From Streptomyces sp. 846.5 (GTDB lineage: Bacteria > Actinomycetota > Actinomycetes > Streptomycetales > Streptomycetaceae), in the NCBI RefSeq assembly GCF_004365705.1, contig NZ_SOBN01000002.1, positions 1,178,001-1,242,000 of the forward strand: DNA of 64,000 nucleotides, written 5' to 3'. Below are positions 1-64,000 of this stretch, in pieces; within the stretch, counting starts at the first letter, position 1; every line of letters starts with the position of its first letter. Both the position numbers and the translations under genes were made by a program. Under the pieces are notes generated by a model. The model saw only the letters and a list, made by a program, of their open reading frames with translations, was not told the DNA's origin and ran no database searches.

Positions 1-567
1 GCCGTCGACCCCGCCGACCGGGGCGGACGTGCCGCCCTGCACGCTCTGGTGCGCCGGGCAGACATCGTCATCGAGGCCTCCCGGCCCCGCGCCCTGGCCG
101 GGTTCGGCCTGGATGCTCTGGCCGAGGTCGAGCGCGGCTGCACCTGGGTGTCGATCACCGCGTACGGGCGCTCCTCCCCCCGGGTCGGCTTCGGTGACGA
201 CGTGGCCGCGGCCAACGGCCTGCTGGGCCATGACTCCCAGGGCCTGCCGGTGTTCTGCGGCGACGCAATCGCCGACCCCCTCACGGGGCTTGCCGCCGCG
301 GCCCTGGTGCTCACTGAACCGGAGTCGGAATCCGGCGACGGGGTGCTCCGGGAGGTGGCGATGGCCGATGTCGTGGCGGCCACGCTGCGGCAGCGGGCGG
401 AGGACCGGCCCGTAATCGAGTGGTCGGCGGACGGCTGGACCGTCGACACCGGGCACGGACGCGTCCCGGTGGCCCGCCCCACCCCCCGGACACCGGCGGG
501 CCGGGCGCCCGCGATGGGTGCGGACACCGCCGAGGTGCTGGGCCGGCTCGGGATCAGCCTCCCGTGA
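1..567 (+). CDS. CoA-transferase family III (CaiB/BaiF), C-terminal part
   Basis: Partial gene whose start lies before the window; 188 codons remain. The visible part has the class III CoA-transferase pattern: a segment ending in ADIVIEASRPRALAGFGLD, then WVSITAYG, a GDD segment and a small-residue DPLTGLAAAALVL stretch. Members move CoA between carboxylic acids in the cytoplasm through an aspartyl-CoA thioester; that catalytic Asp would lie upstream and cannot be checked. The stop TGA overlaps the GTG start of the next gene (GTGA at 564-567), so the two are probably translationally coupled. The acyl substrate cannot be read from the sequence. Confidence 0.8.
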   Translation, partial: AVDPADRGGRAALHALVRRADIVIEASRPRALAGFGLDALAEVERGCTWVSITAYGRSSPRVGFGDDVAAANGLLGHDSQGLPVFCGDAIADPLTGLAAAALVLTEPESESGDGVLREVAMADVVAATLRQRAEDRPVIEWSADGWTVDTGHGRVPVARPTPRTPAGRAPAMGADTAEVLGRLGISLP

Positions 568-1988
568 GCGGCCTGCTCATCCGCCGGGCCGAGGTCGGCG
601 GGGTGCTGCGCGACGTCCGGGTGGGGCGGGGGCGGGTGCTGGAGCTCGGCCATAGTCTGCTCCGCGAGGGGCCGGACGAGCGGGTGCTGGACGGGCGCGG
701 CGGCGCGCTGCTACCGGGTCTGACGGACCATCACCTCCACCTCTTCGCAACCGCCGCCGACCTGGCCTCGACCCCGTGCGGCCCCTCCGCCGCGGGCGAT
801 GCGGCGGAGCTGCGCGACCTGCTCCACCGGACCCGGCCCGATGAACACGGCTGGATCCGCGGGGTGCGCTACCACGAGTCCGTCGCAGGGGATCTGGACG
901 CCGCCGGTCTCGATCTGCTGCGCGACGACGTCCCGGTCCGGGTGCAGCACCGCAGCGGAGCGCTGTGGATGCTCAACTCCCGTGCCGCCGCCACGATCGG
1001 GCTGCAGCAGGCAGATCACCCCGGCGTCGAGCGCGATGCGCAGGGCCGTGCGACCGGGCGGCTCTGGCGCGCCGACGACTGGCTGAAAACCCGTCTCCCG
1101 CGCAGCCGGCCGCCCTCACTGGCCACCCTCGGCCGACTGCTCGCCGGCTACGGCATCACCTCGGTGACCGATGCGAGCCCGGCGCTGGACACCGGCACCG
1201 TCGACGCGATCAGTGCCGCCATGGCCGACGGAGCACTGCCGCAGCGTGTGCAACTGCTGGGTGCACCGCTGGACACTGATGGTCCATCAGAACCGACGGA
1301 CCGTCAGTGCGGGCCACTGGCCGGGCCCTGGAAGATCGTGCTCGCCGACTCCGGCCTCCCGCACTACGACGAGCTCGTCGAGGAGATCACCGCCGCGCAC
1401 CGGGCCGGACGGCCGGTCGCCGTGCACTGCGTGACCCGTGAGTCGCTGGTGCTGCTGCTGGCCGCGCTGGAGCAGACCGGCAGCCGACCCGGCGACCGCC
1501 TCGAACACGCCGCCCTGGTGCCGCACGAGCTGATCCCCACCCTGCGCCGGCTCGGCCTGCGGGTGGTGACCCAGCCGGGGTTCCTCGCCGACCGGGGTGA
1601 CGACTTCCTGCTCGGCGTCCCCGCCGCCGAGCACGGCGACCTGTACCGCTCCGCCTCGCTGCTGGCCGGGTCCGTCCCGCTGGCCCAGTCCAGCGACGCC
1701 CCCTACGGCCCGCTGGACCCCTGGGCGGTCATGCGGGCCGCGGTCTCCCGGCTCACCCCGACGGGCACCGTCGCCGGCCCGGGGGAACGGCTCACCCCGG
1801 CGCAGGCCCTGGACGGCTATCTCTCGCCGGCGCGCCTGCCCGGCGCCCCGGCGCGCACCGTACGCATGGGCGAACCCGCCGACCTGGTGCTCCTGCACGT
1901 CCCGCTGGCCGAAGCGCTGGCCCACCCGCACGCCGAACTGGTCCGGCTCTGCCTGATCGCCGGTGAGCCGAGGACGGCGTTGTTCTGA
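564..1988 (+). CDS. Amidohydrolase family protein (YtcJ/Amidohydro_3 type)
   Basis: 474 aa from the GTG at 564, which overlaps the preceding stop; the open frame continues upstream but only as an out-of-frame shadow of the CoA-transferase gene. The protein has the metal-dependent amidohydrolase layout: a short N-terminal beta-sandwich, GALLPGLTDHHLHLF with the HxH metal pair, VAVHCVT and EHAALV (further metal histidines), an SSDAPYGP segment with the late catalytic Asp, and a C-terminal beta-sandwich return (EPADLVLLHV). Members hydrolyse C-N bonds of amides, cyclic imides or related compounds. The substrate is unknown; coupling to a CoA-transferase suggests catabolism of an amide- or ring-containing acid. 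Confidence 0.85.
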   Translation: MSGLLIRRAEVGGVLRDVRVGRGRVLELGHSLLREGPDERVLDGRGGALLPGLTDHHLHLFATAADLASTPCGPSAAGDAAELRDLLHRTRPDEHGWIRGVRYHESVAGDLDAAGLDLLRDDVPVRVQHRSGALWMLNSRAAATIGLQQADHPGVERDAQGRATGRLWRADDWLKTRLPRSRPPSLATLGRLLAGYGITSVTDASPALDTGTVDAISAAMADGALPQRVQLLGAPLDTDGPSEPTDRQCGPLAGPWKIVLADSGLPHYDELVEEITAAHRAGRPVAVHCVTRESLVLLLAALEQTGSRPGDRLEHAALVPHELIPTLRRLGLRVVTQPGFLADRGDDFLLGVPAAEHGDLYRSASLLAGSVPLAQSSDAPYGPLDPWAVMRAAVSRLTPTGTVAGPGERLTPAQALDGYLSPARLPGAPARTVRMGEPADLVLLHVPLAEALAHPHAELVRLCLIAGEPRTALF

Positions 1989-1995
1989 CGCGGCC

Positions 1996-2439
1996 TCAGC
2001 CGGACAGCTGCCCGGACACCCGGGTCAGCAGCGCCTTGAGCAGGGCGGTCTCCTCGCGGCCGACGGCGGTCACGACCTCGTCGTACTCGCGTTCCACCGT
2101 GGCGTTCCACTGCTGCAGTTCCTGGCGTCCGCGGTCGGTCGCGAAGGCCAGGACGCGGCGCCGGTCCGCGTCGTCGACCCGGCGGTGGACCAGGTTGGCC
2201 GACACCATCCGGTCGACGACCTTGGTCAGCGACGGCGCCGGCAGCATGACGAACTCGGCGATCTCGGTCATGGCATGCCCGTTGCCGTCGCCCAGCAGCG
2301 CCAGCACCCGCCACTCCTCGATGGTGGCGCCGTCCGCCTTGAGCGCCTCTGCGAGCCTCAGCACCAGGCTCCGCTCGACGAGCGTGAGCAGCCGGGCGAA
2401 GTCGAGGTCGCGGTGGGCGGTCGCGGAGGTCGTCGTCAT
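1996..2439 (-). CDS. MarR-family transcriptional regulator
   Basis: 147 aa starting at the ATG at 2439. The winged helix lies around residues 35-100, with EEWRVLALLGDGNGHAMTEIAEFVMLP type spacing, a recognition helix (PSLTKVVDRMVSANLV) and the wing DADRRRVLAFATDRG. MarR proteins are dimeric repressors that release DNA on binding small ligands. The gene is convergent with the amidohydrolase (8 bp apart) and divergent from the AmiC-like gene at 2513; the AT-richer gap between the two holds an imperfect dyad, so it probably controls itself and the amide genes. The ligand is unknown. Confidence 0.88.
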   Translation of the reverse strand: MTTTSATAHRDLDFARLLTLVERSLVLRLAEALKADGATIEEWRVLALLGDGNGHAMTEIAEFVMLPAPSLTKVVDRMVSANLVHRRVDDADRRRVLAFATDRGRQELQQWNATVEREYDEVVTAVGREETALLKALLTRVSGQLSG

Positions 2440-2474
2440 CGCCCTAAAGTACCGCCTGTTACCCACCAGTGTGA

Positions 2475-2495
2475 AATATTCCCGTAGCAAGTATT
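2475..2495. promoter_or_regulatory. Imperfect dyad in the MarR / AmiC-like divergent promoter
   Basis: AATATT at one end and GTATT at the other form an imperfect inverted repeat with an AATA/TATT core, in the only AT-rich stretch of the 73-bp gap between divergent starts at 2439 and 2513. It is a candidate MarR operator. No experimental consensus exists to compare with. Confidence 0.35.
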
Positions 2496-2512
2496 GGCTA
2501 GGGTAGGCCACT

Positions 2513-3613
2513 GTGATCGAGAAGGCGTGCCTGTGGCCCGGCTCCCCGGCAGGACCGCGGAGCCGCGAGACGCTGGACGTCGCCCTGGTGGTGCCGCTGC
2601 AGGGGCCGGCCGGAATCTTCGGCCCGTCCTGTGAGTGTTGCGCACAACTGGCCGCCGAGGAGGTCAACGCCGAATCCGGGGTGCTCGGCCGGGAGATGCG
2701 GCTGTTGCTGGTCGACGGCGGGGCGCCGCCCGCGCAGGTGGCCGACGAGGTCGGCGCGCTGATCGCCGCCGGTGTGGTCGACGCGGTGGCCGGATGGCAT
2801 ATCTCCGCCGTCCGCGAGGTCGTCGCCCCGCGGATCGACGGGCGGGTGCCGTACATCTACACCGCGCTGTACGAGGGCGGCGAGCGGTCGCCCGGGGTGT
2901 TCCTCACCGGGGAGACGCCCAACCGCCAGCTGCGGCCGGCGCTGGAGTGGTTCGCGAGCGAGCTGGGGATCCGGCGCTGGACGATCGTGGGCGACGACTA
3001 CGTCTGGCCACGCGCCTCGGCCCGTGCGGCCCACCGCTATCTGGCCGAACTCGGCGGTGTCGTCTGCGACGAGATCTACGTCCCGCTGGGCACCGAGGAC
3101 TTCGAGGGGACCCTGGGCCGGATCGTGGCCAGCGGGTGCGAGGCCGTCCTGATGCTGCTGATCGGCAACGACGCGGTCGCCTTCAACCGCGCGTTCAGCC
3201 GGGCGGGGCTGGACCGGGACCACATCCGGTTCAGTTCGCTGATCGAGGAGAACGTGCTACTGGCGACGGGGCCGGAGAACACCCGCGGGCTGATGACCTC
3301 GGCCGGCTACTTCGAGGACCTGCCGACCGCCTCCGGGCTCGACTTCGCCGCCGCCTACTTCCGCCGGTTCGGACCCCAGGCGCCGGTGCTCAACAGCCTC
3401 GGCGAATCCTGCTACGAGGGCGTCCGCCTGCTCACCGAACTGCTGCGCAGGGCGGGCGAGTTGGACGTACCACGGATCCAGGCCACGGCCGAGGGGCTGG
3501 AGTACGACAGCCCGCGGGGCACAGTACAGGTCCGGGACCGCCATCTGGCGCAGCGCGTCTTCCTCGCTGCCGCCGACGGCCTGCAGTGGGACGTTCTCCA
3601 GCAGCTCCCCTAG
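2513..3613 (+). CDS. AmiC-like periplasmic-binding-fold sensor protein
   Basis: 366 aa from GTG 2513. The fold is type 1 periplasmic binding protein: VALVVPLQGPAGIFGPS near residue 24, a first lobe ending at YIYTALYEGGE, and a second lobe with WTIVGDDYVWPR and VLMLLIGNDAVAFNRAF. It resembles the AmiC/urea-amide binding branch (FmdD, UrtA relatives). There is no signal peptide or lipobox, so it should be cytoplasmic, like Pseudomonas AmiC, which senses amides and controls an antiterminator. No AmiR/ANTAR partner is visible. It stands upstream of fmdB-fmdA with an intervening hairpin. An alternative is a transport binding protein that lost its export signal. Ligand specificity for short amides is inferred from context. 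Confidence 0.75.
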   Translation: MIEKACLWPGSPAGPRSRETLDVALVVPLQGPAGIFGPSCECCAQLAAEEVNAESGVLGREMRLLLVDGGAPPAQVADEVGALIAAGVVDAVAGWHISAVREVVAPRIDGRVPYIYTALYEGGERSPGVFLTGETPNRQLRPALEWFASELGIRRWTIVGDDYVWPRASARAAHRYLAELGGVVCDEIYVPLGTEDFEGTLGRIVASGCEAVLMLLIGNDAVAFNRAFSRAGLDRDHIRFSSLIEENVLLATGPENTRGLMTSAGYFEDLPTASGLDFAAAYFRRFGPQAPVLNSLGESCYEGVRLLTELLRRAGELDVPRIQATAEGLEYDSPRGTVQVRDRHLAQRVFLAAADGLQWDVLQQLP

Positions 3614-3646
3614 CTGGATTTACACGCACGTAACCTTCAATGCCTT

Positions 3647-3690
3647 GCCATTTACTTCCCCTGAAAATACTTTCTAGAGGAAGTAAATGG
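3647..3690 (+). promoter_or_regulatory. Hairpin overlapping the fmdB ribosome-binding site
   Basis: CCATTTACTTCC (3647-3658) and GGAAGTAAATGG (3679-3690) are perfect 12-bp inverted arms around a 20-nt loop. The right arm ends inside the Shine-Dalgarno GGAGG (3689-3693), which sits 6 nt before the fmdB ATG at 3700, so folding would hide part of the ribosome site. Folding into a translational switch, a transcription attenuator, or a DNA operator are all possible. The arms are AT-rich and no T-tract follows. Confidence 0.6.
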
Positions 3691-3699
3691 AGGTTGCCC

Positions 3700-3981
3700 A
3701 TGGCGACATACCGATACCGCTGCACCGAGTGCGGCTCCTTCGATGTGACCCGTCCGATCGGCGAGGCCCGGCCCGAGGAGCCGTGTCAGACATGCGGGGA
3801 CCAGGCCCGGAGGGTCTTCACCCCGCCGATGATCGCCCGTACACCCGTCGCGCTGGCGCACGCCCTGCACACGCAGGAGGCAAGCGCGCACGAACCGCGC
3901 GTCGTCGGCGCCGTCCTCGCCGCCCGCCGCAGACCGGCTCCGCCTGCCGACCCGCGGCACGCCCTGCTCCCGAAGCCCTGA
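3700..3981 (+). CDS. fmdB: FmdB-family zinc-ribbon protein
   Basis: 93 aa. The N-terminus MATYRYRCTECG followed by CQTCG gives the two CxxC knuckles of the FmdB/CxxC_CxxC_SSSS putative regulatory zinc ribbon. The C-terminal half is basic, proline-rich and probably disordered. ATG 3700 is chosen because it has GGAGG at 3689-3693 and begins exactly where family proteins begin; the frame is open upstream without similarity. FmdB proteins accompany formamidase genes, and here fmdA follows 25 bp downstream, so the two should be co-transcribed. The molecular role of FmdB is not established. Confidence 0.85.
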   Translation: MATYRYRCTECGSFDVTRPIGEARPEEPCQTCGDQARRVFTPPMIARTPVALAHALHTQEASAHEPRVVGAVLAARRRPAPPADPRHALLPKP

Positions 3982-4006
3982 CCCGCGATCAACTCTGGAG
4001 GTACCC

Positions 4007-5254
4007 ATGCCGGAAGTCGTCTTCAGCGTCGACCAGGCCCTGTCCATGCGTGATCAGAAGGTTCCCGGCCACAACCGGTGGCACCCGGACATCCCGGCGG
4101 TCGTCACGGTGCGGCCGGGCTCGGAGTTCCGGGTCGAGTGCCGGGACTGGACCGACAACCAGATCGGCAACAACGACTCGGCCAACGACGTCCGCGACGT
4201 CGACCTCAGCCACGCGCACATGCTGAGCGGCCCGATCGCCGTGGAGGGGGCGGAGCCGGGAGACCTGCTCGTGGTGGACATCCTCGATCTCGGGCCGATA
4301 CCCCAGGCGGTCGGCGAGGGGTCGGGCGCGGGCTGGGGGTACACCGGGGTCTTCTCCCGCGACAACGGCGGCGGATTCCTCACCGACCACTTCCCGGACT
4401 CCTACAAGGCCGTCTGGGACTTCCACGGCCAGCAGGCCACCTCCCGGCACATCCCGGGCGTCCGCTACACCGGGATCACCCACCCCGGGCTGTTCGGCAC
4501 CGCCCCGTCCGCCGAGCTGCTGGCCCGGTGGAACGCGCGGGAGCAGGCCCTGATCGACACCGATCCGCACCGGGTCCCCGCGCTGGCGCTCCCGCCGCTG
4601 GCGGAGAACGCGCTGGCCGGACAACTCACCGGTGAGGACGCGGCCAGGGTCGCCCGGGAGGGTGCCCGCACGGTGCCGGCCCGGGAGAACGGCGGGAACC
4701 ACGACATCAAGAACTTCACCCGCGGCGCCCGGGTCTTCTACCCCGTGCACGTCCCCGGCGGCCTGCTGTCCGGCGGCGACCTGCACTTCAGCCAGGGCGA
4801 CGGAGAGATCACCTTCTGCGGCGCCATCGAGATGGGCGGCTACATCGACCTCCATGTCGACCTGATCAAGGGCGGCATGGAGAAGTACGGCGTGACCACG
4901 AACCCGATCTTCATGCCCGGCAACGTCGAGCCCCGCTACAGCGAGTTCATCTCCTTCGTCGGCATCTCCGTGGACCACGCCACCGACACCAACCACTACC
5001 TCGACGCCACCCTCGCGTACCGCAACGCCTGCCTGAACGCCATCGAGTACCTCAAGACCTTCGGCTACAGCGGCGAGCAGGCCTACCTGCTGCTCGGCTC
5101 GGCGCCGATCGAGGGCCGGCTCAGCGGCGTGGTGGACATCCCCAACGCCTGCAGCACGCTCTATCTCCCCACCGCCATCTTCGACTTCGACATCCGCCCG
5201 ACCGCAGAGGGCCCCCGCAAGGCGGACCGCGGCTGGTGCGCGGTGACGTCCTGA
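4007..5254 (+). CDS. fmdA: Formamidase FmdA (acetamidase/formamidase family)
   Basis: 415 aa, close to the family length of about 410. It hydrolyses formamide (and more weakly acetamide) to ammonia and formate in the cytoplasm. The whole protein matches the FmdA pattern: an N-terminal VPGHNRWHPDIP segment, ECRDWTDNQIGNND, the SGPIAVEGAEPGDLL barrel segment, PGLFGTAPS, ENGGNHDIKNFTRGARVFYPV with the conserved D-I-K, and GDLHFSQGDGEITFCGAIEMGG. A GGAGG-type ribosome site precedes ATG 4007. It is preceded by fmdB and followed by a MetX-like hydrolase and a small membrane protein, all on one strand and probably one operon for amide nitrogen use. Confidence 0.93.
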   Translation: MPEVVFSVDQALSMRDQKVPGHNRWHPDIPAVVTVRPGSEFRVECRDWTDNQIGNNDSANDVRDVDLSHAHMLSGPIAVEGAEPGDLLVVDILDLGPIPQAVGEGSGAGWGYTGVFSRDNGGGFLTDHFPDSYKAVWDFHGQQATSRHIPGVRYTGITHPGLFGTAPSAELLARWNAREQALIDTDPHRVPALALPPLAENALAGQLTGEDAARVAREGARTVPARENGGNHDIKNFTRGARVFYPVHVPGGLLSGGDLHFSQGDGEITFCGAIEMGGYIDLHVDLIKGGMEKYGVTTNPIFMPGNVEPRYSEFISFVGISVDHATDTNHYLDATLAYRNACLNAIEYLKTFGYSGEQAYLLLGSAPIEGRLSGVVDIPNACSTLYLPTAIFDFDIRPTAEGPRKADRGWCAVTS

Positions 5255-5294
5255 CCATCCCCCTTACCCGCATACCCTGGAAGAGAGAACTCCC

Positions 5295-6326
5295 ATGACA
5301 GAGCATCAGACCTTCGAGCTGGGCGACTTCACCACCCAGGGCGGCGCCACCCTGCGCGGCGCCTTCCTCGCCTACACGACCTACGGCGAGCTCAACGCCG
5401 ACCGGAGCAACGCCGTCGTCTACCCCACCTGGTACTCCGGCAGGCACTGGGACAACGAGTGGCTGATCGGACCGGGCCTGGCGCTCGACCCGGACCGGTA
5501 CTTCATCATCGTGCCCAATATGCTCGGCAACGGCCTGTCCAGCTCGCCGAGCAACACCCCGGCCCCCTACGACCGCGCCCGCTTCCCCGACATCACCGTG
5601 CAGGACCAGATCGCCGCGCAGTACCGGCTGGTGACCGAGGAGTTTGGCATCGAGCGCCTGGCCCTGGTGACCGGCTGGTCCATGGGTGCGGGACAGACCT
5701 ACCAATGGGCGGTCAGCCACCCGGAGATGGTCGAACGGATCGCCCCGTTCTGCGGCTCGGCACGCACCAGCCTGCACAACAAGGTCTTCCTGGAAGGCGT
5801 CAAGGCCGCGCTGACGGCCGACTCCGCCTTCGCAGGCGGCTGGTACGGCGAGACCTGGCCGACCACCGGCCTGCGCGCGCTGGCCCGGGTCTACGCCGGA
5901 TGGGGCTTCTCCCAGGCCTTCTACTGGGAGAAGGAGTTCGAGAAGTTGGGCTACACCTCCCTGGAGGACTTCCTCATCGGCTTCTGGGAGGGCTTCTTCC
6001 TCGACGGCCGCGACCCGAACAACCTGCTGACGATGCTGTGGACCTGGCAGAACGGTGATGTCGGCCGCACCCCGGGCTTCGACGGCGACACCGAGGCCGC
6101 CCTCGCCTCCATCAGGGCCACCGCGCTGGTCATGCCCGCGGAGAAGGACCTCTACTTCCCGCCGGAGGACGAGGCCTGGGCGGTCCAGCACATCCCCGGC
6201 GCCGAACTCCGGGTGATCCCGGGGATCTGGGGCCACTTCGCCGGCCATGGCAGCAACCCCAAGGACACCGAGTTCATCGACGCGGCCCTGCGTGAACTCC
6301 TCGCCAAGCCCGGTGGCCTGGGATGA
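5295..6326 (+). CDS. Alpha/beta hydrolase, homoserine O-acetyltransferase-like
   Basis: 343 aa. It has the MetX-type alpha/beta hydrolase pattern: LAYTTYGELNADRSNAVVYP near the N-terminus, FFIIVPNMLGNGLSSSP-like oxyanion region, nucleophile elbow GWSMGA, and late Asp (EKDLYFPP) and His (GHFAGHG) of the triad. True MetX at 36596-37762 in this window has the fuller conserved set, so this is a relative with another acyl or amide substrate rather than the methionine enzyme. Similar MetX-like hydrolases occur next to formamidase genes. It starts 40 bp after fmdA and probably belongs to the same operon. Confidence 0.8.
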   Translation: MTEHQTFELGDFTTQGGATLRGAFLAYTTYGELNADRSNAVVYPTWYSGRHWDNEWLIGPGLALDPDRYFIIVPNMLGNGLSSSPSNTPAPYDRARFPDITVQDQIAAQYRLVTEEFGIERLALVTGWSMGAGQTYQWAVSHPEMVERIAPFCGSARTSLHNKVFLEGVKAALTADSAFAGGWYGETWPTTGLRALARVYAGWGFSQAFYWEKEFEKLGYTSLEDFLIGFWEGFFLDGRDPNNLLTMLWTWQNGDVGRTPGFDGDTEAALASIRATALVMPAEKDLYFPPEDEAWAVQHIPGAELRVIPGIWGHFAGHGSNPKDTEFIDAALRELLAKPGGLG

Positions 6327-6385
6327 GGCCCGCACACAGCGTCCCTCCGCCTGCCCCTCGAACCGCTCGCATCGGAGCCCCTGCC

Positions 6386-6907
6386 ATGCGCATCCGCCTG
6401 CCCCATGAGGTCAGCGCCTCGATCGTGGCCTTCGCCACCGTCTTCCTGCTCATGAGCCCGCTCAGAATGCCGACCTGGGCCATCTTCATCACCTGGGCCG
6501 GCACCTTCCTCCTCGGCGGCCCCAGCAGGGCCAACGCGGTGAAGATGATCACCGCCACCACGGCCGGCGCGGCCTACGGCGTCGCCGCCGTCCTGCTGAA
6601 CCGGGCCACTGGCACCATGCTCGGCCACAGCGAACTCGGCCGGACCGTCGCGCTGGCCCTGGTGGTCTTCGTCGTCAACGGCACGCTGCTGGCGACCGGG
6701 CGCATCCCGGCGTTCTCGCTGATCCCCGGGATGTTCTTCGGCTTCGCCTCGCTCTTCGGCACCTACTACGGCGGGTTCGGCTTCGCCTCGGGCAATCTGG
6801 CGGCCGCCTTCGTCAGCTCCGCCGCGATGAGTGCCCTCGGCCCGCTCTGCGCCTTCCTCGGTCTGCGACTGATGTTCGCGCCGACCGAAGAAGTCGAAGC
6901 CCGCTAG
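6386..6907 (+). CDS. DUF1097-like small integral membrane protein
   Basis: 173 aa from ATG 6386, which has GGAG about 8 nt upstream; an in-frame ATG at 6323 overlapping the preceding stop would add 21 residues lacking membrane character. About five hydrophobic segments (for example VAFATVFLLMSP, WAIFITWAGTFLLGG, ALALVVFVVNGTLLATG, GMFFGFASLFGTYYGG) match DUF1097/YcdZ-type inner membrane proteins. Position at the end of the formamidase operon suggests a channel or transporter for a small amide, acid or ammonia, but this is inference. Its stop overlaps the stop of the convergent methyltransferase gene. Confidence 0.65.
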   Translation: MRIRLPHEVSASIVAFATVFLLMSPLRMPTWAIFITWAGTFLLGGPSRANAVKMITATTAGAAYGVAAVLLNRATGTMLGHSELGRTVALALVVFVVNGTLLATGRIPAFSLIPGMFFGFASLFGTYYGGFGFASGNLAAAFVSSAAMSALGPLCAFLGLRLMFAPTEEVEAR

Positions 6908-7755
6908 GGCTTGCGGGCGACGCCGCCGTACATCGCCACGTCGGCGTCGTCCAGGCCGGTGGCGGAGCCGTCCTGGCGCCAGCGGTGGACCAGGACCACG
7001 CCCGGTTCGACCGGCTCCAGGCCGTCGAAGAACTGCTCGACCTGCTTCCGGGTGCGTGCCTGGACGTTGATGCCGCGGGCGTTGTACTCCCGTACCACGT
7101 CGGCGATGGCCGGGTTGGAGTCGGTGGTCACCATCGACAGCGCCAGGAAGCTCCCCGAGGGCAGCGGCTCCAGCAGGCGCCGCACGATGCCGACCGGGTC
7201 CAGGTCGTCCGGCACGAACTGCAGCACCGCGATGACGGACAGGGCCACCGGCCGGCTCAGGTCGAAGGTGGCCGTCAGCTGCGGGGCGTCGACGATGGCC
7301 TGCGGTTCGCGCATGTCGGCCTGGAGGTAGGAGGTGCGCCCCTCGGGCGAGCTGGTGAGCAGCGCGCGGGCGTGCACCAGCACCATCGGGTCGTTGTCCA
7401 CGTAGACCACCCGGGACTCCGGGGCGATCTCCTGGGCGACCTGGTGCAGATTGGGTTCGGTCGGGATGCCGGTGCCGACGTCCAGGAACTGGCGGATCCC
7501 CTCCTCCTCGGCCAGGTACCGGGTCACCCGGTGCATGAAGGCCCGGCTCTGCTGCATGGAGGGGCGCAGGCTCGGCCAGCCGCGCAGCATCTGCTCGGCC
7601 GCCTCGCGGTCGGCCTGGAAGTTGTCCTTCCCTCCGAGTACGTAGTCGTAGATCCGGGCGGAGTGGGGGATGTCGGTGCGCAGGTCGACCGGTGGCACGG
7701 TCGGCTCCTGCATCCGTGCCTTCATCCACTCCGAGGAGTCCGCCACCGAGCCCAC
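6904..7755 (-). CDS. S-adenosylmethionine-dependent methyltransferase (Methyltransf_19/DUF574 type)
   Basis: 283 aa from a GTG at 7755. The typical actinomycete pattern is visible: PHSARIYDYVLGGKDNFQADREAAE near residue 30, FLDVGTGIPTEPNLHQVAQ as the SAM-binding loop, VVYVDNDPMVLVHARALL, and the PVALSVIAVLQFVPD segment. These proteins are abundant in Streptomyces and their substrates are mostly unknown. The gene is alone on its strand, convergent with the DUF1097-like gene, with no evident partner. Confidence 0.88.
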   Translation of the reverse strand: MGSVADSSEWMKARMQEPTVPPVDLRTDIPHSARIYDYVLGGKDNFQADREAAEQMLRGWPSLRPSMQQSRAFMHRVTRYLAEEEGIRQFLDVGTGIPTEPNLHQVAQEIAPESRVVYVDNDPMVLVHARALLTSSPEGRTSYLQADMREPQAIVDAPQLTATFDLSRPVALSVIAVLQFVPDDLDPVGIVRRLLEPLPSGSFLALSMVTTDSNPAIADVVREYNARGINVQARTRKQVEQFFDGLEPVEPGVVLVHRWRQDGSATGLDDADVAMYGGVARKP

Positions 7756-7841
7756 CCGCTCTTTCGCCAGCTGTACCGAACATCATCATCAACCTGCGCA
7801 GACGCAGCATAGCGCGGAGCGGGTGGGTGGCGGACGGGCGG

Positions 7842-9236
7842 TCAGGTCGCGGTGAGCAGGGTCCGTCCTAGCCAGTCGGTGGAGTCCTTGACACCCGGCA
7901 GTGCGTAGAAGTAGCCGCCGCCGGTGGGCGAGATGTAGTCGACCAGCGGCTCGTCGATCAGCCGGGTCTGGGTGGCTTCAAACTGGCGTTTGACGTCCTG
8001 CTGGTAGCAGCAGAAGGCCAGTCCCATGTCGAGGTTGCCGGCGCTGTCGATGCCTCGGTCGTAGTTGTAGCCGCGGCGCAGGATGCGGGTGTCGTCGGTC
8101 TTGGCGGTACGGGGGTTGGCCAGGCGGATGTGGGCGTCCAGCGGGATCGCGTTGCCCTGCGGGTCCTTGGCGTAGGCGGGGATGTCGGTCTCGTTGGCGC
8201 CGTCCAGGGGCGCGCCGGTGTCCTTGCGGCGGCCGAACATCTTCTCCTGCTCGCTGAGCGAGACCCGGTCCCAGAACTCGACCAGCATCCGGATGATGCG
8301 GATCACCTGGTAGCTGCCGCCGGTCGCCCAGGCCGGTTCGGCGCCGCCGGCGGCGACCCAGACCAGCTTGTCCATCTCCCGGGCGGAGGTGGTGTCCGGG
8401 TTGGCGATGCCGTCCTTGAAGCCGAGCAGGTTGCGTCCTGCGCCGCTGGGGCGGGGGATGGTCTGGAAGCCGTCGATCCGCCACTTGATCTGCATCTGCC
8501 CGCGGGTGTGCTTGGCGATGTCGCGCATCGCGTGCAGCACGGTGTCCTGGTGGCCGGCGCAGATCTGCAGGGACAGGTCGCCGTGCAGCTCCGCGGCGCG
8601 CAGGTTGTCGTTGGGGAAGGTGCGCATCGGGGTGAGGCTGCGGGGCTTCTGCGCGGCCAGGCCGAAGCGCTGGTCGAACAGCGAGGCTCCGACGCCGACC
8701 GTGATGGTGAGCTGGTCGGCGGGCACGGTGGGGCCCAGGATGCCGTTGTCGGCAGGGGGTGAGCCGACGCCCAGGTCGGGCGGGGTTCCGCCGGAGGTGA
8801 GGAAGGCGATCCTGGTGGTGAGGGTCTGCAGCAGGGTCTGCAGGCCCGCGCGGTCGGCGGCGATGACGTCCAGGGAGAGGAACAGCGCGTAGGCCGGGGT
8901 CGGGGTGGTGATCCCGGCCTGGTGCTCGCCGTAGAAGGCCACCGCGTCCGCACCGGCCGGACTGCCGGCGGCCGCGGCCGGGCCTGCCCCGAGTCCCAGC
9001 ACCGTCCCGGCGCCTCCGGCCATCGCCGCGCCCAGCGCGCTCGCGCCGAGCGCGCTCCGCATGACCGTGCGACGCGAGGCGCCGGAGGCGGGGGCCAGGT
9101 CGGAAACGGGGGCGGGGTCGGGGCCGGCGGTGGCGCCGCCGGGGCGGTCGAAGCCGAAGGGGCAGGAGCCGGTGGCGGGTTGGGCCGAGCTGGCCGGGGT
9201 CGTGGGGGTCTGCGAGGGCTGGATGTGATCAGTCAT
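7842..9236 (-). CDS. efeB: Deferrochelatase/DyP-type peroxidase EfeB
   Basis: 464 aa. EfeB is a heme DyP-type peroxidase exported by the Tat system that works with EfeU and EfeO in iron uptake and can take iron from heme. The twin arginine lies at residues 55-56 ([12 protein letters not shown]) before a hydrophobic stretch and AAAAG cleavage region; the DyP GxxDG motif is GFKDG at 272-276, and AHIRLANPR follows near residue 365. The pre-Tat region is unusually long (54 residues, with a CPFGFD element). Its ATG overlaps the stop of the EfeU-EfeO fusion gene by one base, so the two are translationally coupled. Confidence 0.94.
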
Positions 9237-11635
9237 CAGGCGGACTTCCGGATCTCGAGCAGGTCGGGGATGGGAGCGAGGTCTTCGAGGAGCTGGCTGA
9301 CGGCGCCGTTGATGCTCTGGCGGGTGGTGGTGTCGAGCTGTCCGAGCGGCGTCCAGTCGTTCCCGGTGTGCTGCGCGGCCAGCAGGGTGGCGACCCTGCC
9401 CACGTCGCCGTCCACGGTCGCCAGCAGCGTCGGGTTCCGCTGGGTGATCAGTGGGCGCAGGACGGTGAGGAGTTCCTGGGTGCCGGACAGGTTGGCGGCG
9501 GCGGTGGCGAGATTGGTGCCGCTGCCCTCGTCGGTGTCGGCGGTGAGTTCGAACTGGAGGGTGTTCTCCAGGATTTCGTGGGTGCGCAGGGGCAGGTCGG
9601 CGGGGTCGAAGTCCTGGCCGGGGAAGGCCTTGGCCAGACCTGTGACATCGGTGACGAGCGCGTCGGCGACGGTGGCCAGGCTCGACGCCGACTCGGCGTG
9701 CCACAGTCCGTACTCCAGCCGGCGGAAGCCGGTGAAGCCGGGGTCCTTGACCCCCAGGGGCAGTCCGTCGGCGCGGCCGTTGATCTTCTGGTCGAAGTCG
9801 GCGAAGGTCCCGTAGGCGGCGCCGAGCGCGGCGTACTGCAGGTGCGCGGTGAGCCAGTCGGTGCGGGCTGCGGCCAGGTCCTTGGCGTGCAGGTCGGTGG
9901 CGATCTTCTTGGCGGACGGGAGCAGGGCCGCCAGGCCCGCGTTGACATACGCCTTGTACTGCGCGAGCGGCGCGTCCAGGCCGGTCGCCGGCAGCGGCAG
10001 CACGGCCGCGACCGTGGTCCCGCCGCTGACATGGACGGTCGCGGAGGTGACCGCGCTGCCCGAGGTGGACACGCACCGCCAGGCGTAGTCGCCGCTGCCG
10101 ATGGTGGCCGTCAACGCCCGGGTGGTACCCGGCGCGATGCCCTCCACCTCGCCGTACACGGCGTTGGTCACCGGATTGACCAGGTAGACCTCGGAGGTCT
10201 CGCCGCCGGTGTTGCGCATCTGGAACACCTGCTGACCGGGCTTGGGCGAGGCGAATCCCTGCCCGCAGGCCTTCTGCGAGACGGTGACCGTGGCGGCCGC
10301 GGCAGGCTTGCCACCGCTGATACCGACGATCAGACCCGCGATGACCGCGGGGACCGCGACGGCGGCGGTGGGCACCAACCACCGTGGCCGGCCCTGGTGG
10401 ACCACTTCTTCAGGCGCAGCTGCGGCCTCAGCTCCGCCCCCGGCCCCGGCTCCGGTCACGGCCTCGGCCGCGGTCGTGGCAGCCGCGACCGGTGCGGCGA
10501 CGGAGGGGATCAGCCGCCTCAGCCCGAGCCCGTCCTTGCGCACCGCTGCGGCGGCCGGAGCGGCCTCCGGTGCGGCGACGGCCGCCGGGGTGGCGGCAGC
10601 GGATGCGGCCTTGGCCGCGGCCGCTGCGGCGCCGGCGGCTGCCGCGGCCGAGACGACGGCCTCCGCGGCGGAGACGACGGCCTCGGCCGCGGCGACGACG
10701 GCGTCCGCGGCGGAGGGGTCGGTCGGGGCGACGGCCTCCGAAGCGACAGGGACAGGAACGGGGACCGTGCTGGGAGCAGGCGCAGCGGGAGTGGACACCA
10801 CCGCCGGTGCGGACCCGGCCTTCGGGGCACGGACACCCCGGATGAACAGGGTCATCACCGTCCCGAGGTAGACCACGTAGGCGAACACCTGCAGCCAGGT
10901 CATCCGGGTGGTCAGGTTGAACACGCCCTGCACCAGGGTGGCGTACCAGGAGTTGGCGTCGATGCTGCCGCTGAGGTCCACCGCGAAGCTGTGTCCGCCG
11001 GGCAGTACGCCGCCCTCCTGGAGGTCCCGCAGCCCGTAGGCGAGCACCCCGGAGGCGATGACGATCAGTCCGATACCGGTCCAGGTGAAGAACTTCGTCA
11101 GATTGATCGTCAGCACCCGCCGGTACAGCGCCCAGCACATCCCGGCCGCCAGGACCAGCCCGACGGCCGCGCCGACCAGTGGCCCGGTGGACGAGGACGC
11201 CGACTGCGCGGTGGTCCAGATGAACAGCGCGGTCTCCAGTCCCTCGCGGCCGACCGCGAGGAAGCTGGTGGCGATGAGCATGCCGGAGCCGACCGCCAGC
11301 GCGGCGTTCACCTTGCTGCGGATCTCGCCGGAGAGGTTGCGGGCGTTGCGCCGCATCCAGAAGACCATCGCGGTGACGAAGGCGACCGCGATGACGCTCA
11401 GCGTCCCCCCGAACGCCTCCTGTGCCGTGGCGGGCAGGTTGGCGGCGGTGAAGGTCAGCACCGCGCCGAAGCTGAGCGACAGGGTGATCGCGGCCAGAAC
11501 TCCGGTCCACACCTGCGGTAGACGGGATCTCTGGTCGGAGCGGACCAGGGTCGCGACGAGAATCGAGATGACCAGCCCTGCCTCGAGTCCCTCTCTGAGC
11601 CCGATCAGGAAACTGGGAAGCGCGTCATTCCACAT
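9236..11635 (-). CDS. EfeU-EfeO fusion: FTR1 iron permease joined to EfeO
   Basis: 799 aa from the ATG at 11635, which has GGAGGGG 6 nt upstream; an ATG at 11650 precedes that site. Residues 1 to about 270 are an FTR1/EfeU permease with seven likely helices and both REGLE iron motifs (14-18 and 130-134). Residues about 280-425 are an Ala/Pro/Val-rich linker with AEAVVSA repeats. One hydrophobic helix near 430-450 ([15 protein letters not shown]) leads into an EfeO half: cupredoxin-like domain (about 460-540) and M75/imelysin-like domain with HEILEN. Normally efeU and efeO are separate genes; here permease and extracytoplasmic iron binder are one chain. An iron box lies upstream and efeB downstream. 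Confidence 0.9.
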
Positions 11636-11661
11636 GCAGGACCCCTCCAATGAGACTCGGA

Positions 11662-11680
11662 TAAGCTTAGGCTTACCTTA
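11662..11680. promoter_or_regulatory. IdeR/DmdR-type iron box
   Basis: The 19 bases starting TAAGCTTAGG and ending CTTACCTTA match the actinobacterial IdeR/DmdR1 iron box consensus (TTAGGTTAGGCTAACCTAA) at 15 of 19 positions by hand alignment. It lies 27 bp upstream of the EfeU-EfeO start at 11635. It predicts repression of the iron-uptake operon in iron-replete cells. Confidence 0.8.
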
Positions 11681-11803
11681 TTTAAGCGAATGAGGGCCCA
11701 GCCAGACCCCTGCTGACGTGAATTCAGAAAGCGTTCACAGGTGACTAGTTGTCGCCGCGAAGGTGTCATGTGCATTCGCTCGCAGGCATGCGTCCGCGGC
11801 CGG

Positions 11804-12385
11804 TCAGGCGCTCCGGCTGCTCCGCAGGCCCGGGGCCAGGGCGGCGGCGAGGGTGGAGACCTGGGTGCCGACCAGCGCAAGGCGCTCGCGGGTCACCGGG
11901 TCGACCCAGCGTCCCTGGATGTAGCTGGACTCCCCGACGACGATCGCGGCCCCGTAGGGGGTGGGCACTCCGCGCAGGGCGTGGGCGATGGTGCGCAGAT
12001 TGTGCAGGACGCAGGTCGCGGCCTGGGCGCCGTAGGCGACGCCGATGCAGCCGACCGGGATGTCGGAGAAGTAGACGCGCCGGTCCCTGGCGAGATCCTC
12101 GGCGTGGTCGATGGCGTTCTTGATCAGCCCGGAGACCGCGCCGTGGTAGCCGGGGCTGGCGATCAGGATCCCGTCCGCCCGGCGGAAGGCGTCGACCAGC
12201 CGCTCCTGGTCCAGCGTTCGCTCCTGCACGGACGGGTCGTAGTACGGGAGTTGGAGGTCCTTGGCCGCGAAGGAGACGGTTTCGGCCCCGTTCCTCCGGG
12301 CCGCGTCCAGCGCGAGTTGCAGTGCGGTCTCCGAGGAAGACCCGGGCCTCAGCGTCCCTCCGACCCCTACGATCAACGGTTTCAT
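11804..12385 (-). CDS. NAD(P)H-dependent FMN reductase family protein
   Basis: 193 aa with a GGAGG site 6 nt before ATG 12385. It is a flavodoxin-fold reductase: LIVGVGGTLRPGSSSETAL forms the FMN phosphate loop, ADGILIASPGYHGAVSGLIKNAIDH is the family signature, and VGCIGVAYGAQAA follows. It would reduce FMN or a quinone-like substrate using NAD(P)H in the cytoplasm. It lies between the iron operon and a divergent ribosome hibernation gene; a role in reductive iron release is possible but only suggested by position. A second, shorter FMN reductase is at 29417-29929. Confidence 0.88.
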   Translation of the reverse strand: MKPLIVGVGGTLRPGSSSETALQLALDAARRNGAETVSFAAKDLQLPYYDPSVQERTLDQERLVDAFRRADGILIASPGYHGAVSGLIKNAIDHAEDLARDRRVYFSDIPVGCIGVAYGAQAATCVLHNLRTIAHALRGVPTPYGAAIVVGESSYIQGRWVDPVTRERLALVGTQVSTLAAALAPGLRSSRSA

Positions 12386-12654
12386 CGATGGCCTCCGGAT
12401 TCCTTACGCAGCAGCGTCCTTACGCCCGGAAACCTACGCGCGCACCTGGCCGGGGGTTCGAGAAAATCTCCATTCGCGTGCCGGTGCCCGTTTTCAATCA
12501 CCTGGGAACCATGTTTTGACACAACATCAATTCGCTTGGTGTCAGTGTGTCGGCTGTGAAGGACGTAACATCCCGGACCGACGCAAGGACACGGTATGGT
12601 CACTTTTCATTGATCGGCCCTACTCACGCGACGAGCAGGAGGCACGAACACACC

Positions 12655-13455
12655 ATGAGCGCAGCCGCCTTCACCGTGACTGTCGAGACCCGCGGAGAGA
12701 TCCCGGAGGATGCGCGCCACCTGGCCCGCACCAGCATCGAGCAACTGGAGCAGGATGCCGACCTGTTGATACGGCGGGCCCGGATCAAACTGACCCGGCT
12801 CCCGGACCAGACCCTCCAGCACCCCGCAGTCGTCCAGGGGAATCTGGACATCGGCGGTATCCCGCTCCGCGCCCAGGCCGCGGCGCGCAATGTGCACGAG
12901 GCCATCTACCTGCTGCGGGAACGCCTGCGTGACCAGTTGATGCGGCTGCTGCGGGCCGGCTCCCCCTACTCCGGCAAGGCGATCAGCGCGCCTCGCGAGT
13001 CGCTGCACCAGCTCAGCCACGACCAGCACGCCGACGCCGACCTCGAATTACCTCCGGTCCTCCGGCACCGGATCATGCGTCGCAAGTCGGTCGTGCTGCG
13101 GTGCGAGACCGTGGACGAGGCGGCGTTCCGCATGGACGCGATGGACTACGACTGCCATCTGTTCACCGACGCCGACACCGGGCAGGACAGCATGGTCTTC
13201 CGCTCCGGCCCCACCGGCTACAGCCTGGCCCAGCTCTCGGCCAAGAGCGGACCGCCACGCCGACGCCATCTGCCGGTCACCGTACGGCCGCGACCGGCCC
13301 CCTTCCTGACACCCAATGAGGCACTGGCCCGGCTGAACCTCACCGCACTGCCGTTCCTGTTCTTCGCGAACACCGCGGCACACCCCGAAGCCCGCGGCGC
13401 CATGCTCTACGAGCGCTACGACGGCCACTACGGTCTGCTCATCCCCGAGTCGTAG
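12655..13455 (+). CDS. Ribosome hibernation factor-like protein (HPF/RaiA with S30EA C-terminal repeats)
   Basis: 266 aa from ATG 12655 (AGGAGG 12 nt upstream). Residues about 5-105 resemble the S30AE/HPF domain that binds the decoding centre of idle ribosomes. Two copies of the S30EA C-terminal domain follow: VLRCETVDEAAFRMDAMDYDCHLFTDADTG (about 145-190) and ALARLNLTALPFLFFANTA (about 220-266), which in long HPF drive 100S dimer formation. The pattern resembles dormancy-associated HPF paralogues of actinobacteria rather than the single housekeeping copy. Monocistronic; a strong hairpin follows the stop. Confidence 0.82.
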   Translation: MSAAAFTVTVETRGEIPEDARHLARTSIEQLEQDADLLIRRARIKLTRLPDQTLQHPAVVQGNLDIGGIPLRAQAAARNVHEAIYLLRERLRDQLMRLLRAGSPYSGKAISAPRESLHQLSHDQHADADLELPPVLRHRIMRRKSVVLRCETVDEAAFRMDAMDYDCHLFTDADTGQDSMVFRSGPTGYSLAQLSAKSGPPRRRHLPVTVRPRPAPFLTPNEALARLNLTALPFLFFANTAAHPEARGAMLYERYDGHYGLLIPES

Positions 13456-13475
13456 CCCCGGACTTCACTCCCCGT

Positions 13476-13519
13476 CAATTCCCGTTGCGTGTATCCACGG
13501 ATACGCGCAACGGGAATTG
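13476..13519. terminator. Bidirectional hairpin terminator
   Basis: Two 21-nt arms (13476-13496 and 13499-13519, beginning CAATTCCCGTTGCG and ending CGGGAATTG) pair at 20 of 21 positions, the exception being a possible G-U pair. It sits between the convergent hibernation-factor and sigma-factor genes and ends 7 bp from the sigma stop, so it can serve both. Confidence 0.8.
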
Positions 13520-13525
13520 GCGCAT

Positions 13526-14527
13526 TCAGTCCCCGGCGGCGGGGATCCGCTCCGGCAGGCCGAAGTAGCCGAACAACTCCCAGTCCTGGAAGACGGTGTT
13601 GCGGCTGATGCCCGCCTCGGTGACGGTGAAGACCTGGAGGGTGTGCAGGTTGTATCCGCCGTCCTCGGCACGCGTGTAGGCGGCCAGCGCCGGCTGCCCG
13701 TTCGCGCCCGTCGGCACCATCCGCCAGCGGGTGCCCCGCAGGGTGTAGACGCGGGCGATGAAGCCGAGGTACGACTCGCGGCCGCGGTACCAGTTGACGA
13801 ACGGCGGCATCTCCAGGACGCAGTCCTCGGTCAGCAGCTTCTCCAGCGCGGCCAGGTCGGCGTTCTCGAAGGCGACCACATAGCGTTCGATCTGGGCGCG
13901 GTGGTCAGGGTCGGCGGGCTCGTGGATATGGTCCTCCCCCAGTCCGAGCTCGCCGAGCCGGGCCCTGGCCCGCTGCAGGGCGCTGTTGACCGCGGCGGTC
14001 GACATGCCCAGCGCCTCGGCCACCTCGGCGGCGGGCCAGTCCAGCACCTCGCGCAGCACGAGCACCGCCCGCTGCCGGGCCGGCAGGAACTGCATCGCGG
14101 CGACGAGGGCCAGCCGCAGCGAACCCCGGGAGAGCAGGACGCCCGCCGGGTCCCCGAGCATCGCGTCCGGGATCGGCTGCAGCCAGGGCACCTCCTCGCC
14201 GCGGATCAGCGGCTCCCCCGCGTCCTCGCCCGACGGCGTGCCCAGGCCGGAGGGCAGCGGGCGGCGGCTGCGCTGTTCGAGCGCGGTCAGGCAGGCGTTG
14301 GTGGCGATCCGGTAGAGCCAGGTGCGCAGCGCCGAGCGGCTCGGGTCGTACCGGTCGTACGCCCGCCAGGCCCGCAGCAGGGTCTCCTGCAGCAGGTCCT
14401 CGGCGTCGTGCACCGAGCCGAGCATCCGGTAGCAGTGCGCCAGCAGCTCCCGCCGGAACGGATCGGTCCGGACTGTGAAGTCCGCTGCGGGGTCCTCGCC
14501 GGTCGGTGTCGCCACCCTGTCCTCCAT
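13526..14527 (-). CDS. ECF sigma factor with SnoaL-like C-terminal domain (SigG/TIGR02960 type)
   Basis: 333 aa from ATG 14527. Sigma region 2 is near residues 20-90 (LLAHCYRMLGSVHDAEDLLQ, RAWRAYDRYDPS, LRTWLYRIATNACL); region 4 is near 135-195 (LPARQRAVLVLREVLDWPAAEVAEALGMS). A SnoaL/NTF2-like domain follows from about 205 (IERYVVAFENADLAALEKLLTEDC). Sigma factors of this SigG/SigJ-like group lack a classical anti-sigma partner, the C-terminal domain being thought to regulate activity. A small SnoaL-like gene is divergent, and GGTATGTA occurs upstream of both starts in mirrored orientation, suggesting a shared, perhaps self-recognised, promoter element. Confidence 0.88.
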   Translation of the reverse strand: MEDRVATPTGEDPAADFTVRTDPFRRELLAHCYRMLGSVHDAEDLLQETLLRAWRAYDRYDPSRSALRTWLYRIATNACLTALEQRSRRPLPSGLGTPSGEDAGEPLIRGEEVPWLQPIPDAMLGDPAGVLLSRGSLRLALVAAMQFLPARQRAVLVLREVLDWPAAEVAEALGMSTAAVNSALQRARARLGELGLGEDHIHEPADPDHRAQIERYVVAFENADLAALEKLLTEDCVLEMPPFVNWYRGRESYLGFIARVYTLRGTRWRMVPTGANGQPALAAYTRAEDGGYNLHTLQVFTVTEAGISRNTVFQDWELFGYFGLPERIPAAGD

Positions 14528-14551
14528 CGCGCGCGCGGGTCCTGGTGCCCA

Positions 14552-14622
14552 TACATACCGGCGGGCGTCCCGGAAGTCATCGCAGCGCGAGCGATGAGCC
14601 GCGGCGGGCTGCCAGGTATGTA
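14552..14622. promoter_or_regulatory. Mirrored GGTATGTA elements between sigma gene and SnoaL gene
   Basis: GGTATGTA occurs on the plus strand at 14615-14622, 36 nt before the SnoaL-like ATG, and on the minus strand at 14559-14552, 25 nt before the sigma-factor ATG. The matching 8-mers in mirror orientation in a 130-bp divergent gap look like paired promoter elements or operator half-sites. Confidence 0.5.
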
Positions 14623-14657
14623 CCGGTGCAAGCAGCACACCGACGGAAGGAAAGACC

Positions 14658-15044
14658 ATGACCGACACCAAGGACCGTGAGATCCTCGCCGTGCTCGACA
14701 ACCTCTACCGGGCCTGGGCGGACAACGACCCCGACGCCTTCGTGGCCGACTACACCGAGGACATGACCTCGATCATTCCCGGCACCTACAGCGTCGGCCC
14801 CGCCGCCACCCGCGACCGCCTGGTCGAGTCCTTCGCCGGCCCGCTCAAGGGCAGCCGGGTCCGGGACGAGGTGCAGAGCGTCCGCCGTCTGGGCGCCGAC
14901 GCGGCCGTCGTCGTCTCCAGGAGCAATGTCCTGATGGCCGGCGAGACCCAGCCCGCCGACGACCGCTGGGTGCTGGCCACCTGGACGCTCACCCGCCAGG
15001 ACGGCAGGTGGCTGCTGGCCGCCTACCACAACTGCCCGGCCTGA
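14658..15044 (+). CDS. SgcJ/EcaC-family SnoaL-like protein
   Basis: 128 aa. An NTF2-like single-domain protein: ILAVLDNLYRAWADNDPDAFVADYTEDMTSIIPG at the start, then SVRRLGADAAVVVSR and DDRWVLATWTLTRQDGRWLLAAYHNCP. It matches the SgcJ/EcaC (DUF4440-like) family, cone-shaped proteins with a hydrophobic pocket, named after antibiotic-cluster members but usually of unknown function. It is divergent from the ECF sigma gene and probably belongs to its regulon. Followed by a strong terminator. Confidence 0.82.
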   Translation: MTDTKDREILAVLDNLYRAWADNDPDAFVADYTEDMTSIIPGTYSVGPAATRDRLVESFAGPLKGSRVRDEVQSVRRLGADAAVVVSRSNVLMAGETQPADDRWVLATWTLTRQDGRWLLAAYHNCPA

Positions 15045-15064
15045 CCCCGGCGCCCGTCGGCCTG

Positions 15065-15095
15065 CCGTCGCCGCCCGTCCGGAGGGCGGCGACGG
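15065..15095. terminator. Bidirectional terminator hairpin
   Basis: CCGTCGCCGCCC (15065-15076) and GGGCGGCGACGG (15084-15095) are perfect 12-bp arms with a 7-nt loop. It lies exactly between the convergent SnoaL-like and rbpA genes, ending one base before the rbpA stop. Confidence 0.85.
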
Positions 15096-15431
15096 TCAGA
15101 CGGATCCGCGCAGTTTGGCCAGCGCCTCTTCCAGCAGGATGTCGCCCTCCTCCTGCGAACGGCGCTGGCGCAGATACCCCAGGTGCGTCATGTACGGGGC
15201 CGCGCTGGCCGGGGCCGGCACATTGTGGCGGTCGAGACCGGCGATCAGACCGCACTTGGGGCAGTCCCAGACATCCGGGTGGTCCGCCTCAAGGGCGAAC
15301 CCGATCCGGACCTCGTGCCCGTTGGCACACCAGAACGAGACGACCGTGCGCGGGGCCAGCTCACCGCGTTCGTTCTCCCCCATCGGCCCTGCCCCGACCT
15401 GACTGCCCCTGATCCCGCCGCGTCCCGCCAC
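15096..15431 (-). CDS. rbpA: RNA polymerase-binding protein RbpA
   Basis: 111 aa from the GTG at 15431, chosen because GAGGAG lies 8 nt upstream and because the N-terminal GIRGSQVGAGPMGE segment is part of the family; a start at the later ATG (15383) would cut it off. RbpA binds the sigma factor and beta subunit and stabilises open complexes of actinobacterial RNA polymerase with group I/II sigma factors. Visible features are ELAPR, the zinc-binding FWCANGHE and WDCPKCG, and the C-terminal sigma interaction region YMTHLGYLRQRRSQEEGDIL. Whether this is the main copy or a paralogue cannot be told from one window. Confidence 0.9.
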   Translation of the reverse strand: MAGRGGIRGSQVGAGPMGENERGELAPRTVVSFWCANGHEVRIGFALEADHPDVWDCPKCGLIAGLDRHNVPAPASAAPYMTHLGYLRQRRSQEEGDILLEEALAKLRGSV

Positions 15432-15535
15432 GCCCACCACTCCTCGATCGGACTTCTGCACCCTGAGCCGTAGCAGGGCCGGTCGCCCAGCCTACGGCCC
15501 ATCCCGGGCTTCCCTCACCACGATCGGTGGTTACG

Positions 15536-15568
15536 CCGACCCCGCAGTCTCGTCAGCTGCGGGGTCGG
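15536..15568. terminator. Terminator hairpin downstream of the GNAT gene
   Basis: CCGACCCCGCAG (15536-15547) and CTGCGGGGTCGG (15557-15568) are perfect 12-bp arms with a 9-nt loop. It lies between the minus-strand GNAT gene (stop at 15635) and minus-strand rbpA and should separate the two transcripts. Confidence 0.78.
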
Positions 15569-15634
15569 CCCCGCGGCGCAGTCCAACGCCGGTGATCAGA
15601 TTCTGACCGAACAATGTGCGAAACCGGGCGATCT

Positions 15635-16180
15635 TTACCAGTTCTGAAGAGGTTCGGACGAGTGGCGACTCAGGTCACCCGTCCGGGTAAGGTTGAGCTC
15701 ATAGGTCTGACCGGTCAGCTCGACGCCGAAACTGTGGTGCGGCTCCTCCCCCACCAGCCGGAAGCCCGCCGCGAGATAGATGCCGCGCGCGGCCACCAGC
15801 GGGTGGTTGGTCCAGAGCCGGATCCGCTCGTACCCGGCCGCGCGGGCGAACTCCACGCACTCGGCCACCAGACGGGTGCCGAGGCGGTGCCCCCGCGCGA
15901 CCGGATCGACGAGCAGGATCCTCAGCTTGGCGCTGCCGCTGTCCTCGCCGGCCACGCAGAACACGCAGCCCACCCGACGGCCGTCCAGCTCGGCGATCCA
16001 CCCGGCCTGACGGGCCGGATCGCCGCCGGTAGCGAAGTCCGCGACGATCCGGGCGACCAGGGCCTCGAAGGTGTCGTCCCAGCCGAACTCCGCCGTGTAC
16101 AGCTCGCCGTGGGCCATCACCACCCAGCCCAGGTCACCCGGCTCGCCGATCGGCCTGATCACCGCTTGCGTGTCACCCAT
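15635..16180 (-). CDS. GNAT-family N-acetyltransferase
   Basis: 181 aa with GGAGG before ATG 16180. GNAT fold: GWIAELDGRRVGCVFCV (beta4), LRILLVDPVARGHRLGTRLVAECVEFARAAGYERIRLWTN containing the acetyl-CoA P-loop (R-G-H-R-L-G-T), and GIYLAAGFRLVGEEPHHSFG near the end. It transfers an acetyl group from acetyl-CoA to an amine of unknown identity. It is divergent from a TetR regulator, with a perfect palindrome between the starts, so it is the probable regulated target. Confidence 0.88.
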   Translation of the reverse strand: MGDTQAVIRPIGEPGDLGWVVMAHGELYTAEFGWDDTFEALVARIVADFATGGDPARQAGWIAELDGRRVGCVFCVAGEDSGSAKLRILLVDPVARGHRLGTRLVAECVEFARAAGYERIRLWTNHPLVAARGIYLAAGFRLVGEEPHHSFGVELTGQTYELNLTRTGDLSRHSSEPLQNW

Positions 16181-16201
16181 CGCGGCCTCCCCGGCAGCTG
16201 G

Positions 16202-16221
16202 ACTGAAACGACTGTTTCAGT
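16202..16221. promoter_or_regulatory. TetR operator palindrome
   Basis: ACTGAAAC (16202-16209) and GTTTCAGT (16214-16221) are perfect 8-bp arms around GACT. It lies between the divergent GNAT (start 16180) and TetR (start 16230) genes and ends 8 bp before the TetR ATG, the expected place for an autoregulated TetR operator. Confidence 0.8.
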
Positions 16222-16229
16222 AAAGCATA

Positions 16230-16922
16230 ATGGCGAAGGTGAACGCATCGGCCCCCACCGACTCCGCCCGCAAGAAGCAGCTGCTCGAACTGGCCTACGC
16301 CCACGTCCTGGAGCACGGGCTCGCGGGCATGTCCCTGCGTCCGCTCGCCGAGGCCGTCGGCAGCAGTCCGCGCGTGCTGCTGTTCCTGTTCGGCAGCAAG
16401 GACGCGCTGGTGCAGGCGCTGCTCGGCCGGGCCCGCGAGGACGAGCTGCGGATGCTCGACGCGCTCCACCGGACACCGCGTCAGTACGGGCCGGCCCAGG
16501 CCGGCGGGCTGGTCTGGGATTGGCTGGCCGATCCGGGACACCGCCCCCTGCTCACCCTGTGGGCCGAGGCCTACACCTGCTCGCTCGTGGACAGGTCAGG
16601 ACCGTGGGCCGGCTTCGCCCGGCGAACCGTCGACGACTGGCTCCAGGTCTTCGCCGCCGCACAGGAACCGGCCGTCCGCGACACCCCCGAGGGCCTCGCC
16701 GAACGCACCCTGCTGCTCTCGGTCCTCCGCGGCGCCCTGCTGGACCTGCTCGCCACCGACGACCACCCCCGTACCACCGCGGCCGTCACCTCCCACCTCC
16801 GAACCCTCGCGGCCGCCGCCCCGGACAGGTCAGGCGAGGGGCAGTCGCACCACGAAACAGGCTCCCCGGGCCGTGGCCCGCAGCGTGACGTCGCCGCCGG
16901 TGGCGCGGGCCAGCCGGCGTGA
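16230..16922 (+). CDS. TetR-family transcriptional regulator
   Basis: 230 aa from ATG 16230. The TetR helix-turn-helix occupies residues about 12-60 (KKQLLELAYAHVLEHGLAGMSLRPLAEAVG, then SPRVLLFLFGSKDALVQALL); the rest is the ligand-binding helical domain. The last about 30 residues (GEGQSHHETGSPGRGPQRDV...) read antisense through the end of the sensor kinase gene (93-bp overlap, 16830-16922), are low-complexity, and are probably an accidental tail. It probably represses itself and the divergent GNAT gene. Confidence 0.85.
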   Translation: MAKVNASAPTDSARKKQLLELAYAHVLEHGLAGMSLRPLAEAVGSSPRVLLFLFGSKDALVQALLGRAREDELRMLDALHRTPRQYGPAQAGGLVWDWLADPGHRPLLTLWAEAYTCSLVDRSGPWAGFARRTVDDWLQVFAAAQEPAVRDTPEGLAERTLLLSVLRGALLDLLATDDHPRTTAAVTSHLRTLAAAAPDRSGEGQSHHETGSPGRGPQRDVAAGGAGQPA

Positions 16923-18185
16923 CAGGGACAGCCCGAGGCCGACGCCGTCGTGGCCATCGCCCGGGTCGAGCCGGCCGCCGGCCTGGAAGATCTGCTCGAC
17001 CATGACGGCGGGGACGCCGGGCCCGTCGTCCCCGACCGCGATCTCGGCGCGGTCCGCCGCCGCCCGGTAGTCGACGGTGATCCGGGTGTCGGCATAGCGG
17101 CGCGCGTTGTCCAGCAGCGGCGCCACTATCCGCTCCAGCAGCGCCGCCGGCACCCCGACCGTTCCGGTGCCGCCGCCCACCGTGATCGGCGCCGCGTCGG
17201 GGTGCTCGGCACGGCTCTGCCGCGCGAGGGCGTCCAGGACCTCCCGGGCCTGGCAGCGGCCGGGGCGGGGGCCGACACCGGGACGGGCCTCGGTCAGCAG
17301 GGTCCGGCAGATGTCCTGCATCCGGGCGGCCGCCTCGCCGATCGCCTGATGGGCCGCGCGCTGTTCGGCGGCGCTGCGGGGACGGCCGGTGAGCCACTCG
17401 GTCTCGGCGCAGATCCGTGCCAGCGGGGTGCGCAGCTCGTGCGAGAGCTCCGCGGTCAGCCGCTGCTCGTCACGCAGGACCGCGGCCATCCGGTCCAGCA
17501 GCGCGTCCAGGTTGGCGCCCAGCTCGGCGAGTTCGGCGGGGCGGCCCTCGGTGCCGAAGTGCTCGTGGATGCCCTGCTCACTGCGCTGCGCGGCGATGGC
17601 GCTCATCTCGGCGACCGGGCGCAGCGCCCGTCCGACGACCGTGCGGGCGACCAGGTAGACGCAGCCGAGCAGCAGCAGGCCCAGGGTGGTCGATCCGGCC
17701 AGCGCGGCGCGGCTGGTGAAGGTGTAGGCGGACAGGCTCGCCTGGGTCACCACGGTGCCGACCTGGTGTCCCGCGTGGGTCAGCGCGACCGCGTACATGC
17801 GCGAGCCGCCGACGGTGACGAACCGTCCGCTCGCGCCGGCCAGGCCGTCGGCGGCGCGCTGCAGCGACGCGTCGGCGTTGGGGCGCTCGATGTTGGTGCT
17901 GCCCTGGTAGATCCACACCCCGGTGTCCAGGATGTTGTCCCCGGAGGTCTCCTGCACGGTGACGGTCCCGTCCGCCTGCACGGTCACCGTGGTGGCGATC
18001 GCGGCGGCGCGGGCCCGCAGCTGCTGATCGGCCTGCTGCCGGAGCTGGTTGTCGAGCACCAGGTTGAAGGCGAGCGTCAGCCCGGTCACCCAGACCGCGG
18101 CCATGGCCAGCGCGAGCAGCGCGAGCCGGCCACGCAGTGTGGAGGGTCGGCGCAGCCGTGGACGGAACGGACGGAACCCTGTCAC
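16830..18185 (-). CDS. Two-component sensor histidine kinase
   Basis: 451 aa from a GTG whose GTGA overlaps the response-regulator stop. Two membrane helices (about 20-42 and 160-182) flank an extracytoplasmic sensor domain; a HAMP-like region follows, then the H-box AELSHELRTPLARI with phospho-acceptor His at about 249, N-box LLDNARRYA, G1 DDGPGVP and G2 GVGLGLSLSRRLA. It should autophosphorylate in response to an unknown outside signal and phosphorylate the OmpR-type partner encoded just upstream. The 3' end overlaps the convergent TetR gene. Confidence 0.92.
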   Translation of the reverse strand: MTGFRPFRPRLRRPSTLRGRLALLALAMAAVWVTGLTLAFNLVLDNQLRQQADQQLRARAAAIATTVTVQADGTVTVQETSGDNILDTGVWIYQGSTNIERPNADASLQRAADGLAGASGRFVTVGGSRMYAVALTHAGHQVGTVVTQASLSAYTFTSRAALAGSTTLGLLLLGCVYLVARTVVGRALRPVAEMSAIAAQRSEQGIHEHFGTEGRPAELAELGANLDALLDRMAAVLRDEQRLTAELSHELRTPLARICAETEWLTGRPRSAAEQRAAHQAIGEAAARMQDICRTLLTEARPGVGPRPGRCQAREVLDALARQSRAEHPDAAPITVGGGTGTVGVPAALLERIVAPLLDNARRYADTRITVDYRAAADRAEIAVGDDGPGVPAVMVEQIFQAGGRLDPGDGHDGVGLGLSLSRRLARATGGDVTLRATARGACFVVRLPLA

Positions 18186-18850
18186 GAGTACCGGTAGCCC
18201 ACACCGCGCACGGTGTCGATGCCGTGCTCGCCGTCCACCTCACGCAGCTTGCGGCGCACCCGCAGCAGGTACTGGTCCAGGGTGTTGTCGCTCACCTGCG
18301 CCCCCTGGGGCCAGCCCGCGCGCACCAGGGCCCGCCTCCGGACGGCTGCGCCCGGGGCGGACATCAGGCAGGCCAGCAGCCGGAACTCGGTCGGCGTCAG
18401 CGGCACCGGAGCCCGGTCGGCACTGCGCAGGGTGTGGGTGAGCGGATCGAGCCGCGGCCCGTCGTCCTCCGACCCGACGACCCGGCCGGTGCGGTGCAGC
18501 GCGGCCCGCAGCCGGGCCGCGAGCTCGGTCATGTGGAACGGCTTGCCCAGGTAGTCGTCGCCGCCGGCGGCGAATCCGGACAGCCGGTCGGTGATGGTGT
18601 CGTGCGCGGTCAGGAACACCACCGGGGCGCTCACCCCGGCCGCGCGCATGGCCTGGCAGACGTCGCGGCCGTCCGAGTCCGGCAGGCCCACGTCCAGGAC
18701 GACCGCGTCCACGTCCGGGTCGATGCTGCGCAGGGCCGCGGCGCCGTCCATGGCGGTGCGGACGGCGAAGGACTCCTCGCGCAGCCCCCGCGCCAGCACC
18801 TCGCGCAGCCCGTGGTCATCCTCGACAACCAGCACAAGTGGTTCGATCAT
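18182..18850 (-). CDS. OmpR/PhoB-family response regulator
   Basis: 222 aa from ATG 18850. The receiver domain has acidic E10-D11-D12, phospho-Asp in VLDVGLPDSDG at about residue 53, the Thr in VFLTAHD and Lys in YLGKPF; the C-terminal winged helix (about 130-222) carries LTPTEFRLLACLMSAPG and VRRKLREVDGEHGIDTVRGVGYRYS. It is translated in a coupled pair with the kinase and is divergent from a COG4705-type membrane protein gene, which is a natural target candidate. Confidence 0.93.
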   Translation of the reverse strand: MIEPLVLVVEDDHGLREVLARGLREESFAVRTAMDGAAALRSIDPDVDAVVLDVGLPDSDGRDVCQAMRAAGVSAPVVFLTAHDTITDRLSGFAAGGDDYLGKPFHMTELAARLRAALHRTGRVVGSEDDGPRLDPLTHTLRSADRAPVPLTPTEFRLLACLMSAPGAAVRRRALVRAGWPQGAQVSDNTLDQYLLRVRRKLREVDGEHGIDTVRGVGYRYS

Positions 18851-18965
18851 GGGCGAAATTATCGCTCCCCGAGCTGGCAGCGCCCTGTAGACCCGCTGTC
18901 CGCCCGGGCGCCCGCACAGCCGGCCGCTCAGGATATGTTCAGGTCCCAGAGGCAACGGTGGCCCC

Positions 18966-19757
18966 ATGACTACTACCATCAGGCAGGCGCCGTCGACCGC
19001 GAGCAGTGCCCGGGGCATCCTCAGCAAGGTGCCGGAAGTCACACTGTATTTCTGGGTCATCAAGGTCCTGTGCACGACCGTCGGCGAGACGGCGGCGGAC
19101 TTCCTCAACACCAACCTGAACATGGGGCTGACCAGGACCAGCCTGGTCATGACCGCACTGCTGGCCGCCGTGCTGGTGGCGCAGTTCCGCGCGCGCCGCT
19201 ACGTCCCCGGGCTGTACTGGCTCGTGGTGGTGCTGATCAGCGTCGTGGGCACCCTGGTCAGCGACAACCTGACCGACAACTTCGGCGTCTCGCTGACCGT
19301 CACCACCACGGTGTTCGCCATCGCGCTCGCCGTCACCTTCGCCGCCTGGTACCGGGTCGAGGGCACGCTCTCCATCCACTCGGTGCGGACCACCCGCCGC
19401 GAGGCCTTCTACTGGCTCACCATCCTGTTCACCTTCGCGCTGGGGACCTCGGCCGGCGACCTGGTCGCCGAGCGCCTGAACCTGGGGTACTGGCTCTCCG
19501 CCGTCCTCTTCGCGGCGGTCATCGCCGCGGTCGCCGTCGCGCACCTGGTGTTCGGCGTGAACGCGGTGCTGTCGTTCTGGATCGCCTATATCCTCACCCG
19601 CCCGCTGGGCGCCTCCCTCGGCGACTACCTCTCCCAGAACCGCAGCGACGGCGGACTGGGGCTGGGCACGGTCGGCACCAGCGTCCTGTTCCTGACGGTC
19701 ATCCTGGGCATGGTCGTCTACCTGAGCGTCAGCGGGCGCGACCGCGAGCAGCGGGAG

Positions 19758-19769
<12 letters not shown>
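18966..19769 (+). CDS. COG4705-type multi-pass membrane protein
   Basis: 267 aa. The opening KVPEVTLYFWVIKVLCTTVGETAADFL and a later repeat-like FTFALGTSAGDLVAERLNLGYW are the hallmarks of the COG4705 uncharacterised membrane protein family; about eight hydrophobic helices alternate with short loops, and the two halves look like an internal duplication. Function is unknown. Divergent from the response regulator gene. Its last 12 bases overlap the end of the convergent ABC ATPase gene. Confidence 0.75.
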
Positions 19770-21821
<2,052 letters not shown>

Positions 21822-21851
21822 CCGTGTCGTCCTCAACTCCGTTTGCAGCGG

Positions 21852-22751
21852 TCAGGGTTGTTGCAGTCGGACGTCCAGCGCGTCGTGGACCGCGTCGCCG
21901 ATCAGGTTGAACGCCACCACGGTGACGATCAGGATCCCCGCGGGCGGGTACACCAGCCACCAGTAGCCGTCGTACAGGGAGTTGAGGCCGGCCGAGAGCA
22001 TGGTGCCCCAGTCGGCGTGCGGCGGTGGCAGCCCGAGCCCGAGGAAGCTGAGGGCCGACAGGGTGAGGATCGAGTCGGCGATGGTGAAGGTGCCGCTGAC
22101 GATGATCACGCCCGCGGCGTTGGGGATCAGATGGCGCAGCACGATGCGCCGTCCGGTGCCGCCCATCATCCGCGCCGCCTGCACGAACTCCCTGGTCCGC
22201 AGGGAGAGTACCTCTCCCCGGACCAGCCGCGCGGCGCCGAGCCAGGACAGCAGCGACAACAGCAGCACGATCCCCCACAGGGTGGGCGTGAACACGCTGA
22301 CCATGATCAGCAGCAGCACGATCCCGGGGACGGCGAGGAAAGTGTCGATGACCCGCATCATCACCGCGTCGACGATGCCGCCGACATAGCCGGCGAAGGC
22401 GCCGTACAGCGTGCCGATGACGGTCGTGGTGACGGCCACCGCGAAGCCGAGTTCGAGCGAGGACCGGCCGCCCTCCATCAACCGTCCCAGCACGTCGTAC
22501 CCGGAGGCGTCGGTGCCCAGCGGATACCCGCTGCCCGGTGGGAGATCGGCCAGGTCCAGCTGCACCGTCACCTGGTCGGTCCGGTACAGCAGCGGCCCGA
22601 CGAAGCAGAACGCGGCGATCACCGCGACCATGCCCACCCCGACCAGGGCCCGCCGGTTGCGGACGAACGCCTCCGCCAGCAGCCGTCCGGAGCCGCGCGG
22701 CACCACCGTCGGGAGGTCCACGGGCGTGTCCAAGGGTTCAAGCGTCGACAT
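21852..22751 (-). CDS. ABC transporter permease, DppC type
   Basis: 299 aa. N-terminal OppC-type leader ([31 protein letters not shown]), about six helices, and the EAA loop [38 protein letters not shown] that contacts the ATPase. Its start overlaps the end of the DppB-type gene by 14 bp, typical of translational coupling. It forms the inner-membrane channel with DppB. Confidence 0.92.
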
Positions 22752-23691
22752 AGCGGATCCGGGGGTCGAGGAGGCTGTAGGCGATGTCGGCGAAGAGGCT
22801 GCCGAGGACGGTGGCCACCCCGACCACCAGGGTCGATCCGAGCATGATCGGGTAGTCCTTGCTGGTGGCCGCCTGGTAGAACAGCAGCCCCATTCCTGGG
22901 TAGTTGAAGACGGACTCGGCGATCACCGCACCGGCCACCACGCTCGGGGCCGACAGCCCCAGCACGGTGATGACCGGCAGCAGGGAGTTGCGCAGCACGT
23001 GCCGGCGCAGCACCAGTCGCTCCGGCAGGCCCTTGGAACGGGCGACCTGCACGTACTCCTGGGCCAGGGTGTTGATGGCCGAGGACCGCATGTACCGGCT
23101 GAAGCCGGCCACGCTGACCAGGGTCAGCGTGACCACCGGCAGCACCAGGGCGCGCGGGTCGGCCAGGATCCCGGCGACGGTCTCAGCCTGGGGCGCCTCG
23201 GAGGGCAGCAGGTGCAGCTGCACCGAGAAGACCGCGATCAGCAGCAGGGCGAAGAAGAAGTCCGGCATCGAGTACAGCACGAAGGAGACGACGGTGAGGA
23301 CGTGGTCCGCGACCCGGCCCCGGCGCACCGCCTGGAAGATCCCCATCGGCAGCGCGACCGCGAGCGCGAGCAGGGTGGACAGCCCCAGCAGCACGGCGTC
23401 ACGCGGCAGCCGCTGCGCGATCAGCGTGGACACCGGCTGGTTGAGCGAGTACGACGTGCCGAAGTTGCCCTCAGCAGCCTCCTTCACAAAGGACACGAAC
23501 TGCGCCGCCAACGGCCGGTCCAGGCCGTTGGCAGCATTGAACACGGCGATCCGCTCGGCGGTGGCCCGGGTCCCCAGGGTGGCCCGGGCGGCACTGCCCG
23601 GCACGAGGTGGATCATGACGAACGTCAGGACCATGACGCCCATCACCACCACGATCGCCTCCCCGGTCCGGCGGATCAGAAAGGCGGTCAC
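22738..23691 (-). CDS. ABC transporter permease, DppB type
   Basis: 317 aa from a GTG at 23691, 10 bp after the binding-protein stop. Matches the DppB/OppB pattern: FLIRRTGEAIVVVMGVMVLTFVMIHLVPGS, then RLPRDAVLLGLSTLLALAVALPMGI and the coupling loop STLAQEYVQVARSKGLPERLVLRRHVLRNSLLPVITV (six helices in total). Partner of the DppC-type permease. Confidence 0.92.
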   Translation of the reverse strand: MTAFLIRRTGEAIVVVMGVMVLTFVMIHLVPGSAARATLGTRATAERIAVFNAANGLDRPLAAQFVSFVKEAAEGNFGTSYSLNQPVSTLIAQRLPRDAVLLGLSTLLALAVALPMGIFQAVRRGRVADHVLTVVSFVLYSMPDFFFALLLIAVFSVQLHLLPSEAPQAETVAGILADPRALVLPVVTLTLVSVAGFSRYMRSSAINTLAQEYVQVARSKGLPERLVLRRHVLRNSLLPVITVLGLSAPSVVAGAVIAESVFNYPGMGLLFYQAATSKDYPIMLGSTLVVGVATVLGSLFADIAYSLLDPRIRYVDA

Positions 23692-23701
23692 AGCGTCCCC
23701 G

Positions 23702-25546
23702 TCACGACGTGTAGCCCCAGTCCTCGAAGTTCTGCGCGCCCGAGAACGGGTTGAGCGGGACGACGCCCTGCAGGTTCTTCCGGTAGACCAGCAGGCTCTC
23801 GCGCAGGGGGAGCCACAGCCAGGGGAGTTGCTGGGCCGCGTAGTCCTCGTACTGCGTGAACACCTGGGCCGAGGAACCGTACTCGGTGGCCTTGATCAGC
23901 TGGTCCATGGTCGGGTCGGAGTAGCCGCCGGAGTTGGCGGAGCCGCCGGTGTCAAAGAACCCGGTGCCGTTGGGGTAGAGCGGGTACGGGTTGTAGCCGA
24001 ACTCCGCGAGCTGCCAGCCGCAGCCGGATGCCGGGTGGGAGGCCGCGGTGCAGGTGCCGATCGTGCTGATCAGCGTGTTGAACGGCTCCGACTTGAGGTT
24101 GACGGTGATGCCCGCCTGGGCCTCCGAGGACTTGATGGCGGCGTTCTGCTCGTCCGTGGTGGCCCGGCCGGAGGAGTACAGCAGGTTGAAGGTCAGCGCC
24201 TGACCGGCCGCGATGCCCGCTCCGCACTGCGTAGCGCCGGTCCCAGGGCTGGCGCAGGTCGTCGTCCCGCCCGGCGCCACCGTCCAACCGTGCGCCTGCA
24301 GCAGGGCCTTGGCCTTGGCCGGGTCGTACGGGTACGGTCCGCCGGCCTTCTCCAGCGGTGAGGCCCACGCCCCGGTGGCCTTGACCGGCACCGGCCCGTT
24401 ACCCGGATCCGCGTAGCCGTTGTAGACCTTGGAGACGATCTGGTTGCGGTCGATCAGGTACTCCATCGCCTGCCGGACGTACAGCTGGCGGAGCAGGGCT
24501 CCGACCGCGGAGTTGTAGAGATTGGGTTCGATCTCGGCCACGCCGGGGATCGGCACGCTGGCGATCGAGTATCCGCTCGACTCCAGCGCCTGCGCCTGCT
24601 TGACGTCGGTCAGCGGCAGCGACGCGATGTCGAGGGCACTGCCCGAGCGCAGCGCGTTGATCTCGGGGGTGTCGGAGGTGAAGGGCGAGAAGACGACCTT
24701 GTCCAGGGTCGGCCTCGTCGTGCCGGAGTACTGCGTGTTGGGGACGTAGCTGTAGTAGCCGTTGCTCCGGAACTCGGACAGCTTCCACGGCCCGTCGACG
24801 ACCTGCCAGAGCAGGTTGGTGGTGAAGGCGGTCGTCTTGGCGCCCTCCTTCTGCAGGTAGGCGTACACGGCCTTGGCGCCCGCAGTGGTGGTGTCGTCGT
24901 CCCCGACCGCGCCGGTCGCCGAGGTCTTGTCCCAGGCGTGCTGGGGCAGCAGCGGGATGGTGCTGAGGACGTCGTCGGTGTAGAAGTCCGGGTTGTACGC
25001 CTGGGTGAGGTCCAGCACCACGGTGTGGGCGTCCGGGGTGGACACCTTGGCGACGTCCTCGGGGAAGAGTCCGACCAGGTGGGCGTTCCAGTTCGAGGCG
25101 TTCGCCTTCAGCAGGTTGTAGACAAAGGAGAAGTCCCGGCTGGTGACCGGCTGTCCGTCGGACCAGTTCCAGCTCTTGAGGGTGATGGTGATCCGCTTGT
25201 CGCCGTTGGAGTAGTCAAGGGAGCTGAACAGGCTCTTGTCCTTGTTCACCACCGAGTTGGCGCCTTCCCCCGCGTAGACCAGGTACGGCCACAGGGGCTG
25301 GGTGAGGTTGGCGTTGTAGCCGTTCTGGTTGGTCGCCGGAGCCAGCGGGAAGATGAAGTCGGGCTGCGCGCCCACCTCCGCGATGGTGACCGTCCCGCCC
25401 TTCTTGACCGGGAGCTTCGTCGCACTGGCGCTCTCGCCGTTGCTGATCGCCCCGTGGGCGCTCCCGCCGCCTCCCGAGCAACCGACGGCAACGACCGCCA
25501 GGGCTGTCGCGCCCGCAGCGAGTCTCAGTCGTTGGATAGCGCGCAT
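23702..25546 (-). CDS. ABC transporter substrate-binding lipoprotein (SBP_bac_5 family)
   Basis: 614 aa from ATG 25546, which gives a clean lipoprotein signal (RLAAGATALAVVAVGC, Cys 23); ATG 25573 and GTG 25576 add a charged N-terminal stretch. Family 5 binding proteins catch peptides and related solutes outside the membrane. Visible are the start of the mature domain KKGGTVTIAEVGAQPDFIFP, SWNWSDGQPVTSRDFSFVYNLL, and LYVRQAMEYLIDRNQIV. First gene of a four-gene operon (binding protein, DppB, DppC, double ATPase). The substrate cannot be called from sequence; sulfur context downstream makes glutathione or sulfur-containing peptides a reasonable guess only. Confidence 0.92.
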   Translation of the reverse strand: MRAIQRLRLAAGATALAVVAVGCSGGGGSAHGAISNGESASATKLPVKKGGTVTIAEVGAQPDFIFPLAPATNQNGYNANLTQPLWPYLVYAGEGANSVVNKDKSLFSSLDYSNGDKRITITLKSWNWSDGQPVTSRDFSFVYNLLKANASNWNAHLVGLFPEDVAKVSTPDAHTVVLDLTQAYNPDFYTDDVLSTIPLLPQHAWDKTSATGAVGDDDTTTAGAKAVYAYLQKEGAKTTAFTTNLLWQVVDGPWKLSEFRSNGYYSYVPNTQYSGTTRPTLDKVVFSPFTSDTPEINALRSGSALDIASLPLTDVKQAQALESSGYSIASVPIPGVAEIEPNLYNSAVGALLRQLYVRQAMEYLIDRNQIVSKVYNGYADPGNGPVPVKATGAWASPLEKAGGPYPYDPAKAKALLQAHGWTVAPGGTTTCASPGTGATQCGAGIAAGQALTFNLLYSSGRATTDEQNAAIKSSEAQAGITVNLKSEPFNTLISTIGTCTAASHPASGCGWQLAEFGYNPYPLYPNGTGFFDTGGSANSGGYSDPTMDQLIKATEYGSSAQVFTQYEDYAAQQLPWLWLPLRESLLVYRKNLQGVVPLNPFSGAQNFEDWGYTS

Positions 25547-25824
25547 GCGTGTCACCGTCTCCCTCGTTGGCATCACACCGTGTCCGAACCGGTCATATTT
25601 TCAACATGCCCATGACATCATCCGTCGCCGGGGTTTACCCGTACCCCAACCGGTCCATGCCCGGCCCGGCGTCACACTGTCATGATCATGGCTCATTGAT
25701 AGCAGCGACCCGCAGCCGCTCACAACGCTTCGAATGTTGCAGCATTGCGAAATATGCCGCGGCAGTGTGTCGGGCAGTCCGGAACCGTTGACCGAGTTGC
25801 TCGACCTCTGCTGAACTCACGCCC

Positions 25825-25902
25825 ATGAAGCCGCAGCTGGAACTCGTTCGGCGGCGCCACATCGACCTGGCGCACGTCTCCAGCACGTTCTGTTGTCGCT
25901 GA
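25825..25902 (+). CDS. Putative cysteine-responsive leader peptide upstream of ssuCBA
   Basis: 25 codons: MKPQLELV, then RRRHIDLAHVSSTFCCR and stop. The core R-R-H-[IV]-D-L followed by V-x-S and adjacent Cys codons matches short actinobacterial leader peptides annotated in front of sulfur-metabolism genes; polycysteine leaders act as cysteine-responsive attenuators in mycobacteria. Here the tandem Cys codons are at 23-24, just before the stop, followed by two overlapping hairpins and, 298 bp on, ssuC. Stalling for lack of Cys-tRNA would favour read-through into the sulfonate operon. No strong Shine-Dalgarno is visible. Confidence 0.75.
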   Translation: MKPQLELVRRRHIDLAHVSSTFCCR

Positions 25903-25912
25903 CCCGGCACAC

Positions 25913-25944
25913 GGCCCCCTAATCGGGCCAGGACCATCGTCCTG
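25913..25944 (+). promoter_or_regulatory. Overlapping hairpins behind the ssu leader peptide (candidate attenuator)
   Basis: GGCCC (25913-25917) pairs with GGGCC (25925-25929), and CAGGAC (25929-25934) pairs perfectly with GTCCTG (25939-25944) around CATC. The two share base 25929, so they may be alternative. They begin 10 nt after the leader stop. The 25903-26200 interval otherwise holds no gene. Confidence 0.45.
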
Positions 25945-26200
25945 CCGACCTCTTTCTCCGACTCCTCTGTGCAACTGCGCCGAGCAGCACATTCCGTACC
26001 CGGAGATCGGGCGGTCGCCCGGGAACCTGCCGCGCCGTCAATCGATCCGAGGGCGCAGAGGCGACGTGCCGTCAAGTGCGGCACCGCAACGCCGACATTC
26101 ACCCAACACGCCTGGCAGTGCGCCAACTTCAGCAAAAGGAACGCTCCATGCCCGCGTCCGTCCGCACACCCACGAGACACCTCCAAGAAGGCAGGGCCAC

Positions 26201-27103
26201 ATGAGCGAGATCCGCCTCGCGGCGCCGGCCATCGGCTCGGGCGCCGCAACCGCGACCGCGACCGCGACGAGCACCAGCGAGCGTGAGGTCTTCCTGCCGC
26301 GCGACGCACGTCGCCGGACCCTGTTCGCCAGCCTGCGCGAACGCCTGCGCTGGCCGCTCGGCATCTACACGACCCCGGTCGCGATCCTCGTCGCCTGGGA
26401 GATCCTTTCCAGGGCCGGGGTGGTGGCGCAGACCTACGCCCCGGCTCCGACCTCCATCGTGAGATCCGCCGTCGACCTGTGGCAGCAGGGCGTCCTCGGG
26501 CCGGACCTGGCCGTCTCACTGCGAAGGGCCGTCATAGGTCTCGCGATCGGACTGACGGTGGGCATCCTCTCCGGGGTGCTCGGCGGTCTGCTGCGCACCG
26601 GTGAGTACCTCTTCAACGGTGTCGTCCAGGTACTGAACACGATCCCGCTGCTGGCGGTGCTGCCGCTGATGATCGTGTGGTTCGGCATCGACGAGCTGAC
26701 CAAGGTGCTGCTGATCTCGTTCGGCGCCGGCGTCCCGATGTACCTCAACCTGTTCGCCGCGATCCGGGGTGTCGACCAGCGCCTGATCGAAATGGCGAAG
26801 ACCACGGGAGCGGGCCCCTGGCGCCTGGTGACGCGGGTGCTGGTGCCCGGAGCCCTGCCGGGGTTCCTGGTCGGCCTCCGGTTCTCCCTCGCCTACAGCA
26901 TCCTGGGCCTGGTCGCCGCCGAGACCATCAACGCCAACGAGGGCCTCGGCTTCCTCATCACCCAGGGCCAGACCTACCTGCAGACCGGCCAGGTCTTCGT
27001 CGGGCTGGCCATCTACTCCCTCCTCGGCCTGGTCGCCGACCAGTTCGTCCGGATTCTCGAGCGGGTGCTGCTGCGGTGGCGCCCCGGATATGAGGCGGCA
27101 TGA
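26201..27103 (+). CDS. ssuC: Aliphatic sulfonate-type ABC transporter permease
   Basis: 300 aa from ATG 26201; open frame upstream lacks family similarity. Six helices and the coupling loop EMAKTTGAGPWRLVTRVLVPGALPGFL match SsuC/TauC permeases; the N-terminal 40 residues are Ala/Thr-rich (ATATATATS) and probably cytoplasmic and disordered. With SsuB and SsuA it would import alkanesulfonates as a sulfur source. Stop and ssuB start overlap in ATGA. Closely related families import taurine, nitrate or thiamine precursors; the sulfonate call rests on the leader peptide, the FMN reductase and monooxygenase neighbours. Confidence 0.85.
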   Translation: MSEIRLAAPAIGSGAATATATATSTSEREVFLPRDARRRTLFASLRERLRWPLGIYTTPVAILVAWEILSRAGVVAQTYAPAPTSIVRSAVDLWQQGVLGPDLAVSLRRAVIGLAIGLTVGILSGVLGGLLRTGEYLFNGVVQVLNTIPLLAVLPLMIVWFGIDELTKVLLISFGAGVPMYLNLFAAIRGVDQRLIEMAKTTGAGPWRLVTRVLVPGALPGFLVGLRFSLAYSILGLVAAETINANEGLGFLITQGQTYLQTGQVFVGLAIYSLLGLVADQFVRILERVLLRWRPGYEAA

Positions 27104-27837
27104 GCACCACGGTTGCGACCCGCACCCGGCGGCAGGCCGGGGTCCTGGTCGAGGGGGTGGTCCGCAGGTTCGGCGACCGGGTGGTGCTCGACCACCTGGA
27201 CCTGACCATCGCCGACGACGAACTGGTGGTCCTGCTCGGCCCCTCCGGCTGCGGCAAGAGCACCCTGCTGCGCCTGCTCGCCGGGCTGGACCGGCCCGAC
27301 GGCGGCCTGGTGGAGGTCCCGGCGAAGCGCGCGATCGTGTTCCAGGCAGACCGACTGCTGCCCTGGCAGCGGGTGCTGCGCAATGTCACGCTCGGCCTGC
27401 GCGGACCGGACGCGGAGCAGCGCGCCCTGGACGTACTCGCCGAGGTCGGACTCGCGGGCCGCGAGCGGGCCTGGCCCAAGGAGCTCTCCGGTGGCGAGGC
27501 CCAGCGGGTGTCGCTGGCGCGGGCGTTGGTCTCGGAGCCCGAACTCGTGCTGCTGGACGAGCCGTTCGCGGCCCTCGACGCGATCACCCGGCTACGCATG
27601 CACGGCCTGGTGCGGGCGCTGCGCAGCAAGCACCACGCGGCCATGCTGCTGGTCACCCACGACGTCGACGAGGCGATCGCACTGGCGGACCGCATCGTCG
27701 TCATGGCCGACGGCCGCATCGGCGCCTCGCACCTCGTCCAACTCTCCGCCACCGAACGCGAGACGAGCGCCGCCCGCGAGGAGCTCCGCTCGGCGCTCCT
27801 GGACGACCTCGGCCTCGGCCTCACCGACCACCCCTGA
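27100..27837 (+). CDS. ssuB: Aliphatic sulfonate-type ABC transporter ATP-binding protein
   Basis: 245 aa. Walker A GPSGCGKST (47-55), Q-loop VFQADRLLPWQ, signature LSGGEAQRVSLARAL, Walker B LVLLDEPFAALD and switch His VTHDVDEA are all present. Matches the SsuB/TauB/NrtD group. ATG 27100 overlaps the ssuC stop. Cytoplasmic ATPase of the importer. Confidence 0.9.
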   Translation: MSTTVATRTRRQAGVLVEGVVRRFGDRVVLDHLDLTIADDELVVLLGPSGCGKSTLLRLLAGLDRPDGGLVEVPAKRAIVFQADRLLPWQRVLRNVTLGLRGPDAEQRALDVLAEVGLAGRERAWPKELSGGEAQRVSLARALVSEPELVLLDEPFAALDAITRLRMHGLVRALRSKHHAAMLLVTHDVDEAIALADRIVVMADGRIGASHLVQLSATERETSAAREELRSALLDDLGLGLTDHP

Positions 27838-27889
27838 CCCGACCTCTCCCGCACACTCCCACAACAGCACAGAAAGCACGTGAGAACCC

Positions 27890-28933
27890 ATGTCCAGAAG
27901 TACCTCCCGACTCGTCGGCGCCGTCGCTCTGCTCACTGTCGTCAGCACCCTCGCCGCATGCGCCTCGTCGACAAAGGCCACGCCACTGAGCATCAACGGC
28001 GCAGCGAGCGCCGCTGCCCATCCCGAGTGGAGCCAGTACACCTTCACCATCGGCGACAACGGCGGTGACGGCAGCGAGGCCCTGGCCAAGATCACCGGTG
28101 CGTTCGACAACGCCTCCTACCAGGTGAAGTTCGCCCGGTTCACCTACGGCCCCCCGCTGGTGCAGGCGGCCGCGTCGGGCGACATCGACCTGGGCAGCGT
28201 CGGCGACGTGCCGCCGATCACCGGCGCCGCGAAGGAGTACGGCTTCAAGATCGTCGCCGTCACCCGCTCGCTCGCTCCCACCCAGCCGGCCGAGAACATC
28301 ATCGTGCCCAAGGGCTCCACCCTCCAGACACTGGCCGACCTCAAGGGCAAGAAGCTGGCTGTTCCGCAGGGCAGTTCAGCCCACGGTCTGGCCCTGAACG
28401 CGCTCAAGAGCGTCGGTCTGACCCCCAAGGACGTGCAGTTGGTCTTCCTCGACCCGGCCGCAGGCGCCACCGCGTTCGCGACCGGCAAGGTGGACGCCTG
28501 GTCGATCTGGAACCCGCAGTCCGCGCTCGCCGTCAAGGCAGGCGCCCGGATCCTGGCCAAGGGCCTCCCGCCGATCGACCAGACCAGCAACTACTACGTC
28601 GCCAGCGACAAGTCGCTGAACGACCCGGCCAAGCGGGCGGCACTCACGGACCTCCTGAAGCGCCTGGGCGGCGAGTTCCACTGGGCGGTCCAGCACCCCG
28701 ACCAGTACGCGCAGGCGATCTCCCAGGAGGAAGGCATCCCGCTGGCCGACGCCAAGGCGGTGCTGACCTCCCTGGAGACCAGGGTGACGCCGGTGGAGGC
28801 GGCGGACATCGCGGCGGAGCAGCAGCTCGGTGACGCTTTCCTGGAGGCCAAGCAGATCACCAAGAAGGTCGACGTCCAGTCGATCACCGACAACCTCCTC
28901 CCGGCCGGCTACGACAGCTCGAAGCTCAACTGA
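27890..28933 (+). CDS. ssuA: Sulfonate-type ABC transporter substrate-binding lipoprotein
   Basis: 347 aa. Lipoprotein signal LLTVVSTLAAC (Cys 24), then an NMT1/SsuA-like binding fold: FTYGPPLVQAAASGDIDLGSVGDVPPI, VPKGSTLQTLADLKGKKLAVPQGSSAHGLALNAL and FATGKVDAWSIWNPQSAL. It presents the sulfonate to SsuC outside the membrane. Third gene of the operon behind the leader peptide at 25825. Its last bases overlap the end of a decayed hydrolase gene on the other strand. Confidence 0.88.
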   Translation: MSRSTSRLVGAVALLTVVSTLAACASSTKATPLSINGAASAAAHPEWSQYTFTIGDNGGDGSEALAKITGAFDNASYQVKFARFTYGPPLVQAAASGDIDLGSVGDVPPITGAAKEYGFKIVAVTRSLAPTQPAENIIVPKGSTLQTLADLKGKKLAVPQGSSAHGLALNALKSVGLTPKDVQLVFLDPAAGATAFATGKVDAWSIWNPQSALAVKAGARILAKGLPPIDQTSNYYVASDKSLNDPAKRAALTDLLKRLGGEFHWAVQHPDQYAQAISQEEGIPLADAKAVLTSLETRVTPVEAADIAAEQQLGDAFLEAKQITKKVDVQSITDNLLPAGYDSSKLN

Positions 28934-29268
28934 GCGTCGGCAGGCTCAGCAGCAGGTCCCTGACTGCGGCGGGCCGGGACAGGAAGGGGTGGTGGCCGGT
29001 GTCGAGTTCGACGACGCCGCCGGCCCGGCGGGCGAACTCGCGCTGCCACGACGGTCGGCTCGTCACCAGCCTCCAGCACCTGCCGCACCGCGGCGACGTC
29101 CTCGGCCAGCCCCGGACCGCCGACGCCGCCGGGCCGGCCCGGCTCGCCGCAGCTCGGCAGTGCCGGGGCCACGCTCGACACCCCCTGCTCCTGCAACAGC
29201 CCGGAGGTGCGGTGCCACCACCACGACCCGTCCCGCACGCACGCCCCGTGCACGAACACGACCCTCAT
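28926..29268 (-). pseudogene. Alpha/beta hydrolase remnant with internal deletion and frame change
   Basis: From ATG 29268 the frame reads RVVFVHGACVRDGSWWWHR, the oxyanion-hole start of an alpha/beta hydrolase, through EDVAAVRQVLEAGDEPTVV. After about position 29048 the frame gives arginine-rich nonsense, but the neighbouring frame reads WQREFARRAGGVVELDTGHHPFLSRPA and ends at a stop at 28926, a normal C-terminus with the catalytic His. The central part, about half a normal domain including the nucleophile elbow, is missing. It is therefore non-functional. Confidence 0.8.
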
Positions 29269-29416
29269 CGCCACCTCCACATCGACCCCGACTGCCCTCT
29301 GCCGACTGTAGAGGGCAGCGCCTCCGGGACCGGTGACACAATGCGGCAGTACGCGGTTCACAGTCGCCGGTGATGATGGTGTCAGGTCCGCCCGGTCCAC
29401 CAGTCAGGAGAACGCC

Positions 29417-29929
29417 ATGAGCGTCGTCGTCCTCGTCGGCAACCCGAAGCCGCGATCCCGTACCTACGCGGCGGCGCATCTGGTCGCCGAGAAGCTGACG
29501 GGATCTCAGGCCGACCACAGCATAGAACTCGCCGACCTCGGCGCCAGGCTGTTCGACCCCGAGGACCAGCAGGTCGCCGAGGCGGTCGCCGCCGTCGAGG
29601 GCGCGAGCCTGCTGGTCGTCGCGAGCCCCACCTACAAGGCCAGCTACACCGGGCTGCTGAAGCTCTTCCTGGACCGGCTCGGCCCCGGCGCCCTCACCGG
29701 TATCACCTCCGTGCCGCTGCTGCTGGGCGCGCACTGGCGCCACTCGCTGGCGGCCGACCTGCTGCTCAAGCCGGTCCTGGTGGAACTGGGCGCCACCGTC
29801 CCGGTGAAGGGCCTGTTCCTGCTGGATTCGGACTACACCACCTCGGAGGAGCTGGAGAACTGGCTGCCGTCGGCACGCAGCCAGGTGGCCGCCACGCTGA
29901 ACGCCGAGCGGACCCGGGTGGCGTCATGA
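29417..29929 (+). CDS. NADPH-dependent FMN reductase, SsuE-like
   Basis: 170 aa from ATG 29417 with AGGAG upstream. Flavodoxin-like reductase: VVVLVGNPKPRSRTYAAA (FMN loop) and LLVVASPTYKASYTGLLKLFLDRL (family signature). It would supply reduced FMN to the two-component alkanesulfonate monooxygenases encoded at 31822 and 33414, as SsuE does for SsuD. It is coupled to the next gene through ATGA. Confidence 0.85.
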   Translation: MSVVVLVGNPKPRSRTYAAAHLVAEKLTGSQADHSIELADLGARLFDPEDQQVAEAVAAVEGASLLVVASPTYKASYTGLLKLFLDRLGPGALTGITSVPLLLGAHWRHSLAADLLLKPVLVELGATVPVKGLFLLDSDYTTSEELENWLPSARSQVAATLNAERTRVAS

Positions 29930-30429
29930 CGGCGGATGCGAAGGACCATGTGTCCGAGGCCGACCTGCGCCACCTGCGCCGATCCGTGGAACTGGCGACC
30001 GAAGCCCTGGAGGCCGGTGACTGGCCGTTCGGTTCGGTGCTGGTGGGTGGGGACGGGACCGTCCTGGCCGAGGACCGCAACCGGGAGGTGAGCCTGGGCG
30101 ATCCCACCCGCCATCCGGAGTTCGAGCTGGCGCGCTGGGCCGCGACCCACCTGGCTCCGGAGGCGCGGGCGGCGACGACGGTCTTCACCTCCGGCGAGCA
30201 CTGCCCGATGTGTGCGGCGGCCCACGGCTGGGTCGGGCTGGGCCGCATCGTCTATGTGAGCTCGGCCGAGCAGACGGCGTCCTGGAACAAGGAGCTCGGC
30301 GCCGCACCCGCCGACGTCCGCCCGGTGCCGATCACGGATCTTGTTCCCGGCCTCGTGGTCCAGGGACCGGTTCCCGGCCTCGCCGAGGAGGTGCACGAGC
30401 TGCACCGAAGGTTCCGCGGTCACAGCTGA
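29926..30429 (+). CDS. Nucleoside/cytidine deaminase-family zinc hydrolase
   Basis: 167 aa. CMP/dCMP deaminase fold: GDWPFGSVLVGGDGTVL, the zinc-ligand/catalytic segment RHPEFELARW in place of the usual H-A-E, and SGEHCPMCAAAHGW giving the PCxxC-type pair (C-P-M-C). These enzymes deaminate guanine, cytosine or related bases. Coupled by ATGA to the FMN reductase gene. The HPE variant occurs in a known subgroup of unknown substrate, so the reaction is not fixed. Confidence 0.82.
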   Translation: MTADAKDHVSEADLRHLRRSVELATEALEAGDWPFGSVLVGGDGTVLAEDRNREVSLGDPTRHPEFELARWAATHLAPEARAATTVFTSGEHCPMCAAAHGWVGLGRIVYVSSAEQTASWNKELGAAPADVRPVPITDLVPGLVVQGPVPGLAEEVHELHRRFRGHS

Positions 30430-30435
30430 GAGGAA

Positions 30436-30690
30436 CTACGGCTTCTCGCGGAAGTGAACGATCACCCTACCCTCGTTGCCCGGCACCGATTCATGGCGGA
30501 GGTAGAGCTTCTTGATGTGCCGCTGGTCCAGAAACGCCAGCACGCGCCGCTTCAGCTGACCCGACCCCTTGCCGGGGATGATCTCGACCGCGGATTCGCC
30601 GGAGCGCGAGGCCGCGAAGAGGAACTGGCGCAGGGCGAGTTCGATGTCGCGGTTGTTCCGGTAGATCGGATGCAGATCCAGGCTCAGCAC
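30436..30690 (-). CDS. Smr-domain protein
   Basis: 84 aa. LSLDLHPIYRNNRDIELALRQFL and VEIIPGKGSGQLKRRVLAFL are the conserved halves of the Smr (small MutS-related) domain, here a stand-alone single domain. Smr domains nick or bind DNA/RNA; stand-alone actinobacterial versions are not characterised. A GTG start at 30690 leaves 6 bp to the stop of the upstream PPOX gene, so they are co-transcribed. Confidence 0.85.
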   Translation of the reverse strand: MLSLDLHPIYRNNRDIELALRQFLFAASRSGESAVEIIPGKGSGQLKRRVLAFLDQRHIKKLYLRHESVPGNEGRVIVHFREKP

Positions 30691-30696
30691 GAGGCA

Positions 30697-31134
30697 TCAA
30701 CTGCCGTAGATCCGGGACGGCTCGACCAGGACTACGGTGCGTCGCTGCTCGGCCATCACCCGGTCGTACTCGTCCCAGTCCTCGTGCTCGCCGCCGGCCG
30801 CGGTGAACACCGCGCGCAGCAGCAACCGCAGGCTCTCGGGGTCCAGCCAGGGCTGGGGGTCGTCGGGACCGGCGAGCTGGGCCCGGCCCTCGACGGTCGC
30901 CCAGCGCCAGCCGTGCCGGAAGACCGCGGTGACCTGCGGCCGCTCCCGGAGGTTCGCCAGCTTCACCCGTCCGTAGGTGACGAAGGCCAGGACCGGTGCG
31001 CCCGTGGCAGGGTGCGGCAGCACCCCGGCGTTGACGACCGAGGCCTGCACCGTGGCATCCGCCCGCAGCGTCGACACCACCACCAGCCCGTGCTCCTTCC
31101 GCCCGACGGCAGCGGCTTCCTGAAGCGTCGTCAT
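30697..31134 (-). CDS. F420-dependent PPOX-class oxidoreductase
   Basis: 145 aa; GAGGGG 9 nt before ATG 31134. Split beta-barrel FMN/F420-binding fold: HGLVVVSTLRADATVQASVVNAGVLPHP, FVTYGRVKLANLRERPQVTAVF and GWRWATVEGRAQL match the TIGR03618-type family. Such proteins reduce unsaturated substrates with F420H2 in actinobacteria. The gene is followed by the Smr gene; no functional link is evident. Confidence 0.85.
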   Translation of the reverse strand: MTTLQEAAAVGRKEHGLVVVSTLRADATVQASVVNAGVLPHPATGAPVLAFVTYGRVKLANLRERPQVTAVFRHGWRWATVEGRAQLAGPDDPQPWLDPESLRLLLRAVFTAAGGEHEDWDEYDRVMAEQRRTVVLVEPSRIYGS

Positions 31135-31237
31135 GGGTGCTTCCCCTCACTCTCGTCGGTGCTCGGGCACCCCCACCGTACGGCCGTGTTCCGCCGAGCG
31201 TATCGGTCCACCTTGCCGGCGAGGACGAACGCCACGA

Positions 31238-31825
31238 TCACTCCCCCGGCCGAAGGCCGCTGCCCGGCGGAGCGGCGCCGAAGTCCACGCGGGGGGTGGG
31301 CCGGAAATCCCCGGGCCGGACGGCCCGGGACCCGGTCAGTGCCTTGGCGAAGGGCAGCGGGCCGCCCAGGGTCTCCGGGTCGGCCGTCAGGTCGAAGAGA
31401 GCGGTGTAGCCGGTGACCAGGTAGAGGCCCCTGGCCTCCGGTTGGCGCGGCCCGGTGGTGAGGTAGACCTGCTGGTATCCGGCTGCCGCGGCGGCCTGCT
31501 CCAGCTCGTGGACGATGCGCCGGGCCAGGCCCCGGCGGCGGTGCGCGCTGTGCGTCCAGATCCGCTTCAGCTCGGCGGTGCGCTCGTCGTAGCGGCGGTA
31601 CGCGCCCCCCGCGACGGGCTCGCCGTCCTGCAGCAGCAGGAGCAGCAGGCCGCCGTGGTCCGGCTCGAACTCCTCGGCCGGGTACCGGGCCAGCTCCTTG
31701 CTGGTGCCGGCCAGCGAGGGGTAGCGGGTGGTGTACTCGTACTCCAGCTCGCTGAGCAGCGGCTGGACCAGCGGATCCGCCAGGACGGCCGGGCGGACCT
31801 CGTACTGCGGGGCGGTGGTCGTCAT
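31238..31825 (-). CDS. GNAT-family N-acetyltransferase
   Basis: 195 aa. GNAT features: GGLLLLLLQDGEPVAGGAYRRYD, AELKRIWTHSAHRRRGLARRIVHELEQAAAAAGY with the acetyl-CoA loop RRRGLA, and GLYLVTGYTALFD. The C-terminal 35 residues are extra and Pro/Gly-rich. Its ATG overlaps the stop of the SsuD-like gene (ATGA), so it is a co-expressed member of the sulfonate monooxygenase operon; GNAT proteins recur next to flavin monooxygenases of sulfur salvage, perhaps acting on amine-bearing sulfur compounds (inference). Confidence 0.87.
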   Translation of the reverse strand: MTTTAPQYEVRPAVLADPLVQPLLSELEYEYTTRYPSLAGTSKELARYPAEEFEPDHGGLLLLLLQDGEPVAGGAYRRYDERTAELKRIWTHSAHRRRGLARRIVHELEQAAAAAGYQQVYLTTGPRQPEARGLYLVTGYTALFDLTADPETLGGPLPFAKALTGSRAVRPGDFRPTPRVDFGAAPPGSGLRPGE

Positions 31826-32775
31826 CGAAGCGCCCCCTCGGCGGCGACCACGGCGGCGCGGGCCCGCTCGGCGTCGCGCGCGGCGACGCCCTCACGCACC
31901 AGCGGAATGACATGGCGGCCGAAGTCGATGGCGTCGCCGAGCAGGTCGTAGCCCCGGGCGGAGAGGATGTCGACGCCCAGGTCGTAGTAGTCGAGCAGGG
32001 CCTCCGCCACGGTCTCGGGGGTGCCGACCAGGGCGTTGGAGTTGCCGGCGCCGCCGGTCGCGGCGGCGGTCGGGGTCCACAGCGCGCGGTCGTAGCGTTC
32101 GCCCTGCTCGGCGATGGCGATCAGCCGCTGGGAGCCGGTGTTCTGCGGGGCATCCACCCCGGGCTGGCTCCAGGCGCCCGCCTCGCGGCGGGCCTTGATC
32201 GTCGCGACCGTGCGGTGGGCCTTCTCCCAGGCGAGTTCCTCGGTAGGCGCGATGATCGGCCGGAACGCCGGCCGCTGCACCGGGAACACGTCGCTGGCGA
32301 AATCGTTGAAGCGGTAGTACTCGCCCTCGTGGTCGAAGGGCTCGTGCTCGGTCCAGGCCCACTTGACGATCTCGATGTACTCCCGGGTGCGCGCGTAGCG
32401 CTGGTCCTTGGTCAGGAAGTCGCCCTCGCGCTGCTGCTCGTGGTCGTTTCCGCCGGTGATGAAGTGGACGGTCAGCCGGCCGTCGCTGATCCGGTCGAGG
32501 GTGGCGAACTCCTTGGCGGCGAAGGTCGGATAGGAGACGTTCGGCCGGTGCGCCAGCAGGATCTGCAGCCGATCGGTGTTGGCCGCGATGTACGCGGCGG
32601 CGGTGCCCGGCTCGGCCGAGCCGGAACCGTAGGCGAACAGGACCCGGTCCCAGCCGTGGTCCTCGTGGGCCCGGGCCAGCCGGAGCGTGTACTCCTTGTC
32701 GAAGGAGGCCCCGCTGCGGGGGTTGGTCTCCGAGCCGTCGTTGGTGGCGGCGATGCCGAGGAACTCGACGGGCAT
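31822..32775 (-). CDS. LLM-class flavin-dependent monooxygenase (SsuD-like)
   Basis: 317 aa from ATG 32775 with GAGAGG upstream. Bacterial luciferase-like TIM barrel of the alkanesulfonate monooxygenase group: EDHGWDRVLFAYGSGSAEPGTAAAYIAA, ILLAHRPNVSYPTFAAKEFATLDRISDGR, VHFITGGNDHEQQREGDFL, and NALVGTPETVAEALLDYYDLGVD. It uses FMNH2 and O2 to cleave C-S bonds of sulfonates. A Cys-ending leader peptide lies 144 bp upstream on the same strand, which supports sulfur-starvation control. Coupled to a GNAT gene downstream. Confidence 0.88.
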   Translation of the reverse strand: MPVEFLGIAATNDGSETNPRSGASFDKEYTLRLARAHEDHGWDRVLFAYGSGSAEPGTAAAYIAANTDRLQILLAHRPNVSYPTFAAKEFATLDRISDGRLTVHFITGGNDHEQQREGDFLTKDQRYARTREYIEIVKWAWTEHEPFDHEGEYYRFNDFASDVFPVQRPAFRPIIAPTEELAWEKAHRTVATIKARREAGAWSQPGVDAPQNTGSQRLIAIAEQGERYDRALWTPTAAATGGAGNSNALVGTPETVAEALLDYYDLGVDILSARGYDLLGDAIDFGRHVIPLVREGVAARDAERARAAVVAAEGALR

Positions 32776-32919
32776 GACGGTGCCTCTCCGGTCGTTGGAG
32801 CACACCCTCGGCCCGCCGACGCACGCGCGATCAGGCAGGGAGGGTGGTGTGACGAAGCGTCAGAGAGTGCGCGGGACAGCGCCACGCGCGGTCGGGCGAG
32901 ACGGCCCGCTACCGGGGAG

Positions 32920-32997
32920 TCAGCGACAACACGCCGCGGACCACACCCGACCGAAGTCGATGTGGCATCGGACGACCAGGTGCTGCGCGGTACTCAT
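32920..32997 (-). CDS. Putative cysteine-responsive leader peptide upstream of the SsuD-like gene
   Basis: 25 codons on the minus strand: MSTAQHLVVR, then CHIDFGRVWSAACCR and stop. The R-x-H-I-D-F core, the V-W-S-A-A segment and Cys-Cys-Arg end mirror the ssu leader at 25825, although the rest differs. It precedes the SsuD-like gene (start 32775). The 32776-32919 spacer holds no gene. Confidence 0.75.
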   Translation of the reverse strand: MSTAQHLVVRCHIDFGRVWSAACCR

Positions 32998-33062
32998 ACC
33001 GAACAGTCCAACAGCCCATCGGAGCCACGTCAAGATCCGCCCGAGGCGCGGGACGCAGCGTT

Positions 33063-33293
33063 CTACGCACGAAGATCGAGGCGGGACCACAGCTCCCGTT
33101 CCACCTCCGTCGGCGGGACGTGGGCGCACAGGCGCTCGGGATGGCCGGGTGACGGCCGGTCGGCCGACGCCGCCGGGTACTGGGGTTCCGGCCAGGGCCA
33201 GGGCGTGCAGACACCCCACAGCGACCCGCCGAACGCGATCAGCCCCGGCGTCCACCGGTCCAACAGGTCCCGCCACCACCTCACCGGAAACAC
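33063..33293 (-). CDS. DUF6059-type small protein
   Basis: 76 aa from a GTG at 33293. The motif PSPGHPERLCAHVPPTEVERELW with an N-terminal RWWRDLLDRWTPGLIAFGG hydrophobic stretch matches small streptomycete DUF6059 proteins as I remember them. Possibly membrane-associated through the N-terminal helix. Function is unknown. It lies between the two SsuD-like genes on the same strand. Confidence 0.6.
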   Translation of the reverse strand: MFPVRWWRDLLDRWTPGLIAFGGSLWGVCTPWPWPEPQYPAASADRPSPGHPERLCAHVPPTEVERELWSRLDLRA

Positions 33294-33413
33294 CTGCCGA
33301 TGTGGCGGCGGCGGACGAGGGCCACCGGGCCGGGGTTCGCGGTGTCGTGTTCGGTCATCGGACGTGCCTCCCGTCGGCTTACCGGCCTTGCTGATGCGAT
33401 GGCTGATGGAGTG

Positions 33414-34537
33414 TCAGAGCAGCGGGCGGACGCACTCGGCGAAGGTGTACGCCTCCTCCAGGTGCGGGTAGCCGGAGAGGACGAACTCGTCGACGCCCGC
33501 CGCGCGGTACTCGTCGATCCGTTCGGCGACCTCTTCGTGGCTGCCGACCAGCGCGGTCCCCGCGCCGCCGCGGACCAGGCCGATCCCGGCCCAGAGGTTG
33601 GGCGTCACCAGCAGCCGGTCCCGGGAACCGCCGTGGAGCTCCAGCATCCGGCGCTGGCCCTCCGACTCCAGCGCGCGCAGGCGCTGCTGGCCGGCCGCGA
33701 TCGCCCGGTCGTCCAGGCCCGCGATCAGCGCGTCGGCGGCCTGCCAGGCCTGGGCCGCGGTGTCCCGGCTGAGGACGTGGATGCGCAGCCCGAACCGCAG
33801 CGTCCGGCCTTCCGCCCCGGCCCGCTCGCGCACCCGGGCGATCTTCTCGGCGACCAGCGGGGCCGGTTCGCCCCAGGTCAGATAGGTGTCGGCATGCCGG
33901 GCCGCCAGGGCGATCGCGGGGTCGGAGGAACCGCCGAAGTAGACCCGCGGGGCCGGCTCCGGGGGACGGCGCAGCTGGGCGCCCTCCAAGTGGTAGTGCT
34001 CGCCCTTGTGGTCGAAGCGGTCGCCGGTCCAGGAGGCCCGCACCACGTCCAGGAACTCCCGGCCCGGGCGTAGCACTCGTCGTGGTCCAGCCGGTCGCCG
34101 TAGCCGCGCTGTTCGGGATCACTGCGGCCGGCCACCACGTTCAGCAAAAGCCGTCCCCCCGACAGGCGCTGGAACGTCGCCGCAGTCTGCGCCGCGAGCG
34201 CGGGCTCCACCAGGCCGGGACGGAAGGCCACCATGAACTTCAGCCGCCGGGTCCTGGCGATCAGAGCCGCGGTGACGATCCAGACGTCCTCGCAGTGCGC
34301 ACCAGTGGGCGTCAGCACCCCCTCGTACCCGAGGTCGTCGGCGGCCTCCGCGAGTTGGGAGAGATAGGCCAAGGTGGCCGGCCGCTCTCCCCCTCCCCCG
34401 GTACGGCGGCCTTCGCCTTCGCTCCCGTCCGCGCCGATGCCGAGGCCGTGGACGGCTCCGCCCAGCCTGCGGCCGTCCCCGCCGGTGGGCAGGAACCAGT
34501 GGAAGGCCGTGCTGCTGCCTGCTGATGTCGCGGTCAT
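33414..34537 (-). pseudogene. SsuD-like LLM monooxygenase with a frameshift
   Basis: From ATG 34537 the frame encodes TAFHWFLPTGGDGR, the alkanesulfonate monooxygenase start, and continues to GRSDPEQRGYGDRLDHDECYAR near 34075, then becomes nonsense. A second frame takes over at the same point with REFLDVVRASWTGDRFDHKGEHYHLEGA and runs to the stop at 33414 (about 373 codons in total). One missing base in a G run (GGG where GGGG restores GEFLDVV) explains it. It is either a real inactivating mutation or a sequencing error; if corrected, the protein is a full-length FMNH2-dependent sulfonate monooxygenase. Confidence 0.85.
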
Positions 34538-34950
34538 TTATCCTTCTCGGGCCAATGCCGAGGTTCAGTACTCCTCAGCGCGGGACGTGCGTGCCTACAG
34601 GTCTGCAACAGACCGGCGACGTCCTCGGACACAGTGCACTGCCTGCAGAACGGCACGTCTGCACGGGAATCACCTCGCACTCCTCGGGCCCCCGAAGGGC
34701 CTCGCGCTTACAGGACGGACGTCCTGTCGGGTCGTCACCTGGAGCACCCCACCGCGGACGAGGGTTGCCGGTCAGCAAGCCAGGGCTTGACGCTGACGCT
34801 CGTAACCAGGGCTTACGTTAACCGCTCGTCACGGCTTGGACAATGCCCCCCGTCCGTCCGGAAAAGCCCACTGTGAACGGCGTATTGCCGCAGGTGACAG
34901 CATGCGGGAAGGCTGGTCTGGAGGCCTCCGACGGGACTACTCTCACGGCC
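34538..34950. other. Intergenic region with palindromes upstream of both SsuD-like gene and metY leader
   Basis: No coding signal. Two short perfect dyads are visible: GGTCTG/CAGACC (34600-34614) and CAGGAC/GTCCTG (34711-34726, spacer GGAC). The second has the same arms and spacer length as the dyad behind the ssu leader at 25929-25944. Promoters for the divergent monooxygenase and met genes should lie here. Confidence 0.45.
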
Positions 34951-35025
34951 ATGACCGTTCTTGTCAGCCGGCGCCACGTGGACTTCGGGCGCAGCACCAG
35001 CACCGGGTGTAACCGCCCCCGCTGA
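34951..35025 (+). CDS. Putative leader peptide upstream of metY-metX
   Basis: 24 codons: MTVLVSRRHVDFGRSTST, then GCNRPR and stop. It keeps the R-R-H-V-D-F core of the other two leaders but has a single Cys codon (20) and Arg/Pro codons at the end. It lies 182 bp before metY, so it probably attenuates methionine/cysteine sulfhydrylation genes according to charged tRNA supply. Confidence 0.68.
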   Translation: MTVLVSRRHVDFGRSTSTGCNRPR

Positions 35026-35207
35026 CTCGACCGCGGGCGACCTCCGCCGCCCCCGCTCCGGTGAATACCGGTGATTCCGGTGAACCGCCCCGGAAGCCCC
35101 GTTCATCCCTGCCTCCCTCCCCCCGCCCGCCCCTTCCTTCGGCGTGCCGCCGTGCCCGCGCACCTGCCGCCCCGCGCGCACGCCAACCCGTGAATGGAGC
35201 CGTCCAC

Positions 35208-36599
35208 GTGAGCCCTTCCATCGACCCCGCCACCGCAGAGCTCGACCTGGCGGTCGCCTCGGCCGAGGCAGTCGCCGACAGCACCGGCTGGTCCTTCGAG
35301 ACCAAGCAGGTGCACGCCGGAGCCGTGCCCGACCCCACCACCGGCGCCCGCGCGGTCCCGATCTACCAGACCACCTCCTTTGTCTTCCACGACACCGCCC
35401 ACGCGGCCGGGCTGTTCGCGCTCGCCGAGGAAGGCAACATCTACACCCGCATCCACAACCCCACCCAGGACGTGCTGGAGCATCGCATCGCCGCGCTGGA
35501 GGGGGGAATCGCCGCCGTGGCGACCGCCTCCGGCCAGGCCGCCGAGACGCTGGCGATCCTGACGCTGGCGAGCGCGGGCGACCACATCGTCTCCAGCACC
35601 TCGCTCTACGGCGGCACCTACAACCTCTTCAAGCACACCCTGCCGCGCTTCGGCATCGAGTTCTCCTTCGTCGACGACCCGGACGACCTGGACGCCTGGC
35701 GGGCCGCGATCCGGCCGAACACCAAGGCGCTGTTCGCCGAGACCCTGGGCAATCCGCGCGGCAACGTACTGGATGTGCGGGCGGTCGCCGACGTGGCGCA
35801 CACCGCCGGGGTGCCGCTGATCGTGGACAACACCGTCCCCACGCCCTACCTGCTGCGCCCGATCGAGCACGGCGCCGACATCGTGGTGCACTCGGCGACC
35901 AAGTTCCTCGGTGGCCACGGCACGGCCATCGCCGGCGCGGTGGTCGACGCGGGCACCTTCGACTACGGGGCGCACGCGGACCGCTTCCCCGGCTTCAACG
36001 ATCCCGACCCGTCGTACCACGGGCTTCGCTACTGGCCCGACCTGGGCGCCCCGGCGTTCGCGGTCAAGCTGCGGGTGCAGCTGCTGCGCGACCTCGGTCC
36101 GGCCATCGCGCCGCTGAACTCCTTCCTGGTGATCCAGGGCCTGGAGACGCTGTCGCTGCGGATCGAGCGCCACACCGCCAACGCCCAGGCCATCGCCGAG
36201 TGGCTGGAGAGCCGCGACGAGGTCACCGCTGTGCACTACCCCGGCCTGCCGTCCAGCCGCTGGTACCAGGCGGGTCAGCGCTATCTGCCGCGCGGGGCAG
36301 GCGCGGTGCTCGCCTTCGAGCTGCGGGACGGCATCGAGGCCGGCAAGCGGTTCGTGGACGGGGTCAGCCTGTTCAGCCACCTCGCCAACATCGGCGATGT
36401 GCGCAGCCTGATCATCCACCCGGCATCCACCACCCACAGCCAGCTCAGCGAGGACGAACTGACGGCGACCGGCGCAACTCCGGGCCTGGTACGGCTGTCG
36501 GTCGGCATCGAGAACCTGGCGGACCTCAAGGCCGACCTGGAGGCCGGGTTCCGGGCGGCCAAGGCAGCCGGCACGAAGGCTCAGGGGGTGAGCGATTGA
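35208..36599 (+). CDS. metY: O-acetylhomoserine sulfhydrylase MetY
   Basis: 463 aa from GTG 35208 (GGAG 8 nt upstream); longer open frame before it is Arg/Pro-rich noise. PLP enzyme of the Cys/Met metabolism family: [31 protein letters not shown] start, [46 protein letters not shown] with the PLP lysine (residue about 232), and [27 protein letters not shown]. It makes homocysteine from O-acetylhomoserine and sulfide, or uses other thiols, in the cytoplasm. Downstream metX (TTGA overlap) supplies O-acetylhomoserine; the leader at 34951 probably controls both. Confidence 0.94.
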
Positions 36600-37762
36600 C
36601 CGTGCACGCGCGGCCAGTGGTTCCTGCGACGGCGTACGGCATCACCCCGCCTGCCACCGGTGCCTGGCAGCAGGGCGACCCGGTCGGGCGTCGGCAGTGG
36701 GTGACGCTGCCGAAGCCGCTCGCGCTGGAGGCGGGCGGGACGCTGCCGCAGGTCCGGATCGCCTACGAGACCTGGGGGCGGCTCGCACCCGACGGCTCCA
36801 ATGCCGTCCTGGTCCTGCACGCCCTGACCGGCGACAGCCACGTCGTCGGCCGGGCCGGCCCCGGCCATCCGACCGCAGGCTGGTGGGACGGGCTGATCGG
36901 TCCCGGCCGGGCGGTGGACACCGACCGCTGGTTCGTCGTCGCGCCCAACGTCCTCGGGGGCTGCCAGGGCACCACCGGACCGTCCTCGGTCCGACCCGGC
37001 GGCGGTCGCTGGGGCTCCGCGTTCCCCTACCTGACGGTCCGTGACCAGGTGGACGCCGAGGCGCAGTTCGCGGACGCGCTGGGGATCGACCGCTGGGCGC
37101 TGGTGCTCGGCGGCTCCATGGGCGGGATGCGGGCGCTGGAGTGGGCGGTCGGCCGCCCGGAGCAGGTCGGCGCGCTGCTGCTGGCCGCCTGCCCGGCGGC
37201 CTCCGGCGGCGAGCAGATCGGCTGGGCCCACGCCCAGTTGGCGGCCATCCGCACCGACCCCGGCTGGCGCGGCGGCGACTACCACGACGCCGGGCCGGGA
37301 AACGGCCCGCACCTGGGCCTCGGCACGGCCCGGCGGATCGCCCACCTCACGTACCGGGCGCCGGTCGAGCTGGACACCCGGTTCGGCTCCGCCGCCCAGC
37401 CGGGCGAGGACCCCTGGCACGGCGGCCGGTACGCCGTCGGCTCCTACCTGGACCACCACGCGGCCAAGCTGGCCCACCGCTTCGACGCCGGCAGCTATGT
37501 GGTCCTGAGCGAGGCGATGAACAGCCACGCCGTGGGACGCGAACGCGGCGGCACCAGGGCGGCGCTGAGCCGGATCACGATGCCCACCGTGGTGGTCGGC
37601 GTCGACTCCGACCGCCTCTACCCGCTGCCCCTGCAACGGGAACTCGCGGACGCCATCCCCGGCGCCGACCGGCTCCGGGTGGTCGAATCCCCGTACGGGC
37701 ACGACGCCTTCCTGATCGAGGTCGACCAACTCGCCTCCCACGCGAGCACGTTGTTGGACTAG
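36596..37762 (+). CDS. metX: Homoserine O-acetyltransferase MetX
   Basis: 388 aa from a TTG at 36596, preferred because AGGGGG lies 7 nt upstream and it overlaps the metY stop in TTGA; GTG 36602 is possible. Alpha/beta hydrolase transferase: VLVLHALTGDSHV, GPGRAVDTDRWFVVAPNVLGGCQGTTGPSS, nucleophile Ser in VLGGSMGGM (about residue 174), late Asp (VGVDSDRLYP) and His (YGHDAFLI). It converts homoserine and acetyl-CoA to O-acetylhomoserine. It pairs with MetY for direct sulfhydrylation. The stop overlaps that of the convergent EamA gene. Confidence 0.94.
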   Translation: MTVHARPVVPATAYGITPPATGAWQQGDPVGRRQWVTLPKPLALEAGGTLPQVRIAYETWGRLAPDGSNAVLVLHALTGDSHVVGRAGPGHPTAGWWDGLIGPGRAVDTDRWFVVAPNVLGGCQGTTGPSSVRPGGGRWGSAFPYLTVRDQVDAEAQFADALGIDRWALVLGGSMGGMRALEWAVGRPEQVGALLLAACPAASGGEQIGWAHAQLAAIRTDPGWRGGDYHDAGPGNGPHLGLGTARRIAHLTYRAPVELDTRFGSAAQPGEDPWHGGRYAVGSYLDHHAAKLAHRFDAGSYVVLSEAMNSHAVGRERGGTRAALSRITMPTVVVGVDSDRLYPLPLQRELADAIPGADRLRVVESPYGHDAFLIEVDQLASHASTLLD

Positions 37763-38652
37763 ACGTCCTGGCCGGCGCCGCGGGTGGCGCCCGCCGATGC
37801 GGCCACCACGCACAGCACCGCGATCCACTGCGACCAGCGCAGCGACTCCTGGAGCACGACGAGGCCGATGAGGGCGGCCATCGCCGGTTCCAGGCTCATC
37901 AGGATGCCGAACACGCGCGGTGGGATCCTGCGGAGCGCTTCCAGATCCAGCGTGTACGGGATCACCGACGACAACAGCGCCAGGCCGAGCCCGGCACCCA
38001 GGACCCACGGCTGGATCAGCGCCGTCCCGCTCTCGACCACGCCGAACGGCACGGCCACCAGCGCCCCGACGGCCATGCCCAGAGCCAGACCGTTGCCTTC
38101 CGTGGTGTGCCGGCCCAGCGCCGCTCCGACCAGGATGTAGAGGCCCCAGCAGGTCCCCGCGGCGAGGGCGAACAGAAGACCGACAAGGTTGAGGTCGCCG
38201 CGTCCCTCCGTCAGCAGGACCACCCCGCCCGCCGCGAGCACGGCCCAGAAGGCGTCCAGCCATCGCCTCGACCCGGCCAGGGCCACGACCAGCGGCCCGA
38301 GGAACTCGACGGTGACCGCGATCCCCAGCGGGAGCCGCACCAGCGCCAGGTAGAAGCACAGGTTCATCGAACCGAGAATCACGCCGTAGCCGACCACCAC
38401 CGACCAGGTGCGACGATTCATGCGCAGCGACGGCCGCCACACCAACATCAGCACCGCGGCCGCGAAGAACAGCCGCAACGCGACCGTCCCGGAGCTTCCC
38501 ACCGCGCTGAACAGCTGCTTGGCCAGTGCCGAGCCCATCTGAACGCTGACCACGCCGAGCAGGACCAGTGCCGGCGGCGGGATCGCGCGGAAGGTGGGCC
38601 CGGCCAGCGTCCTGACAGCGTTCAAAGTGGCCACGCGTGGATTCTCGATCAT
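37759..38652 (-). CDS. EamA/RhtA-family transporter
   Basis: 297 aa from ATG 38652. Ten predicted helices in two EamA halves; the segments VTVEFLGPLVVALAGSRRWLDAFWAVLAAGGVVLL and LSSVIPYTLDLEALRRIPPRVFGILMSLEPAMAALIG match RhtA/YdcZ-type threonine and homoserine exporters. Placement beside metX, which consumes homoserine, fits export of homoserine or related amino acids, but this is inference. Convergent with metX. Confidence 0.87.
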   Translation of the reverse strand: MIENPRVATLNAVRTLAGPTFRAIPPPALVLLGVVSVQMGSALAKQLFSAVGSSGTVALRLFFAAAVLMLVWRPSLRMNRRTWSVVVGYGVILGSMNLCFYLALVRLPLGIAVTVEFLGPLVVALAGSRRWLDAFWAVLAAGGVVLLTEGRGDLNLVGLLFALAAGTCWGLYILVGAALGRHTTEGNGLALGMAVGALVAVPFGVVESGTALIQPWVLGAGLGLALLSSVIPYTLDLEALRRIPPRVFGILMSLEPAMAALIGLVVLQESLRWSQWIAVLCVVAASAGATRGAGQDV

Positions 38653-38689
38653 CGGGTGCCGCGCGTCATCCGGTTTTCCCGTCCCGGCG

Positions 38690-39034
38690 TCAGGCGTCCA
38701 GGACCACGTACGTCTTCCGCAGCGTCTCGTGGACCTCCCAGACGCCGGTCCAGCCGGCCGGGGTGACCAAGGTGTCGCCGGGGCCGATCTGCACCGGCTC
38801 GCCGCCGGTGGGGGTGAGCGTCGCCCGGCCGGACAGGATCTGGCAGACCTCGTGGTAGCCGTCCCTGGTCGCGGTGAACCGGCCCGGGGTGGCCTCCCAG
38901 ACCCCGGCCTCAACGCCCTCGGGCGCGGTCCACACCACGAGCGCGGCCTCCGTCTGACCCTCGGTCGTGCCGGTCGGCTTCGGCGCACGGGCGCCGAGAT
39001 CGACGCTATCGGCACGGTGCAGGACGACAGCCAC
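38690..39034 (-). CDS. Cupin-domain protein
   Basis: 114 aa from a GTG at 39034 with GAGGAG 9 nt upstream. Single cupin barrel: VWEATPGRFTATRDGYHEVCQILSGRATLTPTGGEPVQIGPGDTLVTPAGWTGVWEV, of the ethanolamine-utilisation EutQ-like small cupin group in which one metal His is retained. A specific enzymatic role cannot be given. Confidence 0.82.
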   Translation of the reverse strand: MAVVLHRADSVDLGARAPKPTGTTEGQTEAALVVWTAPEGVEAGVWEATPGRFTATRDGYHEVCQILSGRATLTPTGGEPVQIGPGDTLVTPAGWTGVWEVHETLRKTYVVLDA

Positions 39035-39174
39035 GGTGGTGCACTCCTCGGGTCTCGGGGTTCGGGTCCAGGCTGTGGCCTGCGACGACGCCAGGACCAG
39101 CGACAGGGTGTCCTCAGCAACCCCGCCCGCCTTGCAGCCTGCTGCGCCGTCGCGGCACGGCCCGCAGCTGCGCT

Positions 39175-39579
39175 TCAGCCGACAAGGCACTTCTCTCCGT
39201 TGCCACCGCCCTCGGGGGGAGCGGACTGCAGGACCGGTTCGAACAGCGTTGGCGGCACGGGGGGCGTGGCGAGGAGGGCAGCGATCCTCGGAACCTGAGC
39301 CGCGATGCTCGCGCTGTGCCGCCTGAACGCCTCGATCGAGGCGAACGCCTGGATGACCAGCAGCGGTCCGTCGGCGTCGCCGCGCGCGCCGTGCACCGAG
39401 TAGTGCAGGCACCCGGGTTCGGCACGGATCTGCGTGGCGAGTTCGGCCAGCACCTCGACGAGGTCCTCGCGTCGTCCGTCCTTGGCCTCCATGGTGGACA
39501 CGGCAACGACCGTGCCGGTGCCGCCCGGCACGACAACCCGGCGACCGGACAGGTCGGGAGGTGTGGTGATGCTGTGCAT
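39175..39579 (-). CDS. Antibiotic-biosynthesis-monooxygenase (ABM)-domain protein
   Basis: 134 aa. ABM/YgiN ferredoxin-like fold: VVAVSTMEAKDGRREDLVEVLAELATQIRAEPGCLHYSVHGA, then LLVIQAFASIEAFRRHSASIA. Such proteins are quinol or aromatic monooxygenases without cofactor. It is divergent from a MarR gene across a cluster of TTGG/CCAA palindromes, so it is probably the regulated target and may protect against a phenolic or quinone compound. Confidence 0.85.
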   Translation of the reverse strand: MHSITTPPDLSGRRVVVPGGTGTVVAVSTMEAKDGRREDLVEVLAELATQIRAEPGCLHYSVHGARGDADGPLLVIQAFASIEAFRRHSASIAAQVPRIAALLATPPVPPTLFEPVLQSAPPEGGGNGEKCLVG

Positions 39580-39644
39580 GGGATCACTCCTCGGGAGCGT
39601 TGAGGGGCAGTGGACCGGCGATCCGCCACTGATCCCACTCACGT

Positions 39645-39702
39645 GTTGGCCAACCCAACGTTGGCTTTCCCAACGTAGCAGACATGTGTTGGGGTGGCCA
39701 AC
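39645..39702. promoter_or_regulatory. Clustered TTGG/CCAA palindromes between ABM and MarR genes
   Basis: GTTGGCCAAC (39645-39654) and CCAACGTTGG (39655-39664) are adjoining perfect 10-bp palindromes; GTTGG/CCAAC recurs at 39688-39702. They lie in the gap between divergent starts 39579 and 39718, the place of a MarR operator. Confidence 0.7.
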
Positions 39703-39717
39703 AGTTAAGATGCGGGA

Positions 39718-40176
39718 ATGGCGGACACGGACCACGAACTTCAGCCCCCGGCCCGACTGCGCGCGCTGGCCAGCTGGCAGGCGAGCAAGGTGTCGACGCT
39801 CGGCGCCCGGCTGACCGCGCGACGCATGCCGCTGGGCGCCCGCGCCGAGTTCGCCGTGCTGGCGGCGCTGGAGGAGTACGGGGCCCTCAGCCAGGCCGAG
39901 ATCGGACGGCGCCTCGGCCTGGACCGCAACGACGTCAGCGGCATCCTCAACCGCCTGGAGGAGGGCCACCGGGTCGACCGCCAGGCCGACCCCGCCAACC
40001 GCCGCCGCAACGTCGTCACCCTCACCGCCGCCGGAAGGCAGCACCTCGACCAACTCCAACACCACGCCGACGCCGTCCAGGCCGAACTCCTCACCGGCCT
40101 CGACCCCGCGGAACAACGCCAGCTCCAGGCCCTGCTCACCAAACTGCTCGACAGCCACAAGCCACAATCGGCCTAG
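39718..40176 (+). CDS. MarR-family transcriptional regulator
   Basis: 152 aa. Winged helix with RAEFAVLAALEEYGALSQAEIGRRLGLDRNDVSGILNRLEEGHRVDRQADPANRRRNVVTLTAAG; coiled N- and C-terminal dimer helices. Divergent from the ABM gene; likely autoregulated through the TTGG palindromes. Inducer unknown. Confidence 0.9.
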   Translation: MADTDHELQPPARLRALASWQASKVSTLGARLTARRMPLGARAEFAVLAALEEYGALSQAEIGRRLGLDRNDVSGILNRLEEGHRVDRQADPANRRRNVVTLTAAGRQHLDQLQHHADAVQAELLTGLDPAEQRQLQALLTKLLDSHKPQSA

Positions 40177-40253
40177 AACTCCGCACTGGACGAGCAGTTC
40201 CGAAGTACCGGATGGTCGAGTAGGGCGTGGGATCTGCACGCTACGTTGATCGC

Positions 40254-40937
40254 ATGACCTACGTAGAGAGCAAGATCGTGCGCATCAGACCACAGCAGTT
40301 CCACGGGACCGTCGGCCTGGAGGATTGGCGTGTCGTGGGCGAGGGGGCGTGTGCGTACTTCCGTACCGCGTCGTTCGCGGTCGGCGCCCGGTTCGTGCAG
40401 TCGATCAGTGAGATGCCCGGTATCGGGGAGGAGCCCCCGGACGTCGACGTGCGGCAGGAGGGCGTGATGGTACGGCTGATCACGGTCACGGATGACTACT
40501 ACGGGCTGACCGAACGGCACGTGGAGCTGGCCCGGCAGATCTCGGCGGTGGCCCGGACGTTGGGTATACCGGCCGATCCTTCGGCCGTGCAGACCGTCCA
40601 GGTCACCATCGATGCCCTCGCAGGTCCCGGCGTGGTGGCGTTCTGGCGTGCCCTGCTCGGCTACCGGGACCGCGCGGGCAGCGGCGAGGACCTGATAGAC
40701 CCGCGCCGCCGTGGGGCACCGTTCTACTTTCAGCAGATGGACGCACCGCGCCCCCAGCGCAACCGGGTACACGTCGATGTGTGGGTGCCCTACGACCAGG
40801 CCGAGGCCCGGATAGCCGCCGCGCTCGCGGCTGGTGGCCGCCTGGTGAACGATGCCGACGCGCCGTCGAACTGGGTGCTGGCCGACCCCGAGGGCAACGA
40901 GGCGTGCGTCGGCGTGGCCGGCCCGCCCGAGCCGTAA
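40254..40937 (+). CDS. Pterin-4a-carbinolamine dehydratase-like domain fused to VOC domain
   Basis: 227 aa from ATG 40254; a GTG at 40227 is also possible, and neither has a strong ribosome site. Residues about 10-105 (GLEDWRVVGEGACAYFRTASFAVGARFVQSI, PPDVDVRQEGVMVRL, YYGLTERHVELARQISAVARTLG) resemble 4a-hydroxytetrahydrobiopterin dehydratase (PCD). Residues about 115-227 are one vicinal-oxygen-chelate module (VTIDALAGPGVVAFWRALLGY, HVDVWVPYDQAEARIAAALAAGGRLV, DPEGNEACV). Substrate unknown. Confidence 0.75.
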   Translation: MTYVESKIVRIRPQQFHGTVGLEDWRVVGEGACAYFRTASFAVGARFVQSISEMPGIGEEPPDVDVRQEGVMVRLITVTDDYYGLTERHVELARQISAVARTLGIPADPSAVQTVQVTIDALAGPGVVAFWRALLGYRDRAGSGEDLIDPRRRGAPFYFQQMDAPRPQRNRVHVDVWVPYDQAEARIAAALAAGGRLVNDADAPSNWVLADPEGNEACVGVAGPPEP

Positions 40938-41057
40938 AGTGCGATCAAGAGGGTGTTCAGGTCGGTCGTCACGAACTGATCCTGGACACCCTCTGTCTTT
41001 GGCGGGCCGGAACTTAGGATCCACTCGTCCAGGCGACCGGACTCCCGCGGAGCAGCG

Positions 41058-41849
41058 CTAGGAAGCGTCACCGAGCGCCGGACCCACCTCACCGACCACC
41101 TGGTCCACCGTCGAGGCGATCACGTCGGCGTGCTCGGACGGGATGTACGAGTGCGTGCCCGGAACACTGGCAGCGAGCCGGAAGTTCGAGTGGCTCTCGA
41201 TCAGCGGAGTGAGCGAAGCGCGCAGCCGATCGACCCGCTCCTGGGTGTCGTAGGCGTGTGCCTGTGCGGCAGTGATGAACGCGACCGGGCAGTCGAGCAG
41301 GTCGTAGTACGGGCCGAGCCCGGCACAGATCTCATCGAGCTCAAGTTGGGCCCGCGCGAGCTGCACCGACGTCATCCGGCCCCTGCCGCCCAGCCGAATC
41401 AGCACCCGCGTCAGCGGCGACATCGGCTTGAGCACCCCCCGCACGCGCTCCGTCTCGACCTCGTCGAGCCTCGACACCGGGAAGGCACCGTCCACCAGGA
41501 CCAGGGCGCTGATCTCCCCCGGGTGCGCGGCGGCGTAACGAACAGCCAGGGCCGCCCCGAGTGACCATCCGACAAGCACCGGCTTGCACACCCCAGTTGC
41601 GTCCAGGACCGCCACCAGATCGTCAAGACAGCCGGCGAAGGAGTAGTCCTTCGAACCGCCCGACCTACCACGGCCCCGCTCGTCATAGGTGACGACCCGA
41701 CAGCGCCCCGCGAGCAGCGCCTTGGTCGCAGCCCAGTCGTCCTGGGTACCGATGAAGCTGTTGAGCAGGAGGACGGGGTAGCCCTCGCCCTCGGTGTCGT
41801 TGCCGTCGAGCACGGTGTCGGCGACGGGGATGCGCAGATGGCGGGACAA
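41058..41849 (-). CDS. Alpha/beta hydrolase
   Basis: 263 aa from a TTG at 41849 that has GGAGGC 5 nt upstream; an ATG at 41930 without ribosome site would add 27 basic residues. The fold shows VLLLNSFIGTQDDW (oxyanion), CRVVTYDERGRGRS, nucleophile elbow VGWSLGAA, and GTHSYIPSEHAD with the late His. The family acts on esters or C-C bonds; substrate unknown. Divergent from a decayed SnoaL-like gene. Confidence 0.85.
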   Translation of the reverse strand: MSRHLRIPVADTVLDGNDTEGEGYPVLLLNSFIGTQDDWAATKALLAGRCRVVTYDERGRGRSGGSKDYSFAGCLDDLVAVLDATGVCKPVLVGWSLGAALAVRYAAAHPGEISALVLVDGAFPVSRLDEVETERVRGVLKPMSPLTRVLIRLGGRGRMTSVQLARAQLELDEICAGLGPYYDLLDCPVAFITAAQAHAYDTQERVDRLRASLTPLIESHSNFRLAASVPGTHSYIPSEHADVIASTVDQVVGEVGPALGDAS

Positions 41850-41955
41850 GATTCGCCTCCGGACCACAGGCGTGCGGCCGGCGATGTGCCGGACCTTCCA
41901 AGACTCGCACCGCAGCGCTGGCCGCGCCATGGCCGCCGCTGACCGCCGATGAGGG

Positions 41956-42086
41956 GTGAGCGCAGTCCGCGCCTACGAGCAGGCCACCAACAGCCACGAC
42001 GTCACCCAGCTCATCCCACTCATCGCGCCCGAGGCGTCAACAACGCGGGAGCCTGGCAGATGCTTCACGAACACCTCAGCGCATAA
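41956..42086 (+). pseudogene. SnoaL/NTF2-like gene remnant
   Basis: A GTG-initiated frame reads VSAVRAYEQATNSHDVTQL and IPLIAPEA, the normal first helix of a SnoaL-like protein, then is lost. The adjacent frame reads NNAGAWQMLHEHLSA and stops at 42084-42086, the normal last strand. About two thirds of the domain is missing between them. It is a deletion scar. Confidence 0.6.
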
Positions 42087-42277
42087 GCCAGAGGGCAGGG
42101 GAAGTACCAAGCCGCAGGTCCTGGATGACTGATGCCAAGGGGATTCTGGCCCGCATGACGGGAGCCGCAGCGTGGGGTGACGTCGCGTGAGTAGTTCGAC
42201 GATTCGGGGTTCGCGTCCTGCCGTGCGGTGGACGAATCCGGTTGACGGCCAGCGGGGTGAGCGGATCTCCTGCTGCA

Positions 42278-42721
42278 ATGTCCAAACTCAGCTTCGCGCA
42301 GCCAGTAGACGACGCCATGCTCGCCGACTGGCAGAACGTACACAACGTGACCATTCCGGCTGACGCCCTGTCACTCGACGAGGTACGCGAGCGCGCCGGG
42401 CGCAACCGCCTGGAGGTTGCGTACCTCGAAGGCGAGCCGGTGGGCTGCATGACCGTACGCCAACCCACCAGCGACAACCCGTCCACGGTCACCGTGATCG
42501 CCCGTATCCTCCCCGCCCACCGCCGTCGCGGCTTCGGCGAGCAGCTCTACCAGCGCGGACTGGAGCACGCCCGCGCGCTGGGCGCCATCGTCATCGAGAC
42601 CGTCGTCCTGGCTTCCAACGAGGACGGCCTGCGCTTCGCCGAGGCCCACGGCTTCGTCGAAATCGACCGCTACGTCCTCCCGGGCGACACCGTCGCCTAC
42701 ATCGACCTGCGGCTCGCCTGA
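42278..42721 (+). CDS. GNAT-family N-acetyltransferase
   Basis: 147 aa from ATG 42278. GNAT core: RLEVAYLEGEPVGCMTVRQP, VTVIARILPAHRRRGFGEQLYQRGLEHARALG with the R-R-G-F-G acetyl-CoA loop, and VVLASNEDGLRFAEAHGFVEIDRYVL. Substrate unknown. No coupled neighbour. Confidence 0.88.
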   Translation: MSKLSFAQPVDDAMLADWQNVHNVTIPADALSLDEVRERAGRNRLEVAYLEGEPVGCMTVRQPTSDNPSTVTVIARILPAHRRRGFGEQLYQRGLEHARALGAIVIETVVLASNEDGLRFAEAHGFVEIDRYVLPGDTVAYIDLRLA

Positions 42722-43133
42722 CCAGTCGGTCGCAGGGACACCGACGGGTTCGAGGACGGCGGTTCCCGCCGGGCGCGCAGGTCGATACGGGCACGTCGGC
42801 GCGTTGCTCGTACAGCGCCACCAGTTCGGGGCTGATGGCGCGGGCGGGGCGCGCCTGGCGGGGGCAGGCCGGAGCACATGAATGTCCTCTCCGAGAGCTT
42901 CAGCCGCGAGCAGTGCCGTCGCCCGACGGGGTGTGCGTCCAAGGTTTTGACGCACTGCCGACCGATCCGTACCGGCTGGCCATCTGCGCCGCCGAGAGGC
43001 TGCGCGCCCGCCCGGAGCAATGTGGCACAACGCACAGTGGTGTCATGGCAGGTGCCGGTCATACAGTGAGCCCGCCCTCGCGCTCCGGCACGCGCGGGGA
43101 GGGATTTCGCGACGGCAGGGTGGGGAGTCGGTC
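42722..43133. other. 412-bp interval without a recognised gene
   Basis: Open frames exist in several phases on both strands because of GC content, but none shows a known family or ribosome site. A minus-strand stretch near 42775-42835 reading ISPELVALYEQRADVPV is the only protein-like piece and could be a remnant. Confidence 0.4.
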
Positions 43134-44315
43134 ATGCACGTAGCACGTCCCGTCGGATACCTGGCAACGTTGGCACTCGCCGCCGCAGCGTTGGTCGGAT
43201 GCTCCAGTGCCGCCTCCGGGCCTGCCACGTCCGAGCCCGCGCCACAGGTCGAGAACGCCCGCACCGCCGCGTTGATGGCGGTGGACGACTACGAGCGCGC
43301 CGGTGCGGCGGTCAAGACCGGCGCCGCGAAGAAGCCCGACCCGGGCGGCGTCTCGCAGTACTTCGCCAGCCCCGCCGTTCGGGCGAAGTTCCAGGGCGAC
43401 GGCGGCATCGACGCCCCGATGGGCTGCAAGGCCGGCTCCGGTCACGACGTCGTCGACGGCGCGGTCATCGGCACCCCCGTCGCCGCGAAGGGTGCCGTCT
43501 CCGTGCCGGTGAACCTCTACGTCGGCAACCGCCCGGCGGCGCGGCTGACCGCGACGACCGATCTGAAGGGCAGGCTCACCGGTTTCTCCTGCGGCACGGC
43601 TGCTGCCCTGGGCCTGCCCGGAGAACCCGCGCTGGTCGGTTTCTACGGCGGTGCCGCCGCCGTTTACGGCACTCCCGGCGCCGACAGCGCACTGGGCATT
43701 CTCAAGCGCCAGTACCTCAACCCCGGCTTTGCCGGCTTCGCCCGGCCAGCCATCGACACCGACCAGGCCACCTGCGCCGAGGACGGCCTCACGTACTGGC
43801 ATGCCGTCTACGCTCCGGCCGCCACCAACATCGGCGCGCAGTGGTACTTCTGGCCCGGCGGCCCCGGTCAGGTCATCATGAGCGTCGCCGTCGACCCCAC
43901 CCCGAAGGTGGCCTGGGTCAACTGCACTGGCCAGCTCGTACCCCCGCTCGCCCCGGCCGCCTACTCCGACGACCAGGTCGAGAGTTACATCGGCGACCTC
44001 CTGAACAGCTACGCGGTCCTTCTCGCTCTCAAGCCGTACGGTGCCGACGTCTCCGGCATCGCCTCCTACTTCGCCACCCCGGCCGCCTACCGAACCGCCG
44101 CTGCGAGCACCGGCAGTGAGCCGCTGGAGTGCGCGGTCACCGCCGCCGGGAGCATCAACGCCGACAGCGTCACCACGTCCGGCACCACCGCCGTGGTCTC
44201 TCTGACCTCCGCCCCAACTGCTCATGCCCTCGCCACGGGCGAGAAGCCGCTCGGGCACCCCAGGGTCACCGTCAACCTCTCCACGATGAAGATCGCCTCA
44301 GTCACCTGCCGTTGA
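43134..44315 (+). CDS. Secreted lipoprotein with duplicated domain, unknown function
   Basis: 393 aa from ATG 43134. Lipoprotein signal YLATLALAAAALVGC (Cys 23). Two regions resemble each other: residues about 70-160 (GVSQYFASPAVRAKF, PMGCKAG, GAVSVPVNLYV, LKGRLTGFSCG) and about 310-393 (GIASYFATPAAYRTA, PLECAVTA, TTAVVSLTSA, TMKIASVTCR), each ending in Cys and with a mid-domain Cys, so each may form a disulfide-bonded NTF2-like fold. I do not recognise a named family. Probably a cell-surface protein; monocistronic. Confidence 0.75.
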   Translation: MHVARPVGYLATLALAAAALVGCSSAASGPATSEPAPQVENARTAALMAVDDYERAGAAVKTGAAKKPDPGGVSQYFASPAVRAKFQGDGGIDAPMGCKAGSGHDVVDGAVIGTPVAAKGAVSVPVNLYVGNRPAARLTATTDLKGRLTGFSCGTAAALGLPGEPALVGFYGGAAAVYGTPGADSALGILKRQYLNPGFAGFARPAIDTDQATCAEDGLTYWHAVYAPAATNIGAQWYFWPGGPGQVIMSVAVDPTPKVAWVNCTGQLVPPLAPAAYSDDQVESYIGDLLNSYAVLLALKPYGADVSGIASYFATPAAYRTAAASTGSEPLECAVTAAGSINADSVTTSGTTAVVSLTSAPTAHALATGEKPLGHPRVTVNLSTMKIASVTCR

Positions 44316-44347
44316 GCTCCTGGGGTGGCAGTCGGGCCCGCGCAGCC

Positions 44348-45094
44348 TCACATCCGGGATCTCAGCACGTCGACCTCACAGCCCGGCGCGAACGGATCGA
44401 AGCCGTGCTCGATCAGCCAGCGAACTGCCAGCAGGCTTCGCAACGACCACCACGCGTGGATCACGTCGAGGTCGATGTCGGTGCCATAGCCGGCGACGAC
44501 GTCGTCGACGTGCTCCTCATGCCCGAGCGTGAAGGTGGCGAGGTCGTACAAGGCATCACCCTGGCCCGCCTCGGACCAGTCGATGATGCCCGTGACCTCG
44601 TCGCCGTCGACGAATACGTGCGCGATCTGCAGGTCGCCGTGGGTGAACGCCGGAGTCCACGGCCGAAGCGCGGCCTCGGCGACCTGGCGGTTGTGGGTGA
44701 CCAGGTCAGCGGGCAGGAGGCCGTTCGTCACGAGCAACTCGCACTCGTCGTCGAGTTCCGCCGTCAGCGCGACGATGCTCCGGCCGGCCCGGCCGGGCCG
44801 GGGCGGCAGCGGCGCGTCGTGCAGCTTTCGGATGGCGGCGCCCGCCGCGGCCCACGCTGCCGACGACCCGGTCGACGGCTCGCCGAGGCGCCCGAGCGTC
44901 GTCCCCGGGAGTGCGGCGATCGCGAGCACGGGCGGCCGGCGCCACAGGACCTCCGGGGTCGGGACCGGCGCGAGGGACATCGCCTCGACCTCGACGTCGA
45001 CGCGCGCCTGATCGGCGTCCACCTTCAGGAACACGTCGCCGACGCGCAGCGTCGCGCGCTCGGAATGGGCGACGACGACTTCGACCTCATCCAT
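44348..45094 (-). CDS. Aminoglycoside phosphotransferase-like kinase (APH family)
   Basis: 248 aa from ATG 45094. Protein-kinase-like small-molecule kinase: ATLRVGDVFLKVDADQARVDVEVEAM (ATP-binding lysine), FTHGDLQIAHVFVDGDEVTGIIDWSEAGQGDALYDLATF with the H-G-D catalytic loop and I-D-W-x-E metal motif. The catalytic loop has HGDLQIAHV where HGDLHPGNV is common (A-H in place of G-N). Likely phosphorylates a hydroxylated small molecule or antibiotic; resistance is a family possibility, not shown. Confidence 0.87.
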   Translation of the reverse strand: MDEVEVVVAHSERATLRVGDVFLKVDADQARVDVEVEAMSLAPVPTPEVLWRRPPVLAIAALPGTTLGRLGEPSTGSSAAWAAAGAAIRKLHDAPLPPRPGRAGRSIVALTAELDDECELLVTNGLLPADLVTHNRQVAEAALRPWTPAFTHGDLQIAHVFVDGDEVTGIIDWSEAGQGDALYDLATFTLGHEEHVDDVVAGYGTDIDLDVIHAWWSLRSLLAVRWLIEHGFDPFAPGCEVDVLRSRM

Positions 45095-45303
45095 GGGCGA
45101 CCAGTATCCCGGGGATGATCGCCGACGTCGCCGGGTTTGTCGCGTGCGTCTACACGGCTGAGTGCGTCCCGAGAACCGGCGGCCTCGTGCGCGACACCGA
45201 CCTCTGACCAAGTCAGGTCCACCATACCGATTTGCCGCCAGCCCTGCCGAACCACCCGGCCTACCAACAGATCCTCGACGCACTCGCCGACGCCGGGCCG
45301 AAA

Positions 45304-45322
45304 CCCCTTGGACGGCAAGGGG
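45304..45322 (+). repeat. Short hairpin upstream of the GNAT/nucleotidyltransferase pair
   Basis: CCCCTTG (45304-45310) and CAAGGGG (45316-45322) are perfect 7-bp arms with loop GACGG, 53 bp before the GNAT start. It may act in the leader RNA; nothing else supports a role. Confidence 0.4.
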
Positions 45323-45375
45323 ACCGGCTTGCTGAAATGGGGGACGGCCACCATTGGAGTCGAAGGGATGCGGCG

Positions 45376-45864
45376 ATGACCGAGATCAGGCTGCACCTGT
45401 CGGTGCGCCGCCTCACCGACGCGGACGTGCCGTCCTGCAGCTGGGCCGGCTCCCCCAAGCACGTGCGCGAGCTCGTCCACCAGATCCGCCGCGCCGAGGC
45501 GGGCGAGGTCGACTACCTTGCAGTCTGCGCGCCGGTCGGGCTCCCTGTGGCGGTCGGCGGCATCGACTACACGCTCAAGCCCGGCGCCGGCACGCTCTGG
45601 CAGCTCGGCGTCCACCCGGCCCTGCAGTCCTGCGGGATCGGCACGCTGCTGATCCGCTCCGCCGAGCAGCGGATCCGCGCCCGGGGCCTGAGCCGCGCCG
45701 AACTCGGCGTCGAGGAGAGCACCCCGCGCGCCCGCGCCCTCTACGAACGCCTGGGATACCGGGCCTTCGGCCACGAGCTCGACTCCTGGGACGTGGAGGC
45801 CGAGGACGGCTCGCTCCAGCGGCACGAGACGATGTGCACGCTGATGCGCAAGGACCTGGCGTGA
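45376..45864 (+). CDS. GNAT-family N-acetyltransferase
   Basis: 162 aa from ATG 45376. GNAT core: DYLAVCAPVGLPVAVGGIDYTL, TLWQLGVHPALQSCGIGTLLIRSAEQRIRARG with the Q-S-C-G-I-G-T acetyl-CoA loop, and LGVEESTPRARALYERLGYRAFG. Its stop overlaps the GTG start of a nucleotidyltransferase gene (GTGA), so the two are coupled. Confidence 0.88.
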   Translation: MTEIRLHLSVRRLTDADVPSCSWAGSPKHVRELVHQIRRAEAGEVDYLAVCAPVGLPVAVGGIDYTLKPGAGTLWQLGVHPALQSCGIGTLLIRSAEQRIRARGLSRAELGVEESTPRARALYERLGYRAFGHELDSWDVEAEDGSLQRHETMCTLMRKDLA

Positions 45865-46607
45865 CACTGCATTTCGCTGAGTTCGTCTCCGATGCGACGG
45901 CCGACCCGGCCGTCGTCGGGCTCGTCCTCAAGGGCTCCCGGGCCCACGACGGCATGACCACCCGTCACTCCGACCACGACCTCTACGTCATCCTCGCCGA
46001 CGACGCGGCGAGCGAACTGGCTGCGCTCGACGGCTACCGCTCCGCGCGGCTCGACCTGGTCGTCACCACCCTCGAACGGTTCCGCCGGCCCGCCGACTGG
46101 GAGCGGTACGCCATCGCCCGCTCCCGGGTGCTGGTCGACCGCCGCAACGGGGAGGTCACCCGGATCGTCGCCGCGATGGGACGGCTCGGCGCCGAGGAGG
46201 CCTTCCGGTCCGGCGCCGCCCTGCTGGACGCCTACGCCAACTCGCCGTACCGCTCGGTCAAGAACCACCGTGATGGCAACCCGCTCGCCGGCCACCTCGA
46301 CGCGGCCGCCAGTGTCGGATCCCTGGTCGACCTGCTCTTCGCCCTGGACCGCCGGCTGCGCCCCTACAACAAGTACCTGGTCTGGGAGCTGGACCGGTTC
46401 CCGCTGCCCGGCTGGGAGAGCGCCGCGCTGCTGGACACCGTCGCCCGGATCACCGCGACCGGCGAAGTGGCGCCGCAGCAGCGGCTCTTCGCCCAAGTTG
46501 AGGCGGCTGCCCGGGCCGCCGGCCACGCGGCGGTGCTGGACGCCTGGGGCGAGGACCTGGTGCTGATGCGACCCCACCCGGACTCCCCGGCCCACCAGTC
46601 CTCCTGA
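45861..46607 (+). CDS. Nucleotidyltransferase-domain protein
   Basis: 248 aa from GTG 45861 overlapping the GNAT stop. N-terminal Pol-beta-type fold with GLVLKGSRAHDGMTTRHSDHDLYVIL, the G-S-x-A then S-D-x-D-L metal-binding pattern, and a helical C-terminal part (LDAAASVGSLVDLLFALDRRLRPYNKYLVWELDRFPL) like DUF4037/KNTase-C-type domains. It would transfer a nucleotide to a small molecule; relatives include aminoglycoside adenylyltransferases. Substrate unknown. Confidence 0.85.
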   Translation: MTLHFAEFVSDATADPAVVGLVLKGSRAHDGMTTRHSDHDLYVILADDAASELAALDGYRSARLDLVVTTLERFRRPADWERYAIARSRVLVDRRNGEVTRIVAAMGRLGAEEAFRSGAALLDAYANSPYRSVKNHRDGNPLAGHLDAAASVGSLVDLLFALDRRLRPYNKYLVWELDRFPLPGWESAALLDTVARITATGEVAPQQRLFAQVEAAARAAGHAAVLDAWGEDLVLMRPHPDSPAHQSS

Positions 46608-46633
46608 CCCGGGTCAACAGCCGAATCGGGCAA
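46592..46633 (+). repeat. 42-bp imperfect direct repeat, copy 1
   Basis: The 42 bases beginning CCACCAG at the end of the nucleotidyltransferase gene and ending CGAATCGGGCAA match 49027-49068 at about 32 of 42 positions; nine of ten differences are transitions. Copy 2 lies 2.4 kb to the right, beyond the insertion sequence. Confidence 0.45.
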
Positions 46634-46686
46634 GTCTCTCAGAGCGTACTCTAAGGTTTATTTGGGGTGCCGAGAGCTTGCTGCGA

Positions 46687-47268
46687 CTACTGCGCCCAGC
46701 GTCCCATGGTCGGCGCGGTGCCGATCAGGCACTCGATGTCGGTCTCGAAGCCAACGAGGGCGTGGGCGGTCAGGCGCAGGTGGCCCTCAAGGCAGACTGG
46801 GTTCTCCTGACTCTCGCCGACGAGGATGAGCGGAGGAAACCGCTCGCCCCTGATGAGCGCGTGGGCTGCGTCGAGGAACGGTTCGTTGGGAACCTCGAAC
46901 GCCCGTAGACCTGCCTTGATGCGTGCGGCCGCGTCGGTCGGCCGGCGGCTGCCACCCGACAGTTCGACCCAGTAGGAATAGTCGAGGTAGCGCACGCCGG
47001 CCGCCTCGGCGGCGGACAGGAGTGCCCTGCTCCACGTGACTTGAGTGGGGAAGTTCTCGAACAAGTCGCGGTTCTCGCCGTACCCGCGAGTTGCAGCGAG
47101 CAGAGCGCGACGTGCGAAGTTCGCTCCAGTGTCGGAGAGGTTCGGATGCGTCAGCAACTGCTCGGTCTGCCCGGCTGCCGCCAGGTGGGACCGGAGGTTC
47201 TGGCCGAACCTCCAGCTGGACAGCTCGCCGCTCAAGAAGCAGGCGACCATCTCGTCCTCACTGCTCAT
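46687..47268 (-). CDS. Hypothetical protein, ParB-like C-terminal segment
   Basis: 193 aa from ATG 47268 (a GTG at 47283 would add 5 residues). The C-terminal half, PPLILVGESQENPVCLEGHLRLTAHALVGFETDIECLIG, resembles the ParB/Srx nuclease-like motif P-x-x-L-V-x-G-x-x-R-L-x-A. The N-terminal half is helical without recognisable motif. Such stand-alone proteins exist in streptomycetes without known function. It ends about 28 bp from the IS left end. Confidence 0.6.
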   Translation of the reverse strand: MSSEDEMVACFLSGELSSWRFGQNLRSHLAAAGQTEQLLTHPNLSDTGANFARRALLAATRGYGENRDLFENFPTQVTWSRALLSAAEAAGVRYLDYSYWVELSGGSRRPTDAAARIKAGLRAFEVPNEPFLDAAHALIRGERFPPLILVGESQENPVCLEGHLRLTAHALVGFETDIECLIGTAPTMGRWAQ

Positions 47269-47328
47269 ACCCAGTACCCGCACGACCGTCAGCTTAGTGG
47301 TCGGCGCCCGAAGTCCTTCGGGGGTTGA

Positions 47329-48495
47329 TCACGCTGCCAGTGCGACGGAGGATTCTTCCTGTCGGTCGAGTGTGTGTCGGTCGAGCCGGGCCAGCAGATC
47401 GTCCAGGTCGGAGGTGGTGAACTTCCACTGGAACGGCTGTGCCGTGGCGTTGTAGCGGTCTTCGAAGGCTCGGAGCCGGTCTCGGACCTGGTCGAGGTCC
47501 GTGAAGTCGTTGGGTGCCACGACATTGCGTTGGACGACGGAGAAGAAGATCTCCACTTGGTTCACCCAGGAGGCGTGGACGGGAGTGTGGATCATGACGG
47601 CGTTGGGAAACGCCTTGGTCAGCCGGTCGGCGGCCTTCTTGCCGCGGTGGGAGGAGCCGTTGTCGACGATCCAGAAGACACGTTTCGCGTTGGCGTAGGG
47701 CTCGGTGGTCATGACCTGGGTGACCAGGTTCATGAAGGGCACGATGCCGGTGGTTGGCTCGCAGCGGCCGAAGACGCGGGCGCGGTGGACGTCGTAGGCG
47801 GCCAGGTAGGCCAACGCGCCGCCGCGCCGGTACTCGTGGTTGACCCGCATCGCCCGGGCCTGCCCGGGTGCCAGGGTGGGGTGGCAGCGGCAGCGGGCCT
47901 GTATGGAGGTCTTCTCGTCGCTGGAGATCACGTACTCGTCCTGGCCCAGTGGGACGCCGTCGAAGGTGCGGGCGTACAGGTCCATGACGCGGGCGGCCCT
48001 GGGCCGGAAGTCCGGGTCGCGGATGAAGATCCAGGACCGGTACTGCCAGGGCTTGAGCGCGTCCTCCTTGAGCCAGCGTCGCACCGTGGAGGCGGAGATC
48101 GAGCCGGCGATGTGGCGGGCGACGACCTCGCGGGCCAGTTCCGGGCACGACCAGCGGGACAGCGGGGTGCCGGTCTCGGCGGGCAGTTGGCAGGCCAGCG
48201 CCTTGACCTCGGCGATCTGCACGGGGGTGAAGCGCCGCGGGCGGCCTGAGCGCTTGCGGTCGGCCAGGGCGGACATGCCGCCGTCGGCGAAGCGGACCCG
48301 CCAGGTGCGCACGGTGTCCACGTGCACTCCTGTCTCACGGGCGATACGCGCGTTGCCCCGCCCGCGGGCGGCGTGCAGCACGATCTGCGCCCGTAACCGG
48401 TTCTGGTGCGGGGTCTTGTGGCCGTAGGCCGCCTTCTTCAGCCGGTGCCGTTCGGCGGCGGTCAGGGATATCGGGCGGGCGGCGGCAACGGGCAT
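47329..48495 (-). CDS. IS630-family transposase
   Basis: 388 aa. N-terminal helix-turn-helix (RGNARIARETGVHVDTVRTWRVRFADGGMSAL), a second HTH-like segment ending STVRRWLKEDALKPW, and a DDE catalytic domain with YVISSDEKTSIQ, RVFWIVDNGSSHRGKKA and HASWVNQVEIFFSVVQ supplying D, D and E. Intact and in frame, so potentially active. The stop codon touches the left inverted repeat. Confidence 0.95.
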   Translation of the reverse strand: MPVAAARPISLTAAERHRLKKAAYGHKTPHQNRLRAQIVLHAARGRGNARIARETGVHVDTVRTWRVRFADGGMSALADRKRSGRPRRFTPVQIAEVKALACQLPAETGTPLSRWSCPELAREVVARHIAGSISASTVRRWLKEDALKPWQYRSWIFIRDPDFRPRAARVMDLYARTFDGVPLGQDEYVISSDEKTSIQARCRCHPTLAPGQARAMRVNHEYRRGGALAYLAAYDVHRARVFGRCEPTTGIVPFMNLVTQVMTTEPYANAKRVFWIVDNGSSHRGKKAADRLTKAFPNAVMIHTPVHASWVNQVEIFFSVVQRNVVAPNDFTDLDQVRDRLRAFEDRYNATAQPFQWKFTTSDLDDLLARLDRHTLDRQEESSVALAA

Positions 48496-48581
48496 GGAAG
48501 GCAGGCCGATCGGCAGAAGTGGATCAGGATGGTGGCAGCCTGCCGCATCCGCTCGCGCGTCGGTCGGGCAGGATGGCCGCC

Positions 48582-48911
48582 ATGTCCACCACGCCGCCGC
48601 AGTCCACCAAGGACTCGCTCGCCCAGCGCCTGGCCGCCCATGCCCGCACCGTCTGGCCGCAACTGACGGACCTGCACATTCGCCATCGGGGCGCCTTCGC
48701 CTACATCGACGGGGAACTCGCCGACGGCGAGATCCTCAAGCTCATGCGCCTGCGCTATACGGGCTCAGCCAGCGACTGGGGCTTCGCCCCGTACTACGCC
48801 AGCTCCGACCGCTACGAGGACTCCATCCTGCCCACCGGCGGCTTCGCCGGCACCCCCGAGGACGCCCTCGACTGCGCCGGCCAGCTCCACCTCACCGCCC
48901 TCGACACCTGA
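48582..48911 (+). CDS. Passenger gene of the IS630 element, conserved hypothetical
   Basis: 109 aa from ATG 48582 (AGGA 9 nt upstream; ATG 48573 is possible). Distinctive segments are RHRGAFAYIDGELADGEILKLMRLRYTGSASDWGF, YEDSILPTGGFAGTPEDALDCAGQLHL. It has no transposase, HTH or membrane features and is a compact alpha/beta-like protein. It lies divergent from the transposase, inside the inverted repeats. Function unknown. Confidence 0.75.
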   Translation: MSTTPPQSTKDSLAQRLAAHARTVWPQLTDLHIRHRGAFAYIDGELADGEILKLMRLRYTGSASDWGFAPYYASSDRYEDSILPTGGFAGTPEDALDCAGQLHLTALDT

Positions 48912-49026
48912 CAGCGACCACACCCACGACCGGCTCCGGAGTCAACCCCCGAAGGACTTCGGGCGCCGACCACTTAGGATCGACCTCGTGCGCCCGGCAC
49001 CGCCCGGGCTAATCCGTCACTCCGCG

Positions 49027-49068
49027 CCACCAGCCCACCTGGCCCAAGCCAGCGGTCGAATCGGGTAA
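49027..49068 (+). repeat. 42-bp imperfect direct repeat, copy 2
   Basis: Counterpart of 46592-46633, from CCACCAGCCC to CGAATCGGGTAA. Weaker likeness reaches back toward the IS right flank (GACCTCGTG against GACCTGGTG in the nucleotidyltransferase gene), suggesting a decayed copy of that gene's end. Confidence 0.4.
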
Positions 49069-49114
49069 ATCGGTTCAGACCGTCCTCTTGGACGGCTGAG
49101 TGCGGAGTCCGGCT

Positions 49115-49576
49115 TCAGTGGCGCTTGCTGAGGCTGGCGACCACGGCGTCCCGTCGGTCCATGGCGTGGGCCACGCCGAGTCCGTCCATGTAGTCGCGGA
49201 CGTGCACGATCAGGCCGTTGCGGACCCGGATCACCAGGAGCCCGGGAAAGCTGAAGGGCCGACCGGTTGTGGTCACGGTGCCGGTGACGAGCTGCTCTAC
49301 CGTGATCACCTCGGGGTCGGTGCTCCCGTGCACGACGACTTCGCGGATCTCCTCCGGCTGCGCCGGGCTTGCGCCCCAAGCTGCGCGGTAGCCCGCGCGG
49401 ACCTCTTCGCGTCCCTGATAACGCTCGGGCATGCCAGGGAAGAGGAACGGAAACTCGTGGACGGCGTCGACGGCGTACAGATCGGCCAGGTCGTCTGCGG
49501 ACTTGTCGAGCATCGCACGTTGATAGCGGGCCAGGACCTCACGAGGGCCGAGGCCGGCCGAGGTTGTGTCCGGCAC
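49115..49576 (-). CDS. SnoaL-like / NTF2-fold protein
   Basis: 153 aa from a GTG at 49576 preceded by AAGGAG. NTF2-like: REVLARYQRAMLDKSADDLADLYAVDAVHEFPF, GREEVRAGYRAAWG, VHGSTDPEVITVEQLVTGTVTTTGRPFSFPGLLVIRVRNGLIVHVRDYMDGLGVAHAM. Matches the SnoaL/polyketide-cyclase-like group with the D-Y-x-D ending typical of limonene-1,2-epoxide hydrolase-like proteins. Substrate unknown. Confidence 0.85.
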   Translation of the reverse strand: MPDTTSAGLGPREVLARYQRAMLDKSADDLADLYAVDAVHEFPFLFPGMPERYQGREEVRAGYRAAWGASPAQPEEIREVVVHGSTDPEVITVEQLVTGTVTTTGRPFSFPGLLVIRVRNGLIVHVRDYMDGLGVAHAMDRRDAVVASLSKRH

Positions 49577-49897
49577 AGCTGTTGGGCTCCTTCCGGTCAG
49601 CTCGCGGCTGAGCTCTTTCGAGCGACGGGCCGGGCGTCGAGTGTGCGGAGGTGGCGAGGTCCTCCAAGATCCGGTCATGACACCCGACTTGGAGACCCTC
49701 TGGACGCACCCTACGTGGGGATCGACGACGAGACCGGAGGAACGCGATAGCTGGGACGACTACGGACGCACCAGCCCGGTGCATGAGCGATCACGACGCG
49801 CACTTCCCGCAGGACTGGAGCCGGAAGCTCCCCGGCCAGACCACAGTGGGCCGAGGCTGCCCATGCCTGGCCGTTGCCCCCGGGTCGCGCAAGCGCA
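49577..49897. other. 321-bp interval without a recognised gene
   Basis: No family-like open frame, tRNA or strong hairpin is seen. It separates the SnoaL-like gene and the MarR gene, both on the minus strand. Confidence 0.4.
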
Positions 49898-50374
49898 TCA
49901 GCCTGTGGGCGTGCCGATCTGGTCACGCTCCAGGGCGGAGCGGAGCTGCGAGAGGGCCTGTGCGGCGGCAGTCAGGGGGGAGGCCGTGAGCGCATCTGCG
50001 GTCAGCTCGGCCAACCGCTCGGTAAAGGTCCCTTCTGCCGCATCGACCAGTTGCAGGCCGTCGTCGGTCAGGGCCAGCAGTGAGGACCGACGATCGGATG
50101 GATTCGGCTGCCGGCGGGCCCATCCCTGCTTTTCCAGACGGTCGATGGTCTTGCTGGTCGCCCCGATGCCGATGGCGAATTCGGCGGCAAGGTCCGCCAC
50201 GCGGGACCCTGGGTGGTCGCGCAGGTAGCGCAGGGCCTCGAACTGCGAGGTGACGATCCCGTGCCGCTCACGGAGACGGTCATTGAGGGCGTTGTACAGA
50301 CGCGTCTCGCATCGGACCAGGTCTGCGAAGAAGCCCGGAAGGTCGACCGTCTCACCGCTTGCTTTGGATGCCAC
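49898..50374 (-). CDS. MarR-family transcriptional regulator
   Basis: 158 aa from a GTG at 50374. Winged helix: TSQFEALRYLRDHPGSRVADLAAEFAIGIGATSKTIDRLEKQGWARRQPNPSDRRSSLLALTDDG. Divergent from an HSL-type hydrolase gene with a perfect palindrome and direct repeats between them, which marks the hydrolase as its target. Confidence 0.9.
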   Translation of the reverse strand: MASKASGETVDLPGFFADLVRCETRLYNALNDRLRERHGIVTSQFEALRYLRDHPGSRVADLAAEFAIGIGATSKTIDRLEKQGWARRQPNPSDRRSSLLALTDDGLQLVDAAEGTFTERLAELTADALTASPLTAAAQALSQLRSALERDQIGTPTG

Positions 50375-50410
50375 GGCATATAGTCTACATTAGATGCCTA
50401 GGCATATAGT
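50375..50410. promoter_or_regulatory. MarR operator: ATGCCTAGGCAT palindrome with GGCATATAGT repeats
   Basis: ATGCCTAGGCAT (50394-50405) is a perfect 12-bp palindrome. GGCATATAGT occurs exactly twice in direct orientation, at 50375-50384 and 50401-50410, 26 bp apart, in the gap between divergent starts 50374 and 50444. Confidence 0.75.
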
Positions 50411-50443
50411 GCAGCGGAAGATACTTACGGCAGGAGAAGAAGG

Positions 50444-51367
50444 ATGAGCAAGGAACAGCGCGCGCAGGTCGACGCAATGCTGCGGCAGCCGCGACCTGAG
50501 GGCCCCCGGTCGGTCGAGGCGATCCGAGCCGGATTCAAGGCGCTGATGGCCCGGATGATCGTGCCCGACAGCATCCGCACCGCGCACACAACGCTCGGCA
50601 ACCGTCCCGCACTGCATGTCGAGCCGGACAACGGGCCGCGCGCCGGGACGATCCTGTACTTCCACGGTGGCGGCTGGGTGTACGGCTCCCCCGAAAGCGT
50701 GCTGTCGCTGACCGGACACCTCGTTGCCGGGACCGGCTTCGAGGCGTACTCGGTGGACTACCGACTTGCCCCCGAGCACCCGTTCCCGGCCGCGATCGAA
50801 GACACGCTGAGCGCCTACCGCGCTCTGCTCGACAGCGGTCACTCCCCTTCGACCATCGCGTTCGCCGGGGACTCGGCCGGTGGCGGCCTCACCGTCACGA
50901 CCTGCCTGGCCGCCCGCGACGCGGGCCTCCCGATGCCCGCCGCCATCGTGACGTTCTCCCCAGGCCTCGACGCCACCCGCACGGGCGAGAGCATGGACAC
51001 CAAGGAAGGCATCGACCCGATCCTCACCCGCAAGTCCGTTGAGCACACGGGATCCATGTACCTCGCCGGGCACGACCCGCGCCAGCCCATGCTCAGCCCG
51101 GCCGTCCTCGCCGACCTGACCGGCTTTCCCCCGATGCTCATCCAGGTGGGCACCAACGAGATCCTGCTGGACGACTCCACACGCCTGGCCGCGCGAGCAA
51201 GGGCAGCCGGAGTGGACGTCATCCTGGACATCCGCGCCGACGTGCCGCACGTGTTCCAGTCGTTCGCCGGCGTTCTCGACGAGGCCGACCAGGCACTCGA
51301 CCGTGCAGCCCTGTTCCTCACGCAGCACGTCCACATTCCCGACACCGCGGCCGCGTCAGCCGGGTAG
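50444..51367 (+). CDS. Alpha/beta hydrolase, hormone-sensitive-lipase (HSL) family
   Basis: 307 aa with AGAAGGA before ATG 50444. HSL signature LYFHGGGWVYGSPE (HGGG oxyanion hole), VDYRLAPEHPFPAAIED, nucleophile elbow FAGDSAGGG, late His in DVPHVFQSF. Esterase of small acyl esters. Divergent from and probably repressed by the MarR protein. Confidence 0.92.
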   Translation: MSKEQRAQVDAMLRQPRPEGPRSVEAIRAGFKALMARMIVPDSIRTAHTTLGNRPALHVEPDNGPRAGTILYFHGGGWVYGSPESVLSLTGHLVAGTGFEAYSVDYRLAPEHPFPAAIEDTLSAYRALLDSGHSPSTIAFAGDSAGGGLTVTTCLAARDAGLPMPAAIVTFSPGLDATRTGESMDTKEGIDPILTRKSVEHTGSMYLAGHDPRQPMLSPAVLADLTGFPPMLIQVGTNEILLDDSTRLAARARAAGVDVILDIRADVPHVFQSFAGVLDEADQALDRAALFLTQHVHIPDTAAASAG

Positions 51368-51476
51368 ATCTCGGAGCCGTCTGACGATACAGCAGGCTGG
51401 GCGGAGATGGCATCGGTCTCGGTCAACCCCGGTGCTCGAAGTCCGCGAACGGCGAGCCGCGTAGCGGCAGGGGCGC

Positions 51477-52655
51477 CTAGCGTTGCCGCAGGTCGGCGAG
51501 GCCTTCCGTCAGTCCCTTCACGGCTGCGTCGAGCACTTCCGTGCGCTTGCAGAAGGTGAAGCGGACCTGGCTGCGGCCTGCGTCCGGGTCGTCGTAGAAG
51601 ACGGAGTTGGGGACGGCGACGACGCCGCAGCGTTCGGGGAGGGCGCGGCAGAAGGCGTAGGCGTCCTTTTCGCCGAAGGGGGCGATGTCGGTGGTGATGA
51701 AGTAGGTGCCCTGCGGGTCGTAGACCTGGAAGCCGGCGGTGCGCAGGCCGTCGGCGAGGAGGCCGCGCTTGCGGTTCAGGTCGGCGCGGAAGTCGGCGAA
51801 GTAGCTGTCGGGGAGGCGGAGGGCCTCGGCGATGGCGTACTGGAACGGGCCGGCGCTCACATAGGTCAGGTACTGCTTCGCCGTGCGTACCGCAGCGACC
51901 AGTGCCGCGTTGGCCGTCACCCAGCCGACCTTCCATCCCGTGAAGGAGAAGGTCTTGCCGGACGAGGAGATGGAGACGGTGCGCTCGCGCATGCCGGGGA
52001 GTGCGGCGATGGGGTGGTGTGCCCCCTCGAAGACCAGGTGCTCGTAGACCTCGTCGGTGACGACCAACAGGTGGCGCTCGCAGGCGAGTTCGGCGATGGC
52101 GGCCAGCTCGTCCAGGGTGAGCACCATGCCGGTGGGGTTGTGCGGGGAGTTGAGCAGCAGCAGCCGGGTGCGCGGGGTGACCGCGGCGCGCAGGGCGTCG
52201 AGGTCGGGGCGGAAGTCCGGCGCGCGCAGGGTCAGCGGGACGCGGGTCGCGCCGGCCATGGCGATGCACGCGGCGTAGGAGTCGTAGAACGGCTCAAAGG
52301 CGATGACCTCGTCCCCCGGTTCGAGCAGCGCCAGCATCGCCGCAGCGATGGCCTCGGTCGCGCCGGCGGTGACCAGCACCTCGCCGTCCGGGTCGTACGA
52401 GAGGCCGTAGAACCGCTGCTGGTGCTCGGCGATCGCCGCGCGCAGCTCGGGGATGCCGGGGCCGGGCGGGTACTGGTTGCCGCGTCCCTCGCGGATCGCC
52501 CGGACCGCGGCCTCGGCGATCTCGGCCGGACCGTCGGTGTCGGGGAAGCCCTGCCCGAGGTTGATCGCCCCGGTCGCGGTGGCCAGCGCCGACATCTCCG
52601 CGAAGATCGTGTTGCCCAGCCCGTCCAGCCTGCGGTTCAGCAGTGGCCTGTCCAT
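51477..52655 (-). CDS. PLP-dependent aminotransferase, class I/II
   Basis: 392 aa from ATG 52655. Aspartate-aminotransferase fold: INLGQGFPDTDGP, YPPGPGIPELRAAIAEHQQRFYGL, LVTAGATEAIAAAMLALLEPGDEVIAFEPFYDSY, LNSPHNPTGMVLT, DEVYEHLVF and the PLP lysine in SSSGKTFSFTGWKVGW. Closest to the DapC/YbdL/kynurenine-aminotransferase group; actinobacterial DapC or methionine/glutamine aminotransferase roles are possible. Confidence 0.9.
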   Translation of the reverse strand: MDRPLLNRRLDGLGNTIFAEMSALATATGAINLGQGFPDTDGPAEIAEAAVRAIREGRGNQYPPGPGIPELRAAIAEHQQRFYGLSYDPDGEVLVTAGATEAIAAAMLALLEPGDEVIAFEPFYDSYAACIAMAGATRVPLTLRAPDFRPDLDALRAAVTPRTRLLLLNSPHNPTGMVLTLDELAAIAELACERHLLVVTDEVYEHLVFEGAHHPIAALPGMRERTVSISSSGKTFSFTGWKVGWVTANAALVAAVRTAKQYLTYVSAGPFQYAIAEALRLPDSYFADFRADLNRKRGLLADGLRTAGFQVYDPQGTYFITTDIAPFGEKDAYAFCRALPERCGVVAVPNSVFYDDPDAGRSQVRFTFCKRTEVLDAAVKGLTEGLADLRQR

Positions 52656-52768
52656 CGAGTGTCGTCTCCTAGCGGGGGCGGCTTGGTGCGGCCATCCTGC
52701 GTCCCGAGGGGCACGGTCGGCAATTCCGGTCGCTGTTCGTAGCTGCCGAGTATCCGTGAGGCCGCCGC

Positions 52769-53134
52769 TCATCTCACGGTTTGAGACCGGTGTGCCTGGG
52801 CTGTGGCGATCAGGGCGTCGAGGGCGTCCCGGGTCTGGACGAGGTCGAGGATGTGGGCGGAGAGCCGGTCGCGTTCCTGGGCCATCCGCGCCAGCGCGGC
52901 GTCGAAGTTCCCCTCGCTGGGCTCGTCGACGCAGGGCAGCAGCGCGGCGATGGTGCGGCTGGACAGGCCCGCGGCGTAGAACCGCTGGACGAACGCGACC
53001 CGCTCGACCTCGCTCTCCGAGTAGTGCCGCTGCCCGCTCGCGCTGCGGACGCTGACGAGAAGGCCCTGCTCCTCGTAGTAGCGCAAGGACCTGACGCTGA
53101 CTCCGGTCCGTGTCGCGAGCTCCCCGATACGCAT
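52769..53134 (-). CDS. MerR-family transcriptional regulator
   Basis: 121 aa with GAGGAGGAC before ATG 53134. MRIGELATRTGVSVRSLRYYEEQGLLVSVRSASGQRHYSESEV is the MerR HTH; RVAFVQRFYAAGLSSRTIAALLPC and a C-terminal coiled coil follow. No metal-binding cysteine set as in metal sensors (one Cys), so it probably senses a redox or organic ligand. Divergent from an old-yellow-enzyme gene with a MerR-type dyad between. Confidence 0.92.
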   Translation of the reverse strand: MRIGELATRTGVSVRSLRYYEEQGLLVSVRSASGQRHYSESEVERVAFVQRFYAAGLSSRTIAALLPCVDEPSEGNFDAALARMAQERDRLSAHILDLVQTRDALDALIATAQAHRSQTVR

Positions 53135-53171
53135 GCAGTCCTCCTCACCGTGTCCTGCGTCACAGGACTTG

Positions 53172-53191
53172 CCTCTGACATGGATGTGAGG
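53172..53191. promoter_or_regulatory. MerR-type operator upstream of the OYE gene
   Basis: CCTCTGACATGGATGTGAGG is an imperfect dyad (CCTC...ACAT/ATGT...GAGG). A possible -35 TTGCCT starts at 53169 and TAGCGT lies about 20 bp further, the long spacer typical of MerR-activated promoters. Confidence 0.6.
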
Positions 53192-53248
53192 TTTTAGCGT
53201 AGCCGCTGTACCCGATGTCCGGGTGCTGCGCATCGCTGAGGAGCAGTC

Positions 53249-54322
53249 ATGACAACCCTTTTCACCGGCTATCGGCTCGGCGCCCTGTCGCTGCCCAATC
53301 GCATGGTCATGGCCCCGATGACCCGGGTCAGGGCCGCCGCCGGCGGTCTGGCCACACCGTCGATGGCGGCCTACTACGCCCAGCGGGCCACGGCCGGACT
53401 GATCGTGAGCGAGGGGGTGCAGCCTAGCGCGATCGGGCAGTCCAACCCGGGTACGCCGGGACTGCACACCGACGAGCAGGCAGCCTCCTGGCGCCAGGTG
53501 ACCGAGGCCGTCCACGCCAACGGCGGCCGGATCTTCGCCCAGCTGATGCACGGCGGCCGGGTCTCGCACCCGGAGACCATCGGCCGGCAGCCGGTCGGCC
53601 CCTCGGCCGTTCCCGCCGCCGGCGACGTCTTCACGCCCAGCGGGCCCCAGCCCGCCCCCACCCCGCGCGCCCTGGAGACCGCCGAGGTGCCCGAGCACGC
53701 GCTGTCCTACGCCCAGGCCGCCCGGCTCGCCGTCGACGCCGGCTTCGACGGCGTGGAACTGCACGGCGCCAACGGCTACCTGATCTCGCAGTTCCTCTCC
53801 ACCAATGCCAACCTGCGCGGCGACCGATACGGCGGCACGATTGCCAACCGGATCAGGTTCGCCGTCGAGGCCGTCACCGCCACCGTCGAGGCCGTCGGCG
53901 CGGCCAGGACCGGCATCCGGCTCTCCCCCGGCGCCGAGTTCTGGGGAGTCCGGGAGAGCGACGTCCGCGAGCTCTACACCGCGCTGCTGACCGAACTGGC
54001 CCCGCTCGACCTGGCCTACGTCCACCTCGAAGCCACCGCCGACGAGTCCATCCTGCTCGCCCTGCGCCGAGCCTGGCCCGGCACCCTGATCATGAACCCG
54101 GTGCTGCCCCTGGGACCCAAGCAGACGGACCGGGACGACGCCGACCGCTGGCTCGGGCTCGGCGCCGACCTGATCAGCTTCGGCCGCGCCTTCCTGGCCA
54201 ACCCCGACCTGGTCGAGCGGCTGCGCCGGGGACTGCCGATCGCCCCGGCCGAGGAGGCCACCTACTACCAGGGCGAGGACGCGGGCTACCTGACCTATTC
54301 GGCCTACCAGTACTCCGTCTGA
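53249..54322 (+). CDS. Old yellow enzyme-family alkene reductase (NemA type)
   Basis: 357 aa. FMN TIM barrel: LSLPNRMVMAPMTRVRA, TAGLIVSEGVQPSAIGQSNPGTPGL, GRIFAQLMHGGRVSHPE, GFDGVELHGANGYLISQFLSTNANLRGDRYGG with H-G-A-N-G-Y, and DLISFGRAFLANPDLVERLR. It reduces activated C=C bonds, nitro compounds or nitrate esters with NAD(P)H. MerR control suggests induction by electrophiles, as with NemR/NemA. Confidence 0.94.
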   Translation: MTTLFTGYRLGALSLPNRMVMAPMTRVRAAAGGLATPSMAAYYAQRATAGLIVSEGVQPSAIGQSNPGTPGLHTDEQAASWRQVTEAVHANGGRIFAQLMHGGRVSHPETIGRQPVGPSAVPAAGDVFTPSGPQPAPTPRALETAEVPEHALSYAQAARLAVDAGFDGVELHGANGYLISQFLSTNANLRGDRYGGTIANRIRFAVEAVTATVEAVGAARTGIRLSPGAEFWGVRESDVRELYTALLTELAPLDLAYVHLEATADESILLALRRAWPGTLIMNPVLPLGPKQTDRDDADRWLGLGADLISFGRAFLANPDLVERLRRGLPIAPAEEATYYQGEDAGYLTYSAYQYSV

Positions 54323-54397
54323 GGGCTCTGCACCTACGGAACAGTCCGTAGCAGCAGTCGGGATGCGGCGCCCGCCGGCCGGGCCGAATCTGGAACC

Positions 54398-54712
54398 ATG
54401 ACCGATCCCATCCTCCAGAACCTGTCCCACGCCGCCGCCCATCGGGGCGAGGACCAAGGCGCCGTCATCCACCTCGCCGCCGACGGCCTGATCTGGCAGG
54501 GCCGCCTGGTCAGCCCCGCCGTCTGGGCCGCCGCACAGGCCGACACCCCTTCCCAGGACGACAACCTGCGCGACACGGCCGCCGACGCCAGCGACTACCT
54601 GCACTTCGCCACCGCCTCCTGCTACACCGGAGGGCGGTGGCTGCGGATGCACAACGTCAGGATCGCCACCGCCGCGGTCAGCGCCTGGTGGCTGAACCAC
54701 GCGGACGAGTGA
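54398..54712 (+). CDS. Hypothetical protein
   Basis: 104 aa from ATG 54398. Read as a globular, slightly acidic protein: ILQNLSHAAAHRGEDQGAVIHLAADGLIWQGRLVSPAVWA and SDYLHFATASCYTGGRWLRMHNVRIATAAVSAWWLNH. No recognised domain; the segment pattern resembles short hypothetical proteins of streptomycetes. Convergent with the LysR gene. Confidence 0.6.
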   Translation: MTDPILQNLSHAAAHRGEDQGAVIHLAADGLIWQGRLVSPAVWAAAQADTPSQDDNLRDTAADASDYLHFATASCYTGGRWLRMHNVRIATAAVSAWWLNHADE

Positions 54713-54739
54713 CCCCATCGCACCCCACCGCACGGGCCG

Positions 54740-55642
54740 TCAGGACGGCCATTCGGGTTCGGAGACGGTCGCGGTGAGCGCGTCGAGGAGCGCCTGCGCA
54801 GGCTGGGAGGCGGGCGGCTTCCCGTACACGGCGGCCACGACGTGTCGGCGCATGCCGGCGATCCGGTCGAGCCTGACCCCGGGGTGCCGGTTGGCGAGGA
54901 GGGTGAGCCCGGGCAGCAGGCTCACCCCCAGCCCGGCCGCGACCAGCGCCTGGACGGCGACGTAGTCGTCGGTCTCGAACTCGACGATGGGCGAGAACCC
55001 GGCCCGCCCGCAGGCCGCGACCAGATGCTCGCGGCAGCGTTCGCACCCGGCTATCCAGCGGGTCCCGGCGTAGGTGGCCAGCTCCGCCCGGGGTCCCTCC
55101 CAGGACCGGTCCGCCGGTGTGACCACGTACAACGGTTCGTCAAGAAGCAGTGTCATGGTGGTGTCCCGGCGATCGCGCTGGGGCGGGTCGCCGTGCTCGA
55201 AGATGAGCGCCACGTCGACGTCGTTGTTGCGCAGGGCGCTGAGCGCCTCCGGCGGCTCGGCCTCGACCAGGGTGAACTCGATGCCGGGGTACGTGGCGGA
55301 GACGCGGGCGGCCGCGAGCGGAACCAGGGTGGCCAGCGCCGAGGGAAAGGCGGCCAGGCGGACCCGGCCGGTGTTCAGCCCGGCCAGCTCGTCCAGTTCG
55401 GCGTGGACCGACTCGACCTGTGCCAGGATCGACTCGGCCCGGTCCACCAGCAGCCGGCCGGCCTCGGTGAGCCGAATGCCGCGCCCCATCCGCTGCAGCA
55501 GCGGTACGCCGACCTCGGCCTCAAGTTTGGCGATCTGATGGCTCACTGACGGCTGGGCGTAGTGCAGGGCCTCGGCGGCCGCCGTGATCGAACCTTCACG
55601 GGCGACGGCCACCAGCACGCGCAGCCGACTCAAGTCGATCAT
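54740..55642 (-). CDS. LysR-family transcriptional regulator
   Basis: 300 aa from ATG 55642. HTH: SRLRVLVAVAREGSITAAAEALHYAQPSVSHQIAKLEAEVGVPLLQR, then effector domain with GRVRLAAFPSALATLVPLAAARVSATYPGIEFTLVEAEPPEALSALRNNDVDVALIFE. Divergent from the encapsulin shell gene, hence a likely controller of the nanocompartment, perhaps sensing a sulfur metabolite (compare CysB-type regulators; inference). Confidence 0.92.
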   Translation of the reverse strand: MIDLSRLRVLVAVAREGSITAAAEALHYAQPSVSHQIAKLEAEVGVPLLQRMGRGIRLTEAGRLLVDRAESILAQVESVHAELDELAGLNTGRVRLAAFPSALATLVPLAAARVSATYPGIEFTLVEAEPPEALSALRNNDVDVALIFEHGDPPQRDRRDTTMTLLLDEPLYVVTPADRSWEGPRAELATYAGTRWIAGCERCREHLVAACGRAGFSPIVEFETDDYVAVQALVAAGLGVSLLPGLTLLANRHPGVRLDRIAGMRRHVVAAVYGKPPASQPAQALLDALTATVSEPEWPS

Positions 55643-55650
55643 TCGCGAAT
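55641..55650. promoter_or_regulatory. ATTCGCGAAT palindrome at the LysR start
   Basis: A perfect 10-bp palindrome ATTCGCGAAT overlaps the LysR start codon. It may be an autoregulatory LysR site; the 114-bp gap to the encapsulin start at 55765 also holds tandem repeats. Confidence 0.4.
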
Positions 55651-55715
55651 CATAGCCCGCGTCGATGACAGCCTCGAAAACACGCATTGGACCGCTACCG
55701 GGGACACTGCGAGGG

Positions 55716-55738
55716 TGGTGCGAAAGTTGGTGCGAGAG
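55716..55738 (+). repeat. Tandem TGGTGCGA repeats upstream of the encapsulin gene
   Basis: TGGTGCGAAAG (55716-55726) and TGGTGCGAGAG (55728-55738) are near-identical 11-mers 12 bp apart, about one helical turn, 27 bp before the shell gene ATG. Candidate activator binding half-sites or part of the promoter. Confidence 0.4.
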
Positions 55739-55764
55739 AGTTCGACCCGAAGAGGTGAGGTTGA

Positions 55765-56677
55765 ATGACCACGGCTGTGAATCCACCGTCGCAATCCATG
55801 TCGGTGAGCGACAGCGCGGCGCGAACCCTGGCGAACGCCACCAAGACCGTCCCGCAGATGGCCTCCATCACGCCTCGCTGGCTGGTGCACCTGATGTCCT
55901 GGGTCCCGGTCGAGGCGGGCATCTACCGGGTGAACAAGGTCGTTCACCCCGAGTCGGTGCGCATCGAGTGCGACACCAACGACGAGTCGCCGCTGCCCGA
56001 CACCTTCGTCGACTACTCGCAGGAGCCCCGGGAGTACCGGCTCAAGGCCGTCCAGACGGTCCTGGACCTGCACACCCGGATCTCCGACCTGTACTCGAGC
56101 CCGCACAACCAGACGGCACAGCAACTGCGGCTGACCATCGAGGCGGTGAAGGAGCATCAGGAGGGCGAGCTGATCAACAGCCCGGAGTACGGGATGCTGA
56201 GCAGTGTGGCGGCCACCCAGCGGATCTCCACGCTGGCGGGGCCTCCGACGCCGGACGACCTGGACGCCCTCATCACCAAGGTGTGGAAGCAGCCGGCCTT
56301 CTTCCTGACCCATCCGGAGGGGATCGCCGCGTTCGGCCGGGAGTGCACCCGGCGTGGTGTACCGCCGGCGACGGTGAGCATGTTCGGCTCGCAGTTCATC
56401 ACCTGGCGCGGTCTGCCGATCATCCCGTCGGACAAGGTCCCGCTGGTCAACGGCAAAACCAAGTTCCTGCTGCTGCGCACCGGCGAGTCGCGCCAGGGCG
56501 TGGTCGGGCTGTTCCAGCCCGGGCTCTCGGGAGAGCAGGGGATGGGGCTGTCGGTGCGCTTCATGCAGATCGACCGGAGCGCCATCGCTTCCTACCTGAT
56601 CTCCCTGTACTGCTCGCTGGCGGTGCTCACCGAGGACGCGCTCGCCGTGCTCGACGACGTCGAGGTGGACAAGATCC

Positions 56678-56703
<26 letters not shown>
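55765..56703 (+). CDS. Family 2A encapsulin shell protein
   Basis: 312 aa from ATG 55765. It matches HK97-fold SrpI-like encapsulins: SMSVSDSAARTLANATKTVPQMASITPRWL N-terminal arm, DYSQEPREYRLKAVQTVLDLHTRISDLYSSPHNQTAQQLRLTI, LINSPEYGMLSSVAATQRIS, and KVPLVNGKTKFLLLRTGESRQGVVGLFQPGL. No cyclic-nucleotide-binding insertion is visible, which separates it from family 2B. The shell assembles into a nanocompartment that encloses cysteine desulfurase. Its 3' end overlaps the cargo start by 26 bp, giving coupled synthesis. Confidence 0.9.
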
Positions 56704-58519
<1,816 letters not shown>

Positions 58520-58526
58520 GTCGGCG

Positions 58527-58557
58527 CCGATCTCCCCCGGTCAGCGGGGGAGGTCGG
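58527..58557. terminator. Bidirectional terminator hairpin
   Basis: CCGATCTCCCCCG (58527-58539) pairs with CGGGGGAGGTCGG (58545-58557) over 13 positions with one wobble, loop GTCAG. It follows the cargo gene and overlaps the last codons of the convergent oxidoreductase gene. Confidence 0.78.
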
Positions 58558-59398
58558 CGTGCTTCTCCAGGAACGCGTCCACCTCGTCCGGGTCCTCCAG
58601 CGGCAGCGGGTAGACCAGCAGCCGATCCACGCCGAGTTCCGCGTAACGACGCGCGCTGTCCGCGTCCACCTCGACCGGATCCATCTGCATGAAGTTGATC
58701 TCCAACCGGCCCAGTTGCGCCGGCCGGGACACCTCGTCCGCGGCCTTGCGCAGCTCGTCGAGGTGGGTGACCAGGTCCTCCGGGGAGCTGCCGCCGCCGA
58801 TCCAGCCATGCCCCTTGAGGACCGCCCGCCGGTACGCGGCCGGACTGTGCCCGCCGATCACGATCCGCGGGCCGTCCGGCCGCACCGGGCGCGGATGCGC
58901 GTCCACGCCTTCAAAGTTCACATACCGGCCGTGGTATGCCGGTTCCGGCTCGGTCCACAACTGCCGCATCGCGTCCAGATACTCGTCGGTGCGGCCGCCA
59001 CGCTCGGAGAGCCGCACGCCCACCGCGGCCATTTCCGGTTCGAGGTAGCCCGGCGCGACGCCGAGAAGAACCCGGCCCCCGGACAGCACGTCCAGACTGG
59101 CGACCTGCTTGGCCAGCACCACCGGATTGCGCTGCGGCAGGATGAGAATCCCGGTGCCCAAGTCCATCCGCTCCGTCAGCGCGGCCACATAGGCCAGATG
59201 CACCAGCGGGTCGAGAATCGGATCGGTGGGCGCCATCGGCGAGTCGGCCACCCGCGGGCTGGGCAGCACCACATGCTCCCCCACCCACCAGGAGCGGTAC
59301 CCCAACTCCTCAGCCCGCCGGGCCAACCGAGCCGTCTCGGCCGGCCCCAGTGTCGCCTTGGCATTCAGTCCGAACACACCCAGTTCCATGGGGTCCAT
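58541..59398 (-). CDS. F420-type LLM-class oxidoreductase
   Basis: 285 aa from ATG 59398 (ATG 59389 possible). Luciferase-like TIM barrel of the F420-dependent TIGR03619 group: MELGVFGLNAKATLGPAETARLARRAEELGYRSWWVGEHVVLP, RMDLGTGILILPQRNPVVLAKQVASLDVLSGGRVLLGV, AAVGVRLSERGGRTDEYLDAMRQLW. Likely uses F420 as hydride carrier on an unknown substrate. Confidence 0.88.
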   Translation of the reverse strand: MDPMELGVFGLNAKATLGPAETARLARRAEELGYRSWWVGEHVVLPSPRVADSPMAPTDPILDPLVHLAYVAALTERMDLGTGILILPQRNPVVLAKQVASLDVLSGGRVLLGVAPGYLEPEMAAVGVRLSERGGRTDEYLDAMRQLWTEPEPAYHGRYVNFEGVDAHPRPVRPDGPRIVIGGHSPAAYRRAVLKGHGWIGGGSSPEDLVTHLDELRKAADEVSRPAQLGRLEINFMQMDPVEVDADSARRYAELGVDRLLVYPLPLEDPDEVDAFLEKHADLPR

Positions 59399-59580
59399 TG
59401 TTCGTCGGGTTCGTCCTGACTGTCCAAGAACTTCCGTGATAGGCATCGGTTATGGGGATCCGTCCATGACGCTGCACATCCCTGTCTGATTGCGGATGGC
59501 CTCCAGTAGCATTCCCACCGCACGCCGCGCGGCTTCCGGCCTGGGCGCCGTGGGCGAGGTCTGTCAGGGGGAATTCACAC

Positions 59581-60978
59581 GTGTCCATATCTCCGGTAAC
59601 GCGTACGCGCGTTGCCCTCTTTTCCGCCGCGGCCGTCGGCCTGGCGCTCATCTCGGCCGCACCGGCCGTCGCAGCCGCAGGTACGCCGACCACGCCGACT
59701 CAGCTCTTCAACGCCTACCAGGCTTGCTCCACCGATCCGAGCGCACCTCTCTATCTCGCCGGACGCGGCGGGCTCGTCGTCGAGGGCATCGCAGGTGACA
59801 CCGATGCCGCCGCCACCGGACTCAGAGAGGAGTTCCAGGCCTGGCCGCTGGCGGACCCGACGCAGATTTTCACAGCCACCAACAGCTACGCCAGCCAGAG
59901 CTACGAGGCCACGGCCAACCTCAGCTCCAGCTCCCTGGTCGACGGTCAGACCTACGCCTGGCAGGCGCGAACCGTCGACGCGACCGGCGCAGCCTCGGGC
60001 TGGTCGGCCCCGTGCTACGTGACCGACGACGACACCGCTCCGACCGCGGCGCCGACGATCACCTCCGCCAACTACCCCACGGGGCAGTCGGACCAGGCCG
60101 GTGCGCCGATCCAGCTCACCTTTGGAGCCAACGGCGTGAGCGACGTCCGCGGCTATGAGTTCTCATGGACCGGAACGGACTTCCCCGTCCCCGTCGCCAC
60201 GATCGGCGACCGCGGCATCCCGCAGTACCCGGATCCCTACAGCGACACCAAGCACCGGGCCAAGGCGGACACCCTGGGCGGATCGGCCACGGTGAGCCTG
60301 ATCCCGCCGCATGACTCCGGCTACCTCATCGTCACGGTGGCCAGTCTGGACCGGTCGTTCAACCAGTCCGCGCCGACGACCTACAGCATCTGGCTCAAGC
60401 AGGACGGGCCGACGGTCACTCAGGTCACACACCCGAAGCAGTTCGGGAAACCGACCGAGTTCAAGCTCACCCCGAACCCGGGGATGCAGGCAGCGAGCCC
60501 GGTGGTCAGCTACACCGTCGTCGACCTGGCCTGGCAGGGGCAGACGACGACCACCGTCAAAGCCTCGCGCGACGGCACCGCCAAGCTGAAGCTGGCGCTG
60601 ACGGGCATCTACGGGGACACCCTGTCGGTCACCTCCACCAGCGCGAACGGCTGGGTCAGCCAGGCGAACGACTGGAGCACCGGCTACCTCGACACCAGTC
60701 CCACGGTGACGTCGACCGTCTACACCGAGAACGGGTCCAGCGGCGGGGTCGGGGTGACCGGCACGTTCACGTTCGCCCCGAAGCTGACCGGCGTGGTCAG
60801 TTACACCTACTCCTTCAACTACGGCCCGACCACCACGGTCAAGGCACGCGGCAAGGCGAAGAGCGCCCAGATCTCCTGGACGCCGACCGCAAGCGGCTGG
60901 TACGACCTGGAGGTCTACGCGACCACCAAGTCCGGGATCCAGCTGGCACCCTACGACTACTACTTCACCGTCAACTGA
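59581..60978 (+). CDS. Secreted beta-sandwich repeat protein, unknown function
   Basis: 465 aa. A Sec signal (TRVALFSAAAVGLALISAAPAVAAA, signal peptidase site near residue 32) precedes beta-rich repeats resembling FN3/Ig-like domains: TNSYASQSYEATANLSSSSLVDGQTYAWQARTVDATGAASGWS, PPHDSGYLIVTVASLDRSFNQSAPTTYSIWL, and SGWYDLEVYATTKSGIQ. No catalytic domain or anchor; two Cys in the first domain could bond. Monocistronic with a strong terminator. Confidence 0.8.
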   Translation: MSISPVTRTRVALFSAAAVGLALISAAPAVAAAGTPTTPTQLFNAYQACSTDPSAPLYLAGRGGLVVEGIAGDTDAAATGLREEFQAWPLADPTQIFTATNSYASQSYEATANLSSSSLVDGQTYAWQARTVDATGAASGWSAPCYVTDDDTAPTAAPTITSANYPTGQSDQAGAPIQLTFGANGVSDVRGYEFSWTGTDFPVPVATIGDRGIPQYPDPYSDTKHRAKADTLGGSATVSLIPPHDSGYLIVTVASLDRSFNQSAPTTYSIWLKQDGPTVTQVTHPKQFGKPTEFKLTPNPGMQAASPVVSYTVVDLAWQGQTTTTVKASRDGTAKLKLALTGIYGDTLSVTSTSANGWVSQANDWSTGYLDTSPTVTSTVYTENGSSGGVGVTGTFTFAPKLTGVVSYTYSFNYGPTTTVKARGKAKSAQISWTPTASGWYDLEVYATTKSGIQLAPYDYYFTVN

Positions 60979-60994
60979 CAGAACCCCGGCTCCT

Positions 60995-61027
60995 GTTCGG
61001 GGCCCGCCGCCAAGGCGGGCCCCGAAC
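60995..61027 (+). terminator. Strong terminator hairpin
   Basis: GTTCGGGGCCCGCC (60995-61008) and GGCGGGCCCCGAAC (61014-61027) are perfect 14-bp arms with loop GCCAA, 17 bp after the secreted-protein stop and 73 bp before the stop of the convergent VOC gene. Confidence 0.9.
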
Positions 61028-61100
61028 GCCCGCCCGACTCACGCCGGATGTGCCGGGGCCATTCAAGGGCCACGAGGAATATAAGAACGTCAGCCGATGA

Positions 61101-61469
61101 TCAGGCGCGGTCGTGGAGCGTGACCTGGTAGCCGTCGGGGTCGGCGAAGGTGAAGGTCCGGCCGAAGGGGCCGTCGATCGGTGCGGAGACGATGGTGTGA
61201 CCGTCGGCGACGAGTGAATCGTGGATGGCCTGGACGTCGGTGGCGTGGAGCCAGATCGCGGCACCGATGCCGGGCTGGGCGACGGATCCGAGATCGGTGC
61301 CGGGAACGACCTCGCGGAGTGCGAACGCGATCGGCCTGGTCTCGAAGACGACGGCGTGCGGAGGTCCGGCCTGCGAGCGGACGAGGCCGAGGTACTGCTC
61401 GTAGAACGCCTGCGAGGCGTCGAGGTCGCGCGCCTGGAGGGAGATGAAGTCGGGGCCGGTGGCGGGCAT
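61101..61469 (-). CDS. VOC (glyoxalase-like) family protein
   Basis: 122 aa with AAGGAGT before ATG 61469. Single VOC domain: GPDFISLQARDLDASQAFYEQYLGLVRSQ, AIWLHATDVQAIHDSLVADGHTIVSAPIDGPFGRTFTFADPDGYQVTLHDRA with metal-ligand-type positions (FISLQARD; DPDGYQVTL). Dioxygenase, glyoxalase or drug-binding roles are possible. Divergent from and probably repressed by the MarR protein at 61533. Confidence 0.88.
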   Translation of the reverse strand: MPATGPDFISLQARDLDASQAFYEQYLGLVRSQAGPPHAVVFETRPIAFALREVVPGTDLGSVAQPGIGAAIWLHATDVQAIHDSLVADGHTIVSAPIDGPFGRTFTFADPDGYQVTLHDRA

Positions 61470-61488
61470 GGTGATACTCCTTCTCTTC

Positions 61489-61534
61489 GTGTCAGCTTCC
61501 TGACACGGACCAAGGTATGTCAGACTACTGACAT
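61489..61534. promoter_or_regulatory. Twin MarR operators TGTCAG-N4-CTGACA
   Basis: GTGTCAG-CTTC-CTGACAC (61489-61506) and ATGTCAG-ACTA-CTGACAT (61517-61534) are both perfect 7-bp inverted repeats with 4-bp spacers, 28 bp centre to centre. They lie between the VOC start (61469) and MarR start (61533), the second covering the MarR start codon. Confidence 0.85.
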
Positions 61535-62030
61535 GAGTCAAAAGGGTGTCGGCATCGACCTGGACAAATCACTGGGCTACCTGCTGAAGGAGGCTTCGAG
61601 CGCCCTGCGCGCAGCCATGGAGGAGGTGCTGCGACCGCTCGGGATGACCGTGACGCACTACTCCTGCCTGGAACTGCTGGCTCAACGGCCGGGCTTGTCG
61701 AACTCCGAGCTCGCGCGTGGCGCGTTCGTGACCCGGCAGTCGATGAATGTGCTGCTCCAGACCCTGGAACGAGACGGCTACGTGACCAGGCCTGCGGAGG
61801 CGCCCGTCGGGAAGGTCCTCCCCGCGCGGCTCACGCCTCGCGGCCGACGGAGCCTGGAGAAGGCGAGCGCAGCGGTCCGCTCCGTCGAGGTCAGAATGCT
61901 GGCCGGCATGACCGAGACCGAGCAGTCAGGCGCGTTCCGGATCCTGCAGAGCATGATTCATTCCCTGCGCGACCCCGACATGACGGTCCGCCAGCCTCCG
62001 GGCACACCGGGTGTGCCGGTGAAGTCGTAG
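61533..62030 (+). CDS. MarR-family transcriptional regulator
   Basis: 165 aa. Winged helix: VTHYSCLELLAQRPGLSNSELARGAFVTRQSMNVLLQTLERDGYVTRPAEAPVGKVLPARLTPRG. The start codon is inside operator 2, indicating tight autoregulation. Its 3' end overlaps the convergent NRDE gene by 73 bp. Confidence 0.9.
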   Translation: MSQKGVGIDLDKSLGYLLKEASSALRAAMEEVLRPLGMTVTHYSCLELLAQRPGLSNSELARGAFVTRQSMNVLLQTLERDGYVTRPAEAPVGKVLPARLTPRGRRSLEKASAAVRSVEVRMLAGMTETEQSGAFRILQSMIHSLRDPDMTVRQPPGTPGVPVKS

Positions 62031-62740
62031 CGCACGGTGTCACGGCCCAGGGCGACCAGCGTGGTGGAGACTGTCCCCGCGATGCGGCCGCCGACTTCCT
62101 GGCGGACGACGAGGGCGCGCGGGTCGCGGGGATCCAAGCCGTCGCCGTCGATCAGGGGGAGCCAGTCGCCCCAGGCAGCCGCGGTCGGGCCGGATTGCGG
62201 CGACGGGCGGCGGGCTGCGGCCAGGCGCGGGAGGAAGTGGGCGATCCTCGCTCGGATGGCGTCCCGGTCGGGGCCCGGCCCCGCCGACGGCTCCGTGCTG
62301 CCTGCCAGGCCGAGGTTGGTGACCATGTGCAGGCCGGGTTCCAGCTCACGGTCGGCGAACGCCTCGCCGTCCCAGCTGAGGAGCCGCACCTCGTCGAGGG
62401 TCGCGCAGATGAGATGGAACGGGTCGTAGCGGGCCGGGTCGAGTTCACCGAGCCCGCCGTGCGCCGCGAACCGCAACGGGAGGTCACCGCGCGAGAGGCG
62501 CCCGTCCTCCGGTGCGGGTCGCCCGAAGCCGTTGAGCACGCAGCCGGCCCGGGGCACACCCGGGTCGACGGCCAGCCAGGTTCCGCCCGCCAGCAGGTCC
62601 TGCCCGCCGACGAGCTCCGGCCGGTCCGGCCAGTGGTGTCCTGGGGGAAGCGACTTCCGGTCGTGGAACTCGTCGCGGACACCCGCCAGGAGGACCGGGA
62701 TCGAGGCGGCCGGGTCAAAGCTGATCACCGCAGTGCACAT
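61958..62740 (-). CDS. NRDE-family protein (TANGO2-like)
   Basis: 260 aa from ATG 62740, chosen because NRDE proteins begin with Met-Cys (MCTAVISF). It has the PGHHWPDRPELVGGQDLLAGGTWLAVD (NRDE segment) and VLNGFGRPAPEDGRLSRGDLPLRF conserved parts, and GLHMVTNLGL. NRDE proteins (TANGO2 in animals) have an Ntn-like fold; bacterial function is uncertain, heme handling having been proposed for relatives. Confidence 0.85.
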   Translation of the reverse strand: MCTAVISFDPAASIPVLLAGVRDEFHDRKSLPPGHHWPDRPELVGGQDLLAGGTWLAVDPGVPRAGCVLNGFGRPAPEDGRLSRGDLPLRFAAHGGLGELDPARYDPFHLICATLDEVRLLSWDGEAFADRELEPGLHMVTNLGLAGSTEPSAGPGPDRDAIRARIAHFLPRLAAARRPSPQSGPTAAAWGDWLPLIDGDGLDPRDPRALVVRQEVGGRIAGTVSTTLVALGRDTVRYDFTGTPGVPGGWRTVMSGSRRE

Positions 62741-62862
62741 GACGCCATTGCAGCATCTGCCGATACCGGGGCGCGCATCGGGTGCGGCGATCGGCGCCTG
62801 AGTCACCGTGAGGTCATATCCTTCGCTGCGGATGGAGCAGAGCCGTACGGAACGAGGGATGT

Positions 62863-64000
62863 GTGTCGGAGAGTCAGGACGTATCGGAGGCGCAGGCCGA
62901 GGAGCGCAGGCTTCGGCGGGATCTGGGTCTCTGGGGCCTGACCGCGATCGGGTTCTCCAACATCATCGGCTCGGGGTGGCTGTTCGCCGCGATGTACGCG
63001 GCGCAGACCGCCGGGCCGGCGTCGATCCTGGCCTGGCTCGCGGCCGGGGTGCTGTGCATGCTGGTCGCGCTGGTGATGGTGGAGCTCGGGGTGTCCCGGC
63101 CCGAGGGCGGCGGCACGGTGCGCTGGCCACTGTTCGCCAGCGGACGGCTGGTGGGGACGCTGATCGGATGGTCCACGCTGCTGTCCGTGGGCGGGACCGC
63201 CGCCGAGATCAGCGCGATCATGCGCTACGCCGACCACTACCTGCCCTGGCTCTACCACGGCGGCAGCCTCACCGGTCGGGGTCTGGCCGTGGCGCTGGGG
63301 CTGAGCATCGTGCTCACCGCGCTCAACTGGTTCGGGGTCAAGCTCTTCGCCCGGTTCAACAACCTGGTGTCGGTCTTCAAGGTCGTCGTCCCGGTGCTCA
63401 CCGTGATCGCGCTCTTCGCCTCCGGCTTCCACTCCGGCCGGATGACCGCCGCGGCCCACGGCGGTTTCGCACCCTACGGCTACCCGGCGGTGCTCAGCGC
63501 GCTGGCCAGTGGCGGCATCGTCTACTCGCTCAACGGCTTCCAGGCTCCGCTGGACTTCTCCGGCGAGGCCCGCAACCCCCGCCGCACCATGCCCGGCTCC
63601 GTGCTGGGAGGCATCGCACTGGCCCTGGTGCTCTACCTGGCGCTGCAGTTCGCCTTCCTGTTCACCGTCCCCGAGCGGCTGCTCGGGCACGGCTGGTCGG
63701 GGGTGAGCTTCGACTCACCGTTCGGCCAGCTCGCGCTGGTGCTCAATCTGCAGTGGGTGTCCAGCCTGCTCTATGTGGACGCGGTGGTCTCGCCCGGCGG
63801 CTCGGCCTACGTCGGGGTCGCCATCGACGCCCGGCACACCTACGCGCTGGCCAAGAACGGCACCCTGCCGCGGTACTTCATGCGGGTGAGCGGGAACCAC
63901 GGCATCCCGCACCGGGCGCTGCTGCTCAACCTGGCGGTGATCGTCGTCTTCCTGCTGCCGTTCAGCGGCTGGCAGCAGATCGTCAGCGTGATGGGAGACA
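62863..64000 (+). CDS. APC-family amino acid permease, N-terminal part
   Basis: At least 379 codons; the gene continues beyond the window. GTG 62863 (GAGGG 4 nt upstream) is preferred. APC pattern: LGLWGLTAIGFSNIIGSGWLFAAMYAAQTAGPASILAWLAAGVL (helix 1 with the GSG substrate-binding motif), EGGGTVRWPLFASGRLVGTLIGWSTLLS, and helices through NGFQAPLDFSGEARNPRRTMPGSVLGGIAL. It transports amino acids or related amines; substrate unknown. Confidence 0.9.
   Translation, partial: MSESQDVSEAQAEERRLRRDLGLWGLTAIGFSNIIGSGWLFAAMYAAQTAGPASILAWLAAGVLCMLVALVMVELGVSRPEGGGTVRWPLFASGRLVGTLIGWSTLLSVGGTAAEISAIMRYADHYLPWLYHGGSLTGRGLAVALGLSIVLTALNWFGVKLFARFNNLVSVFKVVVPVLTVIALFASGFHSGRMTAAAHGGFAPYGYPAVLSALASGGIVYSLNGFQAPLDFSGEARNPRRTMPGSVLGGIALALVLYLALQFAFLFTVPERLLGHGWSGVSFDSPFGQLALVLNLQWVSSLLYVDAVVSPGGSAYVGVAIDARHTYALAKNGTLPRYFMRVSGNHGIPHRALLLNLAVIVVFLLPFSGWQQIVSVMGD

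Follow-up and report, generated by a model that had tools for sequence, protein, structure and literature searches.

A selected, cysteine-ended leader peptide of a known kind ahead of a sulfonate-uptake operon in Streptomycetaceae

Described cysteine leaders and the leader ORF of the window

Canestrari et al. (2020) reportedly described leaderless short ORFs with polycysteine tracts in mycobacteria, with a translational read-out in M. smegmatis. In passages of two papers, this work is cited as translation attenuation (PMC13236596) and as attenuation of downstream translation (PMC9031893). Candidate Cys leaders were also proposed by Seliverstov et al. (2005). In the passages available from that paper (PMC1262725) they stand before cys and cbs operons of Mycobacterium, P. 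acnes and B. longum, and they resemble the leader reported here in a run of Cys codons near the stop and in the absence of an obvious terminator; the same passages name neither sulfonate genes nor a Streptomyces cys leader. In addition, Cys-rich uORFs before cysA2, Rv0485 and nirA appear in a part of PMC4633059, eight S. lividans leaders are given in a part of PMC8079986 where none is described as cysteine-dependent, and the part available of PMC11133741 holds nothing on an ssu leader. No report of an ssu leader in Streptomyces was found among the matches listed in the literature search, which left most subscription journals outside its scope. As far as these searches go, a Cys leader is new for a sulfonate operon within the literature searched.

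The window analysed here is the whole stretch of 64,000 nucleotides from Streptomyces sp. 846.5. Its leader ORF, MKPQLELVRRRHIDLAHVSSTFCCR*, lies at 25825-25902 (+) and has 25 codons, with the ATG at 25825 and the TGA at 25900-25902. The segment RRRHIDL (codons 9-15, 25849-25869, +) forms a conserved part of the nascent chain in which His-Ile-Asp is invariant in 20/20 distinct leaders, and the peptide ends in Cys23-Cys24-Arg25 (TGT TGT CGC) with the two Cys codons at 25891-25896 (+), both of them Cys in 20/20 distinct leaders. A spacer of 298 nt (25903-26200, +) separates the leader from an ssuC-like permease gene at 26201-27103 (+; NF008470 SsuC, E 1e-59, below its cut-off; PF00528), which is followed by an ssuB-like ATPase gene at 27100-27837 (+; NF008420, E 2e-66, below its cut-off) and a gene for an ssuA-like sulfonate-binding protein at 27890-28933 (+). 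Only the SsuA_fam match among these three passes its cut-off (TIGR01728, 171.9 bits, cut-off 163.5). At the end of the spacer, an 18-codon ORF behind AAAAGGAACG (26149-26205, +) has a TGA that overlaps the ssuC ATG and was read from the sequence as a possible coupling ORF.

The sequence-only reading had placed a Cys-ended ORF of 25 codons 298 bp ahead of ssuC and had taken it for a leader of a pattern known in actinobacteria. Both points were borne out by a match to NCBIfam NF042934, by orthologs and by codon statistics that indicate purifying selection, so that 25825-25902 can be regarded as a genuine leader under selection that ends in Cys codons and belongs to a known kind. Most likely, the mini-gene acts as a switch for cysteine shortage of a sort that has been recognised before.

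The match of the window leader to NF042934 ('putative leader peptide', class cis_reg_atten) had an E value of 5e-5 and 22.8 bits, which is below the cut-off of 27 and short of the score for membership. It was the best match below the cut-off in the whole genome and the sixth overall. Six Streptomycetaceae ssu leaders were scored with the same model, three at 27.1 bits and the others at 26.4, 20.6 and 19.2 bits. The passing orthologs (L053, L035 and L040) share place, promoter and peptide type with the window leader, the ground on which they count as its orthologs. The alignment covers residues 7-23, and the commonest ssu ortholog scores 27.1 bits against the cut-off of 27, so the NCBI model already reaches that form, whereas the copy in the window is diverged and falls under the cut-off.

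With the mycobacterial polycysteine leaders (NF042936 Ms4527A and NF042933 Ms5788A) the window leader shares a leaderless-looking start, terminal Cys codons and sulfur genes behind. As in the polycysteine type, a short ORF with a 3' run of Cys codons stands before sulfur genes, here with two invariant Cys and an SsuA match over its cut-off downstream. The alignment to NF042936 was weak (20.9 bits, cut-off 45), and the orthologs aligned weakly to both NF042936 and NF042933. Unlike the mycobacterial leaders, the window leader has only two Cys codons and precedes an ssu operon across a spacer of hundreds of nt; folding tests, weak evidence either way, gave no support for masking of the ribosome-binding site.

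Orthologous leaders, operon context and promoter

A scan of GTDB genomes for SsuC produced 51 loci, 32 of which were Streptomycetaceae by record titles (two of them in one genome); Wenjunlia, Actinacidiphila, Streptacidiphilus and Streptantibioticus were counted as members of this family. A leader was present upstream of ssuC at 31 of these 32 loci, and the one exception, L081, has only 1234 bases of upstream DNA before its contig breaks off. Among the remaining 19 loci, four (L070, L079, L082 and L075) had a related or similar leader, that of L075 without a family match at E 1e-5. By two patterns, no such leader was seen at the SsuC loci of Nocardia (2) and of mycobacteria (9), one of the nine (L080) lacking upstream DNA; L073 and L080 contributed little or no upstream DNA to the search. 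Loose regex matches in L041, L066 and L069 were discarded by eye as the motif was absent. Within the genus of the window, SsuC matches at E 1e-60 or better were found in 5 of 14 genomes, its own included, and the leader regions of G008, G009 and G002 equal those of Streptacidiphilus neutrinimicus, S. pinicola and S. anmyonensis, which makes Streptacidiphilus the probable genus of the window.

Codon statistics were calculated for 33 leaders (the 31 Streptomycetaceae ssu loci, the copy L026 of genome G007 and the window), which comprised 20 distinct DNA sequences; the leader of L034 was taken from an upstream ATG. The ssu orthologs in this set were found through SsuC and not via NF042934. A total of 102 changes from the commonest codon were counted, 63 synonymous and 39 non-synonymous, against a synonymous share of 26% expected for random single changes (p 3e-14, in a count that ignores relatedness). 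Residues that never change across the 20 distinct sequences include His12, Ile13, Asp14, Phe22, Cys23 and Cys24, and residues 10-24 as a whole are strongly conserved. The Cys codons of the leaders were TGT in 38 of 40 cases, compared with 3 TGT to 38 TGC in 15 window genes. Judged from these codon changes, the leader peptide is under purifying selection.

That ssuC is the gene behind the leader had been read correctly for the window, but in most relatives a TauD-like gene comes first, which had gone unnoticed earlier (L053: NF007104 taurine dioxygenase, E 4e-57, below its cut-off). Of 31 loci, 28 had a tauD start that could be placed, 221-613 nt past the leader stop, the shortest case being a remnant. 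In genomes G008, G002 and G009 the leader is about 1.2 kb from ssuC with a tauD-like gene between; this was read directly in G008 and, for G002 and G009, through loci L060 and L057 with equal leader regions. In G007 the leader precedes an LLM-type monooxygenase gene instead. A tblastn search of the window spacer with the TauD of a relative found no tauD remnant, and blastn alignments to relatives break off shortly past the stop codon of the leader and begin again at ssuC, with only weak, short matches between the two. The lineage of the window has lost tauD, which mostly heads this operon, and its leader now stands directly before ssuC. Short intervals between leader and ssuC were also found in L041 (383 nt), L049 (797 nt) and L065 (529 nt), and the tauD of L041 can be a remnant at most because ssuC follows within 162 nt. 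These short intervals point to repeated decay of tauD next to a leader that is retained. That tauD has been lost from behind such a leader in turn suggests a role of the leader element for the transporter too.

The promoter TTGACC (25788-25793) with an 18-nt spacer and TGAACT (25812-25817) occupies 25788-25817 (+) and ends 7 nt before the leader ATG. The form TTGACC-N17/18-T[G/C]NACT, ending 6-8 nt 5' of the ATG, was present at all 33 leaders compared (31 Streptomycetaceae ssu loci, the G007 copy and the window), with TGAACT, TCAACT, TGGACT and TGCACT as variants of the second element. A generic sigma-70 scan did not flag the leader promoter. Since the promoter lies 6-8 nt before the ATG, the predicted start point coincides with the ATG or adjoins it, and the mRNA of the leader is probably leaderless.

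Proposed mechanism and candidate read-outs

The ORF probably encodes a leader peptide, translated from a leaderless mRNA, through which the sulfonate-uptake operon responds to cysteine supply. Translation would begin at the 5' AUG of the leader and, with charged Cys-tRNA scarce, the ribosome would stall at the pair of UGU codons close to the stop, perhaps aided by the RRxHIDL nascent chain. The stalled ribosome would hold the RNA behind the leader in a state that permits production of SsuCBA. With plentiful cysteine the ribosome would finish and leave, and the untranslated spacer of 298 nt would lower expression, with termination by Rho, a different RNA switch and a masked ribosome-binding site as candidate read-outs. 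The ORF, the selection on its peptide, the invariant Cys codons, the promoter position and the link to sulfonate genes are the observations on which this model builds. It is favoured by the leader at 31/32 Streptomycetaceae SsuC loci, the 63 vs 39 codon changes, the invariant and mostly rare TGT codons of Cys23/24, the promoter position kept in 33/33, five other leaders in the own genome and an arm that pairs with the Cys and stop codons in 18 Streptomyces-type loci. Against it count that no conserved switch was found in the window, the one-sided changes in the Cys-tract helix of relatives, the tests of ribosome-binding-site masking described below, which gave no support, and the Nocardia and mycobacterial SsuC loci without such a leader. 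A small protein with a function of its own and an incidental RNA would also agree with the strong conservation of residues 10-24. However, its length, its position before sulfur genes and its terminal, rare-TGT Cys codons fit a leader, and the same motif stands ahead of unrelated sulfur genes, which makes this reading very improbable.

Two GC-rich hairpins follow the leader stop closely: hairpin 1 (GGCCC/GGGCC, 25913-25929), which starts 10 nt past the stop, and hairpin 2 (CAGGAC/GTCCTG, 25929-25944). They were present as written in the sequence-only reading and share the base C25929, on which it had based the idea that they could exclude each other; it had also named a transcript end near 25945 as a check. 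Neither was supported. The predicted three-way fold of 25905-25947 (+; -21.2 kcal/mol) forms both hairpins at once, with a stem of four pairs (25905-25908/25944-25947) around hairpins 25913-25929 and 25930-25943, the second cut to 5 pairs. One shared base does not make the hairpins exclusive, because both fold together under the common stem. No terminator-like site was found in 25650-26250. For the stretch 25903-25948, selected after the fact, the fold was better than that of shuffled sequences (z -2.86, 3/200 as good), whereas 25888-25950, which includes the Cys codons, is not clearly better (z -1.45, 14/200). An alignment of 29 spacers showed no conservation of the hairpins; hairpin 2 is without a counterpart in the relatives, and hairpin 1 has a weak one in two congeneric loci, L057 and L060 (GGCC/GGCC 21-32 nt past the stop, compared with 11-27 nt for hairpin 1). 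Classical transcription attenuation, with the hairpins as terminator and antiterminator, would account for two GC-rich hairpins right after the stop and for the favourable fold of the chosen stretch, but it is improbable given hairpins that coexist, the absent terminator-like site and conservation limited to the resemblance in L057 and L060. The exclusive hairpins and the intrinsic terminator with a U tract that mark a classical attenuator were not found in the window.

Two variants of the cysteine-sensing leader model differ in the read-out. Rho could load on the long, C-rich untranslated spacer once the ribosome has gone, and a stalled ribosome or the fold that it favours would block Rho. 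This agrees with the length of the spacers (298 nt in the window and, up to the start of tauD, 221-613 nt in 28 relatives), with the absence of an intrinsic terminator and with base composition, as C (36-44%) exceeds G (25-33%) in 29/29 spacers, the window included, a count made on these spacers only. For cys leaders that lack a terminator, a role of Rho was put forward by Seliverstov et al. (2005), who in the passages available termed it a weak prediction (PMC1262725). Rho sites, however, are not confidently readable from sequence, and this read-out is regarded as possible rather than probable. Alternatively, the read-out could be translational, with the ribosome-binding site of the next gene hidden by the spacer until a ribosome stalled at the Cys codons exposes it. 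Before ssuC, GGCAGG at 26190-26195 is complementary to CCTGCC at 25941-25946 and at 26026-26031, and its pairing with the latter copy is predicted at about 0.97 without a ribosome; the site at 26190-26195 stayed paired at every modelled ribosome position (mean 0.79-0.85). An anti-Shine-Dalgarno pairing of the spacer with the site before the next gene was no better than in dinucleotide shuffles (window p 0.36; 31 loci combined p 0.96), and no stall-dependent opening of the ribosome-binding site was seen in 27 of 31 loci, the four longest being excluded (p 0.59 and 0.80). These masking tests are equilibrium foldings of GC-rich RNA and weak evidence either way. The same mode has reportedly been found in the mycobacterial relatives (M. 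smegmatis), and translational read-out is held to be somewhat doubtful here.

In the consensus fold of 18 Streptomyces-type spacers, an arm 17-26 nt past the stop forms a helix with the Cys and stop codons (9 pairs, 98.8% of cells paired). The consensus structure beats column shuffles on 4 of 5 measures, the fifth being reached by 26/500, a win that relatedness alone can produce, and it beats slid controls on 4 of 5, with 3 pairs showing two-sided change vs 5 in the +2 slide. No compensatory change was found in the Cys-codon helix of these 18 spacers, where the kept changes are all one-sided. It is plausible from this modelled fold that a stalled ribosome would free the arm and so act as the switch in Streptomyces; in the window, no arm of the Streptomyces type that pairs with the Cys tract was seen. 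Separately, a strongly conserved untranslated block with a CCACCTCCTGA-like motif was observed in L035:2862-2976 and in 14 similar Streptomyces loci. It usually starts about 108 nt past the ssu leader stop (21-67 nt in three loci), and it showed no compensatory change across the 15 loci, no Rfam match (L035 only, of the 15) and no blastn match in the window spacer.

The leader family and neighbouring sulfur-linked elements

Matches to NF042934 at E 0.01 or better were found in 60 of 61 genomes (the own genome and 60 relatives) vs 0 of 14 control genomes. In the own genome, five further leaders exceed the cut-off, and behind them lie genes for a MoaD-like protein with a cysteine synthase, a sulfurtransferase, a nitrite/sulfite reductase-like protein, an ABC permease of the amino-acid type and a monooxygenase of the NtaA/DmoA type. 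Of these products, the cysteine synthase alone scores above a model cut-off. Two of the leaders, L003 and L004 (G000:C1, about 1096450-1096995), stand back to back before the amino-acid-type ABC permease and NtaA/DmoA-type monooxygenase genes.

The distance from the motif Asp to Cys was counted in 45 loci, 40 from diverse genera among the matches listed and the five best of the own genome. The pattern was readable in 42 of them (L110, L112 and L125 gave no pattern match). Cys occupies Asp+9 in 39 of the 42 leaders and, by eye, in a 40th, L126 (Cys at Asp+8 and +9), a count that is partly circular because all 45 loci came from the NF042934 model that spans the segment. The Asp+9 Cys is absent from L114 and L122, which resemble the cysteine-synthase type and end one codon early with the stop at the usual Asp+9 position. 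Only one Cys follows the motif in 13 of 42 leaders, at Asp+9 in 11 and at Asp+2 in L114 and L122. The window leader also has a Cys nine residues past the motif Asp. A single Cys codon would be little for a plain tRNA sensor, and the arrest-peptide idea follows from this; the fixed step of nine residues from RRxHIDL to Cys before unrelated sulfur genes hints that the nascent chain may take part. It can be put forward, tentatively, that the leaders are cysteine-tuned arrest peptides and not plain codon counters, in which case RRxH[I/V]DL, nine residues before one nearly invariant Cys, would act in the exit tunnel and a single slow Cys codon would then lead to a stall. The fixed spacing makes the role of the nascent chain versus tRNA supply in such a stall testable, and the ortholog set is available for mutagenesis. 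The leaders before ssu genes would extend cysteine leader control from cysteine biosynthesis to organic-sulfur scavenging in Streptomycetaceae.

The own genome carries a stand-alone TauD gene about 28 kb left of the leader, the product of which is 67-71% identical to operon-linked TauDs, compared with 79-86% identity of the operon-linked TauDs to the S. neutrinimicus copy, and it is therefore probably a paralog. This paralog has a leaderless-looking ORF of its own, MRSMRHLDERVRCACLGAPRCSRRCRPASA* (L083:1270-1362, G000:C2), without a match to any NCBIfam model at E 0.1. A search of 150 family genomes for ORFs of this type gave matches at E 2e-4 or better in 8, the own included, and 7 of the 8 were re-read; they showed a similar promoter and an LGAxRCxR core, with a tauD-like gene behind in three. 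This type of ORF is possibly a second kind of Cys leader.

Further along the window, a second candidate of the Cys-leader type, MTVLVSRRHVDFGRSTSTGCNRPR*, was seen at 34951-35025 (+), with TACTCT ending 7 nt before its ATG. Its best leader model was NF042936 (25.2 bits vs 45), and the gene behind it at 35061-36599 encodes an O-acetylhomoserine/O-acetylserine sulfhydrylase (metY; NF005872, 813.9 bits, over the cut-off of 703). Within 33414-34807 (-), a SAM-IV riboswitch (34699-34807) precedes an alkanesulfonate monooxygenase (ssuD-like) gene. The two halves of this gene are in different frames and meet near 34060, which reflects either a broken gene or a sequencing slip. Finally, in Streptacidiphilus anmyonensis the DNA directly upstream of the ssu leader holds a SAM-IV riboswitch on the opposite strand (L060:2343-2454, -).
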